A stretch of 64,000 nucleotides of DNA from an uncultured Acidobacteriia bacterium (lineage in GTDB: Bacteria > Acidobacteriota > Terriglobia > Bryobacterales > Bryobacteraceae), in NCBI GenBank assembly GCA_903900705.1, contig CAIUOG010000019.1, forward strand, positions 1 through 64,000. The letters run 5' to 3'. Shown here piece after piece: positions 1 to 64,000 of this stretch; the stretch's first letter is position 1, and the number at the start of each line of letters is the position of its first letter. Below the pieces are notes generated by a model that searched no databases, was not told the origin of the DNA, and saw nothing but the letters and a program-made list of their open reading frames with translations. Both the position numbers and the translations under genes were made by a program.

Positions 1-371
1 ACCACCTTGGTGGCGGGATCAAAGACGCTGGTCACGCTCTGATTCGTTTCCCGATCAAACCAGTCATTGCCGATGATGCCGCTGATATTGGGCGTCGCGC
101 CGCTCAGAAACGTGGAGTGGCCGATGGCGGTCACGGTGAGCGCATGCGGGTAGTGCGCGTTTTCGAAAAACGCCCCATCATTCAGCAGGCGCTTCAGCCC
201 GGCGGTATACGAAGCACGGTATTTCAGCAGGTAATCATAACGGAACTGGTCGATCACGATGGCCAGAATCAACTTCGGCTTCGCCGGCGCGGGAGCCTGT
301 GAAAGAGAGGGCTGAGCCGTCAACACAAACGGCAAGGCAGCCAGCAGAATGGAGGCGGGAAAACGTCTCAT
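1..371 (-). CDS. Exported alkaline-phosphatase-superfamily protein (PafA/NPP-like), N-terminal fragment
   Basis: Reads leftward off the window edge, so only about 123 N-terminal residues are seen. The start ATG ends at 371. Residues 1 to about 25 form a signal peptide (MRRFPASILLAALPFVLTAQ). Mature sequence shows LAIVIDQFRYDYL, where the Asp at about 41 fits the first metal ligand of the superfamily, and TVTAIGHS, where the first Thr (about 79) fits the nucleophile of PafA-type phosphatases. By family this is a periplasmic phosphomonoesterase or phosphodiesterase; substrate cannot be told from this part. Divergent from the APC permease at 473. A CATAAT hexamer 12 bases before the ATG is a possible -10. 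Confidence 0.75.
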   Translation of the reverse strand, partial: MRRFPASILLAALPFVLTAQPSLSQAPAPAKPKLILAIVIDQFRYDYLLKYRASYTAGLKRLLNDGAFFENAHYPHALTVTAIGHSTFLSGATPNISGIIGNDWFDRETNQSVTSVFDPATKV

Positions 372-462
372 GGGGATGGTTTTATTATGCCGTCCGGCAA
401 GCCCCCCGCGGGTTACGATTCGGTAACACATGCGGGCAGAGTATCCTGCAGAGAACCCGTGC

Positions 463-467
463 AAGGA
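463..467 (+). promoter_or_regulatory. Ribosome binding site deciding the APC permease start
   Basis: AAGGA ends five bases before the GTG at 473. This supports GTG 473 over the upstream in-frame start at 299, which would overlap the divergent phosphatase gene and add residues that do not look like a permease. Confidence 0.6.
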
Positions 468-472
468 ACCCC

Positions 473-1753
473 GTGCCACTAGCCCGAAAGCTCAATCTCT
501 TCGATGCCGTGATGATCGTGATGGGCGGAATCATCGGTTCCGGCATCTTCATGAATCCCTATGTGGTGGCGCAGCGGGTCCACACGCCGGAACTGATACT
601 CGGGGTATGGTTCCTCGGCGGAGCGATGGCCATGGCCGGCGCATTCGTTTATGCGGAACTGGCGGCGCGAAGCTCCGAGGTCGGCGGCCAGTACGCTTAC
701 CTGCGTGACGCCTGGCATCCCCTCGTTGCCTTCCTCTACGGCTGGTGCCTCCTCCTCGTCATTCAGACGGGCGGGATGGCCGCCGTCGCCGTCACCTTCG
801 CGAACTACCTGATTGAACTGACGGGCCTCGCGCTCCCCGCAAGTGTGGTTGCCGCCATCACCCTCGCCGCGCTGGCTGTCGTAAACATCGGGGGCGTGCG
901 CCATGGCAGCACCATCCAGAACGTGCTGATGCTGCTCAAGATTCTCGCCATCGCGGTCCTGGTGGTCGCCGGCTTTGTGGTACCTGGTCATCCGCCGTCG
1001 CGGCCGCCGGAGGCCTCTTCCCTGCTCTCCATCGGTTCCGCCATGACCCCCGTCCTGTTCGCCTACGGTGGCTGGCAGACCGCCAGCTTTCTTTCCGGCG
1101 AAATGCGCGACCCCAAACGGGATCTCACGCGCGGCGTCATCCTCGGCGTTGCCGGAGTGATCACGCTCTACGTGGCGGTCAACTGGATCTGCGTCCGGGC
1201 GCTGGGTCCCGATGGCCTCGCCGTCACGCCCACCCCCGCCAGCGCCGTTATGCAGGCGGCCTTCGGCCCGGTGGGCGGCAAACTCATCGCGGCGGGAATC
1301 GCCATCTCCACCCTCGGCTTCCTGAGCCAGGGCATGCTGACCGCTCCCCGAATCTACTACGCGATGGCAAAGGATGGCGTCTTCTTCCGTGGCATCGCGC
1401 GGCTTCACCCAAAAACACAGGCGCCCGCCGCCGCCATCGCGCTGCAGGCACTGCTGGCCATCGGCATCGCGTTTTCCGGGCGCTATGACCAGATTCTGAA
1501 CTACGTCGTATCCATCGACTTCATCTTCTTCGGTCTCACCGGCGCCGCGCTGTTCGTGTTTCGCCGCCGCTCACCGCAATCACAGGGCTTCGCCGTCCCC
1601 GGCCACCCCTTCACGACGGTATTCTTCATTGCCGTCTGCTGGATCACCGTGCTCGCCACCATCGTGAAATTCCCCGCCACCAGTTCCGTGGGACTGGCAA
1701 TTCTGGTGGCCGGCGTGCCAGTCTGGATCTTATGGAACCGGAAAAAAGCGTAA
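473..1753 (+). CDS. APC superfamily amino acid permease (LAT-like)
   Basis: Inner-membrane secondary transporter of about 426 residues with roughly 12 hydrophobic segments. The first helix carries the family motif GGIIGSGIF (about residues 18-26), the unwound substrate-binding stretch of APC transporters, and the sixth carries FAYGGWQ. These point to the L-type amino acid transporter branch, usually an amino acid/proton symporter or exchanger; the substrate is not predictable. The GTG start at 473 has a good AAGGA site. The last 22 bases overlap the aminotransferase gene, so the two are probably cotranscribed and uptake may feed transamination (inference). Confidence 0.85.
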   Translation: MPLARKLNLFDAVMIVMGGIIGSGIFMNPYVVAQRVHTPELILGVWFLGGAMAMAGAFVYAELAARSSEVGGQYAYLRDAWHPLVAFLYGWCLLLVIQTGGMAAVAVTFANYLIELTGLALPASVVAAITLAALAVVNIGGVRHGSTIQNVLMLLKILAIAVLVVAGFVVPGHPPSRPPEASSLLSIGSAMTPVLFAYGGWQTASFLSGEMRDPKRDLTRGVILGVAGVITLYVAVNWICVRALGPDGLAVTPTPASAVMQAAFGPVGGKLIAAGIAISTLGFLSQGMLTAPRIYYAMAKDGVFFRGIARLHPKTQAPAAAIALQALLAIGIAFSGRYDQILNYVVSIDFIFFGLTGAALFVFRRRSPQSQGFAVPGHPFTTVFFIAVCWITVLATIVKFPATSSVGLAILVAGVPVWILWNRKKA

Positions 1754-2841
1754 GCGGGCGGGTCTTCGAATCGGCCTACATGGAGTGGGCGAAAACACGT
1801 TCGCGGGCGAAGTTCAACCTCGCGACGAGCGGTGTTCCAGGCTATCCGCTGGCCGGTCTCGGCGCGACGCTGGCGGATCTTGAAATCAACAAAAGCACTT
1901 CGGGCTACGGCTTTCCGCCCCTGCAGGAAGCGATTGGCGAGGAGTACGGCGTTCCCGCGGAGTGCGTCGTCGCGGGCGGCGGCACCTCCGGCGCGAATCA
2001 GTACGCCATGTCCCTTCTGCTCGGCCCGGGAGATGAAGCGCTCGTCGAACACCCCACCTACGACATTCTGCCCAACCTCGCGCTGTTTACCGGGGCCTCC
2101 GTGCGGTACTTCGAGCGGCGTCCGGAAAATGGCTGGAGCGTCGATCCCGAAGAACTCGCCCGCCTGATGACGCCTCGCACCAAACTGATCGTCCTCACCA
2201 ATCTGCACAATCCTTCCAGTACCCTGCTCGACGAAGCCACCCTGACGCGTATCGGCGAAGTGGCTGCTCGCCACGGCGCGCTCGTCATGGTGGACGAGGT
2301 TTATCTCGATTGCGTGTGGGATGCACGGCCGCGATCCGCCTTCCATCTGGGCCCGAACTTCCTCGTGACCAGCAGCCTGACCAAGGTGTACGGGCTGAGC
2401 GGCCTGCGTTGCGGATGGATCCTCGCCCAACCAGAACTCGCGCAAAGACTGTGGAAACTGATCGATCTTTTCGATAACATTCCCGCGCACCCGGCGGAGT
2501 TGCTCAGCGTGATGGCCTTCCGCAAGCTGGCGGAAATCCGTCTGCTCTCCCGCTCCATGATGGACCGCAACCGCGCTATTTACCGCGAGTTTGTCGAAGG
2601 TCCCGGCGCGGCACTTCGCGGCGGCGTCCCGGAGTACGGCACCGTCGTGTTCCCCGAACTGCCCGTGGCGGACGCCGGCGAGTTCTGCGACATTCTTCGC
2701 CATCAGTTCGAGACCACCGTCGTACCCGGAACATTCTTCGGTATGCCCTCGCACGTAAGAATCTCACTCGTGACGCAGGAAGAAACGCTGCGCGAGGGAC
2801 TCAAACGGATTCACGCTGCACTGACCATGATGCGGCATTAA
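1732..2841 (+). CDS. PLP-dependent class I/II aminotransferase
   Basis: A 369-residue fold-type I enzyme. Visible landmarks are GGGTSGANQ (about 82-90, phosphate-binding loop), LTNLHNPSS with Asn160, MVDEVYLD with Asp188 and Tyr191, SSLTKVYGLSGLRCGW with the Schiff-base Lys218, and Arg226 nearby. It is somewhat short for the family but has all core motifs. It should transfer an amino group between an amino acid and a 2-oxo acid in the cytosol; the specific substrate is not evident. The start lies inside the end of the APC permease gene, suggesting translational coupling. Nothing odd in codon use. Confidence 0.88.
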   Translation: MEPEKSVSGRVFESAYMEWAKTRSRAKFNLATSGVPGYPLAGLGATLADLEINKSTSGYGFPPLQEAIGEEYGVPAECVVAGGGTSGANQYAMSLLLGPGDEALVEHPTYDILPNLALFTGASVRYFERRPENGWSVDPEELARLMTPRTKLIVLTNLHNPSSTLLDEATLTRIGEVAARHGALVMVDEVYLDCVWDARPRSAFHLGPNFLVTSSLTKVYGLSGLRCGWILAQPELAQRLWKLIDLFDNIPAHPAELLSVMAFRKLAEIRLLSRSMMDRNRAIYREFVEGPGAALRGGVPEYGTVVFPELPVADAGEFCDILRHQFETTVVPGTFFGMPSHVRISLVTQEETLREGLKRIHAALTMMRH

Positions 2842-2865
2842 GCAAAGCCCGTCGCCAGAACCGGA

Positions 2866-2871
2866 TACAAT
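2866..2871 (+). promoter_or_regulatory. Candidate -10 hexamer (TACAAT) for the VWFA genes
   Basis: TACAAT ends 11 bases before the GTG start at 2883, leaving room for a 5' leader of only a few bases. No convincing -35 is seen 17 bases upstream. It resembles the -10 boxes placed 8 to 12 bases before other starts in this window. Confidence 0.4.
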
Positions 2872-2882
2872 AGGCCCACACT

Positions 2883-4598
2883 GTGCTGAACTCCATCACG
2901 CGCGCCGGACTCCTGTGCCTTCTCGCGATGTCCCCCGCCCTGCTCCCCGCGCAGACGCCGCCAACCGGACCGGCAACCCAGGAAATCGCCACCCAGGAAG
3001 AATCCGTCACCTTTAAATCCAAAGTCAACCTCGTCCTCGTCCCCGTGGTGGTCCGCGACAAGGCCGGCAAACCGGTCCCCAATCTGCGCCAGCAGGATTT
3101 TCAGCTCTTCGACAAGGGCAAGGCGCAGATCATCACCAGATTCTCCATCGAAACCGCCGGTGGCAAGGCCATCGCGCGTGCCCCCGAACTCGACCTCACG
3201 CCGGAAGAAAAGGCCGCCCTTGCCGGTGCTCCCGCCGTCATCGCGCCCGACCACTTTGTTGCCTTTCTCTTCGACGATATCCATATTTCCTTCGGCGATC
3301 TGGTCGCCGTCCGCGAAGGCGCGGAGAAGCACATCGCCAACCTCAAATCCACAGACCGCGTCGCCATCTTCAGCACCTCCGGCCAGACCACACTGGATTT
3401 CACCGACGACCGCAACCAGATTCACGACACCCTGCTGAAACTCCGCCCCCGCCCCGTCGCCCGCAACACCGTGCAGGAATGCCCCGACATCAGCTATTAC
3501 ATGTCGGATCTCATCGTCAACAGGAACAACCAACTGGCGCTGAACGCCGCAGCCGCGGAGGCCCTGATCTGCGCCAACCTCCCCGATATGCAGTCCGCCA
3601 TCAGCATGGCGCAGGGGACCGCCTATCGCGTGCTCGGCTCCGGCGAGCAGGAAACCCGCGTCGCCATGTATAGCCTCAAAGATGTGGTCCGCCGCATGGC
3701 CCTCATGCCCGGCCAGCGGACTATCGTCTTCGCCTCACCCGGCTTTATCCGCCTCAATGACCAGTTGCAGGATGAAACCGGCATCATCGACCAGGCCATC
3801 CGTTCCAGCGTCACCATCAGCACGCTCGACGCCCGCGGCCTGTACACCGGGCAGCCCGATATTTCGAAGCGCGTCGTCAGTTTCCAGGCCGAACAACTCA
3901 AACGACAGTACGACCACGAAGCGGACAATGCCAATGCCGATATTCTCGCCGAACTGGCGGACGGCACCGGCGGCGCGTTCGTGCAGAACACTAACGACCT
4001 TGCCCGCGGCTTCCGCGAACTCTCCGCCGCCCCGGATGTCTACTACGTCCTTGGCTTCTCGCCCCAGAACCTTAAGCTTGATGGCAGCTATCATCCGCTC
4101 CGGGTGACCGTCAAAATCCCTCCCGGCCTCAGCCCGAAAGCCCGCCGCGGCTACTACGCGCCCCGCCATCTTTCGAGCGCCGATGAGGACGCCCGCGAGG
4201 AAATCTCCCAGGCACTGTTCTCCCGCGAGGAAATGCGCGACATCCCGATCGACATCCACACCCAATTCTTCAAGTCGAACGAGGCCGAGGCAAAACTCGG
4301 CGTGGTCACCCGCGTGGATGTTCGCAAACTCCATTTCCGCAAGGCCGACGGACGCAATGTGAACGACGTTGAGATCGTCACCGCCCTGTTCGACCGCAAT
4401 GGCAATATCCAGCAAACCGTCAGCAAAATCCTCAAAATGAAGCTGCTCGATGCGACACTGGCAACGAAGGTCAACAACGGACTTGCGGTCCGGTGCGATT
4501 TCAAAGTCTCACCGGGAATGTATGTTATCCGGCTCGTGGTCCGCGATGCCGAAGGTCAAATGATGGCGGCGCAGAATGCCGCCGTGGAGATTCCGTAA
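2883..4598 (+). CDS. VWFA-related acidobacterial secreted protein
   Basis: A 571-residue exported protein starting at GTG 2883 with a signal peptide over about residues 1-24 (cleavage near LLPAQ). It belongs to the VWFA-related acidobacterial domain family: a leading beta region (VNLVLVPVVVRDKAGKPV, LRQQDFQLFD), then a von Willebrand A-like Rossmann domain whose metal site is altered (FLFDDIHISFGD instead of DxSxS), and the conserved GQRTIVFASPGF and YYVLGFSPQN segments. The C-terminal third is beta-rich. Function is unknown; family members are thought to be surface or periplasmic binding proteins. Two bases separate it from a paralogue, so the two form an operon. Confidence 0.85.
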   Translation: MLNSITRAGLLCLLAMSPALLPAQTPPTGPATQEIATQEESVTFKSKVNLVLVPVVVRDKAGKPVPNLRQQDFQLFDKGKAQIITRFSIETAGGKAIARAPELDLTPEEKAALAGAPAVIAPDHFVAFLFDDIHISFGDLVAVREGAEKHIANLKSTDRVAIFSTSGQTTLDFTDDRNQIHDTLLKLRPRPVARNTVQECPDISYYMSDLIVNRNNQLALNAAAAEALICANLPDMQSAISMAQGTAYRVLGSGEQETRVAMYSLKDVVRRMALMPGQRTIVFASPGFIRLNDQLQDETGIIDQAIRSSVTISTLDARGLYTGQPDISKRVVSFQAEQLKRQYDHEADNANADILAELADGTGGAFVQNTNDLARGFRELSAAPDVYYVLGFSPQNLKLDGSYHPLRVTVKIPPGLSPKARRGYYAPRHLSSADEDAREEISQALFSREEMRDIPIDIHTQFFKSNEAEAKLGVVTRVDVRKLHFRKADGRNVNDVEIVTALFDRNGNIQQTVSKILKMKLLDATLATKVNNGLAVRCDFKVSPGMYVIRLVVRDAEGQMMAAQNAAVEIP

Positions 4599-4600
4599 AA

Positions 4601-6871
4601 ATGAAGGTTCTTTCTCTGCTTGCCCTCTCTTCGCTGGTCGCCGGGTTCGTCCACGCCCAGCAGGAACCCATCGACAGCCACACCACCATCCGCAGCGAAT
4701 CTCGGCTCGTGCTGATCGATTCCGTAGTCACCGATAAGAAAGGCGCCTACGTCCGCGACCTGACGAAGAAGGACTTCAAGCTCTGGGAAGACGGCAAGGA
4801 ACAGCAGCTCTCCACCTTCCAGTACCAGGCGGACGGGTCACCGGCCTCGGCCAGCCAGAAACACTACCTGGTCCTGTTCTTTGACAACTCTACCGTTACG
4901 CCGGCCAATCAGATCTATGCGCGCCAGGCGGCCACCAAATTCATCGAGTCCAATGCCGGCCCGAACCGTCTGATCGCCATCGTGGAATTCGAAGGCTCTC
5001 TGCGCGTCGCGCAGAACTTCACCGACGATTCCGACCGGCTCAAAAAGGTGGTCAGCGGGGTGAAGTTCTCCAGCACCTCGCCCAACGAGACCTCCACCGG
5101 CCTCTCCGGCCCGGGTTTCACCAACTATTCCACCCGCAATGTACTCGGGGCGCTTCGCAATATGGCGAAAGGCCTCGCTCAGGTTCCCGGCCGAAAAACA
5201 CTGGTGTTCCTGTCCGGAGGTTTCCGCCTGACTCCGGACACCCTCACGGATCTCACCGCCGCGGTAGACGCCTGCAACCACTCGAATGTGGCGGTTTATC
5301 CCATCGACGTTCGGGGCCTGGCCGGCCCCACCGTCGGCGCCATCGGCCCCCTGGGCGGTCTGCTGCGTTCGCCCGGACTCGCCATGCTGAACGCGGAACT
5401 TCTTTCCCCCCTGGCCTTTCAGATTAAAGGCGGGGGCGGTGCGCCCAGCGGCGGCTCTTCCACCGGAGGCAGCCCCGGCGCGGGCAATACCGGGGGAACA
5501 CGCGCTCCGTCCGCGGGAGGCGGCGTAAACCCTGGCGCCGGCACCAGCTCACCCGGCGGCGCCAGGACCGGCGCACCGCCCAGCATTGGCACCAGCAATC
5601 CCGGTACCGGCAACCGCGGTGGCGTCACCCCCAACAATGGCGGGGGCGGCTTCAACAACAACAACAACCAGAATCAGCTGAACAACATCAACCAGAACCG
5701 CCTGCGCAATCTCATTCCCCCAACGGATCGCCCCCTCGGCGGCGTGCAGGATGTCCTCTATGACCTTGCCAACGGCACCGGCGGCTTCGTCATCGTCAAT
5801 ACGAATGACCTTCTGGGCGGCATGGAAAAAATCGGCCGGGAGCAGGATCAGTACTACATCCTCGGCTACGTCCCCACCAAGGAACTCGAACCCGGCGCAT
5901 GCCACAGCATCAAGGTGAAGGTGGACCGCGGCGGCGCGGTCCTGCGCTATCGCACCGGTTATTGCGATGCCAAAACCGTGGACATCCTCTCCGGCACGCC
6001 CACTCAGCGCGAACTCGAAGCCCGGCTCAGCGGAACCGCGACTCCCACCGTCCAGGCCTCCATCCAGACCCCGTTCTTCTACATTTCCCCCAACACCGCG
6101 CGCGTCAGCGTCGCTCTCGATATACCCGGCGAAGGCATGAAATTCGTTAAGGATAAAGGGAAATTCCAGACAAAGATGAATGTGATCGGCATCGCTTACC
6201 TGCCCGACGGCGCCGTAGCCGCGCGTTTCAGCGATACCGTGAAGTTCTCTCTCGAAGACAAGAAGGCCGTCGAAAACTTCGCCGGACAAACCTTCCACTA
6301 CGAGAAACAGGTGGAAATGGCCTCCGGCAAATACGTCCTCAAAGTAATCTTCAGCTCCGCGGCGGATAGCTTTGGCAAACTCGAAACCCCGCTTTCGGTC
6401 GATCCGTGGGAGCCGAAACAGTTCTTCCTCAGTGGCATCGCACTCAGCAAGTCCATCCGTAAAACGGACTCCGCCGCCGTGGGAATCGAGTCGGAAGTTC
6501 TGGAAGATCTGGTACCGCTGACGGTGGGAGGAATTCAGGTGAAGCCCGCCGGCACCAATCGCTTCCGGAAAACAGACAGCGCCTTTATCTACGCGGAAAT
6601 GTACGAACCCGCGCTGACCGTGCCCGATCAGAAAGAGTACCCGGCGATGGGCGTCCAGATGATCCTGATCGACGCCAAAACCGGTAAGCTCGCGAAAGAC
6701 TTCGGGATCACCCGGCTCGCGTCCGGCGGCCAACCCGGCAATCCGGCCGTCCCCATGGGCCTCAAAATTCCCATCGCCGACCTCGAACCGGGCCCCTACC
6801 GCGTGGAAGTGAAAGCGCTCGATTCCACCGGCGCGCAGTACGCCCGCTCCGTTGGTCTCGAAATTCAGTAG
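4601..6871 (+). CDS. VWFA-related acidobacterial secreted protein with a Gly/Asn-rich loop
   Basis: Start ATG 4601 has GGAGA 10 bases upstream and follows the previous stop by two bases; an upstream in-frame start at 4493 lies inside the preceding gene and is rejected. The 756-residue product has a signal peptide (MKVLSLLALSSLVAGFVHAQ), the RLVLIDSVVTDKKG and LTKKDFKLWED lead region, and a VWA-like core with LVLFFDNSTVTP, closer to a true MIDAS than its neighbour. Residues about 276-363 form a low-complexity insert of Gly, Pro, Ser and Asn between the halves of the VWA region, followed by YYILGYVPTKE. The C-terminal 350 residues are beta-rich. Role unknown; it probably acts outside the inner membrane. 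Confidence 0.85.
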   Translation: MKVLSLLALSSLVAGFVHAQQEPIDSHTTIRSESRLVLIDSVVTDKKGAYVRDLTKKDFKLWEDGKEQQLSTFQYQADGSPASASQKHYLVLFFDNSTVTPANQIYARQAATKFIESNAGPNRLIAIVEFEGSLRVAQNFTDDSDRLKKVVSGVKFSSTSPNETSTGLSGPGFTNYSTRNVLGALRNMAKGLAQVPGRKTLVFLSGGFRLTPDTLTDLTAAVDACNHSNVAVYPIDVRGLAGPTVGAIGPLGGLLRSPGLAMLNAELLSPLAFQIKGGGGAPSGGSSTGGSPGAGNTGGTRAPSAGGGVNPGAGTSSPGGARTGAPPSIGTSNPGTGNRGGVTPNNGGGGFNNNNNQNQLNNINQNRLRNLIPPTDRPLGGVQDVLYDLANGTGGFVIVNTNDLLGGMEKIGREQDQYYILGYVPTKELEPGACHSIKVKVDRGGAVLRYRTGYCDAKTVDILSGTPTQRELEARLSGTATPTVQASIQTPFFYISPNTARVSVALDIPGEGMKFVKDKGKFQTKMNVIGIAYLPDGAVAARFSDTVKFSLEDKKAVENFAGQTFHYEKQVEMASGKYVLKVIFSSAADSFGKLETPLSVDPWEPKQFFLSGIALSKSIRKTDSAAVGIESEVLEDLVPLTVGGIQVKPAGTNRFRKTDSAFIYAEMYEPALTVPDQKEYPAMGVQMILIDAKTGKLAKDFGITRLASGGQPGNPAVPMGLKIPIADLEPGPYRVEVKALDSTGAQYARSVGLEIQ

Positions 6872-6872
6872 C

Positions 6873-7814
6873 CTACTGGCTCTTCCGATACCAGTCCAGG
6901 GTCGCCCGCATCCCCTCTTCGAAGGTGAATGCGGGCGCATGACCCAAGACCTTCACCGCGAGGGTTGTATCCGCCTGCGAATCCCGCACGTCGCCTTCCC
7001 GGGGAGGACCATACTGCGCCGCAATCGAGACACCTTCAATCTTCTGAAGCAACTCCCACGCCTGATTCAGCGTGATCCGCCCGCCGTTGCCACCGTTGTA
7101 TACCCGTCCGGACGCGCTCGCCGGAGCCTTCGCCGCCCGCAGATTGAGCGCCACCACATCCTCCACAAACGTGAAGTCGCGCGATTGCTCGCCATCTCCG
7201 AAAATCGTGGGCGATGTGCGCGCCAGGATGTGCTTCATGAACAGGCTCAGCACACCGGAGTAGGCGCTGGAAGGGTCCTGGCGCGGACCGAAGACATTGA
7301 AGTACCGGATACTGATGGTCTCCAGGCCGAAACACGAAGCCCAGACCGACAGGTAATACTCGCCCATCAGCTTCTGCGCCGCGTAAGGCGACTTCGGCAT
7401 TGTAGCCATGGTCTCTACCTTCGGGAGCACCAGCGTGTCGCCATAGGCGGATGACGACGCCGCGTAGATAACACGACGCACGCCGGCATCCTTCGCCGCG
7501 CGCAGAACATTAAACGTCCCGTTCACGTTCACGTCATGCGACGGAACAGGGTCATGGATCGACCGCGGTACCGAGGGAATCGCCGCCTCATGAAACACCA
7601 TCTCCACGCCTTCCATGGCGTTGCGCATCGCGTCATAGTCGCGAATATCCACCTGGTGGAAGTCGATACGGCCCCGCACTTCCTCGATATTCTTCAGATG
7701 GCCCGTAAACAGGTTGTCGACCACCACCACCCGATCCGCGCCTTCACGGAGCAGGCCGCGCACCAGGGCGGATCCGATAAACCCGGCCCCTCCCGTAACC
7801 AGAAACGAACTCAC
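6873..7814 (-). CDS. NAD-dependent epimerase/dehydratase (extended SDR, UDP-sugar epimerase-like)
   Basis: A 313-residue extended short-chain dehydrogenase. The N-terminal GGAGFIGSALVRG (8-20) is the NAD-binding glycine motif, and SSSAYG plus Tyr144 and Lys148 in SPYAAQK form the catalytic triad region. ISIRYFNVFGPRQDPSSAYSGV matches the GalE/WbpP-type substrate loop, so a UDP-hexose 4-epimerase or related nucleotide-sugar enzyme is most likely. Its ATG overlaps the stop of the upstream sugar isomerase by four bases, so the pair is translationally coupled. Its stop is one base from that of the convergent VWFA gene. Confidence 0.87.
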   Translation of the reverse strand: MSSFLVTGGAGFIGSALVRGLLREGADRVVVVDNLFTGHLKNIEEVRGRIDFHQVDIRDYDAMRNAMEGVEMVFHEAAIPSVPRSIHDPVPSHDVNVNGTFNVLRAAKDAGVRRVIYAASSSAYGDTLVLPKVETMATMPKSPYAAQKLMGEYYLSVWASCFGLETISIRYFNVFGPRQDPSSAYSGVLSLFMKHILARTSPTIFGDGEQSRDFTFVEDVVALNLRAAKAPASASGRVYNGGNGGRITLNQAWELLQKIEGVSIAAQYGPPREGDVRDSQADTTLAVKVLGHAPAFTFEEGMRATLDWYRKSQ

Positions 7815-8671
7815 CGCGAACCTCCCTTTGCAGTCCGCTCCTGCAATTTCAGATATTCGATCGTATCGGTGGCGATTTTCTCCCCGCCAAACGAAAAATC
7901 AAACGCTTCCACGGATATCCATCCATCGTAATGGAGCCGGTCCAGTGCCCGGAAAATACTGACGAAATCATAATTTCCCGTCCCCGGGTGTTTTCCATCC
8001 ATTTCATTCACATGGACGTGCCGGATCAGCTCGAAATACTTCTCCACCAGCCGGGCGTGCGGCTCCGTCTCGTCTTCCGCATTGTGGCTGTCAAACATGG
8101 TTTTCAGCCCCGCGCTGCCGACTTCACGCACCACCCCTGCCGCCTCTTCCAGCGTCGTAATCACATCGCTCTGTGACTTCGGCAGAGCTTCCATCAGAAT
8201 GGTGACGCCCCGCTCCGCCGCGTGCGGAGCCACGCTCGCCATCCCTTCGATAAAATTCCGCTTCGCCTCCGCCGGCGTCAGACCACCGGTAGACGACCGC
8301 TGTTTCGGAGAACCAAAAATCATCACGCCGTTGGACTCGCCATTCCCCGCCAGATCCGCACAAAGATCCACCAGGTTCCGCACATGCCCCCAACTCGCCG
8401 CGCGCAGTTCCGCGTCCGGGCCGGAAACATGAATCTTCTTCGGCGTCACCAGCAGCCAGTGCAGCCCCACGAACCCGATGCCCTCATCCGACATCATGCG
8501 ACGGTATTCAGCGCGCTGTGCGGCGCTGATGTCGAGCGGATCAGCCGCCAGCGTAAACGGCGCAATCTCAATGCCTCCATACCCGAGCCGCCGCAGCAGC
8601 CGGCAGACCTGATCGAATGGCTGGCCCTCAAAGGCCTCATTACACATCGCGTAGCGGAAAGGAGCACCCAT
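7811..8671 (-). CDS. Sugar phosphate isomerase/epimerase (xylose-isomerase-like TIM barrel)
   Basis: A 286-residue protein of the AP-endonuclease-2/xylose-isomerase-like family. Metal-binding landmarks of the barrel are visible: ILMEALPKSQSDV (Glu), MFDSHNAEDE (Asp and His), HVHVNEMDGKHPGTGNYDF (His) and ISVEAFDF (Glu). These proteins usually isomerise or epimerise a sugar or cyclitol. It is first in a two-gene operon with the epimerase, which supports a carbohydrate role. A CAAACT hexamer sits 9 bases before the ATG, a weaker version of the leaderless arrangement seen elsewhere. Divergent from rlmI. Confidence 0.82.
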   Translation of the reverse strand: MGAPFRYAMCNEAFEGQPFDQVCRLLRRLGYGGIEIAPFTLAADPLDISAAQRAEYRRMMSDEGIGFVGLHWLLVTPKKIHVSGPDAELRAASWGHVRNLVDLCADLAGNGESNGVMIFGSPKQRSSTGGLTPAEAKRNFIEGMASVAPHAAERGVTILMEALPKSQSDVITTLEEAAGVVREVGSAGLKTMFDSHNAEDETEPHARLVEKYFELIRHVHVNEMDGKHPGTGNYDFVSIFRALDRLHYDGWISVEAFDFSFGGEKIATDTIEYLKLQERTAKGGSR

Positions 8672-8731
8672 CAGCTACTCAGTTTGACAGACATGGCGTT
8701 TTGCCTGCGGGGGAATTGAGATCATAGGAAG

Positions 8732-9901
8732 TTGGACAAACAATCCGCAGTTCCCGAAGTGCGCGTCTCGCGCAAAGGCGCAGACCGGTTCCGCAACGGC
8801 CACCCCTGGATCTTCCGTTCCGATGTGCAGGATGCCTCCGCCGCACAGAGCGGCGACGTCGTCCATGTAGTGGATCAGAGCGGCCGGCACCTGGGCCATG
8901 CGCACTACAGTTCGTCTTCGCAAATCGCCATCCGCATGCTGCTGCGCTCCACCGAGGTGGCCGACTTCGGCGCGCGCATCGCCGCCGCCCAGCGCTTCCG
9001 CCGCCAGGTGGTCACCGATTCAGACGCCTACCGCGTTGTCCACGCCGAGGCAGACTTCCTCCCTGCCCTGATCGTTGATCGCTACGGCGACTGCCTCACC
9101 GTCCAGGCCCTGAACCAGGGCATGGATCGCGCCCTCCCGGAAATCGTGGCGGCATTGCAGGAACAGTTCGAGCCCCGCGCCATCGTTGGCCGAAACGACG
9201 CGGCCGTGCGCACGCTCGAAGAACTCCCGCGTGAAATCCGCGTGCTCGCGGGCGAACTTGATGGCCCCGTCACCGTCCACATGAACGGCTTCCGCATGGA
9301 GGCCGACCTCATGCACGGCCAGAAGACCGGCGTCTTTCTCGACCAGCGCGAAAACTACCTCGCCGCCGCGCTCTACGGCCGCGGCAAAGCACTCGATCTG
9401 TTCACCTGCACCGGTGGCTTCGCGCTCCATCTCGCCCGCGCCTGCCAGACCGTGGAAGCGGTCGACTCCAGCGAAACCTCGCTCGCCACCGCGAAACGCA
9501 ACGCCGAAGCCAACAACATGGAAAATATCTCATTCCGCGAAGCCGACGCTTTCGAACTCCTGTCGAGCTACTCCTCGGCCCGCCGCACCTTCGACACCAT
9601 CGTGCTCGACCCGCCGGCCTTCGCGAAGTCGCGCACCCAGCTCGACGGCGCGGCACGCGGCTATAAGGACATCAATCTCCGCGCCATGCGCCTGCTCCCG
9701 CCCGGCGGCATCCTTGTCACCAACTCCTGCTCGCACCACATGAGCGAAGCCATGTTACTCGATATCGCCGCCCAGGCGTCACTCGATGCCGGACGCACCC
9801 TGCGGGTGCTGGAACGCCGTACCCAGGCCAAAGACCACCCCATCCTGCTGACCGTGCCCGAAACGCACTACCTGAAATGTGTGATCCTGCAAGTGGTGTG
9901 A
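8732..9901 (+). CDS. rlmI: Class I SAM-dependent rRNA (cytosine-C5) methyltransferase, RlmI-like
   Basis: A 389-residue protein with an N-terminal PUA domain (about 8-80: RVSRKGADRFRNGHPWIFRSDV) and a Rossmann methyltransferase domain. ALDLFTCTGGFALHLA is motif I, TIVLDPPAFAKSR is motif IV, and TNSCSHHM carries the family's cysteine. RlmI of E. coli makes m5C1962 in 23S rRNA; this is a family-level assignment. The start chosen is TTG 8732, with AGGA only two bases upstream; GTG 8759 is an in-frame alternative. The last four bases (GTGA) overlap the start of the globin-ankyrin gene. Confidence 0.85.
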   Translation: MDKQSAVPEVRVSRKGADRFRNGHPWIFRSDVQDASAAQSGDVVHVVDQSGRHLGHAHYSSSSQIAIRMLLRSTEVADFGARIAAAQRFRRQVVTDSDAYRVVHAEADFLPALIVDRYGDCLTVQALNQGMDRALPEIVAALQEQFEPRAIVGRNDAAVRTLEELPREIRVLAGELDGPVTVHMNGFRMEADLMHGQKTGVFLDQRENYLAAALYGRGKALDLFTCTGGFALHLARACQTVEAVDSSETSLATAKRNAEANNMENISFREADAFELLSSYSSARRTFDTIVLDPPAFAKSRTQLDGAARGYKDINLRAMRLLPPGGILVTNSCSHHMSEAMLLDIAAQASLDAGRTLRVLERRTQAKDHPILLTVPETHYLKCVILQVV

Positions 9902-10893
9902 GCTGGGCTGGTTTGACATGGGAAGCAAAACTCGCGGAGGCCCTCTACGCGCGCATCGCCCGCGACGCCGCGTTGCGCCACCTCTTTCCGGGCAAATCGC
10001 ACCGCTGCGCCATCGAAGCCTTCGCCGCCTTCCTCGTTCAGTTCTTTGACGGCCCGCCGGAGCAGACCCGGAAACGCTGGTACGTCAGCCTGCGGGAATC
10101 GCACGCCCGATTCCGGATCGACGAACCGAATCGGGCCGCATGGATGCGTTGCATGACACTGGCACTCGCCGACGCGGACATCCCCGAACCCCTTCGCAGC
10201 CGCTTACACGAACTCTTCCTCCACTCTTCCGGCTATCTGGTCAACGACGCCCCCACCTCGGACGCACCCCCGATCACCGACCCGGAAATGGCTGACCGCT
10301 GGGAACGCCAGCGCACCTTCGACCAGGCAGTGGACGCGATCCGGACCGGAGATACCAACACCGCTACCCACCTTGCCAATGTTCTGGGTGCGCCCGTCCG
10401 CCTGCTTGCCCTGATGGTTCGCAGCCGCCACTCGATACTCCGCCAATACGTCAAAGAGAAGGTCAGCGCCCAGCCGGCGCTCGTTCACGAACACGCCGCG
10501 GACCGCACCCTCCTCCAGGAAGCGAGCGGCCAGGGTGATTTCGAACTGGTGGAACTCCTGCTGCTTTTTGGCGCGGACGCAAACCAGAAGGGCAATCGCC
10601 CGCCCCTCTACTGCCTCGCCAACGAATGCCAGGGCTCCGGCGGCGGCCCCGTGGTGCACCTGCTCGTTCGGCATGGCGCGCAGGTGAACCGCGCGGACAA
10701 TGTAAAGCGATGCACCGCGCTCCACATGGCGGCGCGCCGCGGCAACGTCGAAATCGCCACTGCCCTGCTCGACTGCGGCGCCGACATTCATGCGCGGGAT
10801 AGCGACGGCGTCACGCCGCTGCGTCGCGCCCTCAACTGCCGCAAACCGGCCGTCGCTGAGTTACTTGTGCAGCGCGGCGCTCACCATTTGTGA
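9898..10893 (+). CDS. Truncated-hemoglobin-like domain fused to ankyrin repeats
   Basis: About 331 residues from GTG 9898, which overlaps the rlmI stop in a GTGA junction; ATG 9877 is an in-frame alternative. Residues about 10-110 resemble group II truncated hemoglobins: ALYARIARDAALRHLFP, FLVQFFDGPPE, and LRESHARFRI with candidate proximal heme ligand His69, then AAWMRCM. Residues about 200-331 hold three or four ankyrin repeats, including TALHMAARRGNVEIATALL and TPLRRALNCRKPAVAELL. The middle is not recognised. No signal peptide, so cytosolic. A heme sensor or oxygen/NO-binding role joined to a protein-binding scaffold is inference. The last 13 bases overlap the convergent oxidase gene. Confidence 0.7.
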   Translation: MSWAGLTWEAKLAEALYARIARDAALRHLFPGKSHRCAIEAFAAFLVQFFDGPPEQTRKRWYVSLRESHARFRIDEPNRAAWMRCMTLALADADIPEPLRSRLHELFLHSSGYLVNDAPTSDAPPITDPEMADRWERQRTFDQAVDAIRTGDTNTATHLANVLGAPVRLLALMVRSRHSILRQYVKEKVSAQPALVHEHAADRTLLQEASGQGDFELVELLLLFGADANQKGNRPPLYCLANECQGSGGGPVVHLLVRHGAQVNRADNVKRCTALHMAARRGNVEIATALLDCGADIHARDSDGVTPLRRALNCRKPAVAELLVQRGAHHL

Positions 10894-11816
10894 ACCCGCA
10901 CCACCGAGCGATCCACCACTTTCAGATTCGGCTTCCCGCACATCGCCATGTCCCGGGCCAACTCTGTCTGCAGCATTTCCGTGATTCGCTGCACACCGTC
11001 CGCTCCGTAACCCGCTAATCCCCAAACTGCCGGCCGCGCGATCAGCACCGCGCTCGCGCCCAGCGCCAGCGCCTTCAGCATGTCCGCCCCACGCTGCAGC
11101 CCGCCATCCATCAGCACCGGGATCTTCCCCGCCACGGCCTCGGCGATGGCCGGAAGAACTTCAAGCGGATGCGCCAACCCGTCCGAAGGCCCGTCTACAT
11201 AATTCGAAACCACAATCCCGCCCAGGCCCTTCCCCACCGCCATCCGGGCCTCGTCCGCGCTCATGATGCCCTTCAGCACCACCGGCGCCTGCACGCCCAC
11301 GCGTAGTCGGTCGATCGCAGCCCAGTCCATGCCACCGGACGTAAGCGTCACCACCACAGCCTTCGCTCCCGCCGCCACCGCCTTCCGAGTCCTCGCAGGA
11401 TCCGTGTCAGCGTAGACCTGATACCAGAATCCCGCCGTGCAAAGCGGAGCGATCTGTTCCAGCGGAGAACTCGCGTGGTCGGAAACCACCAGCAGCGCCT
11501 TCGCCGCCGCCGCGCCGCGCGCCATGGCAAGTTCGCGCTCCGGATGGAACCGCTTCAGCTCCGAAACCGGCCCGATCAGAATCGGCGCAAAATGCCGCTG
11601 CCCGAAAAGCTCCAGCGTCAGATCGAGCTTCGTCGTGTTCACCATCACGCGCGGACGCAGCGTGATCCGCTCAAACGGCTTTCGCGACGCGGCCTGCACC
11701 AGCGCATGCGTCAGACTGTCGAGCTTCCGTTTGGCCATCACCTCGAACTCGAACGCACTCACGAGTTCTTCAAGCGGCGTGATCCGCCCCGGCGCTTCAC
11801 TCATCAATTGCGGCAT
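10881..11816 (-). CDS. Alpha-hydroxy-acid oxidase-like FMN protein lacking catalytic residues
   Basis: Start set at ATG 11816 (MPQLMSEAPGR), 11 bases after the upstream paralogue's stop; longer readings run into that gene. The 311-residue product is an FMN-dependent alpha-hydroxy-acid oxidase barrel: it keeps FWYQVYADTD, the Lys of VVLKGIMSADEA and the FMN phosphate segments VLMDGGLQRGADMLKALALGA. But where the family and its neighbour have SNHGGR, it has SNYVDGPSDG, so both the catalytic His and the substrate-binding Arg are missing, and the Asp of VTVD is replaced in VTLTSGG. It may still bind FMN but is unlikely to oxidise 2-hydroxy acids by the usual mechanism. Tandem duplicate of the upstream gene. 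Confidence 0.8.
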   Translation of the reverse strand: MPQLMSEAPGRITPLEELVSAFEFEVMAKRKLDSLTHALVQAASRKPFERITLRPRVMVNTTKLDLTLELFGQRHFAPILIGPVSELKRFHPERELAMARGAAAAKALLVVSDHASSPLEQIAPLCTAGFWYQVYADTDPARTRKAVAAGAKAVVVTLTSGGMDWAAIDRLRVGVQAPVVLKGIMSADEARMAVGKGLGGIVVSNYVDGPSDGLAHPLEVLPAIAEAVAGKIPVLMDGGLQRGADMLKALALGASAVLIARPAVWGLAGYGADGVQRITEMLQTELARDMAMCGKPNLKVVDRSVVRVHKW

Positions 11817-11827
11817 CTGTTTGATCT

Positions 11828-13003
11828 TCAGGGAAAATTCGTCAACAGCATCCTGCGGTCGATCGACGCAAGGTTCGTCCGGCCCGTGTACCGCATCGCC
11901 TGAACCAATTCCGCCTGCAGAATCTCCAGCACCCTTTGCACGCCAGCCGCGCCGAAGGAACCCAGTCCCCACAGCGGCACGCGCCCCAGACAAACGGCAT
12001 TAGCCCCCAGCGCCAGAGCCTTCAGAATGTCCGTCCCGCGCCGGATGCCGCTGTCGAAGATCACCGGCGCCTTCCCGCCCACGGCATCCACAATCTCCGG
12101 CAGCACTTCGAGCGTCGCAGGCCCGTAATCGAGTGACCGCCCGCCGTGATTCGAAACATAGACGCAGTCCACGCCATGTTCCAGGCAAAGCTTCGCGTCT
12201 TCCGGCGTCACAATGCCCTTCGCGATGAGCGGCACTTTCACAAACGGCCGGATCTCATCAAAGAACTTCCATTCATACCAAAGCCGGTTATCGCCCACCC
12301 GATAAGGATTCGAGTTAGTCGAAACACGGCCGGCCGCGCTCCGGAAGCCACCGCCCCGCCCCGGATTCAGATTCCGGTCATGCAGCGCGCGTTCATAGTA
12401 AGAAACCTGCTGATCCACCGTGACCACAACGGCCCTCGCGCCATTCATCTGCGCGGCTTCAAGATAGGTTCGGTTGGCATCCAGTTGCTGCTTTGGATAC
12501 AGTTGCACCCACATGGGACCCGGCGCCGCCGCCGCCACTTTGTCGAACGGAAAACTGGTGTTGTTACTGAGAATCATCGGCGTGCCGGAAGCCGCTGAAG
12601 CCCCCTTGTGCGTCGCCAGTTCCCCCTCCGGATGAATCTCGCCATGCCCCGCCGTAGGCGAAACCAGCAGCGGAAACGCCATCTTCGTCCCCAGCACTTC
12701 GGTCGACGTGTCCATCGCGCCCGAAGACACCCGCTTCGGAATCAGTTCCACCCAGTCGAAGGCCTCGCGATTGCGCCGCAGCGTGAACTCCCCCTCCGCC
12801 CCGTAAGCCCGGTAATCATAGGCCTCGCGCGGCTGTTTTGCGTACGCCACCGTCTCAAAGTCAAACGCCGTGAGCAGTTCCTTCAAACCCGGAACGCGAC
12901 TGTGATCCCGCACCACATCCTGCTGGCCCGGCAACAGGTCGCTGAGCAGCGGAGACCCCGCCAGAAAGGCGCCCAGCGCCCGAAGAGATTCTCTGCGATT
13001 CAA
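11828..13003 (-). CDS. FMN-dependent alpha-hydroxy-acid oxidase, possibly exported
   Basis: A 391-residue family member starting at TTG 13003. The N-terminus (NRRESLRALGAFLAGSPLL) looks like a twin-arginine-type signal, which would place this flavoenzyme outside the inner membrane; that is inference. The barrel has the full active site: WVQLYPKQQ, VVVTVDQQV, IAKGIVTPEDA with the conserved Lys, and VSNHGGRSLD with catalytic His and Arg, followed by VIFDSGIRRGTDILKALALGA for the FMN phosphate. Substrates of the family are lactate, glycolate or similar 2-hydroxy acids, giving 2-oxo acids and H2O2 or reduced quinone. It heads a two-gene operon with its degenerate paralogue. Confidence 0.85.
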   Translation of the reverse strand: MNRRESLRALGAFLAGSPLLSDLLPGQQDVVRDHSRVPGLKELLTAFDFETVAYAKQPREAYDYRAYGAEGEFTLRRNREAFDWVELIPKRVSSGAMDTSTEVLGTKMAFPLLVSPTAGHGEIHPEGELATHKGASAASGTPMILSNNTSFPFDKVAAAAPGPMWVQLYPKQQLDANRTYLEAAQMNGARAVVVTVDQQVSYYERALHDRNLNPGRGGGFRSAAGRVSTNSNPYRVGDNRLWYEWKFFDEIRPFVKVPLIAKGIVTPEDAKLCLEHGVDCVYVSNHGGRSLDYGPATLEVLPEIVDAVGGKAPVIFDSGIRRGTDILKALALGANAVCLGRVPLWGLGSFGAAGVQRVLEILQAELVQAMRYTGRTNLASIDRRMLLTNFP

Positions 13004-13166
13004 CAGTTGCCCACCGTGGCCTGAGCATATTACACCCGCCTGGCCGGGTCAAATACCATCGCTTCGACGGCCAGTACTTTGGCACTGCAAACGTTCCTTC
13101 CATGCGTTCGGGCCCTGCCTGCTCCTCCCGCCATCAGTCGGCCTGGAATAATATGGGTTGCCGACG

Positions 13167-14447
13167 ATGGATAACCAACCGCCCACAGCAGCCCCGAGTG
13201 TCCTGCCGGAGCAGCGCGCCGCAATGGAAAGGCTGTTGGTTAGCGGCATCGTGGCCCGCGCGCCGCGTTTGCGCGAGTTTCTCGCCTATGTCCTCGAGTG
13301 CATGCTCACGGGTCGACAGGACGAGGTCACCGAGCAGCAGATCGGTTGCCGGGTGTTCGGTCGTCCCGAAGGTTATAACCACACCGAAGACAACATCGTC
13401 CGGGTCACCGCACGGAACCTTCGAGCCAAACTGGATGAGTATTATCAGGGTGAAGGTTCTGCTGAACGCTGGATCGTCGAGATCCCGAAGGGCGGATACC
13501 TACCGTCGTTTCGTCTTCGGGAACCGCCCGAAACAGTGCCGGAACCGTCTCTGGCGGAGCCACAACCGATAAAGCCGCGCCTGCATCGGCGCGAAATCCT
13601 GGCCTGGGTGCTGTCCGGCGCCCTGATGGTGGGCTTCGCAGCGACGCTGTGGTTCCGTCCGGCCCCGCCGAAGGCCTCCTCGGCGGGCCTGATCAGTTTC
13701 CTGTTCCCCAATCCTTCCGAACGAGTGACGGTCGTCATGGTGGATTCAGGCCTCCAACTCTACCGATCCGTGGCGGGCCGCACCGTTTCTCTGGATGACT
13801 ATGCGGGCGGGCGGTATCTTCAGTCCGGATTCCGGCTCGGCGATGCGCCACTCCCGGAGGAACTCGCGGGTTTCGTTCGCACCACCAGAAACACGACGTT
13901 CTCGAGCGCCTTCATTGCCGCCCAGTTCCTCCGAAGCATGCCCGCCGGACAAGTGGAAATCCGGCATCCAACCCAATTGAACTCCCGTGATTTTCAGCGC
14001 GACCATATGATTCTGCTCGGCGGGCCATGGAGCAATCCGTGGGCACAGCCCTTCGAAGCAAAACTCAACTTCCAGATTCTCACCGGGGCGCAGGCAAAAG
14101 ACTCGATGGTGAAGAACCGCACTCCGGGGCCCGGGGAGCAGGAACTCTATTTCACCTCGCGCGAGGGATCACTGGAGACCAGCTACGCCCGCATCGCGCT
14201 TCTGCCGAATCCTGGAGGCAGCGGGAAAGTCCTGCTGCTGGGCGCCACCACCAGCGGCGCGATGGAGGCGGCGAGCGACTTCCTTCTCCGGCGCGAGCAT
14301 CTCGATGCGCTAAGGCGGTTACTCCACCTCACGACTGCGGACCCGATTCCCTGGTTTGAGATCGTGCTGGAGGTCAAGTCCGTTGATGTAACACCCCATG
14401 GCGTGCGCATCATCGCCTCCCGGATCCCTTCGATCAACGGGCGCTAA
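13167..14447 (+). CDS. Membrane-anchored protein with N-terminal winged-helix-like domain (putative regulator)
   Basis: 426 residues from ATG 13167; TTG 13158 is an alternative. Residues about 20-115 match the acidobacterial N-terminal domain seen in transcription-regulator-like proteins (LREFLAYVLECMLTGR, IGCRVFGRPEGYN, NIVRVTARNLRAKLDEYY, EIPKGGYLPSF). One transmembrane segment follows at about 145-163 (LAWVLSGALMVGFAATLWF), then about 260 residues predicted to be periplasmic and not recognised. The layout is that of a CadC/ToxR-like one-component regulator, sensing outside and binding DNA inside. It lies directly upstream of the sulfatase/receptor operon, with candidate operators between. 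DNA binding is inferred. A TAATAT hexamer lies 12 bases before the ATG. Confidence 0.65.
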   Translation: MDNQPPTAAPSVLPEQRAAMERLLVSGIVARAPRLREFLAYVLECMLTGRQDEVTEQQIGCRVFGRPEGYNHTEDNIVRVTARNLRAKLDEYYQGEGSAERWIVEIPKGGYLPSFRLREPPETVPEPSLAEPQPIKPRLHRREILAWVLSGALMVGFAATLWFRPAPPKASSAGLISFLFPNPSERVTVVMVDSGLQLYRSVAGRTVSLDDYAGGRYLQSGFRLGDAPLPEELAGFVRTTRNTTFSSAFIAAQFLRSMPAGQVEIRHPTQLNSRDFQRDHMILLGGPWSNPWAQPFEAKLNFQILTGAQAKDSMVKNRTPGPGEQELYFTSREGSLETSYARIALLPNPGGSGKVLLLGATTSGAMEAASDFLLRREHLDALRRLLHLTTADPIPWFEIVLEVKSVDVTPHGVRIIASRIPSINGR

Positions 14448-14466
14448 GTGCTTTTTTCTGAATTGC

Positions 14467-14501
14467 TTTCACAGGTGAATCGGATAGTTTCCCAGGTGAA
14501 T
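14467..14501 (+). promoter_or_regulatory. Two palindromic direct repeats 21 bp apart (candidate operators)
   Basis: TTTCACAGGTGAAT (14467-14480) and TTTCCCAGGTGAAT (14488-14501) differ at one base and start 21 bases apart, two helical turns. The cores TTCACAGGTGAA and TTCCCAGGTGAA are a perfect and a near-perfect inverted repeat. They sit between the regulator gene and the sulfatase operon, the expected place for an operator pair. Confidence 0.5.
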
Positions 14502-14514
14502 TTTCGGAAAATTC
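14498..14514. repeat. 17-bp perfect palindrome
   Basis: GAATTTTC-G-GAAAATTC, overlapping the end of the second direct repeat. It may be part of the same control region of the downstream operon. No T tract follows, so a terminator is unlikely. Confidence 0.5.
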
Positions 14515-14586
14515 CCCTCGCGCGGAAGACCGTTACGTTACAGAATCAGAACTCAGTCTCGAAACGTTCGGGCACTCAGGACTTCC

Positions 14587-16128
14587 ATGACAGAGGGTCT
14601 TGCCGGGCGCGACTCTGCGCGCAGAGCGCCCATTACACGAAGAACAATGATGACCGGACTGGGCGCCGCAGCCGCCGTCGCCACAGCGGAGGCCCGGAAT
14701 TCTCGTCCCCGCAATGTCATCTTCATCCTTTCCGATGATCATCGGTATGACGCTCTCGGTTTCCTGAAGACTCAACCCTGGCTCAGAACCCCTCAACTGG
14801 ACCGCCTCGCAGCCGAGGGCGTCCATTTCCGGAATGCATTTGTCACCACGGCGCTGTGCAGCCCCAGTCGCGCTTCGATTCTGACCGGCGTCTACGCACA
14901 CCGGCATCGAATTGTTGATAACAACACCGCGATTCCCGCCGGCACGGTCTTCTTCCCGTCCTACCTGCAAAAAGCGGGCTACAAAACCGGATTCTTCGGA
15001 AAGTGGCACATGGGTGCGGAAGTTGACGATCCGAAGCCAGGCTTCGACCAATGGGTCAGCTTCAAGGGCCAGGGAACCTACCTTCCCAACCCGAACGGCC
15101 TGAACGTCAACGGCAGGAAGGTGCCGCAAAAGGGTTACATCACCGACGAACTGACCGACTACGCCGTCGACTGGCTGCGCACGTTACCCACAGATCAGCC
15201 TTATTTTCTATACCTCTCCCACAAGGCTGTGCACGCCGACTTTCAACCCGCGAAGCGCCATGAAGGCATGTACAACGAAGCCAGATTTAACTATCCGCCG
15301 ACCATGCCAGCCGAAGGCGAGATGGCACAAAACCGCCCCCTGTGGGTGCGGAATCAGCGCAACTCATGGCACGGCGTCGACTACCCCTATCATTCGACGC
15401 TCGATATCGGCGATTACTACAAGCGCTATGCCGAAACTCTGATGTCTGTGGACGAGAGCCTGGGACGCGTACTCGACGAGTTGAAAACTCGCGGCGAACT
15501 CGATTCCACCCTTGTGATCTACATGGGTGACAACGGGTTTGCCTTCGGCGAGCACGGCCTGATCGACAAACGCACCGCCTACGAAGAGTCGATGCGCGTG
15601 CCAATGCTGGCGCGGTGCCCGGAACTGTTCTCCGGCGGGCGGACGATTTCCGAAGTGGTCGCGGGCCTCGACATCATGCCCACCGTGCTCGAAGCCGCCG
15701 GCGCCACAATTCCCGCAGGTCTCGATGGCCTCAGCTGGTTACCACTGGTTCGGAAAATGCCGGTGGAGTGGAGGACAGAACTGCTGTACGAATACTACTG
15801 GGAACGCAATTACCCCCAAACACCGACGATGCACGCGCTCCGCGGCGACCGCTTCAAGTTCATCCGATACCAGGGAGTCTGGGATATCGACGAACTATAT
15901 GACCTGCGGGAAGACCCGCTCGAAAGCCGAAACCTGATTTCCGACCCCCGCTACACAAGCGTTGCAGCGGAAATGCGATCAAAGTTGTTTGACGCTCTGG
16001 AGCAAACCGGAGGCATGAATATCCCGCTCCAGCGCGACAAGGGTGCGCAAATGAACAAGAGAAATCCCGCTAAACAGCCAGCGGCCGACTTCCCGGCCGA
16101 AATCTACAACACGAAGAAGCCTCAATGA
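14587..16128 (+). CDS. Type I sulfatase, TAT-exported
   Basis: A 513-residue formylglycine-dependent sulfatase. Residues about 12-37 form a twin-arginine signal (ITRRTMMTGLGAAAAVATAEA). Metal ligands begin at ILSDDHR (Asp50, Asp51). The CSPSR motif at 91-95 supplies Cys91 for conversion to formylglycine, followed by ASILTG. FFGKWHMG and MGDNGFAFGEHG are further active-site segments. It should hydrolyse sulfate esters of a secreted or dietary glycan in the periplasm. AGGA five bases before ATG 14587 supports the start. First gene of a probable five-gene operon; its stop overlaps the next sulfatase in an ATGA junction. Confidence 0.9.
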   Translation: MTEGLAGRDSARRAPITRRTMMTGLGAAAAVATAEARNSRPRNVIFILSDDHRYDALGFLKTQPWLRTPQLDRLAAEGVHFRNAFVTTALCSPSRASILTGVYAHRHRIVDNNTAIPAGTVFFPSYLQKAGYKTGFFGKWHMGAEVDDPKPGFDQWVSFKGQGTYLPNPNGLNVNGRKVPQKGYITDELTDYAVDWLRTLPTDQPYFLYLSHKAVHADFQPAKRHEGMYNEARFNYPPTMPAEGEMAQNRPLWVRNQRNSWHGVDYPYHSTLDIGDYYKRYAETLMSVDESLGRVLDELKTRGELDSTLVIYMGDNGFAFGEHGLIDKRTAYEESMRVPMLARCPELFSGGRTISEVVAGLDIMPTVLEAAGATIPAGLDGLSWLPLVRKMPVEWRTELLYEYYWERNYPQTPTMHALRGDRFKFIRYQGVWDIDELYDLREDPLESRNLISDPRYTSVAAEMRSKLFDALEQTGGMNIPLQRDKGAQMNKRNPAKQPAADFPAEIYNTKKPQ

Positions 16129-17504
16129 CGAGACGCGACTTTCTGACCATTGCCGGCGTAACAGCGGCATCCCGGTTGAGCGGGGCCTCAGGCCGCGCAC
16201 CCAACATTGTTTTTATCCTTTGCGATGACCTGGGTTTCGGTGACCTCGGCGTCTACGGGTCGAAGATCCCGACTCCAAACCTGGACCGACTGGCAGCGGA
16301 AGGCGTGCGCTTCACCAGTTTCTGTTCGGCCGATCCGGTGTGTTCGCCGTCGCGCGCGGCGCTCCTTACGGGTCGTTACCCGACGCGCGTGGGAGTGCCA
16401 ACGGTCTTCATGCCGCAGGATCCGGGCGGTCTCAACCTTGACGAAACGACGCTCGCGAATACTCTGAAGGTCCGCGGCTACAAGACCACCTGCATCGGCA
16501 AATGGCACCTGGGCCGGCCCGAGCCGTACCTGCCTACTCGCCGCGGCTTCGACGAGTACTTCGGTATCCCGTATAGCAACGACATGACGCCGCGACCGCT
16601 CATGCGCAACACCGAAGTCATTGAGCAGACAGCGGAACTTTCCAGCCTTACCGCACGATACACCGAAGAGGCGAAGAAATTCATAGAGAAGTCGAAGGGC
16701 TCACCGTTTTTTCTCTATATGCCCCACACGTTTCCGCACATTCCGCTGGCGGCATCCGAACGGTTTCGTGGCAAGTCGCCGCTCGGGATTTACGGGGATG
16801 TGGTGGAAGAACTGGACTGGAGCGTCGGGGAAGTGCTGGCGGCGCTGAAGAAAAACGGTCTGGAGCAGGACACTCTGGTGATGTTTTCGAGTGATAACGG
16901 ACCCTGGTATCAGGGAAGTCCGGGTAAACTGCGGGGCCGGAAGAATACAACCTTCGAAGGCGGCGTGCGGGAGCCCTTCATCGCGCGTTGGAAAGGCCGC
17001 ATCCCGGCGGGGCGCGTCTCCGACGGACTGGCATCAATGCTGGACATCTTCCCGACCGTGGCGAAGCTGTGTGGCGCGGCGCTGCCGCCCAAGCCTCTGG
17101 ACGGGATTGACATCTGGCCGCTGATGCGGGGCGAAAAGCCATTGATCGAGCGCGATCCATTACTGTATTTCGACAATTGGGATCTGCAGTGCGCCCGCTG
17201 GATGAACTGGAAGCTGCATCTCGCGCGGCATAACACCGCCGCGTATTCGGCCGCCCCCGTGGGTGGACGGCACAGTTTCCTGTTGCCGAGGCCGGAACTG
17301 TACAACCTTGCGAAAGACCCGGATGAGAGCTACGACCTGGCTGCGGATAACCCCGACGTCGTCGCCAGGATCCAGGCAAAAATCGCGGCGATGCTGCCCG
17401 GCTTTCCGGAGCCGGTTCGGAAAGCATTTGATGAGCAGCAGAAGCGGAAGTCGGATCCAGGTACGCAGAGCGGCGCCTACGGGCGTACGGGGCCCAAGCC
17501 CTAA
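16125..17504 (+). CDS. Type I sulfatase, TAT-exported
   Basis: A 459-residue arylsulfatase-family enzyme. The N-terminus MTRRDFLTIAGVTAASRL is a twin-arginine signal. ILCDDLGFGD carries metal-binding Asp residues (34, 35), CSPSR at 73-77 gives the formylglycine Cys73, and CIGKWHLGRPEPYLP, HTFPHIPL and FSSDNGPW are the usual active-site segments. Not closely similar to the preceding sulfatase outside motifs, so the two probably attack different sulfate positions (inference). A sulfatase-maturing enzyme must be encoded elsewhere, since none is in the window. Translationally coupled to the upstream gene (ATGA). Confidence 0.9.
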   Translation: MTRRDFLTIAGVTAASRLSGASGRAPNIVFILCDDLGFGDLGVYGSKIPTPNLDRLAAEGVRFTSFCSADPVCSPSRAALLTGRYPTRVGVPTVFMPQDPGGLNLDETTLANTLKVRGYKTTCIGKWHLGRPEPYLPTRRGFDEYFGIPYSNDMTPRPLMRNTEVIEQTAELSSLTARYTEEAKKFIEKSKGSPFFLYMPHTFPHIPLAASERFRGKSPLGIYGDVVEELDWSVGEVLAALKKNGLEQDTLVMFSSDNGPWYQGSPGKLRGRKNTTFEGGVREPFIARWKGRIPAGRVSDGLASMLDIFPTVAKLCGAALPPKPLDGIDIWPLMRGEKPLIERDPLLYFDNWDLQCARWMNWKLHLARHNTAAYSAAPVGGRHSFLLPRPELYNLAKDPDESYDLAADNPDVVARIQAKIAAMLPGFPEPVRKAFDEQQKRKSDPGTQSGAYGRTGPKP

Positions 17505-17543
17505 ACGCGGTCAGATCAGGTTAATAAGGGGAAGAGGCTGAGG

Positions 17544-20500
17544 ATGTCTTTGTGGAAAGCGAGCATTGTTGCTCTTATGTTTATCGGCGCATCGTCTGCG
17601 CAGACGTCCACCGGCGAAATTGCCGTGGCGGTGAAAGATGCGAGTGGCGCGGCGGTTCCGAACGCGTCGATCACGGTTACGGGGGCCACCACCGGCAATC
17701 TGGCGAGGACGGTGACGACCAACGAGTCCGGGCTGGCTTCCGTGGCGTTGCTCCAGCCGGAAGCCTATGACATCGCCGTTACGGCGCAGGGTTTCGAAAA
17801 GCTCATTGAGCGTGGTGTCGAAGTGCGCGTGGGCAATGTTGTCAGCCTGCATCTGACGCTCACGCCTGGCAACGTGACTACGGAAATCACGGTTTCCGGT
17901 CAGGCTCCGCTACTCGAGGAAAAATCCATCACGCTGGGCGGTGTAGTGGAACAACGCGAGATTGTCGGCCTCCCGCTCAACGGGCGAAACTATCTCGATC
18001 TGGGGCAACTGCTGCCGGGCACTGTCCCTTCCGCCGGTTCCCGGGACCAGACATTCTCAGCCAACGGCAACTCCGGATTACAGAACGCGTTTCTCCTTGA
18101 CGGCGGGCGAAACGTGAACTACCTCCGCGGTCTCGATAACCGTGCGCGCGACATGGTCCGTCCGCCCCTGGACGCTCTCAGTCAGTTCCAGGTGCAGACC
18201 AGCAATTACTCCGCTGAATTTGGGGCTTCCGCCGGCGCCGTCATCAACGCCGTCACCAAAAGCGGTACCAATCAGATCCACGGTTCGGCCTATGACTTTC
18301 TGCGCAACGACCGCATGGATGCCTTCGGCTATTTCAATACGGGGGTGAAAGCGCTGTTTGTCCAGAACCAGTGGGGCGGGTCCGCGGGCGCCCCGATCAA
18401 ACGGAACCGCGCGTGGATCTTCGGAGCCTATGAAGGTCTTCACAACCGCAGCGAGACCACGGGGATCACGACTGTGCCGACCGTGTCGCTGCTGAAGGGC
18501 AATTTCGGCTCCACGCCGATTTACGACCCCGCTACCCTGGCGGCGAATCCGAGTGGCTCCGGCTACGTGCGCACGCTCTTCCCCAACAACACCATTCCTC
18601 CCTCGCGGTTCGATTTGATCGGAGCCAAAGTCGCGGGTTTCTACCCCGCGCCCGACGTCGCCGGCACGGCGAATAACTACATCCGCAACATTCCCCAATT
18701 GACCGATAACAAGAACGTGGTGGTGCGAGGTGACACTCAGATCACATCCAACGACAACATGTTCGCGCGTTTCTCGCTCACCCGGTCCAGGATCGACGCT
18801 TCCGCCACCCTGCCCCAACCCGCCAACGCGGCCACCCAACGGTCCATCCGTTCCGAAGGCGCAGGCTATGGCTACACGCGCAGTTTCAGCGCCAGCCTCA
18901 TCAACGAACTTCGGCTCTCGTGGACGACTATCGTGATCGATCAGGACGAAATCGATCCCCTCAATCCACTGGTGAACGGACTGCTCGATCCCGCCATTCT
19001 GCATGGCACTCCCAATATCAACGTGAGTGGCGGCTTTGCAAGCATCGGCGCTCAATCCGGCGCAACCGGCAACTCTCCACTGAATAAAAGTTCGGGCGTT
19101 TGGGACATTTCCGACAATATGTCCAAAGCAGCAGGACGGCACCTGATCAAGTTCGGGGCGGATGTGCAGATTATCCGCCCCTCCACCTTCGCCGCTCTAA
19201 ACGGGCGCGGAACGCTGGGCTTTACCGGGGTGTTCACCCAGAATCCGCTCGGCCGGTCCGGCACCGGCAGCGGCTTTGCGGATCTGTTACTGGGCGATGC
19301 CAACAGCGTTGCCACCGGCACGGTGGCGCGAGCCGTCGAACGGGGCTGGTACTCGGGTCTTTACGTTCAGGATCAATGGGCGCTCACGCCCTCATTTACG
19401 CTGAACCTCGGCCTGCGGTACGAACTGGTCTCCCCGTACACGGAAACATCCAATGGCATTGCCGACTTCATCTTCAATCCGAGCGACTCGCTGTTCGGAC
19501 AATACCTGTTGGCGGGCCAGAACGGGCAGTCACGCACGCTTTACAACATGGACAAAGGGGATGTGGCCCCGCGGGTGGGCTTCGTTTGGCGGGTTCCTCG
19601 TGCGAAAGACCTGGTGGTGCGCAGCTCTTTCGGCATCTTCTATGCGCAGGATCAGGGCAACGGTGTCGTCAGCCGCATGACCAGCAATCCTCCATTCTAT
19701 GGCTACGGCAGCGTCTCGATCACCAGCGACCAGCTCAATCCCTCCACCGGATATGTGCTGAGTTCAGGCTCACTCGCGGCCCGCCCCGCGGCGGCGCCAG
19801 CGGGGCAGTTTGTACTGGTGCCCTCATCCACTACCGCCCTCGTCGCCTGGGACCGACACCATCCCAACGCCTACGTGCAGCAGTGGAACTTCTCCATCCA
19901 GAAACAGCTCCCGTTTAACATGATCTGGGAGATCGCCTACGTGGGCAGCCATGGCGTGGATCTCTGGGGGCAGGCTGAAGGCAATCAGCCGTTGACGAAT
20001 GGTCCCGGTGCGGTGGCGACGCGCCGCCCGCTCGCGAAATACACCGTGGCGCCCATCAAGGCGTTCGGCCCCTGGAACCTCAGCTCTTACGAAGGAATCT
20101 CCGCACGCCTCGAAAAGCGATTCTCCAACGGTCTGTCCTTTATCAATAGCTTCACCCATGGAAAGTCGCTGGACCTCCAGGACGGTTCCCTCGATGCCTG
20201 CGACAACTGCCCCAGCAACACCATACAAAACAACTACTATCGGGCGGCGCAAAAGGGGCCTTCCAACAACGACGTAGCTTACCGCTTTACCTCGGGCGGA
20301 CTCTGGCAACTGCCGTTCGGAGCGGGAAAGCGCTATCTTCAAAAGGGATTTGCCGGCGCCATCACCGGAAACTGGAGGGTCAGCGGAATCTACGCGGTGC
20401 AGACCGGGACGCCTTTCACGGTGACGCTGAACTTCGACAATGCGAATGCTGGCACGGCATACTATCCAAACCGGATCTGCGGCGGCAGCCTCCCGAATCC

Positions 20501-20807
20501 GACCGTGACCACGTGGTTCAATACAGGTTGCTTCGTGCCGCCCGCCACCTATGTATTCGGCAATGAGGGGCGCAACTCCGTGCGCGGGCCGGGCCGCAAC
20601 AACGTCAACTTCAGCCTGCATCGCCGGTTCCCCATCCCTTACCGCGAAGGCATGGGTCTGGAGTTCCGCGCTGAAAGCTACAATCTTCTTAATCACCCGC
20701 AGTTTGCGCTGCCGGCCGCCGTCGCCGGAAATGCGGGCTACGCCGCCATTACCAGCACATCCGTAGCGAACCGTCAGCTGCAAATGGCTCTGCGGCTGGA
20801 GTTCTGA
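17544..20807 (+). CDS. Oar-like TonB-dependent receptor with carboxypeptidase-regulatory domain
   Basis: A 1087-residue outer-membrane protein. Signal peptide about 1-19 (cleavage after GASSAQ); residues about 20-110 are a carboxypeptidase-regulatory-like Ig domain (GEIAVAVKDASGAAVPNASI); about 115-230 is the plug (VVEQREIVGLPLNGRNYLDL, NAFLLDGGRN); the rest is a beta barrel with the acidobacterial VGSHGVDLWGQ-type and GLEFRAESYNLLNHPQFALP segments near the C-terminus. Such receptors import large ligands, and the sulfatases just upstream suggest an oligosaccharide. A purine-rich stretch (AAGGGGAAG) precedes ATG 17544. It lies 39 bases after the sulfatase gene and five before the beta-helix gene. 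Confidence 0.88.
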   Translation: MSLWKASIVALMFIGASSAQTSTGEIAVAVKDASGAAVPNASITVTGATTGNLARTVTTNESGLASVALLQPEAYDIAVTAQGFEKLIERGVEVRVGNVVSLHLTLTPGNVTTEITVSGQAPLLEEKSITLGGVVEQREIVGLPLNGRNYLDLGQLLPGTVPSAGSRDQTFSANGNSGLQNAFLLDGGRNVNYLRGLDNRARDMVRPPLDALSQFQVQTSNYSAEFGASAGAVINAVTKSGTNQIHGSAYDFLRNDRMDAFGYFNTGVKALFVQNQWGGSAGAPIKRNRAWIFGAYEGLHNRSETTGITTVPTVSLLKGNFGSTPIYDPATLAANPSGSGYVRTLFPNNTIPPSRFDLIGAKVAGFYPAPDVAGTANNYIRNIPQLTDNKNVVVRGDTQITSNDNMFARFSLTRSRIDASATLPQPANAATQRSIRSEGAGYGYTRSFSASLINELRLSWTTIVIDQDEIDPLNPLVNGLLDPAILHGTPNINVSGGFASIGAQSGATGNSPLNKSSGVWDISDNMSKAAGRHLIKFGADVQIIRPSTFAALNGRGTLGFTGVFTQNPLGRSGTGSGFADLLLGDANSVATGTVARAVERGWYSGLYVQDQWALTPSFTLNLGLRYELVSPYTETSNGIADFIFNPSDSLFGQYLLAGQNGQSRTLYNMDKGDVAPRVGFVWRVPRAKDLVVRSSFGIFYAQDQGNGVVSRMTSNPPFYGYGSVSITSDQLNPSTGYVLSSGSLAARPAAAPAGQFVLVPSSTTALVAWDRHHPNAYVQQWNFSIQKQLPFNMIWEIAYVGSHGVDLWGQAEGNQPLTNGPGAVATRRPLAKYTVAPIKAFGPWNLSSYEGISARLEKRFSNGLSFINSFTHGKSLDLQDGSLDACDNCPSNTIQNNYYRAAQKGPSNNDVAYRFTSGGLWQLPFGAGKRYLQKGFAGAITGNWRVSGIYAVQTGTPFTVTLNFDNANAGTAYYPNRICGGSLPNPTVTTWFNTGCFVPPATYVFGNEGRNSVRGPGRNNVNFSLHRRFPIPYREGMGLEFRAESYNLLNHPQFALPAAVAGNAGYAAITSTSVANRQLQMALRLEF

Positions 20808-20812
20808 TCCGA

Positions 20813-23059
20813 ATGAAGCAGTTCTTTCTCGTCGCGGTCCTGAATCTCGTGCCGCTGCAGGCTGCGGAAATCGTCGTATCGACCAGCGGCAGCGACCAGG
20901 CCGCGGGGACCATGGAGGCGCCGTTCCGGACCCTACAGCGAGCGTATGCCCAGGCGGGTCCGGGCGACACCATTGTGCTTCGCGGCGGCATCTATCGCGA
21001 GGCTGTGTCTGTAAAAAACAAAGCGGGTCGGGAGGGGGCTCCGATTACGCTCACCGCATATCCGGGTGAGAAGCCTGTCCTCTCAGGCCTCGATGTGCAG
21101 AAACTGGAATGGAAGGCTTCCGCCCAGGCACAGGTTTATGTCGCGGGGCTCGATGTAAACTCACTCGCTCAGCTATTCTTCAACGGGAAGCCGATGCTGG
21201 AAGCACGCTGGCCGAACGCGCCGCGGGACGCCAACGGCGACTGGAACTTCTTCTCAAAAGACGCATGGGCTGTTGTGGACCCGCAGGGCAACAGTTACGG
21301 AACGATATCGGACAGGCATCTGGCGGCGACGCGCCAGGATGTCACCGGCGCCCAGGCCGTGTTGAATGTTGGCCCCCAGTTCTTCACCTTTACCCGGCCC
21401 GTGAAGCAGCACTCAGCCGGCTCGCCCGTCTTTCATTACGACAAAGACCTGGGCCCGAGCCTGGCGAAGCACGACGAAGCCGGCAGCAATCCTTTGTTCA
21501 ACGATGACCGCTACTACCTGTTCGGCATGCGGCAGTTTCTCGATGCGCCGGGCGAATGGTTCTACGATGCGGCGGAGAAGCAACTCTACTTTTACGCACC
21601 GGGTGGCGGCAATCCCTCCGCGGGCGTCGTGGAAATCAAGACGCGGCCCTGGGGTTTTGTCGCCGATGAGAACTCCGCGTTCCTCACCATCGAGGGAATC
21701 GAATTCTTCGCAACCGCTTTCCAATTCGGGCGGGACCCGAATCATAAGACTTCCCATATCGTGTTCCGGAACAATGCGGTTCTGCGGAGTTCGTGGACCG
21801 AATACATCGGCGTCACCGGAATGGATCCGGTTTATCCCACGATTGAGGCTGACCAATCCGCGGTAGTCAACAACACTTTTGCCTGGGGCGCGGTGAGCGG
21901 TCTGTATATCAATGGCTTCGATAACCTGGTCGAAAACAATGTCTTTCACGATTTCTGCTACAGTTCTTCGCTGACCTATCCACCCCTGCAGGTGAGTCGG
22001 GCCACAGCGGCAATGGTGGGTAAGGCGGGGCGCGCTACCGTCCGGCAAAACACCCTCTACCGCAGCGGCGGCATCCAGGCGCAGGTGGCACAGGAAGGCA
22101 ATCAGGTCTATCTGAATGAATTGCGCGATTCGTTTCTGGCCTGTTACGGGGGGAACAAGGACACCTCCGCCCTGTATACGCAGAACACATTCTGTTCCGG
22201 CACTCGCCTTCACCACAACTGGGTTCACGGCGCGTATTCGGGCACTCCTCCGTTGCCCTGGGGCGGCGGCATGGGGATTCGTGGCGACGACAAAACCAGC
22301 GGCCTCACGGTGGACCACAACGTTGTGTGGGATCTGGGCGCTCCCGGCATCATGATCAAAAGCGTGGACGAACCCACGCCCGATCAGGCCAACCGCTGCG
22401 TCAACAACACCGTCTTCCATCACAGCGGCTACAACAACGTCAAAGGCGGGATTCTGATTCAGTCCGCCGCCGCGAATCAGAATGTCCACAGCACGGTGCT
22501 AAACAATCTTTCGGATTCCATCTTCGGAGGGTGGTTCGCCGCACCGATGGGCAAGCTGAAGCAGTTCAGCAATAATGTGCGGGATTTCGATCCGGCAAGG
22601 GATCTGGTGAATGCCGGCTGGCTGGATTTCCGTCCGGTACCGGGGGCTCGCGCGATTGTCGATAGCGGCGTTGCGGTGGAGGGACTTACCGGTGCGTTTG
22701 TGGGCAAGGCGCCGGACGCTGGAGCATATGAGCGCGGCGACCTGGTGTACTGGATTCCCGGACACAGAGAGGCAAAGGCGAGCGCGCCGATTGTGCCGGA
22801 CCAGGTAAAGAATGTCCCGGTGGATCGGGATGTTCTGATGTGGAAGCCTGCGTATCAGGCGGCGGGCCACACCGTGTACTTTGCGACGTCGAAGGCGGAC
22901 CTCGCCGGCCGCTCCCTGCGGAAGTCATTTCGCGGGGAAGAAAATATTTTCCCGCTGCCGAAACTAGTCGGCGGTAAGGCGTATTATTGGCGTGTGGATG
23001 CCTTAATGCCGGATGGATCGGTAGTGGTTGGCGACGTCTGGAGCTTTACGACGAAATGA
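20813..23059 (+). CDS. Exported right-handed beta-helix protein (polysaccharide-lyase-like)
   Basis: A 748-residue protein with signal peptide (MKQFFLVAVLNLVPLQAA). The N-terminal lead VVSTSGSDQAAGTMEAPF and TLQRAYAQAGPGDTIVLRGG is the DUF1565-like opening of parallel beta-helix proteins; repeated coils of the type VVNNTFAWGAVSGLYINGF and VENNVFHDF run to about residue 600. The last 100 residues resemble a fibronectin-type carbohydrate-accessory domain (KAYYWRVDALMPDGS). A lyase or glycosidase acting on the same substrate as the receptor and sulfatases is likely, but no catalytic set is identified. Five bases after the receptor; its stop overlaps the next start (ATGA). Confidence 0.75.
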   Translation: MKQFFLVAVLNLVPLQAAEIVVSTSGSDQAAGTMEAPFRTLQRAYAQAGPGDTIVLRGGIYREAVSVKNKAGREGAPITLTAYPGEKPVLSGLDVQKLEWKASAQAQVYVAGLDVNSLAQLFFNGKPMLEARWPNAPRDANGDWNFFSKDAWAVVDPQGNSYGTISDRHLAATRQDVTGAQAVLNVGPQFFTFTRPVKQHSAGSPVFHYDKDLGPSLAKHDEAGSNPLFNDDRYYLFGMRQFLDAPGEWFYDAAEKQLYFYAPGGGNPSAGVVEIKTRPWGFVADENSAFLTIEGIEFFATAFQFGRDPNHKTSHIVFRNNAVLRSSWTEYIGVTGMDPVYPTIEADQSAVVNNTFAWGAVSGLYINGFDNLVENNVFHDFCYSSSLTYPPLQVSRATAAMVGKAGRATVRQNTLYRSGGIQAQVAQEGNQVYLNELRDSFLACYGGNKDTSALYTQNTFCSGTRLHHNWVHGAYSGTPPLPWGGGMGIRGDDKTSGLTVDHNVVWDLGAPGIMIKSVDEPTPDQANRCVNNTVFHHSGYNNVKGGILIQSAAANQNVHSTVLNNLSDSIFGGWFAAPMGKLKQFSNNVRDFDPARDLVNAGWLDFRPVPGARAIVDSGVAVEGLTGAFVGKAPDAGAYERGDLVYWIPGHREAKASAPIVPDQVKNVPVDRDVLMWKPAYQAAGHTVYFATSKADLAGRSLRKSFRGEENIFPLPKLVGGKAYYWRVDALMPDGSVVVGDVWSFTTK

Positions 23060-25311
23060 TAGTCCCCAGGAATGCTCTTCTCTGCATAGCGCTGGCTGCG
23101 GCACGCTTCGCCTCAGGACAACAGGACCATAAAACCTGGTCGAACTACGGCGGCGGCGCTGATTCCTCCCACTTCGTTGCCCTCTCTCAGATCGACAAAT
23201 CGAACGTCAGCCAGTTGCGAATCGCCTGGAGTTATCCCGTGTCCGACGGGCACGCCTACCTGTTCAATCCGATCATTGTGGACAACGTCGTCTACGTCCT
23301 TGCACGGAACAGTTCCCTCGTTGCACTTAACGCTGAAACCGGCAAAGAGATCTGGATTCACGAAAATCTATCCGGCATCTCGACCCGCGGAATCGCCTAC
23401 TGGGAAAGCAAAAACCGCAAGGACCGGCGGCTGATCTTCACCATGAACAGCTACCTCGAAGAGATCGACGCGCGCACAGGGAAATCGATCCTGACCTTTG
23501 GCAAACGCGGGCTGGTGAATTTGCGGGAAGGCCTCGGTCGCGATCCCAAAAACATGATCCGCATTCAGACCGACACGCCTGGCCGCGTGTTCGAAAATCT
23601 GATCCTGCTTGGCTCCACAACGGGCGAGGCTTACCTCTCACCGCCAGGCGACTTGCGGGCCTACAACATCATTACCGGCAAACTCGTGTGGAGCTTTCAT
23701 ACCATTCCTCATCCTGGTGAATTCGGCTACGATACCTGGCCGAAAGACGCGTGGAGGTATTCGGGTGGCACCAACACCTGGGGCGAGATCTCGGTGGACG
23801 AAAAGCGCGGCATCGCCTATTTCCCCACAGGCTCGCCCACCTACGATTACTACGGAGCAGACCGCATCGGCTCGAATCTGTTCGCAAACTGCCTGCTGGC
23901 CCTCGATGCCAGAACCGGCAAGCGCTTGTGGCACTTTCAAATGGTCCACCACGATCTTTGGGATTACGACGCCACCGCGGCGCCGCAGTTAATCACCGTA
24001 ATGCATGAGGGTAAGCTGGTGGATGCCGTCGCTGAATCGAGCAAACAGGGCTTCCTCTACGTGTTCGACCGTGTGACCGGCAAGCCGCTCTGGCCCATCG
24101 AAGAACGCCCCGTGCCACGGAGCCTGATGCCCGGAGAGCAGGCCTCGCCGACCCAGCCCTTCCCCACCGCGCCGCCCCCCTTTGCGCGCCAGAAGATCAC
24201 GACCGACGATGTGAACCCCTACATTCTTTCGCCTGAGGAACGCACCGCGTGGAAAGCGCGAATCGCGGCTATGCGGAATGAAGGGCTCTTCACACCGCCA
24301 GGCCTTGCCGAAACCATCGCGCTCCCGGGTGCTCGCGGCGGTTCGAACTGGGGTACCGGCGCGGCCAATCCCGCTTTGGGTCTGGTCTACCTCACCACGC
24401 AGGACTGGCCGACCATTTACAAGCTGAGTCTCGAAGACCCACTGGGAAAGCCCGCCAGCGCCGGCAATTCGGGCGCCTCAGTCTACTCCGCTCGCTGCGC
24501 GGTTTGCCACGGTGCAAGCGGGCTTCGTTCCGGCGCCGGACCGCCGCCGCTGGCCGGCGTCGGCAAGAGGATGACGCTCGATTCATTCCGAGGCGTAGTG
24601 CGCTCCGGGAAAAGCGAAATGCCGGCATTTCCCGGACTGGAAGAAGCATCGGTCAAAGGCATCTTCGACTATCTCAGCGGTTTAGAGTCAGCGAGCCCAA
24701 CAGAAGCCGGACCCACAACCGGCGGGCCTGTGGTTGCGTCCGGCGGTGCACCTAGCGGGCGCGATATTCCCGCTGGGAACGGCAAACAATACACCCCTCT
24801 GGGAGGCCCTCCCTATCCGGTGGGCGTGAGAGCGCCTCATGACCGCTATTACACGAACTGGGGGCTTTATCCCGACCAACCTTACGTGATCGGTCCCCCG
24901 TGGTCTCAGGTAGTGGCCTATGACCTGAACAGCGGCGCTATCAAGTGGAAAGTGCCCCTCGGGCAGGATGCCGAGGCCACCGCCGAGGGCGCTGCGGGGA
25001 CCGGCGCATTCATGGCCGAACACCACGGCATGATTATTACAGCAACCGGCCTGATCTTTATCGCCGCCAGTGATGGCAAACTCCGCGCACTCGACGAAGA
25101 AACGGGTCAGGTCCTTTGGACTACGACTCTGCCGGCCGGCTCGGAAGGAATCCCGGCCATGTACGAAGCGGGCGGTCGTCAATACCTGATCGTCCCGGCT
25201 TCGTCCGAAGTTAACCCCGGCGGAGGCCACAGCCGTCCCGGCGAGTCCACCCATTCACTTCGACCCGCTCTGCCCAGAGGTTATGTCGTGTTTGCACTGC
25301 CGATCAAATGA
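23056..25311 (+). CDS. PQQ-dependent dehydrogenase with an inserted cytochrome c domain
   Basis: About 751 residues from ATG 23056, which overlaps the previous stop; an earlier in-frame start lies inside the beta-helix gene. A signal peptide (about 1-21) leads to a PQQ eight-bladed propeller of the quinoprotein glucose/alcohol dehydrogenase family, with repeats such as LVALNAETGKEIW, LRAYNIITGKLVWSF and LRALDEETGQVLW. Between blades, at about residues 470-535, is a c-type cytochrome domain with heme motif CAVCH at 481-485 and a distal Met candidate in SEMPAFPG. It should oxidise a sugar or alcohol in the periplasm and pass electrons through its own heme. Last gene of the sulfatase/receptor operon. 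Confidence 0.85.
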   Translation: MIVPRNALLCIALAAARFASGQQDHKTWSNYGGGADSSHFVALSQIDKSNVSQLRIAWSYPVSDGHAYLFNPIIVDNVVYVLARNSSLVALNAETGKEIWIHENLSGISTRGIAYWESKNRKDRRLIFTMNSYLEEIDARTGKSILTFGKRGLVNLREGLGRDPKNMIRIQTDTPGRVFENLILLGSTTGEAYLSPPGDLRAYNIITGKLVWSFHTIPHPGEFGYDTWPKDAWRYSGGTNTWGEISVDEKRGIAYFPTGSPTYDYYGADRIGSNLFANCLLALDARTGKRLWHFQMVHHDLWDYDATAAPQLITVMHEGKLVDAVAESSKQGFLYVFDRVTGKPLWPIEERPVPRSLMPGEQASPTQPFPTAPPPFARQKITTDDVNPYILSPEERTAWKARIAAMRNEGLFTPPGLAETIALPGARGGSNWGTGAANPALGLVYLTTQDWPTIYKLSLEDPLGKPASAGNSGASVYSARCAVCHGASGLRSGAGPPPLAGVGKRMTLDSFRGVVRSGKSEMPAFPGLEEASVKGIFDYLSGLESASPTEAGPTTGGPVVASGGAPSGRDIPAGNGKQYTPLGGPPYPVGVRAPHDRYYTNWGLYPDQPYVIGPPWSQVVAYDLNSGAIKWKVPLGQDAEATAEGAAGTGAFMAEHHGMIITATGLIFIAASDGKLRALDEETGQVLWTTTLPAGSEGIPAMYEAGGRQYLIVPASSEVNPGGGHSRPGESTHSLRPALPRGYVVFALPIK

Positions 25312-25379
25312 TTCATGCGGACATCCCGGCTGACCCTGCCCGGGTACCAACCGACGCCCTCCACGTTTACCCCCCACGA

Positions 25380-25385
25380 TAGAAT
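25380..25385 (+). promoter_or_regulatory. Candidate -10 hexamer (TAGAAT) for xseB-ispA-tlyA-nadK
   Basis: TAGAAT ends 8 bases before ATG 25394. The GAGGA just before the ATG is too close to act as a normal ribosome site, so a leaderless or near-leaderless transcript is plausible. Confidence 0.45.
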
Positions 25386-25393
25386 AATGAGGA

Positions 25394-25648
25394 ATGGACG
25401 AAGGTCAGCAAACCCCGCCTCTGGACAACGCCGTCCCCTTCGAGGCCAGTCTGGATGAACTCGAAAAAGTGGTCCGCGCGCTCGAAGCCGGAGATCTCCC
25501 TCTTGATCGATCTCTGGAACTCTTTTCCCGTGGCATGACGCTGAGCGATACCTGCCGCAAACAACTGGAAGAAGCGGAAACCCGCGTCGAAATGCTGATC
25601 CGCCGTGAAGGCGTCTACCAACCCGAACCCTTCCGGCCTGAGAAATGA
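25394..25648 (+). CDS. xseB: Exodeoxyribonuclease VII small subunit
   Basis: 84 residues, typical for XseB. The core FEASLDELEKVVRALEAGDL and LDRSLELFSRGM are the conserved helices, and CRKQLEEAETRVEML is the last helix. It assembles with XseA into the single-strand-specific exonuclease VII; xseA is not in the window. The stop overlaps the ispA start (ATGA). Linkage of xseB with ispA is common in bacteria. Confidence 0.93.
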   Translation: MDEGQQTPPLDNAVPFEASLDELEKVVRALEAGDLPLDRSLELFSRGMTLSDTCRKQLEEAETRVEMLIRREGVYQPEPFRPEK

Positions 25649-26532
25649 TCTCCCTCGCAGAATTCCTTAAAGAACAGGTGTCCCTTGTCGACGCCGCTCT
25701 GGATTCCCTCACTCCCCCGGAATCCGCCCAGCCCGAAACCATCCACAGAGCCATGCGCTACAGCCTGTTCGCAGGCGGCAAACGCATCCGGCCCGTGCTC
25801 TGTCTCCAGGCGGCGGAAGCCATTTCGACCAACGCTCCAGGCGCAATGGAAGCCGCCTGTTCGCTCGAAATGATCCACACCTATTCGCTGATTCACGACG
25901 ACCTTCCGGCCCTCGATAACGACGATTACCGTCGCGGCAAACTCACCAATCACAAGGTCTTCGGCGACGCGATGGCTATCCTGGCGGGCGACGCTCTGTT
26001 CACGCTCGCCATCCAGACGCTCACCCGGATCAGCGGCCTGGACGCAATCCGCAAAGTTGCCCTGATTGAGGAACTTTCCTTCGCCTCCGGCACCGTGGAA
26101 GGTATGATCGGCGGACAGGTGACCGATATCGAAGGCGAACGCCAGCCCCCCACTGCCGAACTGCTCGACCGGATCCACCGCGCCAAGACCGGAGCCCTGC
26201 TCCGCGCCAGCGTCCGTATGGGCGCAATCGCGGCGGGCGCGGACACAACCCGGCTCAAAGCGATGTCCGCTTACGGCGAACATGTGGGCCTCGCGTTTCA
26301 GATTGTCGATGACATTCTCGACATTGAAGAATCCTCCGCCGCGCTCGGCAAGACGGCAGGCAAGGACGTGGCCCAGGGCAAAATTACCTTCCCGGCGGTT
26401 TACGGCCTCGAAGTCTCACGCACCATGGCGAAGGATCAATGCCGCATGGCCCACGAAGCCCTCGAAATCTTTGGCGACCGTGCCGTGCGCCTGCATGAGA
26501 TCGCCGATCTGATCGTCTACCGGAAGTCTTAG
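25645..26532 (+). CDS. ispA: Polyprenyl synthetase, farnesyl diphosphate synthase type
   Basis: 295 residues. IHDDLPALDNDDYRRG (about 89-104) is the first Asp-rich motif, with four residues between DD and D as in bacterial FPP synthases; FQIVDDILD (about 217-225) is the second. FAGGKRIRPVL is the conserved Gly-Lys-Arg lead. It condenses DMAPP/GPP with IPP in the cytosol to make farnesyl or geranylgeranyl diphosphate. Coupled to xseB by ATGA; tlyA follows after three bases. The dxs gene that often sits here is absent. Confidence 0.92.
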   Translation: MISLAEFLKEQVSLVDAALDSLTPPESAQPETIHRAMRYSLFAGGKRIRPVLCLQAAEAISTNAPGAMEAACSLEMIHTYSLIHDDLPALDNDDYRRGKLTNHKVFGDAMAILAGDALFTLAIQTLTRISGLDAIRKVALIEELSFASGTVEGMIGGQVTDIEGERQPPTAELLDRIHRAKTGALLRASVRMGAIAAGADTTRLKAMSAYGEHVGLAFQIVDDILDIEESSAALGKTAGKDVAQGKITFPAVYGLEVSRTMAKDQCRMAHEALEIFGDRAVRLHEIADLIVYRKS

Positions 26533-26535
26533 CAA

Positions 26536-27267
26536 ATGGCGAAACTGCGGCTCGATCTTTGGATGGTCGGGCACGGCCTCGTCGAAACGCGCGAAAAAGC
26601 CCAGGCCCTCATCATGGCGGGGGAGGTTCTGCTCAACGGCCAGAAGGCGAACAAATCCAGCCAGACGGCCAGCGAAACCGACCGCGTGGAAGTGCTCACA
26701 AAACTACGCTACGCCAGCCGCGGCGGCCTCAAGCTCGAAGGCGCGCTCGCCCGTTTCAACATCGCTGTCACCGGTTTTGTCTGCGCCGATTTCGGCTCCT
26801 CCACCGGCGGCTTCACCGATTGCCTGCTCCAGGCCGGAGCCGTCCGCGTCCATTCCATCGACGTCGGTACCGGCCAACTCGACTGGAAACTCCGCAACGA
26901 CCCCCGCGTGGTGGTTCGCGAGGGCGTCAACGCCCGCTACGTCGAACTGGCCGACCTCGGCGAACCCGTCGACCTCGCCGTCTGCGACGTCAGCTTCATC
27001 TCCGCCACTCTGATCCTCCCCGCCATGGTCCGCGTTCTGAAACCCGACACCGGGCAGATCGTGCTCCTCGTCAAACCCCAGTTCGAAGTCGGCCGCGGCC
27101 AGGTCGGCAAGGGCGGCATCGTCCGCGACCCTGCCCTGCATCAGGAAGCCTGCGAAAAACTTCGCGCCTGCGCCGCTGAATTCGGCCTCACAGGGGATAT
27201 TATGGAAAGCCCCATCACGGGAGCCGAAGGTAACAAGGAATTCCTTCTTTATGCTCGAAAAACTTAA
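26536..27267 (+). CDS. tlyA: TlyA family rRNA 2'-O-methyltransferase
   Basis: 243 residues. The first 60 are an S4 RNA-binding domain (MAKLRLDLWMVGHGLVETREK, here described only by its opening), followed by SRGGLKLEGAL and an FtsJ-like Rossmann domain with ADFGSSTGGFTDCLLQ as SAM motif I, and LLVKPQFEVGR with the catalytic Lys. TlyA methylates 16S and/or 23S rRNA 2'-OH groups; the hemolysin name is historical. Its last 17 bases overlap nadK. Confidence 0.9.
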   Translation: MAKLRLDLWMVGHGLVETREKAQALIMAGEVLLNGQKANKSSQTASETDRVEVLTKLRYASRGGLKLEGALARFNIAVTGFVCADFGSSTGGFTDCLLQAGAVRVHSIDVGTGQLDWKLRNDPRVVVREGVNARYVELADLGEPVDLAVCDVSFISATLILPAMVRVLKPDTGQIVLLVKPQFEVGRGQVGKGGIVRDPALHQEACEKLRACAAEFGLTGDIMESPITGAEGNKEFLLYARKT

Positions 27268-28123
27268 CGTGCGGAAGGTCGCGATATTTTCCAAACCCGG
27301 CGCGCCCCACGCTGTACGCCTGGTCCCGGAGCTGCTTGCCTGGCTCGCCCAGCGCGGCGTGGAAGCCCGGTTTGACAGTGAGACCGCGCACTACGCCGGC
27401 ATGCTGGTCGGTCTGGACCGCCACCATGTTCCCGAAGGCTGTGACCTCGCCATCGTGCTCGGCGGCGACGGCACCCTGCTTTCCGCCGCCCGCGCCGTCG
27501 GCAACCGCGCCATCCCCATCCTCGCCGTCAATCTCGGCGGACTCGGCTTCCTCACCGCCATCACTATCGATGATTTTTTCCCCGAACTCGAGCGCGCCCT
27601 CCATGGCTCCCCGCAGGTAACCCGCCGTAAAATGCTCAAGGTTTCCCTCATCCGGGAGGGTGTTCTGGTGGCGGAATACCAGGCGCTCAATGACGTCGTG
27701 ATCGCCAAATCCTCCATCGCCCGCATCGTCGACCTCGAAGCCTGGATTGGTGACAGCTTTATCTCGGAATACAAGGCCGATGGTCTGATCATCTCCACGC
27801 CCACCGGCTCCACAGCCTACTCCCTGGCGGCTGGCGGACCCATCATCTATCCCACCGTCAACGCGCTCTGCCTCACCCCCATATGCCCCCACACCCTCAC
27901 CAACCGGCCTCTCATCATCCCGGCGGAGATGGGTGTCCGCGTTGTCAATAAGGCTCGCGAAGAGGAAGCCTTCCTCACTGTCGACGGCCAGATCGGCAGC
28001 CCGCTCGAAGTCGGAGATCTGGTCGATTGTGTGGTTTCGGACTTTGACATTCTCCTCGTCCGCACGCCGCATAAGACATTCTTCGACGTCCTTCGGCAAA
28101 AGCTCAAATGGGGCGAGCGATAA
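27251..28123 (+). CDS. nadK: NAD kinase
   Basis: 290 residues. The diagnostic LGGDGTLLSAAR (about 74-85) is the GGDG phosphate-binding motif, LGGLGFLTA follows, and ISTPTGSTAYSLAAGGPI is the second conserved block. It phosphorylates NAD to NADP using ATP or polyphosphate in the cytosol. Last gene of the xseB-ispA-tlyA-nadK operon; ATG 27251 lies inside the end of tlyA. The tlyA-nadK order is widespread and supports both calls. Confidence 0.94.
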   Translation: MLEKLNVRKVAIFSKPGAPHAVRLVPELLAWLAQRGVEARFDSETAHYAGMLVGLDRHHVPEGCDLAIVLGGDGTLLSAARAVGNRAIPILAVNLGGLGFLTAITIDDFFPELERALHGSPQVTRRKMLKVSLIREGVLVAEYQALNDVVIAKSSIARIVDLEAWIGDSFISEYKADGLIISTPTGSTAYSLAAGGPIIYPTVNALCLTPICPHTLTNRPLIIPAEMGVRVVNKAREEEAFLTVDGQIGSPLEVGDLVDCVVSDFDILLVRTPHKTFFDVLRQKLKWGER

Positions 28124-28255
28124 TCCGCCCAAAACGTAATATTTTGTTCCCTCGCACCCGGCGCAGTTGTCCAATGTGCTGAATTGGTGCGTCTCTTTCA
28201 TTCACAAGGCGGCTGTTTGTGATGAACTATGAGCTGCACCAAAAAGGGGAGAAGT

Positions 28256-30325
28256 ATGAAAACAATCGGAACCGTACGATCGCTGGCACTGCTCGCCGGC
28301 GCATTCCTGACCAGCCTGTCGGCGCAGACAGTCGAAACCATTGCCTACCGGGCGATTCTTTCCGGCGCCAATGAGGTCCCGGCTGTCACAGCGAACACCT
28401 CCGGCACTGCGACAATCTGGCTTCACGTCGTTCGCGACGCCTCCGGCAATATCACGTCCGGCAGCGCGGACGCCTATGTCAACTACAGCCTCGGCGGCGC
28501 GGCCACCATCACCGCCATGCACATTCACAGCGGCGCGGCCGGTGCCAACGGGCCGGTTGTCCTGGGCTTCGGTATTGCAAGAACGGTGGACCCCACCGGC
28601 GTCGGCGCGCTTCCGCCCATCCAGACCCAGTTCCCTTCCGCTTCGGTCACTCTCGACACGGTAAAGGGAATCGTCGCCAATCCCAGCCAGTACTACTTCA
28701 ACGTGCACACCACGGATTTCCCCGGCGGCGCCATGCGCGCTCAGTTGCAGAAGGCGGACGTCGTCGTGCGCATGTCCCAGATGCGTCCCGAAAATGAAAA
28801 TCCGCCCATCACCGGCGCCACCTGGTCCGGAACCGGCGCGGCCATCGCACTCATCACCCGCAATACAACGGGAGCTATCACCTCGGCGTACGTGATCTTT
28901 GATGTGAAATACAGCGGTTTCCCGGATGACACGATGTTCACCGCGATGCACATCCACCTCGGCCCCACCGGCGTGAACGGCCCGGTTACCATCGACAGCG
29001 GCCTCAAGGGCCCCCTGCCGGTTCCGGCGGGCGGCAGCGGCACCCTGCACTTCGAAGCCGAAGCAAATCTGGCCAAAGCGGGCGTCATCGATAGTCTGAA
29101 TGCCCTCGTCTCCAATGGCAGCGCCGCCTACATGAACGCCCACACCGCTCTCAAAGGCGGCGGCGCCATTCGTGGGCAGCTGCTCTTCACAGACCGCACC
29201 GATTTTCAGGTGGGCCTCAACCCCACCCAGGAAGTGCCGTCCAACACCACCTCCACCGCCACAGCCGCCGGCAACATGCAGGTCTTCTCGATTCGGAATC
29301 CCGATGCTTCCGCAGCCGCCGGCGTGGTGGTCTTCGATGCCAACACAGCCTTTCCCTCCGGCACCTCCGTCTCCGCCATGCACATGCATGATGGCGCCGC
29401 GGGCGCCAATGGCGGCGTCACCATCGATTCGGCTCTGAAGAACTCACCCATTCTGCTGAATGACGGTACCGGCAATATCTTCCGGATGGTCACCGTCGCC
29501 CCCGGCCAGGCGCTCACTTCGCTCAACGACCTGCTGATCAATCCCGAGAATCACTACTGGAATATCCACTCCGTCGACAGCCCGGGCGGACTGGTCCGCG
29601 CGCAGCTGGGCCAGCCCGTCACCACCGCTCCGAAAGTCACCTATGTGGAAGCGGCGGTGCTCGACCCAACCCAGCAGATGATCGCCCCGGGCAGCCTGTT
29701 CTCCCTCTTCGGCACGAACCTCGGCAAGGTGCCCGGGAGCACTGCGGGCTTTAACGGCAACACCGCGCTCCCCACCACTCTGAACGGAGTCAGCGTCACG
29801 GTAGGGGGCAAGTCGGCCCCGCTGCTCTACGTGGGCCCCGGCCAGATCAACGCGCAGGCGCCGGTGGATATCACCACCGTCGGCCAGCCGATCATCGTCA
29901 CCGGAACCAATGGCTCCTCCGCCGTCGTCGGCGTCGCGGGCGGCGCAGTGGCCCCCGTTATCTTTGCCGATAACGTCGGAGCTATCGTCTTCCGCGCCAG
30001 TGACAACACCCTGATTCGTCCGGCCAACCCGGCCGCCGCCGGCGACACCCTGCTGATCTACGCCACCGGACTCGGCCTCACGAACCCGGCACTCACCACA
30101 GGCCAGCTCGTCCCGCCGTCTCCCGCCTTCACCACCGCGGCTCCGGTGTCGGTAAAGATCGGCGGCGTCAGCGCCCCTGTCTCCTCCTCCATCGCGGTAC
30201 CGGGCTTCGCGGGCCTTTATCAGGTCACCGCGACGGTCCCGGCGGGCGTCGCCAGCGGTGCCGCCAAACTGCAACTGCAGATGGGTTTCTTTAACTCCAA
30301 CGCAGTGAACGTCGCAATCCGTTAG
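28256..30325 (+). CDS. Exported protein with three CHRD domains and a Solibacter-type C-terminal domain
   Basis: ATG 28256 is preceded by AGGGGAGA with five-base spacing, which favours it over the in-frame upstream start at 28229. The 689-residue product has a signal peptide (about 1-23). Three successive CHRD domains follow (roughly 25-165, 170-315, 320-455), each ending in a motif like NVHTTDFPGGAMRAQL, with repeated AMHIHSGAAGANGP-type histidine segments. Residues about 470-689 match the C-terminal domain family described from Solibacter (LDPTQQMIAPGSLFSLFGTN, PLLYVGPGQINAQAPVD). Probably a surface protein; function unknown. A strong hairpin follows the stop. Confidence 0.85.
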   Translation: MKTIGTVRSLALLAGAFLTSLSAQTVETIAYRAILSGANEVPAVTANTSGTATIWLHVVRDASGNITSGSADAYVNYSLGGAATITAMHIHSGAAGANGPVVLGFGIARTVDPTGVGALPPIQTQFPSASVTLDTVKGIVANPSQYYFNVHTTDFPGGAMRAQLQKADVVVRMSQMRPENENPPITGATWSGTGAAIALITRNTTGAITSAYVIFDVKYSGFPDDTMFTAMHIHLGPTGVNGPVTIDSGLKGPLPVPAGGSGTLHFEAEANLAKAGVIDSLNALVSNGSAAYMNAHTALKGGGAIRGQLLFTDRTDFQVGLNPTQEVPSNTTSTATAAGNMQVFSIRNPDASAAAGVVVFDANTAFPSGTSVSAMHMHDGAAGANGGVTIDSALKNSPILLNDGTGNIFRMVTVAPGQALTSLNDLLINPENHYWNIHSVDSPGGLVRAQLGQPVTTAPKVTYVEAAVLDPTQQMIAPGSLFSLFGTNLGKVPGSTAGFNGNTALPTTLNGVSVTVGGKSAPLLYVGPGQINAQAPVDITTVGQPIIVTGTNGSSAVVGVAGGAVAPVIFADNVGAIVFRASDNTLIRPANPAAAGDTLLIYATGLGLTNPALTTGQLVPPSPAFTTAAPVSVKIGGVSAPVSSSIAVPGFAGLYQVTATVPAGVASGAAKLQLQMGFFNSNAVNVAIR

Positions 30326-30334
30326 TCGGGCAGT

Positions 30335-30366
30335 TCAGGCAGGGCACGCTGGCGTGCCCTGCCTGA
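30335..30366. terminator. Strong hairpin terminator after the CHRD gene
   Basis: TCAGGCAGGGCACG (30335-30348) pairs perfectly with CGTGCCCTGCCTGA (30353-30366) across a CTGG loop. It lies 9 bases after the CHRD stop and before the convergent TPR gene's stop at 30452. The following run is only CCCGTTCTTTC, so termination is probable but the T tract is poor. Confidence 0.7.
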
Positions 30367-30451
30367 CCCGTTCTTTCAGCTACGTCGCGGCATGTTCCGC
30401 CAAACTCCAGCAAGCTTCCTCGCTCATTTCGCCAGCCAGTTAAGTCAACAT

Positions 30452-31735
30452 TTACCGGAGCGTCGCCAGGAGCTTCCTGGCGTCCGCAAGCTCTGGGAAG
30501 TCCCCCAGGCGCAGCGATTTATTCAGCGCGGCGATCGCCTCCGGCTTTCTCCCGCGCTCGGAATCCACCAGCGCAAGGTGATAAAGAAGCTCTGGCGAAC
30601 GGTCATACCCCGGGAACTTCTCGACGGTCTGAGCAGCCAGATCGAGTTCGCGGCGGGCTCGGTACACCCAGCAGAGCGTATCGATAAACCGGGGGTTCCC
30701 CGAACCAATCTGGACGGCCTTCCGCGCCCACTCAAGGGCATGATCCAGATCCGTCCTCTTTTCAGCGGCTATCCACGCCAGGTTGTTCCACGCATCGGCA
30801 TTACCCGGATCCAGCTGGACCGCTTCGGTAAAGGCACGCCGCGCCTCCTCCTGCCGGCCGGAAACAAGGTAAACCAAACCGATCTTGAACTTGACAATGC
30901 CGGCTTTTGGATTCAGTGTCAGCGCCTGATTGTAGTCCGCCAGAGCCTTCGCGGCATCGCCCTTCGCTTCCCAGGCATCCCCGCGCGAAATCCACGCAAG
31001 CTCGAAGCGGCCGTTGACCCGGATCGCCGCACCGAAGGCTTCAATCGCCTTGTCCCGCTGACCGGAGGCGCTATAAGCCAGGCCAATCGAATGAAGCGGC
31101 GCAGCGCTGGAAGGTGCCAGGCGGGCCGCCTCCCGGTATTCCGCGATGGCCGGTTCAAACTGGTTCTCTCCCGCCAGAGCTGCGCCATGAGCCATATGAG
31201 CATCAAACGACGCCGGGCTGCGCTTCACCGCGTCAGCGTAGGCCTTGACTGCCATCGCAGGTTTTCCCGCCACCAGATACAAGTCACCCAGTTCCAGCAG
31301 GGCATCCGGCGAAGAGGGCTCCATGGCCGCCGCTTTGCGGAACGCAGTTTCCGCTTCCGGCAACCGGAAAGAGGCGGCTTGATAATGCGCCCAGGCACGA
31401 TAACCGAGGGCCGTGCCACCATCCACGGCAAGGGCTTTTTTCAACCAGGCTTCCTCCTGGGAAACCTGTTTGCGTTCACGCGCCACTTCGGCCAGACCAA
31501 TCAGGGCATCCACGCGCTTCGGATCCGCGCTGAGAGAAGCCTGAAACTCCTTTTCGGCCTCCGGCAGCTTCCCGTTGTGCAGGAATCCGAACCCGTTCCG
31601 CGAATGCAGGGCGGCGGGGGCGTTACCAGGCACTTTTGGGGCGAGAAGGCGGATTTGACCGGCGTCGGCGGGTCGGCCCGCAAGCAACAGAGCAGCGCCG
31701 CACAAAATAATCGAACGAAAAGAATGACCTTCCAT
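30452..31735 (-). CDS. Exported tetratricopeptide repeat protein
   Basis: 427 residues from ATG 31735 (AGAGGG just upstream; TTG 31750 is an alternative). Signal peptide about 1-27 (MEGHSFRSIILCGAALLLAG). The rest is about ten TPR units, for example AEKEFQASLSADPKRVDALI, AETAFRKAAAMEPSSPDALL and ALADYNQALTLNPKAGIVKF. Likely a periplasmic or surface scaffold; partner unknown. It lies downstream of the PEP-CTERM gene on the same strand, but a rho-independent terminator sits between them right at its start, so readthrough or a separate promoter is needed. Confidence 0.85.
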   Translation of the reverse strand: MEGHSFRSIILCGAALLLAGRPADAGQIRLLAPKVPGNAPAALHSRNGFGFLHNGKLPEAEKEFQASLSADPKRVDALIGLAEVARERKQVSQEEAWLKKALAVDGGTALGYRAWAHYQAASFRLPEAETAFRKAAAMEPSSPDALLELGDLYLVAGKPAMAVKAYADAVKRSPASFDAHMAHGAALAGENQFEPAIAEYREAARLAPSSAAPLHSIGLAYSASGQRDKAIEAFGAAIRVNGRFELAWISRGDAWEAKGDAAKALADYNQALTLNPKAGIVKFKIGLVYLVSGRQEEARRAFTEAVQLDPGNADAWNNLAWIAAEKRTDLDHALEWARKAVQIGSGNPRFIDTLCWVYRARRELDLAAQTVEKFPGYDRSPELLYHLALVDSERGRKPEAIAALNKSLRLGDFPELADARKLLATLR

Positions 31736-31748
31736 AAACCCTCTTATC

Positions 31749-31777
31749 AAAAGAAAACCGGCCCCCGAGGGGGCCGG
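31749..31777 (-). terminator. Rho-independent terminator of the PEP-CTERM gene
   Basis: CCGGCCCCC (31758-31766) and GGGGGCCGG (31769-31777) form a perfect GC stem. Read on the minus strand it is followed by TTTTCTTTTG (31757-31748). It begins 33 bases after the PEP-CTERM stop and ends just before the TPR start. Confidence 0.85.
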
Positions 31778-31810
31778 CGTTATAGTCCGAAAACCAGGCT
31801 TGCGTGGAAG

Positions 31811-32827
31811 TTAACGGCGACGCAGTTTCGCGACGCCGAGACCAGCCAGGCCAGTCGCGAGCATGAACCAGGTACCCGGCTCCGGGGCGGTGCCATCGCT
31901 GACCGTGGCATCGCCACTTACCACGAAGACAGCGGAGAAAATGTTGTCGTTCTCGGAGGCGTTAGCTGTGGTGATAGTAATCGCAGTATCGCCCACGGTG
32001 AGATACGGAGTCAGATCATAGCGCTCATGATCCTGAGCGTAAGTGGGACTCGCCGGCGTGAACGGGTCGCTGCCCGCTCCACCGTCATTCAGGTTCGTTC
32101 CCACCGTGATCAGGCAGCCATTTTGGACAAACCCCGATACGCAATCGTCATTATTGCCGGCGACAGTCGTCATCACCTGACCGTTGACATTGATAGATGA
32201 AGCCTGATCGCAGCAGCTGAAGTTATCGCCAATCATCAATTGCGCCGCGGTGCTGCCATCGACAGGGCTGCCGAGAGTGAGAGTAGCGGTGTCGCCGGTA
32301 ACCGAAGCGAAACCATCCAGCAGAGCGACGGTGCGGTTCGCGCCGGTCGCATATTGATAAACGGTGACCAGTTCTTCACCATCCTGATTGTCAGTCAGGC
32401 CTTCAGTAATGCCGATATTAAAGGCGGTCGTGGGGCTGCCGGCGGTCGCGTAGGCCGCGGCCACAATGCTGGTTACATCCGCCCGGGAGGAACCCAGACT
32501 GCAGCAGGCCGTCGCATTCGGGTTATTCTGCGTGAAGTTCACGTCGGAACCATTCAATGTCGCCGTGGGAGTGATTCCACCGTAGTACGCGCTGTAAAGG
32601 TAGGCCGAAACCAGAGTCGCGCCACTGGGAATGCTGGTCGCGATTTGACCGCTGCTGTCGACCGATCCCCACCCGGAAGTCGAGACGCCGTAGTTCGCTC
32701 CGCTGTAAACCTGGAATGTGGTGAGTGACGCAAACGCCTGGGACGATGCCAGAGCGGCAAGCGCTGTGATACCGATAGTTTTCAAGATGCCGGAAACGAT
32801 AGTACCGCGGCCTGTTCCAAACTGCAT
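31811..32827 (-). CDS. PEP-CTERM sorting-domain exported protein
   Basis: 338 residues from ATG 32827, which has a perfect AGGAGG eight bases upstream; the longer reading is rejected. Signal peptide about 1-34 (TIGITALAALASSQAFA). The mature region is Gly/Ala/Thr-rich and beta-like with DNQDGEELVTVYQYATG and two CC pairs (NATACCSLGSS, NFSCCDQASS), resembling proteins that carry a lectin-like or DUF fold; not identified further. The C-terminus PEPGTWFMLATGLAGLGVAKLRRR is a textbook PEP-CTERM signal: PEP, hydrophobic helix, basic tail, processed by exosortase. No exosortase or EPS genes are in the window. It has its own promoter and terminator. Confidence 0.85.
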   Translation of the reverse strand: MQFGTGRGTIVSGILKTIGITALAALASSQAFASLTTFQVYSGANYGVSTSGWGSVDSSGQIATSIPSGATLVSAYLYSAYYGGITPTATLNGSDVNFTQNNPNATACCSLGSSRADVTSIVAAAYATAGSPTTAFNIGITEGLTDNQDGEELVTVYQYATGANRTVALLDGFASVTGDTATLTLGSPVDGSTAAQLMIGDNFSCCDQASSINVNGQVMTTVAGNNDDCVSGFVQNGCLITVGTNLNDGGAGSDPFTPASPTYAQDHERYDLTPYLTVGDTAITITTANASENDNIFSAVFVVSGDATVSDGTAPEPGTWFMLATGLAGLGVAKLRRR

Positions 32828-32909
32828 GGGTGTATCCTCCTGATGTTGATATGCTTCGTAATCAAATGCATGCCTGGTACGCATACATAGGAAATATACC
32901 TACACAGGC

Positions 32910-32938
32910 AGTCTAGTACCGTACCGCCGACCAGTCAA
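32910..32938 (-). promoter_or_regulatory. Vegetative promoter of the PEP-CTERM gene
   Basis: On the minus strand TTGACT (32938-32933) and TAGACT (32915-32910) are separated by exactly 17 bases. The predicted start near 32904 gives a leader of about 77 bases with AGGAGG before ATG 32827. This is the best -35/-10 pair seen in the window. Confidence 0.7.
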
Positions 32939-32973
32939 GACTATTTCCGTCTGTTTGCTGAGGACTATTTCCG
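32939..32973 (-). promoter_or_regulatory. Two 11-bp direct repeats abutting the -35
   Basis: GACTATTTCCG occurs at 32939-32949 and 32963-32973, starting 24 bases apart; on the transcribed strand they read CGGAAATAGTC. The first touches the -35 hexamer. Placement suggests binding sites for an activator of the PEP-CTERM gene. Confidence 0.5.
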
Positions 32974-33096
32974 ATTCATCCAATAGCAATACATTCGTCG
33001 CATAACAGGCTGATTGCAACGGCAGACTGCGGGTTGGCGACGACAAGCTTGTGAACGCATTCCGCAGGGGACCTGTCACTGTGCATAAAGGAAGCA

Positions 33097-33393
33097 TCAT
33101 AAGCCCCCGCGCTCTCGCCTGCCGGACCGTTCATGCCTCCAGTTCTCCGAAACTTCCTCACTCATCTCATAAAGCCTGACCTGCCCATTCTCATGATTGA
33201 GATACGCCACCACCAGGCCGGCAGGCTTCACATCCCCCGCAATAAAAGCATCCGTATCAACCGGCGTCCCATTCTCCGCCAGAATGGACTCCATTTTGAT
33301 CTTCTCTTCCGGACGCTCCGCAAAGCTCTGAAATCCTCGAACCTCGCAGCCGGAACTCTCCGACAGCATCCGCGCAAACTCAACAATATTCAT
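33097..33393 (-). CDS. Small protein of unknown function
   Basis: 98 residues, not recognised. It begins at ATG 33393, four bases after the stop of the GlcD-like oxidase, so it is the last gene of that operon. The sequence is hydrophilic and mostly acidic (EFARMLSESSGCEVRGFQ, LVVAYLNHENGQVRLYEM), with a basic tail RHERSGRRERGGL. No signal peptide or transmembrane segment, so cytosolic. No function is proposed. Confidence 0.6.
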   Translation of the reverse strand: MNIVEFARMLSESSGCEVRGFQSFAERPEEKIKMESILAENGTPVDTDAFIAGDVKPAGLVVAYLNHENGQVRLYEMSEEVSENWRHERSGRRERGGL

Positions 33394-33397
33394 GGGC

Positions 33398-34765
33398 TTA
33401 CGCCTCGAAAAGCGTGCCGCGGCCCAGCAAACCCGCCGGATCCATCCGCCGCTTCACACTCTGCATCAGCGCGATCTGCTCCGCCGTAAACTGAATCGGC
33501 AGCAGATCTTTCTTCCGCTTGCCCAGCCCGTGTTCCGCCGAAACTGTTCCGCCCATCGCCACCGCCGCCCGGGCGAACTCAACCATCAACTTCTTCGCCC
33601 GCTGCCACTCCGCGTCATTCGCCGGCAGAATGTTCGTATGCAGGTGCGCATCCCCAATGTGCCCGAAGATCACGTACTGCCCCGGAAATTCCTTCTCCAG
33701 CGTTTCCCGATACACCCGCAGCATCTCGCCGTTTTTCGCAATCGGCACCGCGAAATCCGAGCCCATCTTGGTCAGCCCGTGCTTCCGGACCAGGTCATTC
33801 ACAGCCTCCGGCACCGCATGCCGGAACTTCCGGAACCGCTCGCGATCCGCCGGCGACGTCGCAAACCAGGAGTCTTCCAGCAACGCTCCCGAAGCCTCCA
33901 GCCGTTCGATCCACGCCTCCTCCGCATCTTCATGCGGACGGACTTCCTGCTCAATCAGCAACGCGCCCTTCGCCGCCGCCGGAATCTCTTTGAAACGCGA
34001 CCGGAGCAGCGCCAGCGCGGCCTCATCCACGTATTCCAGCATCCGCAGCTCCGCTACCGGACGCCACGCATCCACCGCCCGCAGCGCCGCCTCATCGGAA
34101 TCGAAAAACACTACGCCCGTGAACAGTTCCGACGGCGTTGGCAGCAGATGCAACTCCGCCTGCGTCACAATCCCGAGCGTGCCCTCTGACCCGATAAACA
34201 GGTCCATGTAATCCATATCCGGCCGCAGAAAATACCCGGCCGTGTTCTTCGTCGTCTGCGGCGGCTCAATCACCGGGAATCGGGAGGGCGGCTTCTCGCC
34301 CCGTCGCAGCACCAGCAATTCACCGCTCGCCAGCACCACATGGATGGCCCGCACGTGCCGGCGCGTGTCGCCATACTGAAAGCTCCGCGACCCGCTGGCA
34401 TTCGTCGCGATAGTGCCACCAATCGACGCACCCCACTCCGTCGGATCCGGCGCATAGAACTGCCGCGAACCGTTGGCGGCCGTCTGCAGATCCTGCAGCA
34501 ATACGCCCGCGCCACACACCGCATGGCCCTTTTCAATCTCAATGGAATTCAGCCGCTCCATGGAAATTACCCAGCCACCCTGCGGCACACGGCCCCCGGT
34601 CACACCCGTGCCGGCGCCCGCAATCGTCAGCGACGCGCCTGCCGCGGCGGCCTCGCGAACCATTTCGCAGACCTGGGCTTCCGTCTCGGGCAGCAGCACG
34701 CGTTCCGCCGTCCCGGTAAAGCCGGAGGCGTCGATCAAATAGGGAGAATCAGAAGGAAGAGACAT
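33398..34765 (-). CDS. FAD-binding oxidase, GlcD / D-lactate dehydrogenase family
   Basis: 455 residues of the vanillyl-alcohol-oxidase-type FAD superfamily. The FAD domain is about 25-200: TIAGAGTGVTGGRVPQGG (pyrophosphate loop), EWGASIGGTIATNASGSRSF and GSEGTLGIVTQAEL. The C-terminal FAD-oxidase domain ends with GHIGDAHLHTNILP and GGTVSAEHGLGKRK, where the two His clusters bind substrate and metal. Family members oxidise D-lactate, glycolate or D-2-hydroxyglutarate and pass electrons to quinone or an Fe-S partner. No iron-sulfur subunit is adjacent. Sixteen bases after the ZIP gene, probably the same operon. Confidence 0.87.
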   Translation of the reverse strand: MSLPSDSPYLIDASGFTGTAERVLLPETEAQVCEMVREAAAAGASLTIAGAGTGVTGGRVPQGGWVISMERLNSIEIEKGHAVCGAGVLLQDLQTAANGSRQFYAPDPTEWGASIGGTIATNASGSRSFQYGDTRRHVRAIHVVLASGELLVLRRGEKPPSRFPVIEPPQTTKNTAGYFLRPDMDYMDLFIGSEGTLGIVTQAELHLLPTPSELFTGVVFFDSDEAALRAVDAWRPVAELRMLEYVDEAALALLRSRFKEIPAAAKGALLIEQEVRPHEDAEEAWIERLEASGALLEDSWFATSPADRERFRKFRHAVPEAVNDLVRKHGLTKMGSDFAVPIAKNGEMLRVYRETLEKEFPGQYVIFGHIGDAHLHTNILPANDAEWQRAKKLMVEFARAAVAMGGTVSAEHGLGKRKKDLLPIQFTAEQIALMQSVKRRMDPAGLLGRGTLFEA

Positions 34766-34781
34766 TTTTCAGGAGGAACTT

Positions 34782-35417
34782 CTATTTTCGCGCAGCGTCT
34801 CTCATGCCGGAAGCCGCGTGAATGCCCAGGAACAGAAACGTTCCGCTCGCCACCGCCAGCGGATAGTTCACCCAAAGCCCCGGCGTTCCGTTCAGGCCGG
34901 TGATCCCCCCCGCGATAGTCGGCACTTCCGCCACAATCAGCAGCAGCAACGCCATCCCCGCGCCGGAGGTGGAGACCCGCAGCATGGTTCCCAGCGCCAG
35001 CCCTTCCGGGATCTTGTGAATCAGAATCGCCGTGGCAATCGCCACACCCACGCGCCCGTCCCGCGCCGTCGCAGCCATACCCCAGCCATCCACAAAGGCG
35101 TGAAAAGCGGTGGCGGTCACCAGCGAAGCCGTGAACTTCTCGCCGTGTGAGCACGACGGGCAGACCGGATAACCCCGGTGATCGAGAAACGTCAGAAACC
35201 CGTATCCGGCGGCCGCCAGCCCCAGCGTCGGCAGCCACCCGACCGCCTCCCCCAGTTCCGGAATCAGACCGAACAGCGCCACGCCCGCCAGCAGCACGCC
35301 ACTCACCGGCACAAGCAACCGGCCTCTTCTGCCATGGGACAACGCGATCGCACCCATCCCGCAAAGGATGGCCAGAAATGCTGCGGCAACAGGGGGACCG
35401 GAAGGAAATACAACCAA
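34782..35417 (-). CDS. ZIP family divalent metal transporter
   Basis: 211 residues with about seven hydrophobic segments. HAFVDGWGMA in the fourth and HKIPEGLALG in the fifth helix are the conserved ZIP metal-binding motifs. A PVCPSCSHGEKF segment between helices could also bind metal. It likely moves zinc, iron or manganese into the cytosol. The start is TTG 35417; no strong ribosome site is seen, so the first residues are uncertain. First gene of an operon with the GlcD-like oxidase; pnp ends 102 bases upstream with a terminator between. Confidence 0.82.
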   Translation of the reverse strand: MVVFPSGPPVAAAFLAILCGMGAIALSHGRRGRLLVPVSGVLLAGVALFGLIPELGEAVGWLPTLGLAAAGYGFLTFLDHRGYPVCPSCSHGEKFTASLVTATAFHAFVDGWGMAATARDGRVGVAIATAILIHKIPEGLALGTMLRVSTSGAGMALLLLIVAEVPTIAGGITGLNGTPGLWVNYPLAVASGTFLFLGIHAASGMRDAARK

Positions 35418-35461
35418 TTCTTTACTTTACCGCCCCTCGTGAAATACCTCGCCCCACACGC

Positions 35462-35494
35462 AAAAAGGGGCGGACCTTTCGGCCCGCCCCTTTT
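35462..35494 (-). terminator. Rho-independent terminator of pnp
   Basis: AAAAGGGGCGG (35463-35473) pairs perfectly with CCGCCCCTTTT (35484-35494) over a 10-base loop. On the minus strand the stem ends in a TTTTTG run. It starts 25 bases after the pnp stop and should insulate the ZIP operon. Confidence 0.85.
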
Positions 35495-35518
35495 CCATTA
35501 CCGCGTTTCGGAAGAAAA

Positions 35519-37627
35519 CTAATCCTTCTTGGCCGCCAGCTTTTCGCGCTGTTCCTTCAACACTGCCTTGCGGCTGAGCTTGATCTTGTTGCCTTCCAGA
35601 CCCAGCACCTTCACCAGGATCTGATCGCCTTCCTTCAGCTCGTCGCGGACTTCCTTGATCCGGTTTTCAGCAATTTCGCTGATGTGCAGCAGACCGTCGG
35701 TGCCCGGGAAGATTTCCACGAATGCCCCGAAGTCCACCAGGCGAACCACTTTGCCCAGATAAGTCTTGCCGACTTCCGCCGTCGCCGTCAGATCGCCAAT
35801 GATCTTGAGCGCCTTCTTCGCCGCGTCTGGATCGTTCGACGCCACGTGAATCGTGCCATCGTCCTCAACGTCGATCTTCACGCCGGTCTGCTCGATGATT
35901 CCGCGAATCACCTTGCCACCGGGTCCAATCACGTCGCGGATCTTATCCTGCGGGATCTTCGTCGTATAGATGCGCGGCGCATACGGGCTCATTTCTTCGC
36001 GGGACGCCTCAATCACTTCGTCCATCTTCGCGAGAATATGCAACCGGCCGCGCTTGGCCTGATCAAGGGCTTCCTTCATCAGTTCCGTGGTCACGTTCGG
36101 AACCTTGATGTCCATCTGGAGGGCGGTGATGCCTTCCTTGGTACCCGCCACCTTGAAGTCCATGTCGCCGTAATGATCTTCAGCGCCCGCGATGTCCGTC
36201 AGAATGGCGTACTTGTCGCCTTCCTTCACCAGACCCATCGCCACGCCGCCCACCGGAGCCGAAATCGGCACACCAGCGTCCATCATTGCGAGACTCGCGC
36301 CGCACACCGTCGCCATCGAGCTCGAACCGTTCGATTCGAGAATGTCGCTGACCACGCGGAGCGTGTACGGGAACTTCGCTTCATCCGGAATTACCGCGCT
36401 CACCGCGCGTTCCGCCAGAGCGCCATGGCCGATTTCGCGGCGGCCAGGACCACGCATGAACCCGACTTCACCCACGCTGAACGGCGGGAAGTTGTAGTGC
36501 AGCATGAAGCGCTTGAAGCTTTCGCCCGATTCGAGCAGTTCCACGCGCTGTTCATCGTCCTTGGTACCCAGCGTGACGGTAACCAGCGCCTGGGTTTCAC
36601 CACGGGTAAACAGAGCCGAGCCGTGGGTGCGGGGCAGCACGCCCGCTTCGCCCCAGATGGCGCGGATTTCTTCGAAGCCACGACCGTCGGGACGGCGGCG
36701 CACATCCAGCATCTGGTCGCGGAAGATCTTTTCTTTCAACGCGTCGAACAGCTTGCCGGATTCCGATTTCTGCTCGTCGGTCGCTTCGTCCACCGCGCGC
36801 TGGTGCAGCGCGTCGATGCGGGCGTAGCTCTCGATCTTGTCGTACTTCTTGGTGTCCATCGCGTCGGTGAGTTCCACACGGAACTTCGCGTCGATCGCGG
36901 CGGCCAGTTCGGCATTCACTGCCGGAGCCGTGAAGACCTTCTTGGTCTTGCCGGCTGCCTTCACCAGCTGCTGCAGAACAGCGGTGATCTTCTTGCAGCT
37001 CGCCAGACCGTGTTCCAGAGCGCCCAGCACTTCTTCTTCAGAAGCCACCTGCGCGCCGGCTTCCACCATCACGATGCCTTCTTCGGTAGCCGCAACAATA
37101 ATGTTGAGCTTCGAAGCGCGGGCTTCCGTGTACGTGGGGCAGGCAATATATTTTCCATCCACCATGCCGACTCGAACCGCACTGACAAGGTGGTGGAACG
37201 GGATGTCGGAAATGGCCAGAGCAGCGCCGGCGCCGATAATGCCGAGTACGCCGGGGTCGGTCTCGGGGTCAGCCGAAAGCACCATCGCGATGATCTGGGT
37301 CTCGTTCAGGTATCCTTCCGGGAAGAGCGGCCGCATCGGGCGGTCGATCATGCGGCTGGTGAGCACTTCCTTCTCAGAAGGACGCCCTTCGCGCTTAATG
37401 TATCCGCCGGGAATCTTACCCGCCGCATACGTGTATTCGCGATAGTCGCAGGTCAGGGGGAAAAAGCCCTGATTCGGCTTCGGCTTGGGTGCGGCGCAGG
37501 CCGTCACAAGAACAACCGATTCACCCATCCGGACGACGACGGAGCCGCCGGCCTGTTTTGCGATTTTGCCGGTTTCAAGCGTCAGCTTCTTACCGTCAAG
37601 TTCGACTTCAAAAGTATGTATATTCAT
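35519..37627 (-). CDS. pnp: Polynucleotide phosphorylase
   Basis: 702 residues, normal length. Two RNase PH domains (about 10-215 and 300-530), the second with GGVAMGLVKEGDKYAILTDI and DHYGDMDFKVAGT carrying the catalytic Asp residues; then a KH domain (about 550-615: IRDVIGPGGKVIRGI) and an S1 domain (about 620-690: GKVVRLVDFGAFVEIFPG). It degrades RNA 3' to 5' by phosphorolysis as a trimer, usually in the degradosome. It follows rpsO by 235 bases of leader with several hairpins, as in enteric bacteria where PNPase controls its own mRNA. The ribosome site is weak. Confidence 0.96.
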   Translation of the reverse strand: MNIHTFEVELDGKKLTLETGKIAKQAGGSVVVRMGESVVLVTACAAPKPKPNQGFFPLTCDYREYTYAAGKIPGGYIKREGRPSEKEVLTSRMIDRPMRPLFPEGYLNETQIIAMVLSADPETDPGVLGIIGAGAALAISDIPFHHLVSAVRVGMVDGKYIACPTYTEARASKLNIIVAATEEGIVMVEAGAQVASEEEVLGALEHGLASCKKITAVLQQLVKAAGKTKKVFTAPAVNAELAAAIDAKFRVELTDAMDTKKYDKIESYARIDALHQRAVDEATDEQKSESGKLFDALKEKIFRDQMLDVRRRPDGRGFEEIRAIWGEAGVLPRTHGSALFTRGETQALVTVTLGTKDDEQRVELLESGESFKRFMLHYNFPPFSVGEVGFMRGPGRREIGHGALAERAVSAVIPDEAKFPYTLRVVSDILESNGSSSMATVCGASLAMMDAGVPISAPVGGVAMGLVKEGDKYAILTDIAGAEDHYGDMDFKVAGTKEGITALQMDIKVPNVTTELMKEALDQAKRGRLHILAKMDEVIEASREEMSPYAPRIYTTKIPQDKIRDVIGPGGKVIRGIIEQTGVKIDVEDDGTIHVASNDPDAAKKALKIIGDLTATAEVGKTYLGKVVRLVDFGAFVEIFPGTDGLLHISEIAENRIKEVRDELKEGDQILVKVLGLEGNKIKLSRKAVLKEQREKLAAKKD

Positions 37628-37636
37628 GATTTAAAA

Positions 37637-37744
37637 CCAGGTTACGTTCCCTGGAGTTCCTTGTCTGCCGGCAAAACCGGCGTCTGATTTTTCGAGGTGG
37701 GGAAAAGAAAGGAGGGATATGGCCTGCAGGAATCTGCAGGCCAT
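37637..37744 (-). promoter_or_regulatory. Structured rpsO-pnp intergenic leader with three hairpins
   Basis: ATGGCCTGCAG (37719-37729) pairs perfectly with CTGCAGGCCAT (37734-37744) across GAAT; GCCGG (37667-37671) with CCGGC (37677-37681); CCAGG (37637-37641) with CCTGG (37650-37654). The first is followed on the minus strand by a pyrimidine-rich run (CCCTCCTTTCTTTTCCCC), so it may act as an rpsO terminator or attenuator; the others lie near the pnp start. Confidence 0.6.
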
Positions 37745-37862
37745 GTATTCGCAGCCCGGATTGTGGCGATTCGGCTCGTCGGCAACATATGTACCTTCAA
37801 CGAAACCGAACACACAGGCGCGTGTTGGAATTCCACTGCTTGAGTTATGGACCCTGGAACTA

Positions 37863-38132
37863 TTAGTGGCGGATGGAAAGCTTCGCCAGAACGCTCTTAT
37901 AGCGCTCGGGGCCGCTGTTCTTGAGATAAGTCAGCAACCTTCTGCGCTTCGCAACCAGGATCAACAGACCCCGCCGCGAGGAATGATCTTTTTTGTGTGT
38001 CTTGAAGTGCTCTGTGAGTTCCGCGATACGCGTGGTCAACAGTGCGATCTGGACTTCCGGCGACCCGGTGTCGGACTTGTGGGTCTGGTTCCGAGTGACT
38101 ACCAGCCGTTTTGCTTCTCCCGCCAATGCCAT
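37863..38132 (-). CDS. rpsO: 30S ribosomal protein S15
   Basis: 89 residues, exactly the usual length. [19 protein letters not shown] and [19 protein letters not shown] are the highly conserved S15 segments, ending in [12 protein letters not shown]. It binds the central domain of 16S rRNA early in small-subunit assembly. ATG 38132 is preceded by AGGAG at about 14 bases. The rpsO-pnp order is conserved across many bacteria. Confidence 0.97.
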
Positions 38133-38305
38133 CTTAAGGGTTACTACTCCTGTTCTTCTCTTTACTCGTTTGTATCAACGCCAGTGTAACACATGCGACA
38201 CGTCATTGGGTAATTGTGCGAACCGCAGGCGGGATGACGAAGAAATTACGAATTCGTTCTGATCCCATTGTAGCGGGTACCATGACCTTGAGTGGAAAAT
38301 TCCGC

Positions 38306-39286
38306 ATGAGAACAAAAAACCTGGGCCGCAACGGTCCCGTCGTCCCCGCCCTCGGCCTTGGCTGCATGGGCATGTCCGACTTCTACGGCCCCGCCGATGA
38401 AAACGAAAGCATCGCCACCATTCACGCCGCCCTCGATGCCGGCGTTAACCTTCTCGATACCGGCGACTTCTACGGCATGGGCCACAACGAAATGCTCATC
38501 GGCCGCGCTCTCCGCGACCGTCGCCACCAGGCCTTCATCGCCGTAAAGTTCGGTGCGCTCCGCGGTCCGGACAACGCCTGGGGCGGCTTCGACCTCCGCC
38601 CCGCCGCCCTCAAAAACTTCCTCGCCTACACCCTCCGCCGCCTCAATACCGACTACGTCGATCTCTACCAGCCCTGCCGCATCGACCCCTCCTGCCCCAT
38701 CGAAGACACCATCGGCGCCATCGCCGATCTCGTCAAAGCCGGCTGGGTTCGCCACATTGGCCTCTCCGAAGCGGGCCCCGCCAATATCCGCAAAGCCGCA
38801 GCCGTCCACCCCATCGCCGCCCTCCAGATCGAATACTCGCTCGTCACGCGCGGCATCGAAGCCGCTATTCTTCCTGTCGTGCGCGAACTTGGCATCGGCG
38901 TCACCGCCTACGGCGTGCTATCCCGTGGCCTGCTCAGCGGCGCGCGCCCCTCTTCGCCCAAAGACTTCCGCGGGCACTTCCCGCGCTTCGCCGGGCCGAA
39001 TCTCGAATCCAACCAGCACGTCGTCGCCGCCCTTCGCGACATCGCCGCCAAACACAACGCCACCGCCCCGCAGATCGCAATCGCCTGGGTCCTCTCCCGC
39101 GGTGAGGACATCATCCCCATTCTCGGCGCGCGCCGTCGCGACCAGTTCCACGAAACCCTCGGAGCCCTGCAACTCCGCCTCACGCCGGCCGACCTTGCCG
39201 AGATCGAATCCACTGTGCCCCCTGTCTCCGGAACCCGCTACGGCGCGGACCAGATGAACTGGCTTGATAGTGAAAAGAACACATGA
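38306..39286 (+). CDS. Aldo/keto reductase
   Basis: 326 residues from ATG 38306 (ATG 38282 is possible; earlier in-frame codons are unlikely). It is an NADPH-dependent (alpha/beta)8 reductase: LDTGDFYGMGHNE holds the catalytic Asp and Tyr, FIAVKFG the Lys, and the site usually occupied by His reads DLYQPCRIDP, as in the YakC-like branch. C-terminal QIAIAWVLSRGEDIIPILGAR is the cofactor-binding segment. Substrate unknown. Its stop overlaps the nitroreductase start (ATGA), so the two redox enzymes are coupled. Confidence 0.87.
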   Translation: MRTKNLGRNGPVVPALGLGCMGMSDFYGPADENESIATIHAALDAGVNLLDTGDFYGMGHNEMLIGRALRDRRHQAFIAVKFGALRGPDNAWGGFDLRPAALKNFLAYTLRRLNTDYVDLYQPCRIDPSCPIEDTIGAIADLVKAGWVRHIGLSEAGPANIRKAAAVHPIAALQIEYSLVTRGIEAAILPVVRELGIGVTAYGVLSRGLLSGARPSSPKDFRGHFPRFAGPNLESNQHVVAALRDIAAKHNATAPQIAIAWVLSRGEDIIPILGARRRDQFHETLGALQLRLTPADLAEIESTVPPVSGTRYGADQMNWLDSEKNT

Positions 39287-39942
39287 CCTACCAGCCCGTC
39301 CCCCTCGAATTCCACCGCCTTCCCGCCGACGAAGCCCTCGCCGCCTCCCGCGAACTCCTCCGGAAGATGCGAACCCGCCGCACCGTGCGCGATTTCTCTC
39401 CCGAGCCCGTCCCCTTCGAACTCATCGAAAACGCCATTCGCCTCGCTGGTTCCGCCCCCAGCGGCGCAAACCAGCAGCCCTGGCGTTTCGTCGTCGTGCA
39501 GGATGCCGACCTCAAACGCCGGATCCGCCTGGCCGCCGAAGCAGAAGAACACGAAAGCTATCAACACCGCATGCCGCCGGACTGGCTCGATGCCCTCGCC
39601 CCGCTCGGCACCAGTTGGGAAAAGCCATTCCTCGAAACCGCTCCCTGCCTGATCGTCGTCTTTCGGCTCGATTACGGCCTCGATGGCGACCGCAAAATCA
39701 AGCATTACTACGTCCAGGAATCCGCCGGAATCGCCGCCGGCTTCCTTCTTGCCGCGCTCCACCTGAGCGGTCTCGCCACCCTGACCCACACGCCCAGCCC
39801 CATGGGCTTCCTCACCGAAATCCTCGAACGGCCCCGCAACGAACGGCCCTTTCTGCTCATCCCCGTCGGCTACCCCGTCGCGGACGCCGTGGTTCCCGCT
39901 ATCACGAAGAAGCCGCTCGAAGAGATCCTCCTGTGCCGTTAG
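39283..39942 (+). CDS. Nitroreductase-family FMN oxidoreductase
   Basis: 219 residues. RTRRTVRDFSPEPVP and APSGANQQPWRFVVV are the FMN-phosphate and isoalloxazine-contact motifs, closest to the iodotyrosine-deiodinase/BluB-like branch; IAAGFLLAALHLSGLATL and PVGYPVADA are the later conserved blocks. It should be a cytosolic FMN homodimer reducing nitro groups, quinones or halogenated compounds; the true substrate is unknown. Coupled to the aldo/keto reductase. The end of the gene is copied in a 17-bp tandem repeat. Confidence 0.85.
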   Translation: MTYQPVPLEFHRLPADEALAASRELLRKMRTRRTVRDFSPEPVPFELIENAIRLAGSAPSGANQQPWRFVVVQDADLKRRIRLAAEAEEHESYQHRMPPDWLDALAPLGTSWEKPFLETAPCLIVVFRLDYGLDGDRKIKHYYVQESAGIAAGFLLAALHLSGLATLTHTPSPMGFLTEILERPRNERPFLLIPVGYPVADAVVPAITKKPLEEILLCR

Positions 39943-39977
39943 CGTTCCTGTGCCGTTAGCGTTCCTGCGCCGTTAAG
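39930..39977. repeat. 17-bp tandem repeat, 2.8 copies, over the convergent stop codons
   Basis: CCTGTGCCGTTAGCGTT occurs at 39930-39946 and 39947-39963, and a degenerate third copy CCTGCGCCGTTAAG at 39964-39977. The first copy includes the nitroreductase stop TAG; the third reaches the stop of the opposite PrsW-like gene. Looks like replication slippage. Confidence 0.85.
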
Positions 39978-40992
39978 AACGCAGCTGATTCAACTCCCAG
40001 AGGTCATGGCTCGAATGCGTGAGCAATGGCGTCATCGCCCGCATCGCCGACTTCCCCACCCGCTTCCGCAGCACCCGCATCTCTCGCAGCAGAGCCTCCG
40101 CTTCCGGATCCCGCGCCGGCGGCATCCCCGCCGCCACACGCAATAAATTGCCCTTCGCCGCTCCGCTCAACGCCGCCGAAATTTCCAGAATCCGCACCAT
40201 GTCCCGCCATTCGTCCGGCGGAAAAGCCTGCTCCAGAGTCCGCAGATACTCGCTCGTCCGGCTCTCCGTATATTCCCCCGTCCGGATAATGTGCAGCATT
40301 TCCAGGTCATGATCCAGCCGGTCCCCCATCCACCGGTGCAGCGCCTGCTCGCTGCGAACGAAGATCGCGCCAAACAGTACCGGCAGCCCCACCAGCACCG
40401 CCACGCTCGATTCAAGCGGCGTCATCAGCCCGATATTCCACCCGATATGAATCCCGATCGCCAGCGCCAGACCAGCCGTAAACCGGATCGCCTGATAGTT
40501 GCCGGACCGCGCCGGCACCCGCGCGGTCACAATGCCGACAATCGCCGTCGTACCGCCATGCATAATCGCCGTGCCGAAACCCCGCAGCGTCCACACCGCC
40601 AGCGAACTCGATCCCAGCACTTCCATGTAGTAGAGATTCTCAATCAGAGCGAAGCCCGCGCCCACCGCGAAACCGCAGATCGCGGCGTCCACCATAAAGC
40701 CCACCCGCGCCGTCCGCACCAGCCAGAACACATACAGCGCCGTGCAGATCTCTTCAATCACCGGCCCGGCCGTCTTTGCATGCAGATCCGCATTCTCGGG
40801 CGACATCCGGAAGATGGCCGAATCCAGCAGAAAGCACAGCAGCGCCGCCCCGCAGCCGTACCCGATCGCATGAATCACGCGCCGCGGCTTCACCAGCCGG
40901 AACGTATCCAGCACCCGCAGCGCCCAGAGAAACGCGAACACCGGCGGAATTGCCAGCAGAAAGCGCGGCAGGTAGAATTCAGCGAAACCCAA
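39973..40992 (-). CDS. PrsW-family intramembrane protease
   Basis: About 339 residues from TTG 40992; longer readings run under the divergent SGNH gene's promoter. Eight or so hydrophobic segments. The family motifs are GPVIEEICTALYVFWL (EE pair), AVGAGFALIENLYYME (FxxxEN) and two His segments, AIMHGGTTAIVG and IGIHIGWNI. Members are membrane-embedded proteases, in Bacillus cleaving the anti-sigma factor RsiW. The last 110 residues are a hydrophilic cytoplasmic tail not typical of the family. No anti-sigma gene is adjacent. Start uncertain. Confidence 0.78.
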   Translation of the reverse strand: MGFAEFYLPRFLLAIPPVFAFLWALRVLDTFRLVKPRRVIHAIGYGCGAALLCFLLDSAIFRMSPENADLHAKTAGPVIEEICTALYVFWLVRTARVGFMVDAAICGFAVGAGFALIENLYYMEVLGSSSLAVWTLRGFGTAIMHGGTTAIVGIVTARVPARSGNYQAIRFTAGLALAIGIHIGWNIGLMTPLESSVAVLVGLPVLFGAIFVRSEQALHRWMGDRLDHDLEMLHIIRTGEYTESRTSEYLRTLEQAFPPDEWRDMVRILEISAALSGAAKGNLLRVAAGMPPARDPEAEALLREMRVLRKRVGKSAMRAMTPLLTHSSHDLWELNQLRS

Positions 40993-41014
40993 ACCGTACT
41001 CTAACAGGGGCGTA

Positions 41015-41020
41015 TATAAT
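41015..41020 (+). promoter_or_regulatory. -10 hexamer TATAAT, 9 bases before the SGNH start (leaderless)
   Basis: A perfect TATAAT ends exactly 9 bases before ATG 41030, so transcription should begin at or within about three bases of the start codon. No Shine-Dalgarno sequence is present. Confidence 0.6.
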
Positions 41021-41029
41021 CCGATCCAT

Positions 41030-41785
41030 ATGCTTTCCTGCCGAGTCCTGCTCGCCACCGCGCTTTTATTGCCCGCTTTTGCAAGTGCCCAGCTCGTCGA
41101 GGAGTACAACCCCGCCCGCGCCGGTTGCTGCCTCGCCTCCACCGCCCAGAATCTGGCCAACGCCCTGCTTGACTGGAACCAGCTCGGCCGCTATCACGCC
41201 GATAACGAAAAGCTCAAAGCGCAGCCCGCCGAACCCGGCCGCGTCGTCTTCATGGGCGATTCCATTACCGACGGCTGGAAGCTCTCCCAGTACTTCCCCG
41301 GCAAGCCTTACGTCAATCGCGGCATCAGTGGCCAGACCACCCCCCAGATGCTCGTCCGCTGGTTTGAAGACGTCATCAATCTGAAGCCCGCAGCCGTGCT
41401 TATCTACGCCGGCACCAATGACATCGCCCGCAACACCGGCCCCGAAACCATCGAGATGGTGGAAGAGAACTTTCAGGCCATGACCGAACTCGCCCAGCAG
41501 CATGGAATCAAAGTGATTCTCTGCGCCGTCACCCCCGTCAGCGACTACGGCCCCCGCAAAATGACGGACGGTCGCCCGCCCAGTGACATCCTGAAGCTCA
41601 ACGCCTGGCTGAAAACCTACGCCGCCAAAACCCACTCCGTCTATGCCGACTACTTCAGCGCCGTCGTCGACGACAAAGGCATGCTGCGCGAAGGTCTTTC
41701 AAAGGACGGCCTGCACCCCAACGAAAAAGGCTACGAACTGCTCGCACCCGTCGCCGCCGCCGCCATCCAGCAGGCTTTGAAGTAG
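41030..41785 (+). CDS. Exported SGNH/GDSL hydrolase
   Basis: 251 residues with a signal peptide about 1-21 (LLATALLLPAFASAQ). VVFMGDSITDGWK carries the nucleophile Ser (block I), NRGISG the oxyanion Gly (block II), IYAGTNDIAR the Asn (block III), and KDGLHPNEKGYELL the Asp and His (block V), so all four SGNH blocks are intact. It resembles platelet-activating-factor acetylhydrolase-like esterases that remove acetyl groups from glycans. Monocistronic, with a leaderless-type promoter; convergent with the kinase gene. Confidence 0.88.
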   Translation: MLSCRVLLATALLLPAFASAQLVEEYNPARAGCCLASTAQNLANALLDWNQLGRYHADNEKLKAQPAEPGRVVFMGDSITDGWKLSQYFPGKPYVNRGISGQTTPQMLVRWFEDVINLKPAAVLIYAGTNDIARNTGPETIEMVEENFQAMTELAQQHGIKVILCAVTPVSDYGPRKMTDGRPPSDILKLNAWLKTYAAKTHSVYADYFSAVVDDKGMLREGLSKDGLHPNEKGYELLAPVAAAAIQQALK

Positions 41786-41797
41786 GCGCCCCGCGGG

Positions 41798-42724
41798 CTA
41801 CTGATTCCTCGCCACCCAGATCAGCAGCACCAGTATCACCGCCGGAATCACGGCCAGCGACAGGAAGAACGGCTTCCCTGGTTCCGGCGGCAGCAGCGTC
41901 CGCGCGGCATTTTCAGACCGCGTTGGATGCCGCAGGTCCTCCGCAAACTCCGTCACCGAAACATACCGCCGCGCCGGTTCCCGCTGCAGTGCGCAGCGCA
42001 GCAAAGCATGGAACTGCTCAGGAACACCGGACAAATCCGGTTCCAGCACCAGCCGCTGATTCATCGCCACAAACGGGTTCACGCCCTCAAACGGAACCCG
42101 TCCGCTCAACATCTCGCACAGGATCACGCCCAGCGCATAAAGATCGCTGCGCGCATCCCCGCGCCGCCCCCGCAGTTGCTCCGGCGAAATGTAATCCGCC
42201 GAGCCCATGATCTTCGAGAACTTCCCGAACGTGATGCGCCGCGCGCCAGCCCGGCTCGCCAGACCAAAGTCGATCAGACGCGTATCACCCCGCGCATCCA
42301 CCAGAATGTTCTCCGGCTTCAGGTCCCGGTGCGCCACGCCGTTGTGATGCAGGTATTCCAGCGTCTCGCAAAGATCCAGCGCAATCCGGACCGCCTCCCG
42401 CTCGCTCAGCGCGCCCGCATCGAGAAGTTCCCGCAGCGTCCGCCCTTCCACCCACTGAGCGGCGAAGTAGACGCGCTGGCTCCGTCCCGCCGGCAGCACC
42501 CGCGCCACGCCCGGATGATCCAGATCACGGCCCAGCCGCGCCTCACGTTCAAAACGCTCAAAGAATACCGGATCGCATTCCACTTCCGGATGGGGGATTT
42601 TCAGTGCCACAAGCTCGCCGCTTTCCGTATCGATCGCCCGGAAAATCGTGGCCATGCCGCCAACTGCTATCTGTTCATGAATGGTGAACTGGTCGAGCTG
42701 ATCGCCAGGCCTGAGAGGTGTCAA
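41798..42724 (-). CDS. Serine/threonine protein kinase with C-terminal membrane anchor
   Basis: 308 residues from TTG 42724. A complete Hanks-type kinase domain: glycine loop EQIAVGGMATIFRA, ATP-anchoring Lys in ALKIPHP, catalytic loop HRDLKPENIL, metal-binding DFGLAS and SPEQLRGR in the activation region. The C-terminus FLSLAVIPAVILVLLIW is a single transmembrane helix with almost nothing beyond it, so there is no external sensor domain, unlike PknB. Target unknown. It may be cotranscribed with the small genes upstream, though 82 bases separate them. Confidence 0.9.
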   Translation of the reverse strand: MTPLRPGDQLDQFTIHEQIAVGGMATIFRAIDTESGELVALKIPHPEVECDPVFFERFEREARLGRDLDHPGVARVLPAGRSQRVYFAAQWVEGRTLRELLDAGALSEREAVRIALDLCETLEYLHHNGVAHRDLKPENILVDARGDTRLIDFGLASRAGARRITFGKFSKIMGSADYISPEQLRGRRGDARSDLYALGVILCEMLSGRVPFEGVNPFVAMNQRLVLEPDLSGVPEQFHALLRCALQREPARRYVSVTEFAEDLRHPTRSENAARTLLPPEPGKPFFLSLAVIPAVILVLLIWVARNQ

Positions 42725-42806
42725 TGCTCTCAGACTAGTGGCGGGGCCGTAAAAGAAGCCTTGAAAGTTCGTTAGAAAGTTATAAGAAAGCGCTGGTTCT
42801 GAGGCC

Positions 42807-43295
42807 TTAGTTCAAGTGCCCGGCAAGCTCAATGGCAATCGGGTCCGCATCCGCTTTCTTCAGGCCCACCACACCCGCCAGATACTGCTTCTTCGCAAAC
42901 GCATAAATCTCGCGTTTCCCGTCAGACCCCGCGTACCCGCCCATGTAAGCCAGATACTCCGGGCTCTGCAGCGTCGCCTTCAGATCGAACAGCAGGAAGG
43001 CCGACTTCTGATTCGTCGCCGCATCCACAATGAAGATCTGATACTTCTTCCCCTTCACTTCGTACTCGCCCAGCACACCGCCGGGAAGCTTCGCAATATC
43101 CAGAATGTGATCGGGAACAATGCGGGAACCCACCAGCCCCTTCTGCGGCAGCACGGCGCTGTGATCCACCACGGGCGCGGGCGCGGAGACAGAGGAGGGC
43201 GCGGCTTCCTTCTTCGCGGCTTCCGGCGCGGGCGCGCCGCCGCATCCCGCCAGCAGCAGACAAAACGCCGTGATGGGAAGCAGAACTCTCACCAC
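42807..43295 (-). CDS. Putative lipoprotein
   Basis: 162 residues from GTG 43295, one base after the previous stop, with GAGGAAA about 10 bases upstream. The signal ends in the lipobox LLAGC (Cys at about 18), followed by a Pro/Ala/Glu-rich linker and a compact domain (VGSRIVPDHILDIAKLPGG, YEVKGKKYQIFIVDA, YAFAKKQYLAGVVGLKK). Not a recognised family. Likely tethered to a membrane facing the periplasm. Last of a run of small minus-strand genes. Confidence 0.7.
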   Translation of the reverse strand: MVRVLLPITAFCLLLAGCGGAPAPEAAKKEAAPSSVSAPAPVVDHSAVLPQKGLVGSRIVPDHILDIAKLPGGVLGEYEVKGKKYQIFIVDAATNQKSAFLLFDLKATLQSPEYLAYMGGYAGSDGKREIYAFAKKQYLAGVVGLKKADADPIAIELAGHLN

Positions 43296-43296
43296 C

Positions 43297-43581
43297 CTAC
43301 GCGGTTTCCTCTTCCGCCGCCGTCACTTTGTCTTCCGCGGGGCCTTCCGTCCCCGGAACCCCGCCCGTGACATTCTCCAGCACCTGATTAAACAGCGCCG
43401 CTTTTCGCGGATCCACTTTCGGTGGCGGCGGCTGTTCATGCCGGTAATCATGATCGCTGTGGCAGGTCCGGCACCGGACCTTCGCCGGTTCATCATTCAC
43501 CAGCGACACCACCGCGTGGTTCATCACGCGCTTGCATTTCACACAAAAATCATCGATATCGTCGCCGAGCCTGGCGCGCAT
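43297..43581 (-). CDS. Small zinc-ribbon-like protein
   Basis: 94 residues; ATG 43581 has AGGAG at seven bases. Two Cys pairs, FCVKCKRVMNH and VRCRTCHSDHDY, spaced about 22 residues apart, form a likely zinc ribbon. CRTCH also fits a heme c motif, but there is no signal peptide, so metal binding in the cytosol is preferred. The C-terminal half is disordered-looking and acidic (PGTEGPAEDKVTAAEEETA). Function unknown; overlapping spacing with the lipoprotein and the gene upstream suggests one operon. Confidence 0.65.
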   Translation of the reverse strand: MRARLGDDIDDFCVKCKRVMNHAVVSLVNDEPAKVRCRTCHSDHDYRHEQPPPPKVDPRKAALFNQVLENVTGGVPGTEGPAEDKVTAAEEETA

Positions 43582-43595
43582 AGGGATCTCCTGAT

Positions 43596-43952
43596 TTAGG
43601 CCTGCACGGTCGGCATTTCGACCGCTCCGGACGGGGGGACATGGACCACAGGTGTCTGGTTCGTTTCAGAAGCCGCCACAGCGCCTTCCGGCAGAATCCA
43701 GCGCGCTTCTTCAAAGCCGACGTACTTGCAGATGCGTAACTGTCCGGTAGGCAGTTCCAGCAGATCACCCACACCAAGCGGCCGCTCCGAGTTCCGAAGC
43801 AGCGCCCAGGCGGCATACTCATTCTCCGCCGCTATCTCATCCGAAACTTCGTAGTCCTTCGGCTTCACATTCGCCGCTCCGGAAACATGCGGCGCCCACC
43901 GAAACTGCTGACGCGGCAGATCCTTCATCCGGTGAATGCGGAACACAGGCAT
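43596..43952 (-). CDS. Protein of unknown function
   Basis: 118 residues from ATG 43952 (MPVFRIHRMKDLPRQQFRWA). A longer in-frame reading from 44036 is rejected because a TACAAT -10 box lies exactly 9 bases before ATG 43952. Contains NEYAAWALLRNSERPLGVGDLL and ICKYVGFEEARWILPEG; no family recognised, no signal peptide. First gene of a probable operon with the zinc-ribbon and lipoprotein genes. Confidence 0.6.
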   Translation of the reverse strand: MPVFRIHRMKDLPRQQFRWAPHVSGAANVKPKDYEVSDEIAAENEYAAWALLRNSERPLGVGDLLELPTGQLRICKYVGFEEARWILPEGAVAASETNQTPVVHVPPSGAVEMPTVQA

Positions 43953-43961
43953 AAAACGTTC

Positions 43962-43967
43962 ATTGTA
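43962..43967 (-). promoter_or_regulatory. -10 hexamer TACAAT, 9 bases before ATG 43952 (leaderless)
   Basis: On the minus strand TACAAT is followed by nine bases and then the ATG, the same spacing as four plus-strand genes in the window. Confidence 0.5.
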
Positions 43968-44040
43968 GTGGATGAGGGGGGAAAGCGGAAGGTATACGGT
44001 CACCGGAGTCCGTCTCGCCGCTCCGCGCCTGGGCAAACAC

Positions 44041-44502
44041 CTATTCTTCCGGGTTCTTCACCGCGGCCAGTAATGCCTCATCCACCAGTGAATTGTCGAT
44101 CAGCACCACCGTTTTCCCCACCATCAGCAACTTGTTGAGGCCCCGGATAAACTCCATGCCGAGCAAAGCACTGTCGCCGCCCAGCACCACCGCGCCGGTC
44201 ACGCGCTGCACCCGGTGCAGCGGCTCCGGCTCCTGTGCCCTGCCATTCGGCGGCAGCACCGTCACCGTGCCTTCCGCGACGAAGTTCGTGATTTTCGAAC
44301 CGTCCGCCAGCGTGTAATCCACCGTGCCATAAAGAGGCAACCCCAGCGGCAGCGCATGAACAAGAGGCAACATCAGGAAGTCGGTAAAGCCGGTGTCGAT
44401 GGTCGCTTCCACAACCACAGCTGCGGAAGGATGTGCGCCGGAAACACGAATCGTCAGATTCGGATGCCCGTTCGAATCAATATACCCGAGAAGAATGGAC
44501 AT
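44041..44502 (-). CDS. Retropepsin-like aspartic protease (clan AA)
   Basis: 153 residues from ATG 44502 (MSILLGYIDSNGHPN). VEATIDTGFTDFLMLP carries the catalytic DTG of retroviral-type proteases, and LLGMEFIRGLNKLLM matches the conserved hydrophobic-Gly motif near the C-terminus. A single-lobed protein, so activity would need a dimer. Bacterial members are uncharacterised single-domain proteins, often beside a small partner gene; here the partner overlaps its start by 26 bases. Confidence 0.72.
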   Translation of the reverse strand: MSILLGYIDSNGHPNLTIRVSGAHPSAAVVVEATIDTGFTDFLMLPLVHALPLGLPLYGTVDYTLADGSKITNFVAEGTVTVLPPNGRAQEPEPLHRVQRVTGAVVLGGDSALLGMEFIRGLNKLLMVGKTVVLIDNSLVDEALLAAVKNPEE

Positions 44503-44758
44503 ACCGATGGGAGAAGCCCACATCAAAGGTACCGGCATGACCAATCCGGATCAGGTGGAATAATCCACCCGGATGATTCTGGCGCGCCTGACTCAGAGTC
44601 GACGAAGAAGTCTCCCCCACCGTGGCCGATTGGTCCGCTATATTGATCGCGGCATACTTGCCGGGAAAACGAGCTTCATAATCGGCCTTGTAGCGCTCCT
44701 CGTAGATTTTGTTGGCCGCATCGGCGATCGCTCGCGGGTCGGTCAGATTCGGAGTCAT
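44477..44758 (-). CDS. Small partner protein of the retropepsin-like protease
   Basis: 93 residues from ATG 44758. The sequence IYEERYKADYEARFPGKYAA, with AINIADQSATVGETSSST and GLFHLIRIGHAGTF, matches a widespread small protein type found next to clan AA proteases. Its last 26 bases overlap the protease gene, so expression is coupled. It could be the substrate, inhibitor or assembly partner; that is inference. A TAAAAT hexamer lies 11 bases before the ATG. Confidence 0.6.
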   Translation of the reverse strand: MTPNLTDPRAIADAANKIYEERYKADYEARFPGKYAAINIADQSATVGETSSSTLSQARQNHPGGLFHLIRIGHAGTFDVGFSHRYVHSSRVY

Positions 44759-44802
44759 AAGGCTATCTGATTTTATTAATACCACACATTCCAGGGGGCT
44801 CG

Positions 44803-44838
44803 AAATGTAAGGTGTTTATTTTCAGCAACCTAACATTT
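44803..44838. repeat. Inverted repeat after the MOSC operon
   Basis: AAATGTAAGGT (44803-44813) and ACCTAACATTT (44828-44838) pair at 10 of 11 positions over a 14-base loop. It lies 24 bases after the MOSC stop on the minus strand. No clear T tract, so terminator or mRNA-stabilising hairpin. Confidence 0.5.
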
Positions 44839-44861
44839 GCAGTGCGTTTTGTTTCCGCACC

Positions 44862-45500
44862 TCACCCCCGTAATTCCACCGCATCTCCCACCCGAATCAC
44901 ACCCCCGCGAATCACGGACGTATCCAGCCCCATCGTGCCCCCCAGTTCCTTCACAATCCTCCGCAGCACGGTCAAATCCTGCCGCGGCGTATCCGGATCA
45001 TACGTCGTCATCACGCACCGGCCGCGCAACTGTTCCGGCAACAACAACGCCTCCCCTGCCTGCAACGGGCGGCCTTCCCACTCCCGTTCCGCCAGCCCCT
45101 CCACGCCCCCCACCACAAGGTTCGGACGCAGGCGTCGGCCATCGAAGCCCATGTGAGCAATCGCGCCATCCGTTGCCACCAGCAGCGGCAGCACATCAAA
45201 CCGCGCGGCCCCCGCATACGCCAGCAGCCGCGCGTCCCCGCCGGCCGCCGCTTTCACCAACTCCAGCGCCTCCGCCGAATCCCACCGGTGCCCCGAAATC
45301 CGCACCACACCCTCCGCATCCACCGTTCCCCGCAGGCCCAGCAGCCCCGGATGCGTCCGCGCCGTAACAATCCGCCCCCGCCCGTCTCCCACCAACACCT
45401 GACGATCCCGCGCCAGCCCCTCCTTCCCCACCACAATCCGCTCCACCCGCTCCCCCGCCATCGACTTCACCGGGTACCGCCACAGCTCTTTAACGTACAT
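44862..45500 (-). CDS. MOSC-domain protein
   Basis: 212 residues from ATG 45500 (MYVKELWRYPVKSMAGERVE). The N-terminal MOSC_N beta barrel is about 1-70; the MOSC domain follows with RLRPNLVVGGVEGL and the conserved Cys in LRGRCVMTTYDP, the residue thought to hold the molybdenum cofactor sulfur. Bacterial YiiM/YcbX-like members reduce N-hydroxylated compounds such as hydroxylaminopurines. Third gene of the CMD-DUF1348-MOSC operon, 16 bases after DUF1348. Confidence 0.85.
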   Translation of the reverse strand: MYVKELWRYPVKSMAGERVERIVVGKEGLARDRQVLVGDGRGRIVTARTHPGLLGLRGTVDAEGVVRISGHRWDSAEALELVKAAAGGDARLLAYAGAARFDVLPLLVATDGAIAHMGFDGRRLRPNLVVGGVEGLAEREWEGRPLQAGEALLLPEQLRGRCVMTTYDPDTPRQDLTVLRRIVKELGGTMGLDTSVIRGGVIRVGDAVELRG

Positions 45501-45516
45501 GACCGCCCCCTTCCCC

Positions 45517-45918
45517 TCACCGCAACCGCCGCTCCCACTCCTCGATTGGCGCGTCATTAATACTCGCCAGCCGCCGCTGCATCAGCCCCTCTTCACTGAA
45601 CTCCCACAACTCGTTGCCATAGGACCGATACCACTGCCCCTCCGCGTCATGCCATTCATACTCGAAACTCACCGCAATCCGGTTGCCCCGGAATCCCCAA
45701 AGCGTCTTCTTCAGCCGGTAGTCGAGCTCCTTCGCCCACTTCCGGTGCAGGAAAGCCCGGATGGCTTCCCTGCCCTTCAGAAACTCCGCCCGGTTCCGCC
45801 ATTCCGAATCCGGCGTGTACGCGAGCGCGACGCGCTCGGGATCCCGCGTATTCCACGCGTCCTCCGCCGCCTGCACCTTCGCCAGTGCCGTCTCTTCGGT
45901 AAACGGAGGGCGGATCAC
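45517..45918 (-). CDS. DUF1348 family protein (NTF2/SnoaL-like fold)
   Basis: 133 residues, typical length. [20 protein letters not shown] is the family opening, [19 protein letters not shown] follows, and [19 protein letters not shown]-type segments match the NTF2-like cone fold. DUF1348 proteins are uncharacterised small cytosolic proteins, sometimes linked to oxidative or xenobiotic stress. Its ATG overlaps the CMD stop by four bases, so it is coupled to it. Confidence 0.85.
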
Positions 45919-46481
45919 GCCGCGCTCCCGGCCTTCTGTGTCCCAAGCCGAACGTCCACCGCCGGGAAATCCACCACCGTTTGCGCCACATGATTGAAGT
46001 AGTTCGTGAAGATATTGAGCGCCACATGCGCGATCACCTCCACAATCTCCGCTTCCGAATACCCGGCCGCGCGCACCGCCGCCAGTTCTTCATCGGAAAC
46101 CTGACCACGCGACACCACCAGCTTCTGCGCAAACCCCAAACCCGCATTCTGCTTTTCATCGCCCGAATGCGCCGCCCGGCTCTTCGCAATCTCCTCCGCG
46201 CTCAGCCCGGTCATCCCCCCGATCGCCGTATGCGCCGCAAGGCAGTATTCGCAGGAATTCGCCTGCGCCACCGTCAGCGCCAGCTGCTCCCGGAACTTCG
46301 CGTTCAGTACGCCGTGGCTCAGCGCGCCGCTGAAACTCAGATACCCTTCGAGCGCCGCCGGCGCATTCGCCAGCCCGCGCATCAGATTCGGGGTGATCCC
46401 CAGTTTGGCCTGTACGCCTTCGAGAAGCTGTTTCGCCTTGCCCGTGGCTTCGGCGGTGGGAACTGCATGGATTCTGGACAT
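45915..46481 (-). CDS. Carboxymuconolactone decarboxylase / AhpD-like protein
   Basis: 188 residues from ATG 46481 with AAGGAGA eight bases upstream; the longer reading covers the promoter. The redox motif SCEYCLAAH (CxxC plus His) is that of AhpD-like alkylhydroperoxidases, preceded by [15 protein letters not shown] and followed by [14 protein letters not shown]. It probably reduces peroxides in the cytosol using a thiol partner. First gene of a sigma-54-driven operon with DUF1348 and MOSC genes; together they suggest a stress or detoxification response. Confidence 0.88.
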
Positions 46482-46530
46482 TTTCGTTTTCTCCTTGTAA
46501 GCCACCGTTTCCGGCGACGCCACCACAAGG

Positions 46531-46548
46531 TGCATTTCCCACGCCAAA
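46531..46548 (-). promoter_or_regulatory. Sigma-54 promoter (-24/-12) of the CMD operon
   Basis: Minus strand reads TTTGGCGTGGGAAATGCA. The GG (46545-46544) and GC (46533-46532) are separated by exactly 10 bases and 11 of 14 defined positions fit the sigma-54 consensus. The predicted start near 46521 gives a 40-base leader with a strong AAGGAGA site. Confidence 0.72.
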
Positions 46549-46580
46549 GCGAAGTCATTGAAAACAATACATCCGCGCAC

Positions 46581-46637
46581 TCACGAAATCTCCGGAATCG
46601 TGAACTTTCCAGCACCCTTCATGAAATCTCCGGAATC
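46581..46637. promoter_or_regulatory. Two 19-bp direct repeats, candidate activator binding sites
   Basis: TCACGAAATCTCCGGAATC (46581-46599) and TCATGAAATCTCCGGAATC (46619-46637) differ at one base and start 38 bases apart. They lie about 70 and 107 bases upstream of the predicted sigma-54 start, the usual place for enhancer sites, and the second ends 8 bases before the activator gene's ATG, so it could also serve autoregulation. Confidence 0.6.
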
Positions 46638-46645
46638 CAACCCCC

Positions 46646-48229
46646 ATGGACCTTGCCCAGCTTCCCCCCATCCTCGTCGCCCTCGCCGGGCAGCGCTCTC
46701 TCGATGCGGTGCTGAAAACCATCATGGACGTCGTCGCCTCCCAGCCCGCCGTCGCTCTCGCCCGCCTCTGGCTCCTCGAAAATGACCGCGCCTGCCCCCA
46801 CTGCTCCCTCCACAGCGCCTCCACCACCGATGCCCTGCACCTCCGGGCCAGCGCCGGTCACCCTCTCGCCCCCCACGCCGACTGGTCCCGAACCACCGGC
46901 GACTTCCACCGCATTGACCTCGCCGGCAATCTCAAAATCGGCCACATCGCCAAAACCGGCCAGCCCATCCGCATCATCGACCTCGCCCAGGACCGCCAGT
47001 GGGTCCGCGACCCCGCCTGGGTCCGCAACGAAGGCCTCGCCGGTTTCGCGGGCCGCCCCCTCTGCTTCCGCGGACAGATCCTCGGCGTCCTCGCCGTCTT
47101 CCGCCGCATCCCTCCCGATGACGTCTGCTGGCAATGGATCGGCGCCCTCGCCGATGCCGCCGCCGTCGCCGTCGCCAACGCCCGCGCCTACGAGGAAGCC
47201 GAAACCCTCCGGGGACAACTCGAATCCGAACGCGACTACCTCCGCGAGGAAGTTCTCGAATCCGGCTCCTTCGGCGAGATTCTCGGCCAGAGCCCGGCCC
47301 TCGAACGCACCATGCGCCAGGTCGAACTGGTCGCCTCCACAGACGCCAATGTCCTCATCCTCGGTGAGAGCGGCTCCGGCAAGGAACTCATCGCCCGCGC
47401 CATCCACAACCGCAGCCCGCGCGCGCGCAAACCCCTCGTTAAAGTGAACTGCGGTTCCGTCCCGCGCGAGCTCTTCGAAAGCGAATTCTTCGGCCACGTG
47501 CGCGGCGCGTTCACCGGCGCCGTCAAAGACCGCACCGGGCGCTTTCAACTCGCCGACGGCGGCACGCTCTTCCTCGACGAAGTCGGCGAGATCCCCCTCG
47601 AACTGCAGGCCAAACTCCTGCGCGTGCTGCAGGAGGGCGAGTTCGAACGCGTCGGCGAAGACCGCACCCGCCGCGTCAACGTCCGCATCATCGCCGCCAC
47701 CAACCGCGACCTTCGCCGTGAAGTTGCCGAGGGCCGGTTCCGGCTCGATCTCTACTACCGCCTCGGCGTCTTCCCCCTGGAAGTCCCGCCCCTGCGCGAA
47801 CGCCGCGAGGACATCCCGGAACTCGCCGCCTGGTTCGTCCGCCAGGCCTGCGCCCGCTTCCACCTTCCCGAACCCCGCCTACCCCGGCGCGAACTCGACC
47901 GCGCCGTTCAATATGACTGGCCCGGTAACGTGCGCGAACTCCAGAACGTGGTCGAGCGGGCTGTAATCCTCGCCCGTTCCGGCACACTGGAGTTTGAACT
48001 GCCCACCGGCACACAACTCCCGCCGGCGCCCCAGGCCGCGTCACCCGCCACCGCCGTCATCCGCGAAGATGAATGGCGCGAACGCCAGCGAGACAACATC
48101 CGCGCCGCCCTCCGCCTCGCAAACAACCGCGTCTCCGGGCGCGGCGGCGCGGCGGAACTCCTCGGCCTCAACCCCGCCACCCTGTCATCCAGAATGAAGG
48201 TTCTGGGTTTCAAACCGGATTTGAGATAA
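46646..48229 (+). CDS. Sigma-54-dependent transcriptional activator, GAF-AAA+-Fis
   Basis: 527 residues. A GAF sensor domain (about 15-185) with a Cys pair in [11 protein letters not shown]; an AAA+ domain (about 215-440) with Walker [13 protein letters not shown], the sigma-54-contacting [12 protein letters not shown], Walker [11 protein letters not shown] and the YYRLGVFPL arginine-finger region; and a C-terminal Fis-type helix-turn-helix (about 485-527: [19 protein letters not shown]). Layout is that of FhlA/NorR-like one-component activators that sense a small molecule directly. Divergent from the CMD operon with its sigma-54 promoter and twin sites between, so that operon is the likely target. 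Signal unknown. Confidence 0.92.
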
Positions 48230-48309
48230 AGGAATCGAACACGAGGCCATCGAAAACGCGCGCGACGTCGTTCTGTTTGAGCTGCCGCGGCCCCCTGCCG
48301 GCCTCATGA

Positions 48310-48315
48310 TAAACT
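48310..48315 (+). promoter_or_regulatory. -10 hexamer TAAACT, 9 bases before ATG 48325 (leaderless)
   Basis: TAAACT ends exactly nine bases before the start of the beta-helix gene; no Shine-Dalgarno sequence lies between. Confidence 0.45.
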
Positions 48316-48324
48316 CGCGGAATC

Positions 48325-49521
48325 ATGCGCAGACGTGCGTTCTTCCGTATGCTGGCCCCGGTCGCGGCAGTGCCACTGCGCGCCCTTTCCCAGCGTCGCG
48401 ACGCAGCCAATGGCGTGACATTTGACGCGACCGCGCGCGCCTACCGCGTCCAGCCCGGCGGCAGCATCCAGGCAGCGCTGGAGGCGGCCGCGAAAGATCC
48501 GGCTAACAAGACCGTCTATGTCCACGCCGGCGCCTACCGGCCTGCGTCGCACGGGCAGGCCCTGATCTGGTTCAACCGCCGTCATGACGGCATCACGCTC
48601 GAAGCCGTCGGCGAAGTGGTCCTCACCGCCGCCAATCCGGCCATCGCAGATCAGAAGGCGCCCAGCTTCCCGGCCGTCGTCAATCACGTCGTCTATTTCG
48701 GCGACGGCATCTCGACCAGGACCGTTCTGCGCGGCTTCCGCATCACTGGCGCGAACAATTACACCACCGGCACCGGCGAACGCTCGCCCATCGAATCCGA
48801 TGCCCTCCGCAAGACGCCGTTCTTCTATCTCGATGGCGGTGGCATCAAGATCTATGCGGACTCCTATCCGACCATCGAACACGTTGAAGTCGTCGGCAAT
48901 TACACCAGCCCCTGCGGCGCAGGCGTGTCCGTTGAACACCTCGGCCGGCCCCTCGACGCCGCGGTGTTCCGCAACTGCATCTTTCGCGACAACCGCACGC
49001 AGGTCACCGGCGCGGCCTTCGACCTCCTGCACGGCAGTCGCGCCATCCTCGACAACTGCCTTTTCGTTGGCAACGTCGCCAATCTCGGCGTGGACTACGT
49101 CGGCCTGATGGCCGGCGGCGAGTATCACCCCGAACACGGCTCCGGCGCGATGACGGTGTTCGAAGGGTCCCGCGCGGAAGTCAGCCGCTGCACCTTTACC
49201 GGGAACTGGGCCGGCGTCGATGACAACGGCGCCGACAGTACCTATGTAAAGTCGATCTTCTGGAACAATACCCTGAAAGGCGGAATCTCAGCCGGCGCGC
49301 GCTATGAGATCGACATCACCAGGGGCGGCGGCGTGCGGGAATCTTTCATCCACGGCGAAACCAATGACCTCCGGGGGACCATCAATCGCAACCTGAACAC
49401 CTTCGATCCGCCCGATCCGCGCTTCGACGCGCAGTTCGTGCCGCAGGCGCCGGAGTATGCCTCCGTCGGCTATCGCCCCGTCTCCGCCAGATCGCGTTCC
49501 CGCTCCGCCGCCCAGGCCTGA
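48325..49521 (+). CDS. Exported right-handed beta-helix protein
   Basis: 398 residues. The N-terminus MRRRAFFRMLAPVAAVPLRAL looks like a twin-arginine-type signal. The body opens with YRVQPGGSIQAALEAAAKDP and TVYVHAGAYRP, the DUF1565/parallel beta-helix lead, and continues with coils such as VFRNCIFRDNRTQVTG, ILDNCLFVGNVANLG and VSRCTFTGNWAGVDDNG. No polysaccharide-lyase catalytic set is seen. First gene of a five-gene plus-strand cluster with CRTAC1 and TPR genes; the stop is one base from the next start. Confidence 0.8.
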   Translation: MRRRAFFRMLAPVAAVPLRALSQRRDAANGVTFDATARAYRVQPGGSIQAALEAAAKDPANKTVYVHAGAYRPASHGQALIWFNRRHDGITLEAVGEVVLTAANPAIADQKAPSFPAVVNHVVYFGDGISTRTVLRGFRITGANNYTTGTGERSPIESDALRKTPFFYLDGGGIKIYADSYPTIEHVEVVGNYTSPCGAGVSVEHLGRPLDAAVFRNCIFRDNRTQVTGAAFDLLHGSRAILDNCLFVGNVANLGVDYVGLMAGGEYHPEHGSGAMTVFEGSRAEVSRCTFTGNWAGVDDNGADSTYVKSIFWNNTLKGGISAGARYEIDITRGGGVRESFIHGETNDLRGTINRNLNTFDPPDPRFDAQFVPQAPEYASVGYRPVSARSRSRSAAQA

Positions 49522-49522
49522 C

Positions 49523-51472
49523 ATGTCAAAAACTTCTTTCTCTGCCACTGTTCCCGGCCTCCGATTGCTCCTCGTCGCGCTGGTACTCACTTATCCCGCT
49601 GTCCGTGCCTTTCAATCCTCGTCCGGGAGCGCTTCGGCACCGGAAATCCGCTATCCGGCGAAGGACGCGGGAGTCGATTCTCTGGCCTCCCGCGCCCGGC
49701 AACAAAAGCAGGCGGCAACCCAATACCCCGTCTTTCACGATTTCCATTTCGACGACAAACTCCCGGAAAGCGGCATCACCTTCCGGCAGCGGATTGTGGA
49801 TGACTCCGGGCTCAACTACAAGCCCGTTCACTACGATCACGGCAATGGAATCGCAGTGGCGGACGTGGATGGTGACGGCCTCTACGACATTTACTTTGTG
49901 AACCAGGCCGGGCCAGGCGAACTATGGAAAAATCTCGGTGGCGGCAGGTTCCGCAAAATTGACAGCCCTGCCCTTGCCATTCCCGGGCGCATTGCCGTGG
50001 CGGCTTCGTTTGCCGATATTGATAACGATGGCGATGAGGACCTTTATGTCACCACCGTGCGTGGCGGCAACCTGCTGTTCGAAAACGACGGTCACGGAAA
50101 CTTCCGCGACATCACCCGCGAAGCGGGCCTTTTGCACACGGCTCATTCCTCCGGCAGCGTGTTTTTCGACTACGATCACGATGGCAGGCTCGATCTTCTG
50201 GTATGCGACGCCGGACAATACACCTCGGATAAGAAGGGCGCTCAGGGCCAGTTCGTTGGCTTGCCGGACGCCTTTTCCGGCCACATGTACCCGGAGCGCT
50301 TCGAACACCCCGTCCTCTATCGCAATCTGGGCAACAATCGCTTCAAAGATGTGACCGCCGCCGTCGGACTCACGCCCCATGGCTGGTGCGGAGACGCCGC
50401 CGTCGCGGACGTCAATGGCGATGGCTGGCCCGACATCTATTTTCTGAACATGATGGGCGCGAATCATTACTACGAGAATCAGGGGGGGAAGAGCTTTATC
50501 GAAAAAACAAAAACCTATTTCCCGAAAACCTCCTGGGGCGCCATGGGCGTCAAATTCTTCGACTACGATAACGATGGCCGCCCCGATCTGTTCGTGACCG
50601 ACATGCATTCAGACATGACGGAAAATGTAGGGCCCGAACTGGAGCAAAAGAAAGCGCCCTCGCATGCCCCCGACAGCTTCCTCATGGGTCCGCCCTCCGC
50701 CTTTGTGTTTGGAAATTCGCTGTATCACAACACTGGAAAAGGCCCGTTTGAAGAAGTTTCCGACGCCATGGGTGTGGAAAACTACTGGCCATGGGGACCG
50801 AGCGTCGGAGACATCAATGCGGACGGCTGGGACGACATCTTCATCGCGTCATCCATGAATTTTCCTTTCCGCTATGGCATCAATTCCATGCTGCTCAACG
50901 ATCATGGCAAAAAGTTTCTGGGAGCGGAATTCCAACTGGGAATCGAGCCGCGCCGCGGCGGACGAACCCACACGCCCTGGTTCCGGCTGAACTGCTCCGC
51001 CCTGCCCCCGGACCCACAGGAGATCATGCATAAAATCTGCGGGAACCGGAAGGACGTGGTCACGGTCATGGCCCCGCTCGGGAGTCGCTCCGCGGTCTTG
51101 TTCGATCTCGATAACGATGGAGATCTGGATATCGTGACCAGTGACTTCAATTCGGAGCCTCAAATCCTCGTAAGCGATCTTTCCTCACGCAGATCGATCC
51201 ATTGGCTCAAAGTGCTGCTGACCGGAACCACCTCGAACCGTGATGGCCTGGGCGCCACCGTACGTCTGACCACCGCATCCGGCGTCCGGTATTTTAAGTA
51301 CAACGACGGCAAGTCCGGCTATCTTTCACAGAGCTCTCTGCCCCTCTACTTCGGGCTGGGTGACGAAAAGGAGATCTCACGCGTTGAGGTTCACTGGCCC
51401 TCCGGCCGCGACCAGGTGATTACGCAGAATCTGCGTGCTAATCAGGTTCTGCGCGTGACGGAACCGAAATAG
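49523..51472 (+). CDS. CRTAC1-family protein (FG-GAP/VCBS repeats plus ASPIC/UnbV domain)
   Basis: 649 residues from ATG 49523. Signal peptide about 1-31. At least seven Ca-binding-loop repeats of the VCBS/FG-GAP type occur, such as DVDGDGLYDIYFVN, DIDNDGDEDLYVTT, DYDNDGRPDLFVTD and DLDNDGDLDIVTSD, predicting a beta propeller. The last 75 residues are the ASPIC/UnbV domain (YLSQSSLPLYFGLGDEKEI, VEVHWPSGRDQV). Surface-exposed or periplasmic; biochemical role unknown. One base overlap with the following TPR gene (TAGTG). Confidence 0.87.
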   Translation: MSKTSFSATVPGLRLLLVALVLTYPAVRAFQSSSGSASAPEIRYPAKDAGVDSLASRARQQKQAATQYPVFHDFHFDDKLPESGITFRQRIVDDSGLNYKPVHYDHGNGIAVADVDGDGLYDIYFVNQAGPGELWKNLGGGRFRKIDSPALAIPGRIAVAASFADIDNDGDEDLYVTTVRGGNLLFENDGHGNFRDITREAGLLHTAHSSGSVFFDYDHDGRLDLLVCDAGQYTSDKKGAQGQFVGLPDAFSGHMYPERFEHPVLYRNLGNNRFKDVTAAVGLTPHGWCGDAAVADVNGDGWPDIYFLNMMGANHYYENQGGKSFIEKTKTYFPKTSWGAMGVKFFDYDNDGRPDLFVTDMHSDMTENVGPELEQKKAPSHAPDSFLMGPPSAFVFGNSLYHNTGKGPFEEVSDAMGVENYWPWGPSVGDINADGWDDIFIASSMNFPFRYGINSMLLNDHGKKFLGAEFQLGIEPRRGGRTHTPWFRLNCSALPPDPQEIMHKICGNRKDVVTVMAPLGSRSAVLFDLDNDGDLDIVTSDFNSEPQILVSDLSSRRSIHWLKVLLTGTTSNRDGLGATVRLTTASGVRYFKYNDGKSGYLSQSSLPLYFGLGDEKEISRVEVHWPSGRDQVITQNLRANQVLRVTEPK

Positions 51473-52422
51473 TGCGCGCCACGGCTCTCAGGTTTGCGCT
51501 CCCTGCCGGCCTGCTGGTTTTGCAGGCGTGCTCCCAGGCTTTCGGACAGCCTCTGTCTCCCTGGGCACAGGGCGTCCGCCAGGCGCAGGATGGGAATTGT
51601 GCCGCGGCTGTGCGGACTCTGACTGCGGCTCTCGCAGCCTCTCCCGCGCCCACTGCCGAACCCTATCTGTTGCTTTCCGATTGCTATACACAGATGAATC
51701 GACCGGCCGATGCCGGTCAGATCCTTCGTAAAGGCCTTTCTGCCCATCCCGCCAATCCCGTCCTGGAGCTGTTCCTGGGTGAGTTCCTGATGGATGCGGA
51801 CCCCTACAGCCTGGAGGCGGGGCAACTGCTCGAACATTCGGTTCGCACCGCACCCCGCGATCCCGAAGCAAGGCACTCTTACGCCCGTTGGGCCCATCTG
51901 AATCTACGCGAGCGCATCTGCGTCGCCCAGGAAAAGGCGGCTTTGCTCCTGCCGGGTCTGGACGCCGCGACCCTCCTCGCGATGAACACTCTGCTGGGGC
52001 TCTGTTCCGACCGGATCGAGGATGCGTCCGGAGCACGGGCCGCTTTTCAAAGAGCCAACGCAATCAATCTCCGTCAGAAGACCTACGATCCGTTGACCGC
52101 ATGGCAGTTCGTGCAGTTTCTGAAGCGTTTCGGTAACGATGCCGAGGTGCAGTCGCTTGTCGGCGAAATTCTGGAACGTGTTCCCGCGTTTGCCCCGGCC
52201 CACCTCGAACGCGCCAGGCACTTCGATCGGGAGGGACAGCCGAAGACGGCGGCTGAGTCCGCGCAACGGGCCTTGCAGAGCGCGGGGAACGACCCGAATG
52301 GGGAACGGACCGCCCACGAGATTCTCGCGCGCTCATACACCGCACTGGGGGAGGCCGCGAACGCCTCCCGCGAACAGGCCTGGCTGGAGGCCCATCCGGA
52401 CTCTGAAGCGCCTGGCAAGTGA
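51472..52422 (+). CDS. Exported TPR protein
   Basis: 316 residues from GTG 51472, whose G is the last base of the preceding stop. The N-terminus (ALPAGLLVLQACSQAFGQ) is a signal peptide; VLQAC is a poor lipobox because of the Gln, so lipidation is doubtful. The rest is helical with TPR-like units (AAVRTLTAALAASPAPTAEP, ADAGQILRKGLSAHPANPVL, AAESAQRALQSAGNDPNGER). It pairs with the upstream CRTAC1 gene, an arrangement repeated immediately downstream. Confidence 0.75.
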   Translation: MRATALRFALPAGLLVLQACSQAFGQPLSPWAQGVRQAQDGNCAAAVRTLTAALAASPAPTAEPYLLLSDCYTQMNRPADAGQILRKGLSAHPANPVLELFLGEFLMDADPYSLEAGQLLEHSVRTAPRDPEARHSYARWAHLNLRERICVAQEKAALLLPGLDAATLLAMNTLLGLCSDRIEDASGARAAFQRANAINLRQKTYDPLTAWQFVQFLKRFGNDAEVQSLVGEILERVPAFAPAHLERARHFDREGQPKTAAESAQRALQSAGNDPNGERTAHEILARSYTALGEAANASREQAWLEAHPDSEAPGK

Positions 52423-52490
52423 AACCACACAAATCAGCTCCTCGCCACGCCGAACCCAGGTGCGCGAACTGATATTATGGAACCCCTGAC

Positions 52491-54194
52491 GTGCTCCTGC
52501 GGAACACTTTCCCCATCCTCGGTGTAAATCTGCTGCTGCTTTCCGCGGCTTTGCCCCTGAACAGTGAGCAGTCCGTCGGCCCGGTGTCCCGCCAACCGGC
52601 CCCCGCACAGTCCAATCGCGTTCAGTTCAACCAAATGACCCAAACGGGCATCGCTTTTCGCCACGAAAGCGGCGCTTCGGCCCAAAAGCACATGTTCGAA
52701 ACCTTCGGCTCCGGCGTGGGCGTGATCGATTTCGACAATGACGGACTTCCCGACCTGTTTTTCGCCAACGGAGCCGACCTCGGCCACGGCAAGCCTTCAC
52801 CTGGCAACGCACTCTATCGCAATCTGGGCAACGGAAAATTCGAAGACGTGACAGCCAAAGCCGCTGTCTCCGGCAACGGCATGTTCGCGACGGGCGTGAC
52901 CGTGGGCGACTACGATAACGACGGTTACCTCGATATCTACGTCACCGGCTACGGCGGGGCGCAGCTCTTTCACAACAACAGCGATGGCACCTTCACCGAT
53001 GTAACGGCCAAAGCCGGTGTGGGCGCCGGCGGCTGGAGCAGCAGCGCCGCATGGCTGGACTACGATCACGACGGTTATCTCGATCTGTTTGTAGGCCGCT
53101 ACCTCGATTACGACGTACGCAAGCCCCCCTATTGCGGATATCAAAAGCCGGGCTATCGCATGTATTGCGATCCCCAGCAGTTCGATGGGACACCCGCGCT
53201 CCTCTACCACAACAATCGGGATGGCACGTTCACGGAGGTCTCCCGCAAAGCCGGCGTGGCCAATCCATCGGGCAAGAGCCTCGGCGTGGCCGTCGGCGAT
53301 ATCGATGGCGACGGCTGGCCCGATATCTTCGTCGCCAACGACGGCGTTCGGAATTTTCTCTATCGCAACAACGGCGACGGAACCTTTGAAGACATCGCGT
53401 ACGGCGCGGGCGTCGGTTTCGACATGAACGGCAAAGCTCTGGCCGGCATGGGTACAGAGATTGCGGATCTCGATGGCGATGGCCTGCCGGACATCTTTTT
53501 TACCGCCTTTTCAGGCCAGTACAACCCACTGTTCCGCAACCTCGGCAAGCTTCTTTTTGAAGACTTCACCGCCAAAGCCGGCTTGCCGATCAGCGTGAAG
53601 ACACTCGGCTTCGGCGTCAGGGTTTTCGACTTCGACAACGACGGTTATCCCGATATCTACGTCACCAACGGGCACGTGACGGACAATGTGGAACGATATG
53701 ACCCGCGGCTTTCTTACCGTCAGGCCGACTTGCTTTACCGCAACCTGGGCGGCGGACGTTTTCGCGATGTATCGGCGGAAAGCGGTCCGGGTTTACGCCT
53801 TCGGCATGTGGGCCGTGGTCTTGCGGTGGCGGATTTCGATAACGACGGTGACCTCGACGTCGTGGTGACCGATTCCGGCGGCAGCCCGCAGCTGCTGCGC
53901 AATGACGGCGGGAATCGCAACCACTGGCTCGCACTCCGCGCCCGGGGGCGCGAGAGCAATCGGTTCGGCATCGGCGCAAAGGTGCCCGTCACCAGCGGCG
54001 GCAGAACCCAGCTGCGGGAAATCAATCCCTGCGGAAGCTACCTCAGCACCAGTGACGTGCGCCTGTACTTCGGGCTCGGTACTGCCACCACTGCCGGCCT
54101 CGTGATCGAATGGCCCGGCGGGAAGAAGCAGACCCTCGACAGCGTTCGCGCCGGGCAGACTTTGCTGCTGGATGAGGCCGATGCGAAGCGCTGA
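52491..54194 (+). CDS. CRTAC1-family protein (FG-GAP/VCBS repeats plus ASPIC/UnbV domain)
   Basis: 567 residues from GTG 52491. Signal peptide about 1-27. Propeller repeats include DFDNDGLPDLFFANG, DYDNDGYLDIYVTG, DYDHDGYLDLFVGR, DIDGDGWPDIFVAN and DFDNDGDLDVVVTD; the C-terminus is an ASPIC/UnbV domain (YLSTSDVRLYFGLGTATTA, VIEWPGGKKQ). A TATTAT hexamer 12 bases before the start may be a second promoter inside the cluster. The 3' end overlaps the next TPR gene by about 20 bases. Confidence 0.87.
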   Translation: MLLRNTFPILGVNLLLLSAALPLNSEQSVGPVSRQPAPAQSNRVQFNQMTQTGIAFRHESGASAQKHMFETFGSGVGVIDFDNDGLPDLFFANGADLGHGKPSPGNALYRNLGNGKFEDVTAKAAVSGNGMFATGVTVGDYDNDGYLDIYVTGYGGAQLFHNNSDGTFTDVTAKAGVGAGGWSSSAAWLDYDHDGYLDLFVGRYLDYDVRKPPYCGYQKPGYRMYCDPQQFDGTPALLYHNNRDGTFTEVSRKAGVANPSGKSLGVAVGDIDGDGWPDIFVANDGVRNFLYRNNGDGTFEDIAYGAGVGFDMNGKALAGMGTEIADLDGDGLPDIFFTAFSGQYNPLFRNLGKLLFEDFTAKAGLPISVKTLGFGVRVFDFDNDGYPDIYVTNGHVTDNVERYDPRLSYRQADLLYRNLGGGRFRDVSAESGPGLRLRHVGRGLAVADFDNDGDLDVVVTDSGGSPQLLRNDGGNRNHWLALRARGRESNRFGIGAKVPVTSGGRTQLREINPCGSYLSTSDVRLYFGLGTATTAGLVIEWPGGKKQTLDSVRAGQTLLLDEADAKR

Positions 54195-55257
54195 CAGACT
54201 GCTCCGAATCGCTGTTGCTCTCCTCGCGGCGGGAATGGCCTGGCCCCAGACTCCCGCGCCACAGAGCGCACAACAGGGTGCCCAACTGGGCGTCGCCGCA
54301 CAACACCTGCAGGAGGGAAAAGTTGACCTCGCCATCCGCGAATGCAAGGCCGTACTCGCGGTCGCTCCGCGCTCCGCGCCCGCTCACATGCTCCTCGGCC
54401 TGGCCCGCATCGCCCAGCGCTCCAATGCGATGACGGCCGAGGCCAAAGCCGAACTGCAGCAGGCGCTCGATCTCGACCCTCAACTTCTCTGGGCCCGCTT
54501 CTACCTCGCTCGCCTCTATCTCGATCAGGGCCTGCCCGAAAAGGCGCGGGATCAGCTGGAGCGCGCACTGAAGCAAAGCCCGGGCTTACCTCCTTTGCTC
54601 GCACTGCTGGGTGAAGCCAGGCGCAAACTCGGAGATCCCGCCGCCGCTCTGGATCTGAACCGAAAGGCGCTCAACGCCGAGCCCACCATGACCCCGGCGC
54701 ACTATTTCCTCGCGCTCGCCTATCTGGACCTGAAACAGGAGCAGGCCGCCCTGCCCGAAATCGAAAAAGCAGTCCACTCCCCGGACGTCACGCCCGAAAT
54801 GTTCAACATGCTGGCATCGCTGTACCTCAGCGGCAAACAATTCGCCAAAGCGGAAGATGCCTGCCGGAAAGCCATTGCGCTCGACCCCTCACGTCCGGAC
54901 GCCTACCTGACCCTGGCCCGCGTGTATAACGCCCGGCACGATAGCGACCGCGCGCTGGAGGCGTTGCGCGCCGCCCTGCCCGATGGCAGGGAGTTCACCG
55001 TGTCCGAGTATTACCAGACGCTGCAGGCGGACATCGCGGCGGAACGGGGCGCGGCGTACACCGACAGGAAAGCCTACGCTCAGGCAATCGCCGAGTACAC
55101 TCGGGCGCTCGATCTCGACCCGCGCCGCGCCGTCATCCACAGGCGTCTCGCGGAGCTTTATCTGAAAACCGGAGACCGGGCCAAAGCCGAACTGCATACC
55201 AGGGAAGCCGGGGATTTGGAGAAAATCCAAAATCAGGACTTCCCGGGATACGCCTGA
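54172..55257 (+). CDS. Exported TPR protein
   Basis: 361 residues from ATG 54172 (ATG 54181 equally possible). Signal peptide (LLRIAVALLAAGMAWPQ). About eight TPR units, for example AIRECKAVLAVAPRSAPAHM, ARDQLERALKQSPGLPPLLA and AEDACRKAIALDPSRPDAYL, with a final AIAEYTRALDLDPRRAVIHR. It overlaps the preceding CRTAC1 gene. Likely scaffold for a complex with the CRTAC1 protein; that is inference from two adjacent copies of the pair. Confidence 0.85.
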   Translation: MRPMRSADRLLRIAVALLAAGMAWPQTPAPQSAQQGAQLGVAAQHLQEGKVDLAIRECKAVLAVAPRSAPAHMLLGLARIAQRSNAMTAEAKAELQQALDLDPQLLWARFYLARLYLDQGLPEKARDQLERALKQSPGLPPLLALLGEARRKLGDPAAALDLNRKALNAEPTMTPAHYFLALAYLDLKQEQAALPEIEKAVHSPDVTPEMFNMLASLYLSGKQFAKAEDACRKAIALDPSRPDAYLTLARVYNARHDSDRALEALRAALPDGREFTVSEYYQTLQADIAAERGAAYTDRKAYAQAIAEYTRALDLDPRRAVIHRRLAELYLKTGDRAKAELHTREAGDLEKIQNQDFPGYA

Positions 55258-55691
55258 ACCGGACTGAAAACCTGTGGTTTTGGTATGGAGTGGACCCCGT
55301 TATTTGAGATAAGCCGTTAGCCCTTTAAAAATCATTGAAAGGGGCAGGCCGAATGAAGACGGGCAGGTCACTTCAAGCCTCCTGCGATTATGCCTTCAAA
55401 CACTTCGCCCTGGCGCTCCTGATCTGCGCTCACCGGGATTCCTCGTGGTCCCGCGGCAACCTCGTAACCACCTTCGCCCGATCTCTTCGTCCGGAATACG
55501 CGCCACGTGGTTCCTCCCGGAATCCGTCAACTCAGACTAAGCGCACTTTCCACCCTACTTCTTCGGATTCTTCTGCTTGCCCATATTCTCAAGCGGCGGA
55601 TCGGCAATGATCACAAGATCACGCCTTTCCGCAAAGACCACAACACGATTTGGCGGCGTGAAGATGCTGCGATCACGGTGAAGGTCTGGTT

Positions 55692-55756
55692 GGCCGCTCC
55701 GGGCCCCCGCGAGAAGACCGCTGGATATCAGGGTAAGGGGGGCGCTGTTCAGGCGG
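55692..55756 (+). repeat. Direct repeat copy A (about 60 bp)
   Basis: CCGCTCCGGGCC, then GCGAGAAGAC, CTGGATATCAGGG and a G run are shared in order with 58595-58660. By eye about 85 percent identical. The two copies bracket the first Rhs-immunity cassette in the same orientation. Confidence 0.65.
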
Positions 55757-55763
55757 CCGTGTC

Positions 55764-55860
55764 TGTTCAACAAACGTTTAACAGACGCTTCGAAGTGTTA
55801 AACACCGAAACCGCTGAAGCCGCGCGGCTTAGGCTCCAAAAGCGCGGTCTCTGTTCAACA
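55764..55860. repeat. Four copies of a YGTTNAACA palindrome
   Basis: TGTTCAACA at 55764-55772, CGTTTAACA at 55775-55783, TGTTAAACA at 55796-55804 (extended as GTGTTAAACAC) and TGTTCAACA at 55852-55860. The first three start 11 and 21 bases apart, close to whole helical turns, as expected for repeated protein-binding sites. No gene starts directly beside them. Confidence 0.45.
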
Positions 55861-56189
55861 TCCCTTTATGTTCCACTACCGGATTGAATTGCTCACAGAC
55901 TGAGAGCGCCGCGAAAAGAACTGGAAAGAAACTGCAACATTCTGAAACCAACATGCAGCCTTCGGCACGCTGAAACATTCCGGCAACATTCGCAGGAATT
56001 CATGAAAAGGGTGGCGTGTCACCCCTCATCCAGCCGCCATCGGCGGCTTCTTCAGCTCGTTTCGGATGCTGCCCGGTAACTCGCTGATTCGCCGTGCCGG
56101 GGAGGGACGCACGAAGTTGGTCAATAACCAAACAGCCAGACCCACTCTCGGCAGTCACCCCGAACAGACGTATCGCCGAAGGGAGGATT

Positions 56190-56522
56190 TCAATCCGTAA
56201 TTACTGCCTGCTCGGCGACCACGCTCTCCGCCTGTTTTCCCGTATCCGATGCGTGCAGCATCACGATCAATCGGTCCTGTTCGTCAGCATTAAGATCTTT
56301 TCTCAGATGGACGTGGAAACCGTCTTTGTACTCCCCCAATGCCATTTTGACGAACAGTTTCGCTAAACTGAGTAACGCTGGTCGATTTGCATACAGAATG
56401 GGTACACCGTTCTCAACTGTCGTATCGAGATCCTCGTCGGCTTCGGGACTGTAATCGAACGTGATGTGATTTGCGCGTTCTTCTTCGAATTCAAAATTGA
56501 AGCTCTTCATATAGGGGCTCAC
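56190..56522 (-). CDS. Immunity-type protein for Rhs cassette 1
   Basis: 110 residues. The start GTG 56522 overlaps the Rhs stop in a GTGA junction; ATG 56510 (MKSFNFEFEE) is an alternative. Acidic, cytosolic, with ALLSLAKLFVKMALGEYKDG and FHVHLRKDLNADE, which recalls small immunity families of polymorphic toxin systems (Imm32-like, low certainty). Position immediately after a toxin-type C-terminus, coupled translation and small acidic character are the main evidence. It should bind and block the cognate C-terminal toxin domain. Confidence 0.65.
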   Translation of the reverse strand: MSPYMKSFNFEFEEERANHITFDYSPEADEDLDTTVENGVPILYANRPALLSLAKLFVKMALGEYKDGFHVHLRKDLNADEQDRLIVMLHASDTGKQAESVVAEQAVITD

Positions 56523-58567
56523 TGGTCAATGTGCTCGTTTGACACCACCCGCGGGCGATTCTTCGGACCCGGCTTTACAACCTCGACGTTCGCATGACGA
56601 GCAGGCTGTCCACCACTTCCCGGTATTGGATGTGTTTCAACGCGAACATTGAGCTTTGTACCTGGTTCATTCGGGTGAGAGATGGTGACATTCCCTTCCT
56701 GGTTCGGCGCTTTGGGATTCGCGGTTACGTTGAATCCACCCTTCTCGATCGAATCGGCGATCTGTTCTGGTTTGGACTTACCCCCGGAAGAAGTCGGAGC
56801 ATTATCTTGCATCGACGACAAAGCAGCATTGCCAAGGTTTTTTGCACCGAATACAGCGGCGCTGCTTCCCTGAACGATCGCTCCCGCCGAAACGACCTGG
56901 GCAGGGACGCCGATCAGCGCGCCGACACCGGTCAGGTCGAGGAGTGTACCGCCAACCTCGCCACCTATCCCCGCGAGAGTCTCCACTGTCCCTTGCACTG
57001 TGGCGACGGCATCGCCAATCGCTTGACCCGTCCGGAAGTCACTATTCCCACCAGTTGCCCGTCCAGCCCCGAAGAGGTTGTCGCTGCCAAACGCGTTGAA
57101 TGCCCCGGCTAATGCATCTCGCCAGTCCTGGCCGTCGGGATCTGTATAACGTAACGGGTTATTGCGCGTGTAACCGTACTTGTTCCAGCTCTGCGGATCG
57201 GTCAAATCATGAGGGAACATCTTCGGGTCAGGGCTGGTGAACCGTCCCTGAGCGCTCGACAGATATCTTGCCCCAAAGTAATCGAGGCCCGTTTCCGAAT
57301 CCCGTTCCTTGCCGGTGAATTTCTGCGCCACCGCACCAGTTCCACCGGCGCTGCCAAACATAAGAGCCGACGTCCGCGCGCCGGTCCCCGAATACAATTC
57401 CTCCCCGAACGGCAGATAATCGTGCCGTTCCACTGTCGCTCCCGTCACTCCGTCCGTGATCGCCCGCGTGCTTCCCAGATGATCCACCGTCAGATAGCAG
57501 GTCCCGCTCTGCGATCCCCCTGTTGTGCCTCCATACGCTGCCGCCAACTGCCCCATCGCATCGTAAACAAACACCGTACCCTGCTTCGCCACCCGCCGGC
57601 CATCGCCGTCGTACACATACGCCGCCGAAGCCCCCGTTCCAAGGCTGCTCGCCACCATTCGCCCTTCAGCGTCCCACTGAAACCCGTACGCTCCCAGCTG
57701 TACCTGATTGCCCGCCCCGTCATATCCGGCCCCGTTCAGCCGCAGCCGGTTATTCCCATCGAAGTTCGACGCCGCCGTCGCCGTAAAGGCGCTCAGCGCG
57801 ATCCCCGACGTTTGGGTCGCGTCCACCCATCGGTTTCCAAACTGGTCGTATCCGAACGTCTCCTGCCATACACCCGGTTCCCTGCCGTCCGCCAACCGGT
57901 TCAGCTTGTCATACGTGTAGTTCTGATCCACCCCCATCGGCCATACCGTGCTTGTAAACACATTGCCGTTATTCGTGCCGCACGGCACCTGTTTCCCGGC
58001 GCAATAGTAAAGGTCCAGCCCGAACACCGACCGCGCATTTCCCGCGCCCCCCGCGCTGATCGCCGTGGGCTGCAGGCGGTTGTTGTAACTCCACGTCTCC
58101 GTCAGCTTGTCGCCTCGCAACAGCGTCTGTAGGCCGCCGTGTGGCGCATAGCTCACCGGCGCCGTGTCGCTGCCGGCGTACCGGGTGGGTGTGGCCCCGG
58201 CAGCAACCGTCCCGCTCACGCTCCTCACGCGCCCCGCCGCGTCATAGCAACTGGTCACGCCGCGTCCGGAAGGGTACAGTTCGGTTTCCAGCCCCCCGGC
58301 CAGATTGTACGTGTAGGAAAACGGGTACAACGTACCGTTCGTGTTCTGGCTGCTCTGCGTAACCCGGCCCATCGCGTCGTAAGCGGTGTACTGTGTGGCG
58401 GTTGTTCCAGACGTCACTGCACTCAGCCGCCCTTTCCAGACAGTGTCCCAGACCCATGTTACCGGATTTGCCGCCACCCCATCCTGCGGACTCCCCCCTA
58501 CATAGCTGTAGCTCTTCCGCGTCGGTCTGACCTGAATCCCGCATCTCGCGGCGGTCCTCGCCGCCAA
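56519..58567 (-). CDS. Rhs-family toxin tip 1, N-terminally truncated
   Basis: 682 residues from a TTG at 58567 with no ribosome site; full Rhs proteins are two to three times longer, so this is a 5'-truncated gene or displaced orphan tip. Residues 20-400 carry YD-type repeats (YTYDKLNRLADG, DGAGNQVQLGAYGFQWDAEG). The core end is typical: TVDHLGSTRAITD, KERDSETGLDYFGARYLSSA, RFTSPDP and NPLRYTDPDG (476-479). The variable toxin region 480-682 has a hydrophobic stretch, then GFNVTANPKAPNQEGNVTI and RVETHPIPG...RHANVEVV with clustered Arg, His and Glu that could form a nuclease site. Toxin class not identified. Confidence 0.8.
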   Translation of the reverse strand: MAARTAARCGIQVRPTRKSYSYVGGSPQDGVAANPVTWVWDTVWKGRLSAVTSGTTATQYTAYDAMGRVTQSSQNTNGTLYPFSYTYNLAGGLETELYPSGRGVTSCYDAAGRVRSVSGTVAAGATPTRYAGSDTAPVSYAPHGGLQTLLRGDKLTETWSYNNRLQPTAISAGGAGNARSVFGLDLYYCAGKQVPCGTNNGNVFTSTVWPMGVDQNYTYDKLNRLADGREPGVWQETFGYDQFGNRWVDATQTSGIALSAFTATAASNFDGNNRLRLNGAGYDGAGNQVQLGAYGFQWDAEGRMVASSLGTGASAAYVYDGDGRRVAKQGTVFVYDAMGQLAAAYGGTTGGSQSGTCYLTVDHLGSTRAITDGVTGATVERHDYLPFGEELYSGTGARTSALMFGSAGGTGAVAQKFTGKERDSETGLDYFGARYLSSAQGRFTSPDPKMFPHDLTDPQSWNKYGYTRNNPLRYTDPDGQDWRDALAGAFNAFGSDNLFGAGRATGGNSDFRTGQAIGDAVATVQGTVETLAGIGGEVGGTLLDLTGVGALIGVPAQVVSAGAIVQGSSAAVFGAKNLGNAALSSMQDNAPTSSGGKSKPEQIADSIEKGGFNVTANPKAPNQEGNVTISHPNEPGTKLNVRVETHPIPGSGGQPARHANVEVVKPGPKNRPRVVSNEHIDQ

Positions 58568-58594
58568 GGGTCTGCTTCGCCGCTCCGCGCCCTT

Positions 58595-58660
58595 GACCGC
58601 TCCGGGCCGACGCGAGAAGACACTGGATATCAGGGAAAGGGGGCGACTGATCAGGCGTCC
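58595..58660 (+). repeat. Direct repeat copy B (about 60 bp)
   Basis: Second copy of the repeat at 55692-55756. It lies in the 99 bases between the 3' end of the second immunity-type gene and the truncated 5' end of Rhs 1, at the junction where both genes look broken. Confidence 0.65.
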
Positions 58661-58666
58661 GGCCGA

Positions 58667-59263
58667 TCAGGAGTGCAACTTGCGATGCTCAGGCTTAAGC
58701 AACGCAACCGCAGGAGCAGTGTTCTGATCGTAGTCGGAAATAGTTGCAATAGAAGCGTATTTTTCTGGGACATGATGAAGATCCATCTCGTCTCCAACCC
58801 TCAGCTTTCCCTTGAGCTGCACAGCATCTCCAGCATCTCCAGCAGTCATGTCAGGATTCCGCACAGAAGGAAATGCAGGCTCCGCGCACAGACGGTTGAA
58901 GATGTTGTGTAACTCTTCGCCGTCTGGCACATTGATCCTTATCCGTTGCGAATCCTTGACAAAATATAGCTCAAGATCTCCTTTCGTTGGCGTATCCTCG
59001 ACAACCGTCACACCATCAAGCACGCAAAGAAACTCGAAAACCGCGAGTTCTGCAGCTTCTTTTAACGCAAGTTCCAGCATCCGTTGGTCTGTATCGGAAA
59101 TACGACCGTACCATTCCGAAAGACGCACGTCCTTTTCCCGCGGTTTTCGCCCCGCGGGCCGCTTAAGCATTGCAACAGCGCCATGAACGGCTGCGTCGCT
59201 AGTCTGTATCTTGACGGCGCGCACAAAATCTTCACTGGTCATTTGAATGATCTCCGTGGTCAC
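58667..59263 (-). CDS. Immunity-type protein fused to an Rhs toxin-domain fragment
   Basis: 198 residues from GTG 59263, overlapping the Rhs 2 stop (GTGA). Residues about 1-140 are immunity-like (EFLCVLDGVTVVEDTPTKGD, ELYFVKDSQRIRINVPDGEE). Residues 161-194 (58783 to 58682) run from DLHHVPEKY to ALLKPEHR and align without gaps to residues 582-615 of Rhs 2 (DVHHVPQQQ to ALPKGEHR): about 15 of 34 identical by eye. The fragment stops four residues later, where the intact toxin continues about 54 more. So this gene carries the start of a second, truncated toxin domain of the same family at its 3' end. Whether immunity survives is unknown. Confidence 0.65.
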   Translation of the reverse strand: MTTEIIQMTSEDFVRAVKIQTSDAAVHGAVAMLKRPAGRKPREKDVRLSEWYGRISDTDQRMLELALKEAAELAVFEFLCVLDGVTVVEDTPTKGDLELYFVKDSQRIRINVPDGEELHNIFNRLCAEPAFPSVRNPDMTAGDAGDAVQLKGKLRVGDEMDLHHVPEKYASIATISDYDQNTAPAVALLKPEHRKLHS

Positions 59264-61269
59264 TGCGGCTGTTTATTCATTTCCGGATACTTCTTCTTGG
59301 CGAGATCGATAACTTCCTTCACCTTGGAATTTGGAGCATTTGTGTTGTTACGCAGATCTCGTGCATCTTTGGCCAACTGATCCCTTGGACTGCGCGCGGC
59401 ATCGCCCTTCTCTGTCGGGATCGCCCTGTGCTCGCCCTTGGGCAAAGCTATTGCCGAGCCGGTTTTGCCGTCATAGCCATCAACTATCTGGCCGGCAGGC
59501 TGCTGCTGAGGCACGTGATGGACATCCAGATTGCCGCCGGTCGCCGAGTTGCCCTTCAAATCGTTCGCGGACCCAACGTCGTAAGGTTGCGTGGCTTGGC
59601 CCTTACTGAACATCACACTGGCACCCGGGCCGGGATAGAACTCCGAGGTGCAAGATACTCCGCAGGCTGAAGGCGCGCTGTTTAGAGCGTCCAGCCCACG
59701 GCCAATGGCGTCGGTCGTCTTATTAACCAACGCAACTGTGGCGGCGATAGCTCGCTGTCCTGCCGGAGACGCAAGATACGCCGCCGTCGCTCCAACTCCG
59801 GCCACCACAGCCGTGGCCTCAGCGATGCATGCATCCCAAAAACAGTGTCCGTCCGCATCAGCCCTCGAGAGAGGATTGTTCCGAACGTAGCTATAGAGAT
59901 TCAGCGTTTGCGGATCAGTCAGATCAGCATAAGGAACGGCCTGCGGTGTTGGCGACCAGTCCGGACTCGTGAACCTTCCCTGAGCACTCGACAAATATCT
60001 TGCCCCGAAGTAATCGAGACCCGTTTCCGCATCCCGTTCTTTGCCGGTAAATTTCCGGCGCAGGTCATCGCCCGCGTCCGCCGTCAGATACCCCAGCCCC
60101 GCGGTCCGCCCCCCGGTGCCCGCGAACAGTTCCTCTCCAAACGGCCGGTAATCATGGCGTTCCACCGGCGTCGCGGTCACTCCATCCGTCATCAGCCGCG
60201 TACTGCCCAGATGATCCACCGTCAGATAGCAGGTCGTACACGCCGCCACTGTTGCCGCGCCACCGTACTCCGCCACAACCTCACCCTGCGCGTCATACAG
60301 GTACGCCGTCGTCGTCGACCCCTGCTTCATCACCCGACGCCCGTCGCCATCATAGCTGTACGTGGTCGTCTGGGGCGCCTCGCCCGTCTGCATTGTGAAT
60401 GCGCTTGACGCCATGCGCCCTTCCGCATCCAGCACATTTGACCAGGCGCCCATCTGCCGCAGATTCCCCGCCGCATCGTACTTCGAATTCCCCGTCTGCA
60501 ACCAGTTCCGGGAATCAAAATTACTCGAAGCCGTCGCCGCGAAGGGCGAGATGCTCACCCCCGCGCTGTTCCCCCCGTCAACCCAGCGATTCCCAAACGA
60601 ATCATAGCCAAACGTCTCCTTCCAGGCCGATCCCTCCATCGCGCTCTTCAGCCTGTTAAACGGGTCGTACAGGTATTGCTGCGTCGCTCCCAGTCCACCC
60701 AGCGTGGTCGATTGCACATTCCCATTGTTCGTGGAACAGGAACCCGCACTGCCCGCACAGTAATAAACATCAAAACCAAACGCAGAACGCGCCGCCGTCG
60801 CCGTCCCCACCGAAATCGCCGAAGGCTGCAGCCGGGAGTTGTAATTCCAGCCCTCCACCAGCCCATCGCCCCGCATCATCGATGAGATCGCTCCATGCGG
60901 CACATAAGAAACCGCCGAAGCGTAGTTGGTCGTCTGCAACTGGCTCGTGACCCCGCTCAGCGACTTCGCCCGCCCCGCCGCATCGTAACAAGTCCGGACG
61001 GTCCTGCCCGAAGGATAAACCTCCGTCTCCACGTTCCCCGCAAGATTATAGGTATAGGAAAGCGCGGGATAGGCAATGCCATTGATCGTCTGGCTGCTCC
61101 GCAACACCCGCCCCGGCAAGCCACTGACGAACGTCCGATACGTCGTTTGCCCGCCCGTCGCGATGGTCTCCGTCTGCAAGTTCCCATTATTACCCGCGCC
61201 GCCCCTGATCCTGAAGCGTGTCCCCAACCCGATCCAGGAGCCTCCGGCAACTTCCACGCCGAAAGACAC
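59260..61269 (-). CDS. Rhs-family toxin tip 2, N-terminally truncated
   Basis: 669 residues from GTG 61269; the first 30 residues do not look Rhs-like, so the true gene is broken upstream. YD repeats run to about 400, then TVDHLGSTRLMTDG, KERDAETGLDYFGARYLSSA, RFTSPDWSP and NPLSRADADG (the usual DPDG changed to DADG, 471-474). The variable region 475-669 has a hydrophobic segment and a C-terminal domain with LDVHHVPQQQPAGQIVDGYD, ALPKGEHRAIP and DARDLRNNTNAPNSKVKEV; the His-His and Glu-His pairs suggest a metal-dependent nuclease, as in HNH-like polymorphic toxins (inference). Coupled to the immunity-type gene. Confidence 0.8.
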   Translation of the reverse strand: MSFGVEVAGGSWIGLGTRFRIRGGAGNNGNLQTETIATGGQTTYRTFVSGLPGRVLRSSQTINGIAYPALSYTYNLAGNVETEVYPSGRTVRTCYDAAGRAKSLSGVTSQLQTTNYASAVSYVPHGAISSMMRGDGLVEGWNYNSRLQPSAISVGTATAARSAFGFDVYYCAGSAGSCSTNNGNVQSTTLGGLGATQQYLYDPFNRLKSAMEGSAWKETFGYDSFGNRWVDGGNSAGVSISPFAATASSNFDSRNWLQTGNSKYDAAGNLRQMGAWSNVLDAEGRMASSAFTMQTGEAPQTTTYSYDGDGRRVMKQGSTTTAYLYDAQGEVVAEYGGAATVAACTTCYLTVDHLGSTRLMTDGVTATPVERHDYRPFGEELFAGTGGRTAGLGYLTADAGDDLRRKFTGKERDAETGLDYFGARYLSSAQGRFTSPDWSPTPQAVPYADLTDPQTLNLYSYVRNNPLSRADADGHCFWDACIAEATAVVAGVGATAAYLASPAGQRAIAATVALVNKTTDAIGRGLDALNSAPSACGVSCTSEFYPGPGASVMFSKGQATQPYDVGSANDLKGNSATGGNLDVHHVPQQQPAGQIVDGYDGKTGSAIALPKGEHRAIPTEKGDAARSPRDQLAKDARDLRNNTNAPNSKVKEVIDLAKKKYPEMNKQPQ

Positions 61270-61408
61270 CGGGCTTCCAGAGGGCTTCCGCGCGCTTCAA
61301 CGCCGTTTCTCGGCGGCCTGCATCACGAATACAGGCTGGAAAAGGAGGCTGCGTAGTGGCGGATCGAATTTTTGCGCACCACAGCCGTATACTCGGCGCT
61401 TCAATCGC

Positions 61409-61663
61409 TCATCGATGACCGATGTTCCTGTGCGGCGGTTTTTTCAGTCCAGGTTTGAATCCGCCAGGGTCCTCGTTCTCACTGAACTCCTGATAGGGAC
61501 CAACTTTCGCATTCCATGAAACCTCGATCGGGATGCCCTCCGGTCTGCCACCCCTGCCTGGATAGCTGAACAGGATTGTGAAGGCATCCTGACCATCGGA
61601 CCTCCATCCAGTCCCGCCGCTTACGGTTCCATCACAACCCGCACAGGATTCTATCCCACGCAT
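61409..61663 (-). CDS. Small doubtful open reading frame
   Basis: 84 residues. The middle (DAFTILFSYPGRGGRPEGIP, VSWNAKVGPYQEFSENED) has the composition of a real protein, but no family is recognised, there is no ribosome site, and the first 25 residues are Gly/Ser-rich. It could be the tail of a further toxin or immunity gene, given its place just upstream of Rhs 2, or chance. Confidence 0.25.
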   Translation of the reverse strand: MRGIESCAGCDGTVSGGTGWRSDGQDAFTILFSYPGRGGRPEGIPIEVSWNAKVGPYQEFSENEDPGGFKPGLKKPPHRNIGHR

Positions 61664-61989
61664 CGTCAGTCACTTAGCGCCGCTCCCACACCCAAACCCC
61701 ACCCTCGCCATGCCATAACCATATCGTGACCCACCTCCACACCCACCGCCGCGCCGCTCAAACCACCACCACCTCCTCCCGCCCTCTTTTTGCCGCAAAA
61801 AACGAAAAAATTGCGGAACGAACCTGCCAGGTGATTGATTCTAAAAGCCACCCCTCCAAAACTGTGCACCAAACCCGACCCTTCCCACACCGTTTCGCGC
61901 CCGTTTTCGCCTCCTTTTTCGTCATTTTACGCACTTTTGTACACAAAAAGCGCGGATACGGGGCGCCCCGCCCCCCACTCTTCGCACTG

Positions 61990-62334
61990 TCGCCCGGCCC
62001 GTTTCAGCAACAGCGCGATGCCGCCCTGAAACGCGGGCGCCAGGAACGCCTTAGCCCCCGTCACCAGTCGGAACTTCTGCGTCCCCGCCGGCTCCAGATA
62101 CGGCTTGATGACCGCGCGTCTGCCCGGACGGTCCCACCACGGCTCATTGCAGATCTCAGAAATGACGTTCGGCCAAGCCCGGGTTTCTTTCACCAGCCGG
62201 CGCGTGTACCGCTCCTGCCAGCCGGGCGTCTTCCCTTTGTCCCGCGTCTGGCCCTTTCCGGGCGGGCTGCGCCGCGAGAGCCAGCGCGGACAGCGGGCGG
62301 GCGGCGCAGGCGGGCGCGAAGTTTTCACCACCAC
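61990..62334 (-). pseudogene. Glycoside-hydrolase-like fragment
   Basis: Minus-strand codons at 62214-62125 read ERYTRRLVKETRAWPNVIS then EICNEPWWDRP, matching the segment around the acid/base Glu (NEP) of GH5-like glycosidases. Upstream and downstream sequence in this frame does not continue as a glycosidase, so it is a remnant of a decayed gene. It borders the sulfatase, which may once have been its partner (inference). Confidence 0.35.
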
Positions 62335-62345
62335 CGTGTAAGGGC

Positions 62346-62351
62346 TAAAAT
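62346..62351 (+). promoter_or_regulatory. -10 hexamer TAAAAT, 9 bases before ATG 62361 (leaderless)
   Basis: TAAAAT is followed by exactly nine bases and the sulfatase ATG. No Shine-Dalgarno sequence; TTTCAC lies 17 bases upstream as a weak -35. Confidence 0.5.
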
Positions 62352-62360
62352 GCGGAGACG

Positions 62361-63887
62361 ATGTCTACTCTCTCCCGACGCGGCTTTCTGCAAAGCGCCG
62401 CCGCTGCGGTCGCCGCGCAGGCCCAGCCCCGGAAGCCTGAAAAGCCCAACATCGTCCTCATCTATGCCGATGACGTGGGCTATGGTGACCTCAGCTGCTA
62501 CGGGGCAACCTCTGTGAAGACCCCGAACCTCGACAAGATCGCCGGCGGCGGCCTGCGCCTCACGGACGCGCACTGCACCTCCGCCACCTGCACCCCCTCG
62601 CGCTACTCGCTGATGACCGGCGAGTACGCCTGGCGCAGAAAGGGCACCGGCGTGTTGCCCGGTGACGCGGCCGCGCTCATCACCCCGGATCGCACCACCC
62701 TGCCCTCCGTGCTGAAGAAGGCGGGCTACGCCACCGGTTGTGTGGGCAAGTGGCACCTCGGTCTCGGCGACGGCAACGTCGACTGGAACCAACAAATCCG
62801 GCCCGGCCCGAACGACCTCGGCTTCGATTACTCGTTCATCATCCCGGCCACCGGCGACCGCGTGCCGTGCGTCTTCGTCGAAAACGGACGGGTCTTTAAC
62901 CTCGATCCGGCCGACCCCATCACCACCAGCTATAAGGAACCCTTTCCCGGCGAACCCGTCGCCAGGGAGCATCCCGAACTGCTGAAGATGCGGGCCAGCC
63001 ACGGACACGATCAGGCGCTCATCAACGGCGTCGGGCGCATCGGCTATATGAAGGGCGGGAAGTCCGCGCTGTGGGTGGATGAGGACATCGCCTTCACGCT
63101 CACCGGCAAAGCCACCCGGTTTATCGACGGCCATCGCACCGAGCCCTTCTTTCTCTACTTCGCGACGCATGATATTCACGTGCCGCGCCTTCCGAATTCC
63201 CGGTTCGTCGGCAAGACGAAAATGGGACCGCGCGGGGACGCCATCGCGGAACTCGATTGGTCGGTCGGCGAGATCATCAATGCGCTTGAACGCAACGGCC
63301 TCACCCGGAACACGCTGCTGATGTTTTCAAGCGACAACGGACCGGTGGTGGACGACGGTTATCAGGATCAGGCGGCGGAAAAGCTCGGCACGCACAAACC
63401 GGCGGGACAGTATCGCGGGGGCAAGTACAGCAGTTTCGATGGCGGCACCCGCGTTCCCTGGATGGTCCGCTGGCCCGGGCATGTGGAGGTGGACAGCACC
63501 TCCGACGCGCCCCTTAGCCAGGTGGACCTGCTGGCCTCGCTCGCGGCGCTCACCGGCCAGACGCTTCCGGGCGAAGCCGCGCCGGACAGCTTCAACCAGC
63601 TGACCGCTCTGCTCGGTCAGTCGAAAACCGGCCGCCCGTACGTGATCGAACATGCCGGCACGCTCGCCATCACGCAGCAGGGCTGGAAGTACATCGCCCC
63701 GGGCAAGGGCCAGAAGGTCGACCGGTTCACCAATACCGAACTCGGCAACGACCCCGACCCGCAGCTGTACAACCTCCGCGAAGACCCGGGCGAGAAGAAC
63801 AACCTCGCGGCGAAGGAACCGGAGCGCGTCCGGGCGCTTGCCGCCCTGCTGGATCGCGTGAAGGCCGAAGCGCGCAGCAGGCCTTAA
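62361..63887 (+). CDS. Type I sulfatase (arylsulfatase), TAT-exported
   Basis: 508 residues. Twin-arginine signal MSTLSRRGFLQSAAAAVAAQ. IYADDVGYGDLSCYG carries the first metal Asp pair (37, 38); CTPSR at 77-81 supplies formylglycine Cys77; VGKWHLGLG, ATHDIHVPR and MFSSDNGPVVDDGY complete the active site. The intervening HGHDQALINGVGRIGYMKGG is typical of arylsulfatase A-like proteins of polysaccharide degraders. It stands alone with its own leaderless-type promoter, away from the sulfatase operon at 14587. Substrate unknown. Confidence 0.9.
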   Translation: MSTLSRRGFLQSAAAAVAAQAQPRKPEKPNIVLIYADDVGYGDLSCYGATSVKTPNLDKIAGGGLRLTDAHCTSATCTPSRYSLMTGEYAWRRKGTGVLPGDAAALITPDRTTLPSVLKKAGYATGCVGKWHLGLGDGNVDWNQQIRPGPNDLGFDYSFIIPATGDRVPCVFVENGRVFNLDPADPITTSYKEPFPGEPVAREHPELLKMRASHGHDQALINGVGRIGYMKGGKSALWVDEDIAFTLTGKATRFIDGHRTEPFFLYFATHDIHVPRLPNSRFVGKTKMGPRGDAIAELDWSVGEIINALERNGLTRNTLLMFSSDNGPVVDDGYQDQAAEKLGTHKPAGQYRGGKYSSFDGGTRVPWMVRWPGHVEVDSTSDAPLSQVDLLASLAALTGQTLPGEAAPDSFNQLTALLGQSKTGRPYVIEHAGTLAITQQGWKYIAPGKGQKVDRFTNTELGNDPDPQLYNLREDPGEKNNLAAKEPERVRALAALLDRVKAEARSRP

Positions 63888-63913
63888 ATGTGATGACTCG
63901 TCGAATTCAGGCG

Positions 63914-63919
63914 TATAAT
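63914..63919 (+). promoter_or_regulatory. -10 hexamer TATAAT, 9 bases before ATG 63929 (leaderless)
   Basis: A perfect TATAAT followed by nine bases and ATG, the same arrangement and nearly the same flank (GCG before, CGA..C after) as at 41015. Confidence 0.6.
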
Positions 63920-63928
63920 CGACCCAAT

Positions 63929-64000
63929 ATGCGAATCGCGGTGCTTGCTTTTGCTCTGACCGGTACGGCATTTGGCGGAATTATCAATCCGCTCGCCGTG
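63929..64000 (+). CDS. Start of an exported protein, cut by the window edge
   Basis: 24 codons are visible: MRIAVLAFALTGTAFGG, a short signal peptide, then IINPLAV. Too little for a family call. The start is set by the TATAAT-N9-ATG promoter arrangement 42 bases after the sulfatase stop. Confidence 0.55.
   Translation, partial: MRIAVLAFALTGTAFGGIINPLAV

Follow-up and report, generated by a model that had tools for sequence, protein, structure and literature searches.

An immunity gene ending in a truncated toxin fragment at an acidobacterial Rhs locus: a probable scar of C-terminal displacement

Why should an immunity gene end in a piece of a toxin? The question is raised by a locus in the genome of an uncultured Acidobacteriia bacterium (Bryobacteraceae; GenBank assembly GCA_903900705.1), of which the first 64,000 nucleotides of contig CAIUOG010000019.1, here called the window, were analysed. 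The gene concerned, Imm2, lies directly downstream of an Rhs gene, Rhs 2, both on the minus strand. Its longest open reading frame covers 58667-59263 (198 codons), with GTG 59263 as an upstream in-frame start. In an alignment of immunity proteins Met8 (ATG 59242) lines up with Met1 of every homologue, so that ATG 59242 is the likelier start, giving a gene of 191 codons at 58667-59242. A first-pass annotation had described a protein of two parts, immunity-like and then toxin-like, and had suggested that the toxin-like tail was either a recombination scar or something that made the protein a decoy or partner of the toxin.

The upstream gene, Rhs 2 (59260-61269, minus strand), encodes 669 amino acids within a stop-to-stop frame of 678 codons, and its core was recognised by TIGR03696 (59 bits, cut-off 32.5), RHS_repeat and YD repeats. 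When it was assessed as a full-length, delivery-competent Rhs protein the N-terminal part was found to be missing; the Rhs open reading frames around this toxin in several relatives exceed 1,300 codons. With its N-terminal part absent, Rhs 2 together with Imm2 is an Rhs toxin-immunity module rather than a complete Rhs effector. This Rhs core occurs in only two genes of the genome, Rhs 1 and Rhs 2, neither with an N-terminal delivery part, and both modules may be silent or dependent on something unrecognised. A repeated insertion-sequence end was considered as the cause of the 5' truncation of Rhs 2 and was rejected as unsupported, since the DNA just upstream of the gene is not repeated in the genome.

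The C-terminal toxin domain of Rhs 2 (59263-59580, minus strand, 106 amino acids) is of full length and 48-56% identical to the toxins of other loci. Its predicted structure had a mean pLDDT of 81, with one good model among five, and the best structural match was the C-terminus of the DNase TseN (PDB 9J9W; PMC12574953), with a Z score of 6.9, below the level called reliable, over 101 residues at an rmsd of 2.9 and 14% identity. The next match had a Z score of only 2.3, and there was no sequence-profile match between the toxin and TseN. It is a reasonable guess that the toxin is a nuclease with an HH motif in its active site. The likeness did not extend to the immunity partner, as TsiN, the immunity protein of TseN, has a seven-stranded sheet (PMC12574953) whereas the model of the Imm2 immunity domain is mostly helical. 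Neither the toxin nor the immunity model had a significant match in Foldseek, and with VIA-align the immunity domain had weak matches only.

The distribution of the pair was investigated by aligning the Rhs 2 toxin with a toxin from an Aeromonas plasmid and scanning 84,980 species genomes with the result. This revealed 19 toxin loci in unrelated bacteria, among them Burkholderiales, Thauera, Pectobacterium, Photorhabdus, Yersinia, Pseudomonas, Sphingobacterium, Tumebacillus and Verrucomicrobia. At 17 of the 19 an immunity homologue follows the toxin directly; these proteins have 114-124 residues, end in LHDLYNA or something similar, carry no tail and stop where the immunity domain of Imm2 stops, at about residue 119 in Met8 numbering. 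Separate immunity genes in relatives, which the first-pass annotation had suggested looking for, do exist. The remaining two loci, in Photorhabdus thracensis and Brenneria (L025:4001-4312 and L028:4001-4213), hold damaged toxins beside transposase-like genes and have no immunity gene. The Aeromonas plasmids, which form one family, also carry toxin and immunity protein as two separate genes. A first scan of the species-genome contigs with the whole Imm2 protein gave no match, and the homologues were reached through the toxin alignment. Pfam, NCBIfam, PADLOC and PHROGs gave no useful match for the toxin or Imm2, only one weak PHROG match of unknown function, and no toxin homologue was found in viral and phage collections. 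Judged by these searches, the predicted toxin and its immunity gene are a widespread pair without a family model in the libraries searched.

Immunity homologues also occur without a toxin, in the same genus (beside MutS2), elsewhere in the phylum and on plasmids of Vibrio and Sphingomonas. Those of full length stop no more than a few residues from the motif described above, except for two distant ones, which continue for about 15 residues beyond it. Candidate orphan immunity genes in the phylum and on these plasmids are L006:1492-1863 (the one beside MutS2), L063, L066-L069, L002:3007-3366 and L003:3010-3366.

Against this background Imm2 divides clearly into two. Residues 1-119 (58886-59242, minus strand) are homologous over their whole length to standalone immunity proteins and scored 114 bits against an immunity profile built without the window sequence. 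They are followed by a tail of 72 codons (58670-58885, minus strand), joined in frame to the immunity domain and open throughout, with no stop and no frameshift. No immunity homologue, toxin-linked or toxin-free, has this extension; the window protein alone carries one. The structure of the protein alone, predicted by AlphaFold2 from 17 alignment rows, was confident for residues 1-119 (pLDDT mostly above 90) and below 50 for residues 136-188, although the tail had no homologous rows and its predicted disorder is weak evidence. The functional product of Imm2 is best explained as residues 1 to about 119, and as the whole conserved length has been kept this domain probably still protects.

What the tail is made of was settled by comparison with the toxin. 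The first-pass annotation had reported a gap-free match of residues 161-194 with the DVHHVP...KGEHR stretch of the Rhs 2 toxin, with 15 of 34 residues identical, and had placed the end of the fragment four residues past EHR, where the intact toxin runs 54 more; both held when recounted from the sequences. The likeness begins further towards the N-terminus, at about residue 148 by the toxin profile, and profile and genome searches delimited a truncated toxin-family fragment (QLKG...DLHHVP...EHRKL) at 58676-58822 on the minus strand. When 17 toxins from outside the window were made into a profile, the tail scored 38.4 bits against it, well above chance (the best of 20,000 shuffles reached 10.3); its match spans about positions 5-54 of the 104 in the profile, which correspond to the toxin's N-terminal half. 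When the Imm2 protein was used as a single-sequence query against the whole genome (179 contigs) the sole other match was Rhs 2 (E = 1e-6). The toxin alignment found only Rhs 2 and the tail in the same genome, the tail with E = 3e-9, and the same two matches were the total from 257 genomes of the order. The motifs HHV, YD, TAPA and EHR have been kept. These results bear on the idea that the tail is a genuine second immunity domain whose likeness to a toxin is convergent or accidental. Poly-immunity proteins, whose extra parts are further immunity domains, do exist (PMC3482391) and share with Imm2 an additional part on an immunity domain in one polypeptide. The extra part in the window is, unlike theirs, a truncated toxin fragment; the profile score contradicts a second immunity domain, no homologue carries one, and neither Pfam nor NCBIfam has a match. 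Full-length homologues with an immunity domain conserved at the C-terminus, which would have told against the first-pass description, were searched for and not found. A second immunity domain is thus extremely improbable, and the division into an immunity part and a tail belonging to the toxin family stands.

If the tail is toxin, it might have been copied from the toxin next door. The Rhs 2 toxin is its best match in the genome, and in a tree of the toxins the two are weakly sister, with a support of 71. The tail has, however, the longest branch in that tree (1.38). Over 50 codons compared with the Rhs 2 toxin, identity at the first, second and third codon positions is 50, 70 and 28%, so that third positions are saturated; nucleotide identity is 49%, and the same codon is used at only six of 19 identical residues. 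Such a pattern of codon-position identity points to an old, formerly constrained toxin lineage and not to a fresh duplicate. In amino-acid identity the tail is about as close to most other toxins (34-42%, with one at 24%) as it is to the Rhs 2 toxin (38%). The idea that part of the neighbouring toxin was freshly duplicated was accordingly given very little credence, the codon saturation ruling out a recent one. Judged from these comparisons the tail is a piece of a different, diverged member of the toxin family.

It is also clear that this piece has decayed. Twelve positions in the stretch covered by the tail are invariant across the intact toxins, and the tail has lost five of them (S, Q, P, Q, G), including the whole Q..P..Q..G motif; in a leave-one-out comparison intact toxins lose between none and three of the 12. 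The missing C-terminal half of the toxin was not found downstream in any frame, elsewhere in the window or anywhere in the genome. With half a domain and part of the conserved core gone, the tail is very unlikely to be active as a toxin.

A dead toxin might nevertheless serve some other purpose, and the alternative raised by the first-pass annotation was that of a decoy or partner. Such a tail would imitate the toxin, either folding back onto the immunity domain or capping it, through autoinhibition, dimerisation or decoy action, and would tune when the toxin is bound. The in-frame fusion, the 72 open codons and the retained HHV, YD, TAPA and EHR motifs would fit with this. A decoy would, however, require selection on the tail, and an extension found in one genome only, with conserved residues lost, leaves that unsupported; half a domain is insufficient for the whole toxin fold, and the tail is predicted to be disordered, though from a prediction with no alignment for that part. 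A functional tail is therefore very unlikely. The more specific proposal, that the tail has been kept as a cis-acting half-toxin mimic modulating the binding of the real toxin, is a little less likely again; it would give immunity proteins a possible way to evolve, by taking up fragments of toxins that had been displaced. Of the two suggestions in the first-pass annotation it is the scar that is well supported.

Further evidence comes from the DNA beyond the tail. A degenerate, MITE-like remnant, here called the R element (copy 1, 58543-58661, minus strand), was identified by comparing repeats with related genomes. Its core begins 22 bp after the stop codon of the tail, and the extended repeat 5 bp after it. 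Part of it (58593-58661) recurs at 55690-55759 on the minus strand as copy 2, so that two copies lie within 3 kb and flank the Rhs 1 module; there are no others in the genome besides these two degenerate ones. In related genomes the complete element is 131-139 bp long with terminal inverted repeats of 13-14 bp (GCCCCCTTTCCCTG / CAGGGAAAGGGGGC), and is MITE-like. Copies in the genus include L043:3607-3745, L045:3186-3316 and L042:3918-4051, and two further genomes of the genus have R copies near Rhs genes or fragments. The element may mark or mediate rearrangement of Rhs modules. Rfam revealed no RNA family in the region. Rhs 1 itself (56519-58567, minus strand), delimited from its reading frame and a core search, is an Rhs core that is truncated at its 5' end and has an unrelated C-terminus. 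It is followed by Imm1 (56190-56522, minus strand), which has a weak match to Imm32 (24.5 bits, cut-off 27); copy 2 of the R element lies beyond both. Imm2 with its tail and Rhs 1 share one frame and are divided by a single TGA, the stop codon of the tail at 58667-58669; but for this codon the frame would run uninterrupted from 59242 to the stop of Rhs 1 at 56519-56521. An arrangement resembling a displaced tip occurs in another genome of the genus, where an Rhs gene and the small gene after it are closely followed by a fragment of Rhs core that ends in DPDG and has a new C-terminus (L042:2246-2680).

A repeat so close to an unusual gene also invites the suspicion that a draft assembly joined two loci at the repeat, the genome being in 179 contigs and the R repeat occurring twice within 3 kb. 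Over 200 bp, however, separate the repeat from the junction of immunity domain and tail, which is a non-repeated sequence, and the gene lies inside a long contig. An assembly error is therefore highly improbable.

The absence of a tail from every homologue, the eroded core motif, the missing second half and the repeat adjoining a truncated Rhs module together point to the tail being, most probably, a recombination scar of Rhs C-terminal displacement that was fused in frame by chance. The sequence of events may be reconstructed as follows. Rhs 2 carries an intact toxin, probably a nuclease, of the widespread uncurated family, and the next gene would be its cognate immunity gene. During exchange of C-terminal toxin-immunity cassettes a cassette of the same family would have displaced an older one, and the join would have put the 3' end of the immunity gene in frame with the first half of the displaced toxin. 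The second half would have been lost later, apparently through a rearrangement ending at the R repeat before the truncated Rhs 1. The tail, dead as a toxin, would probably persist as a tolerated, disordered extension, and the immunity domain, if the protein is produced, would still neutralise the toxin. A caveat is that a pure scar would need neither 72 open codons nor an in-frame join. Neither the missing half nor the original junctions occur in any relative, so that the path of recombination is a reconstruction from an end state. Moreover, displacement of Rhs tips usually leaves units of core plus tip with immunity genes of their own, whereas here there is half a toxin and no core.

C-terminal displacement is among the closest known systems. 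In enterobacterial Rhs loci C-terminal tips are swapped by recombination, and degenerating toxins of low GC content are left downstream together with core fragments (Jackson et al. 2009, PMC2935791); an orphan Rhs toxin has been cited alongside such displacement (PMC3967940). The window shares with these loci a toxin-tip fragment downstream of an Rhs-immunity pair, and a GC content, 51% in the immunity domain and the tail, below the 61-62% of the Rhs cores, as described in PMC2935791. The tail is likewise degenerate, with half the domain and five of the 12 invariant residues gone. It differs in that no core fragment nearly identical to the upstream gene precedes it, the immunity domain coming directly before, and it is for this reason better called a remnant of displacement than a typical dissociated tip. 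It further differs from the cases of PMC2935791 and PMC3967940 in that the fragment is half a toxin of the active toxin's own family, in frame on an immunity gene. In Serratia, exchange at Rhs loci is accompanied by orphan RhsI immunity genes (PMC10539506); immunity genes of the present family similarly persist without toxins, in the same phylum and on plasmids, although the cognate toxin of Imm2 is still upstream.

The locus documents an uncurated polymorphic toxin-immunity pair whose conservation reaches from Tumebacillus and Sphingobacterium to Photorhabdus, and cassette shuffling appears here to have fused half of a dead toxin to an immunity gene. Should the tail prove important, it would illustrate a way for immunity proteins to gain a regulatory part derived from a toxin. 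As a scar, it would be a clear trace of Rhs displacement in bacteria other than enterobacteria.
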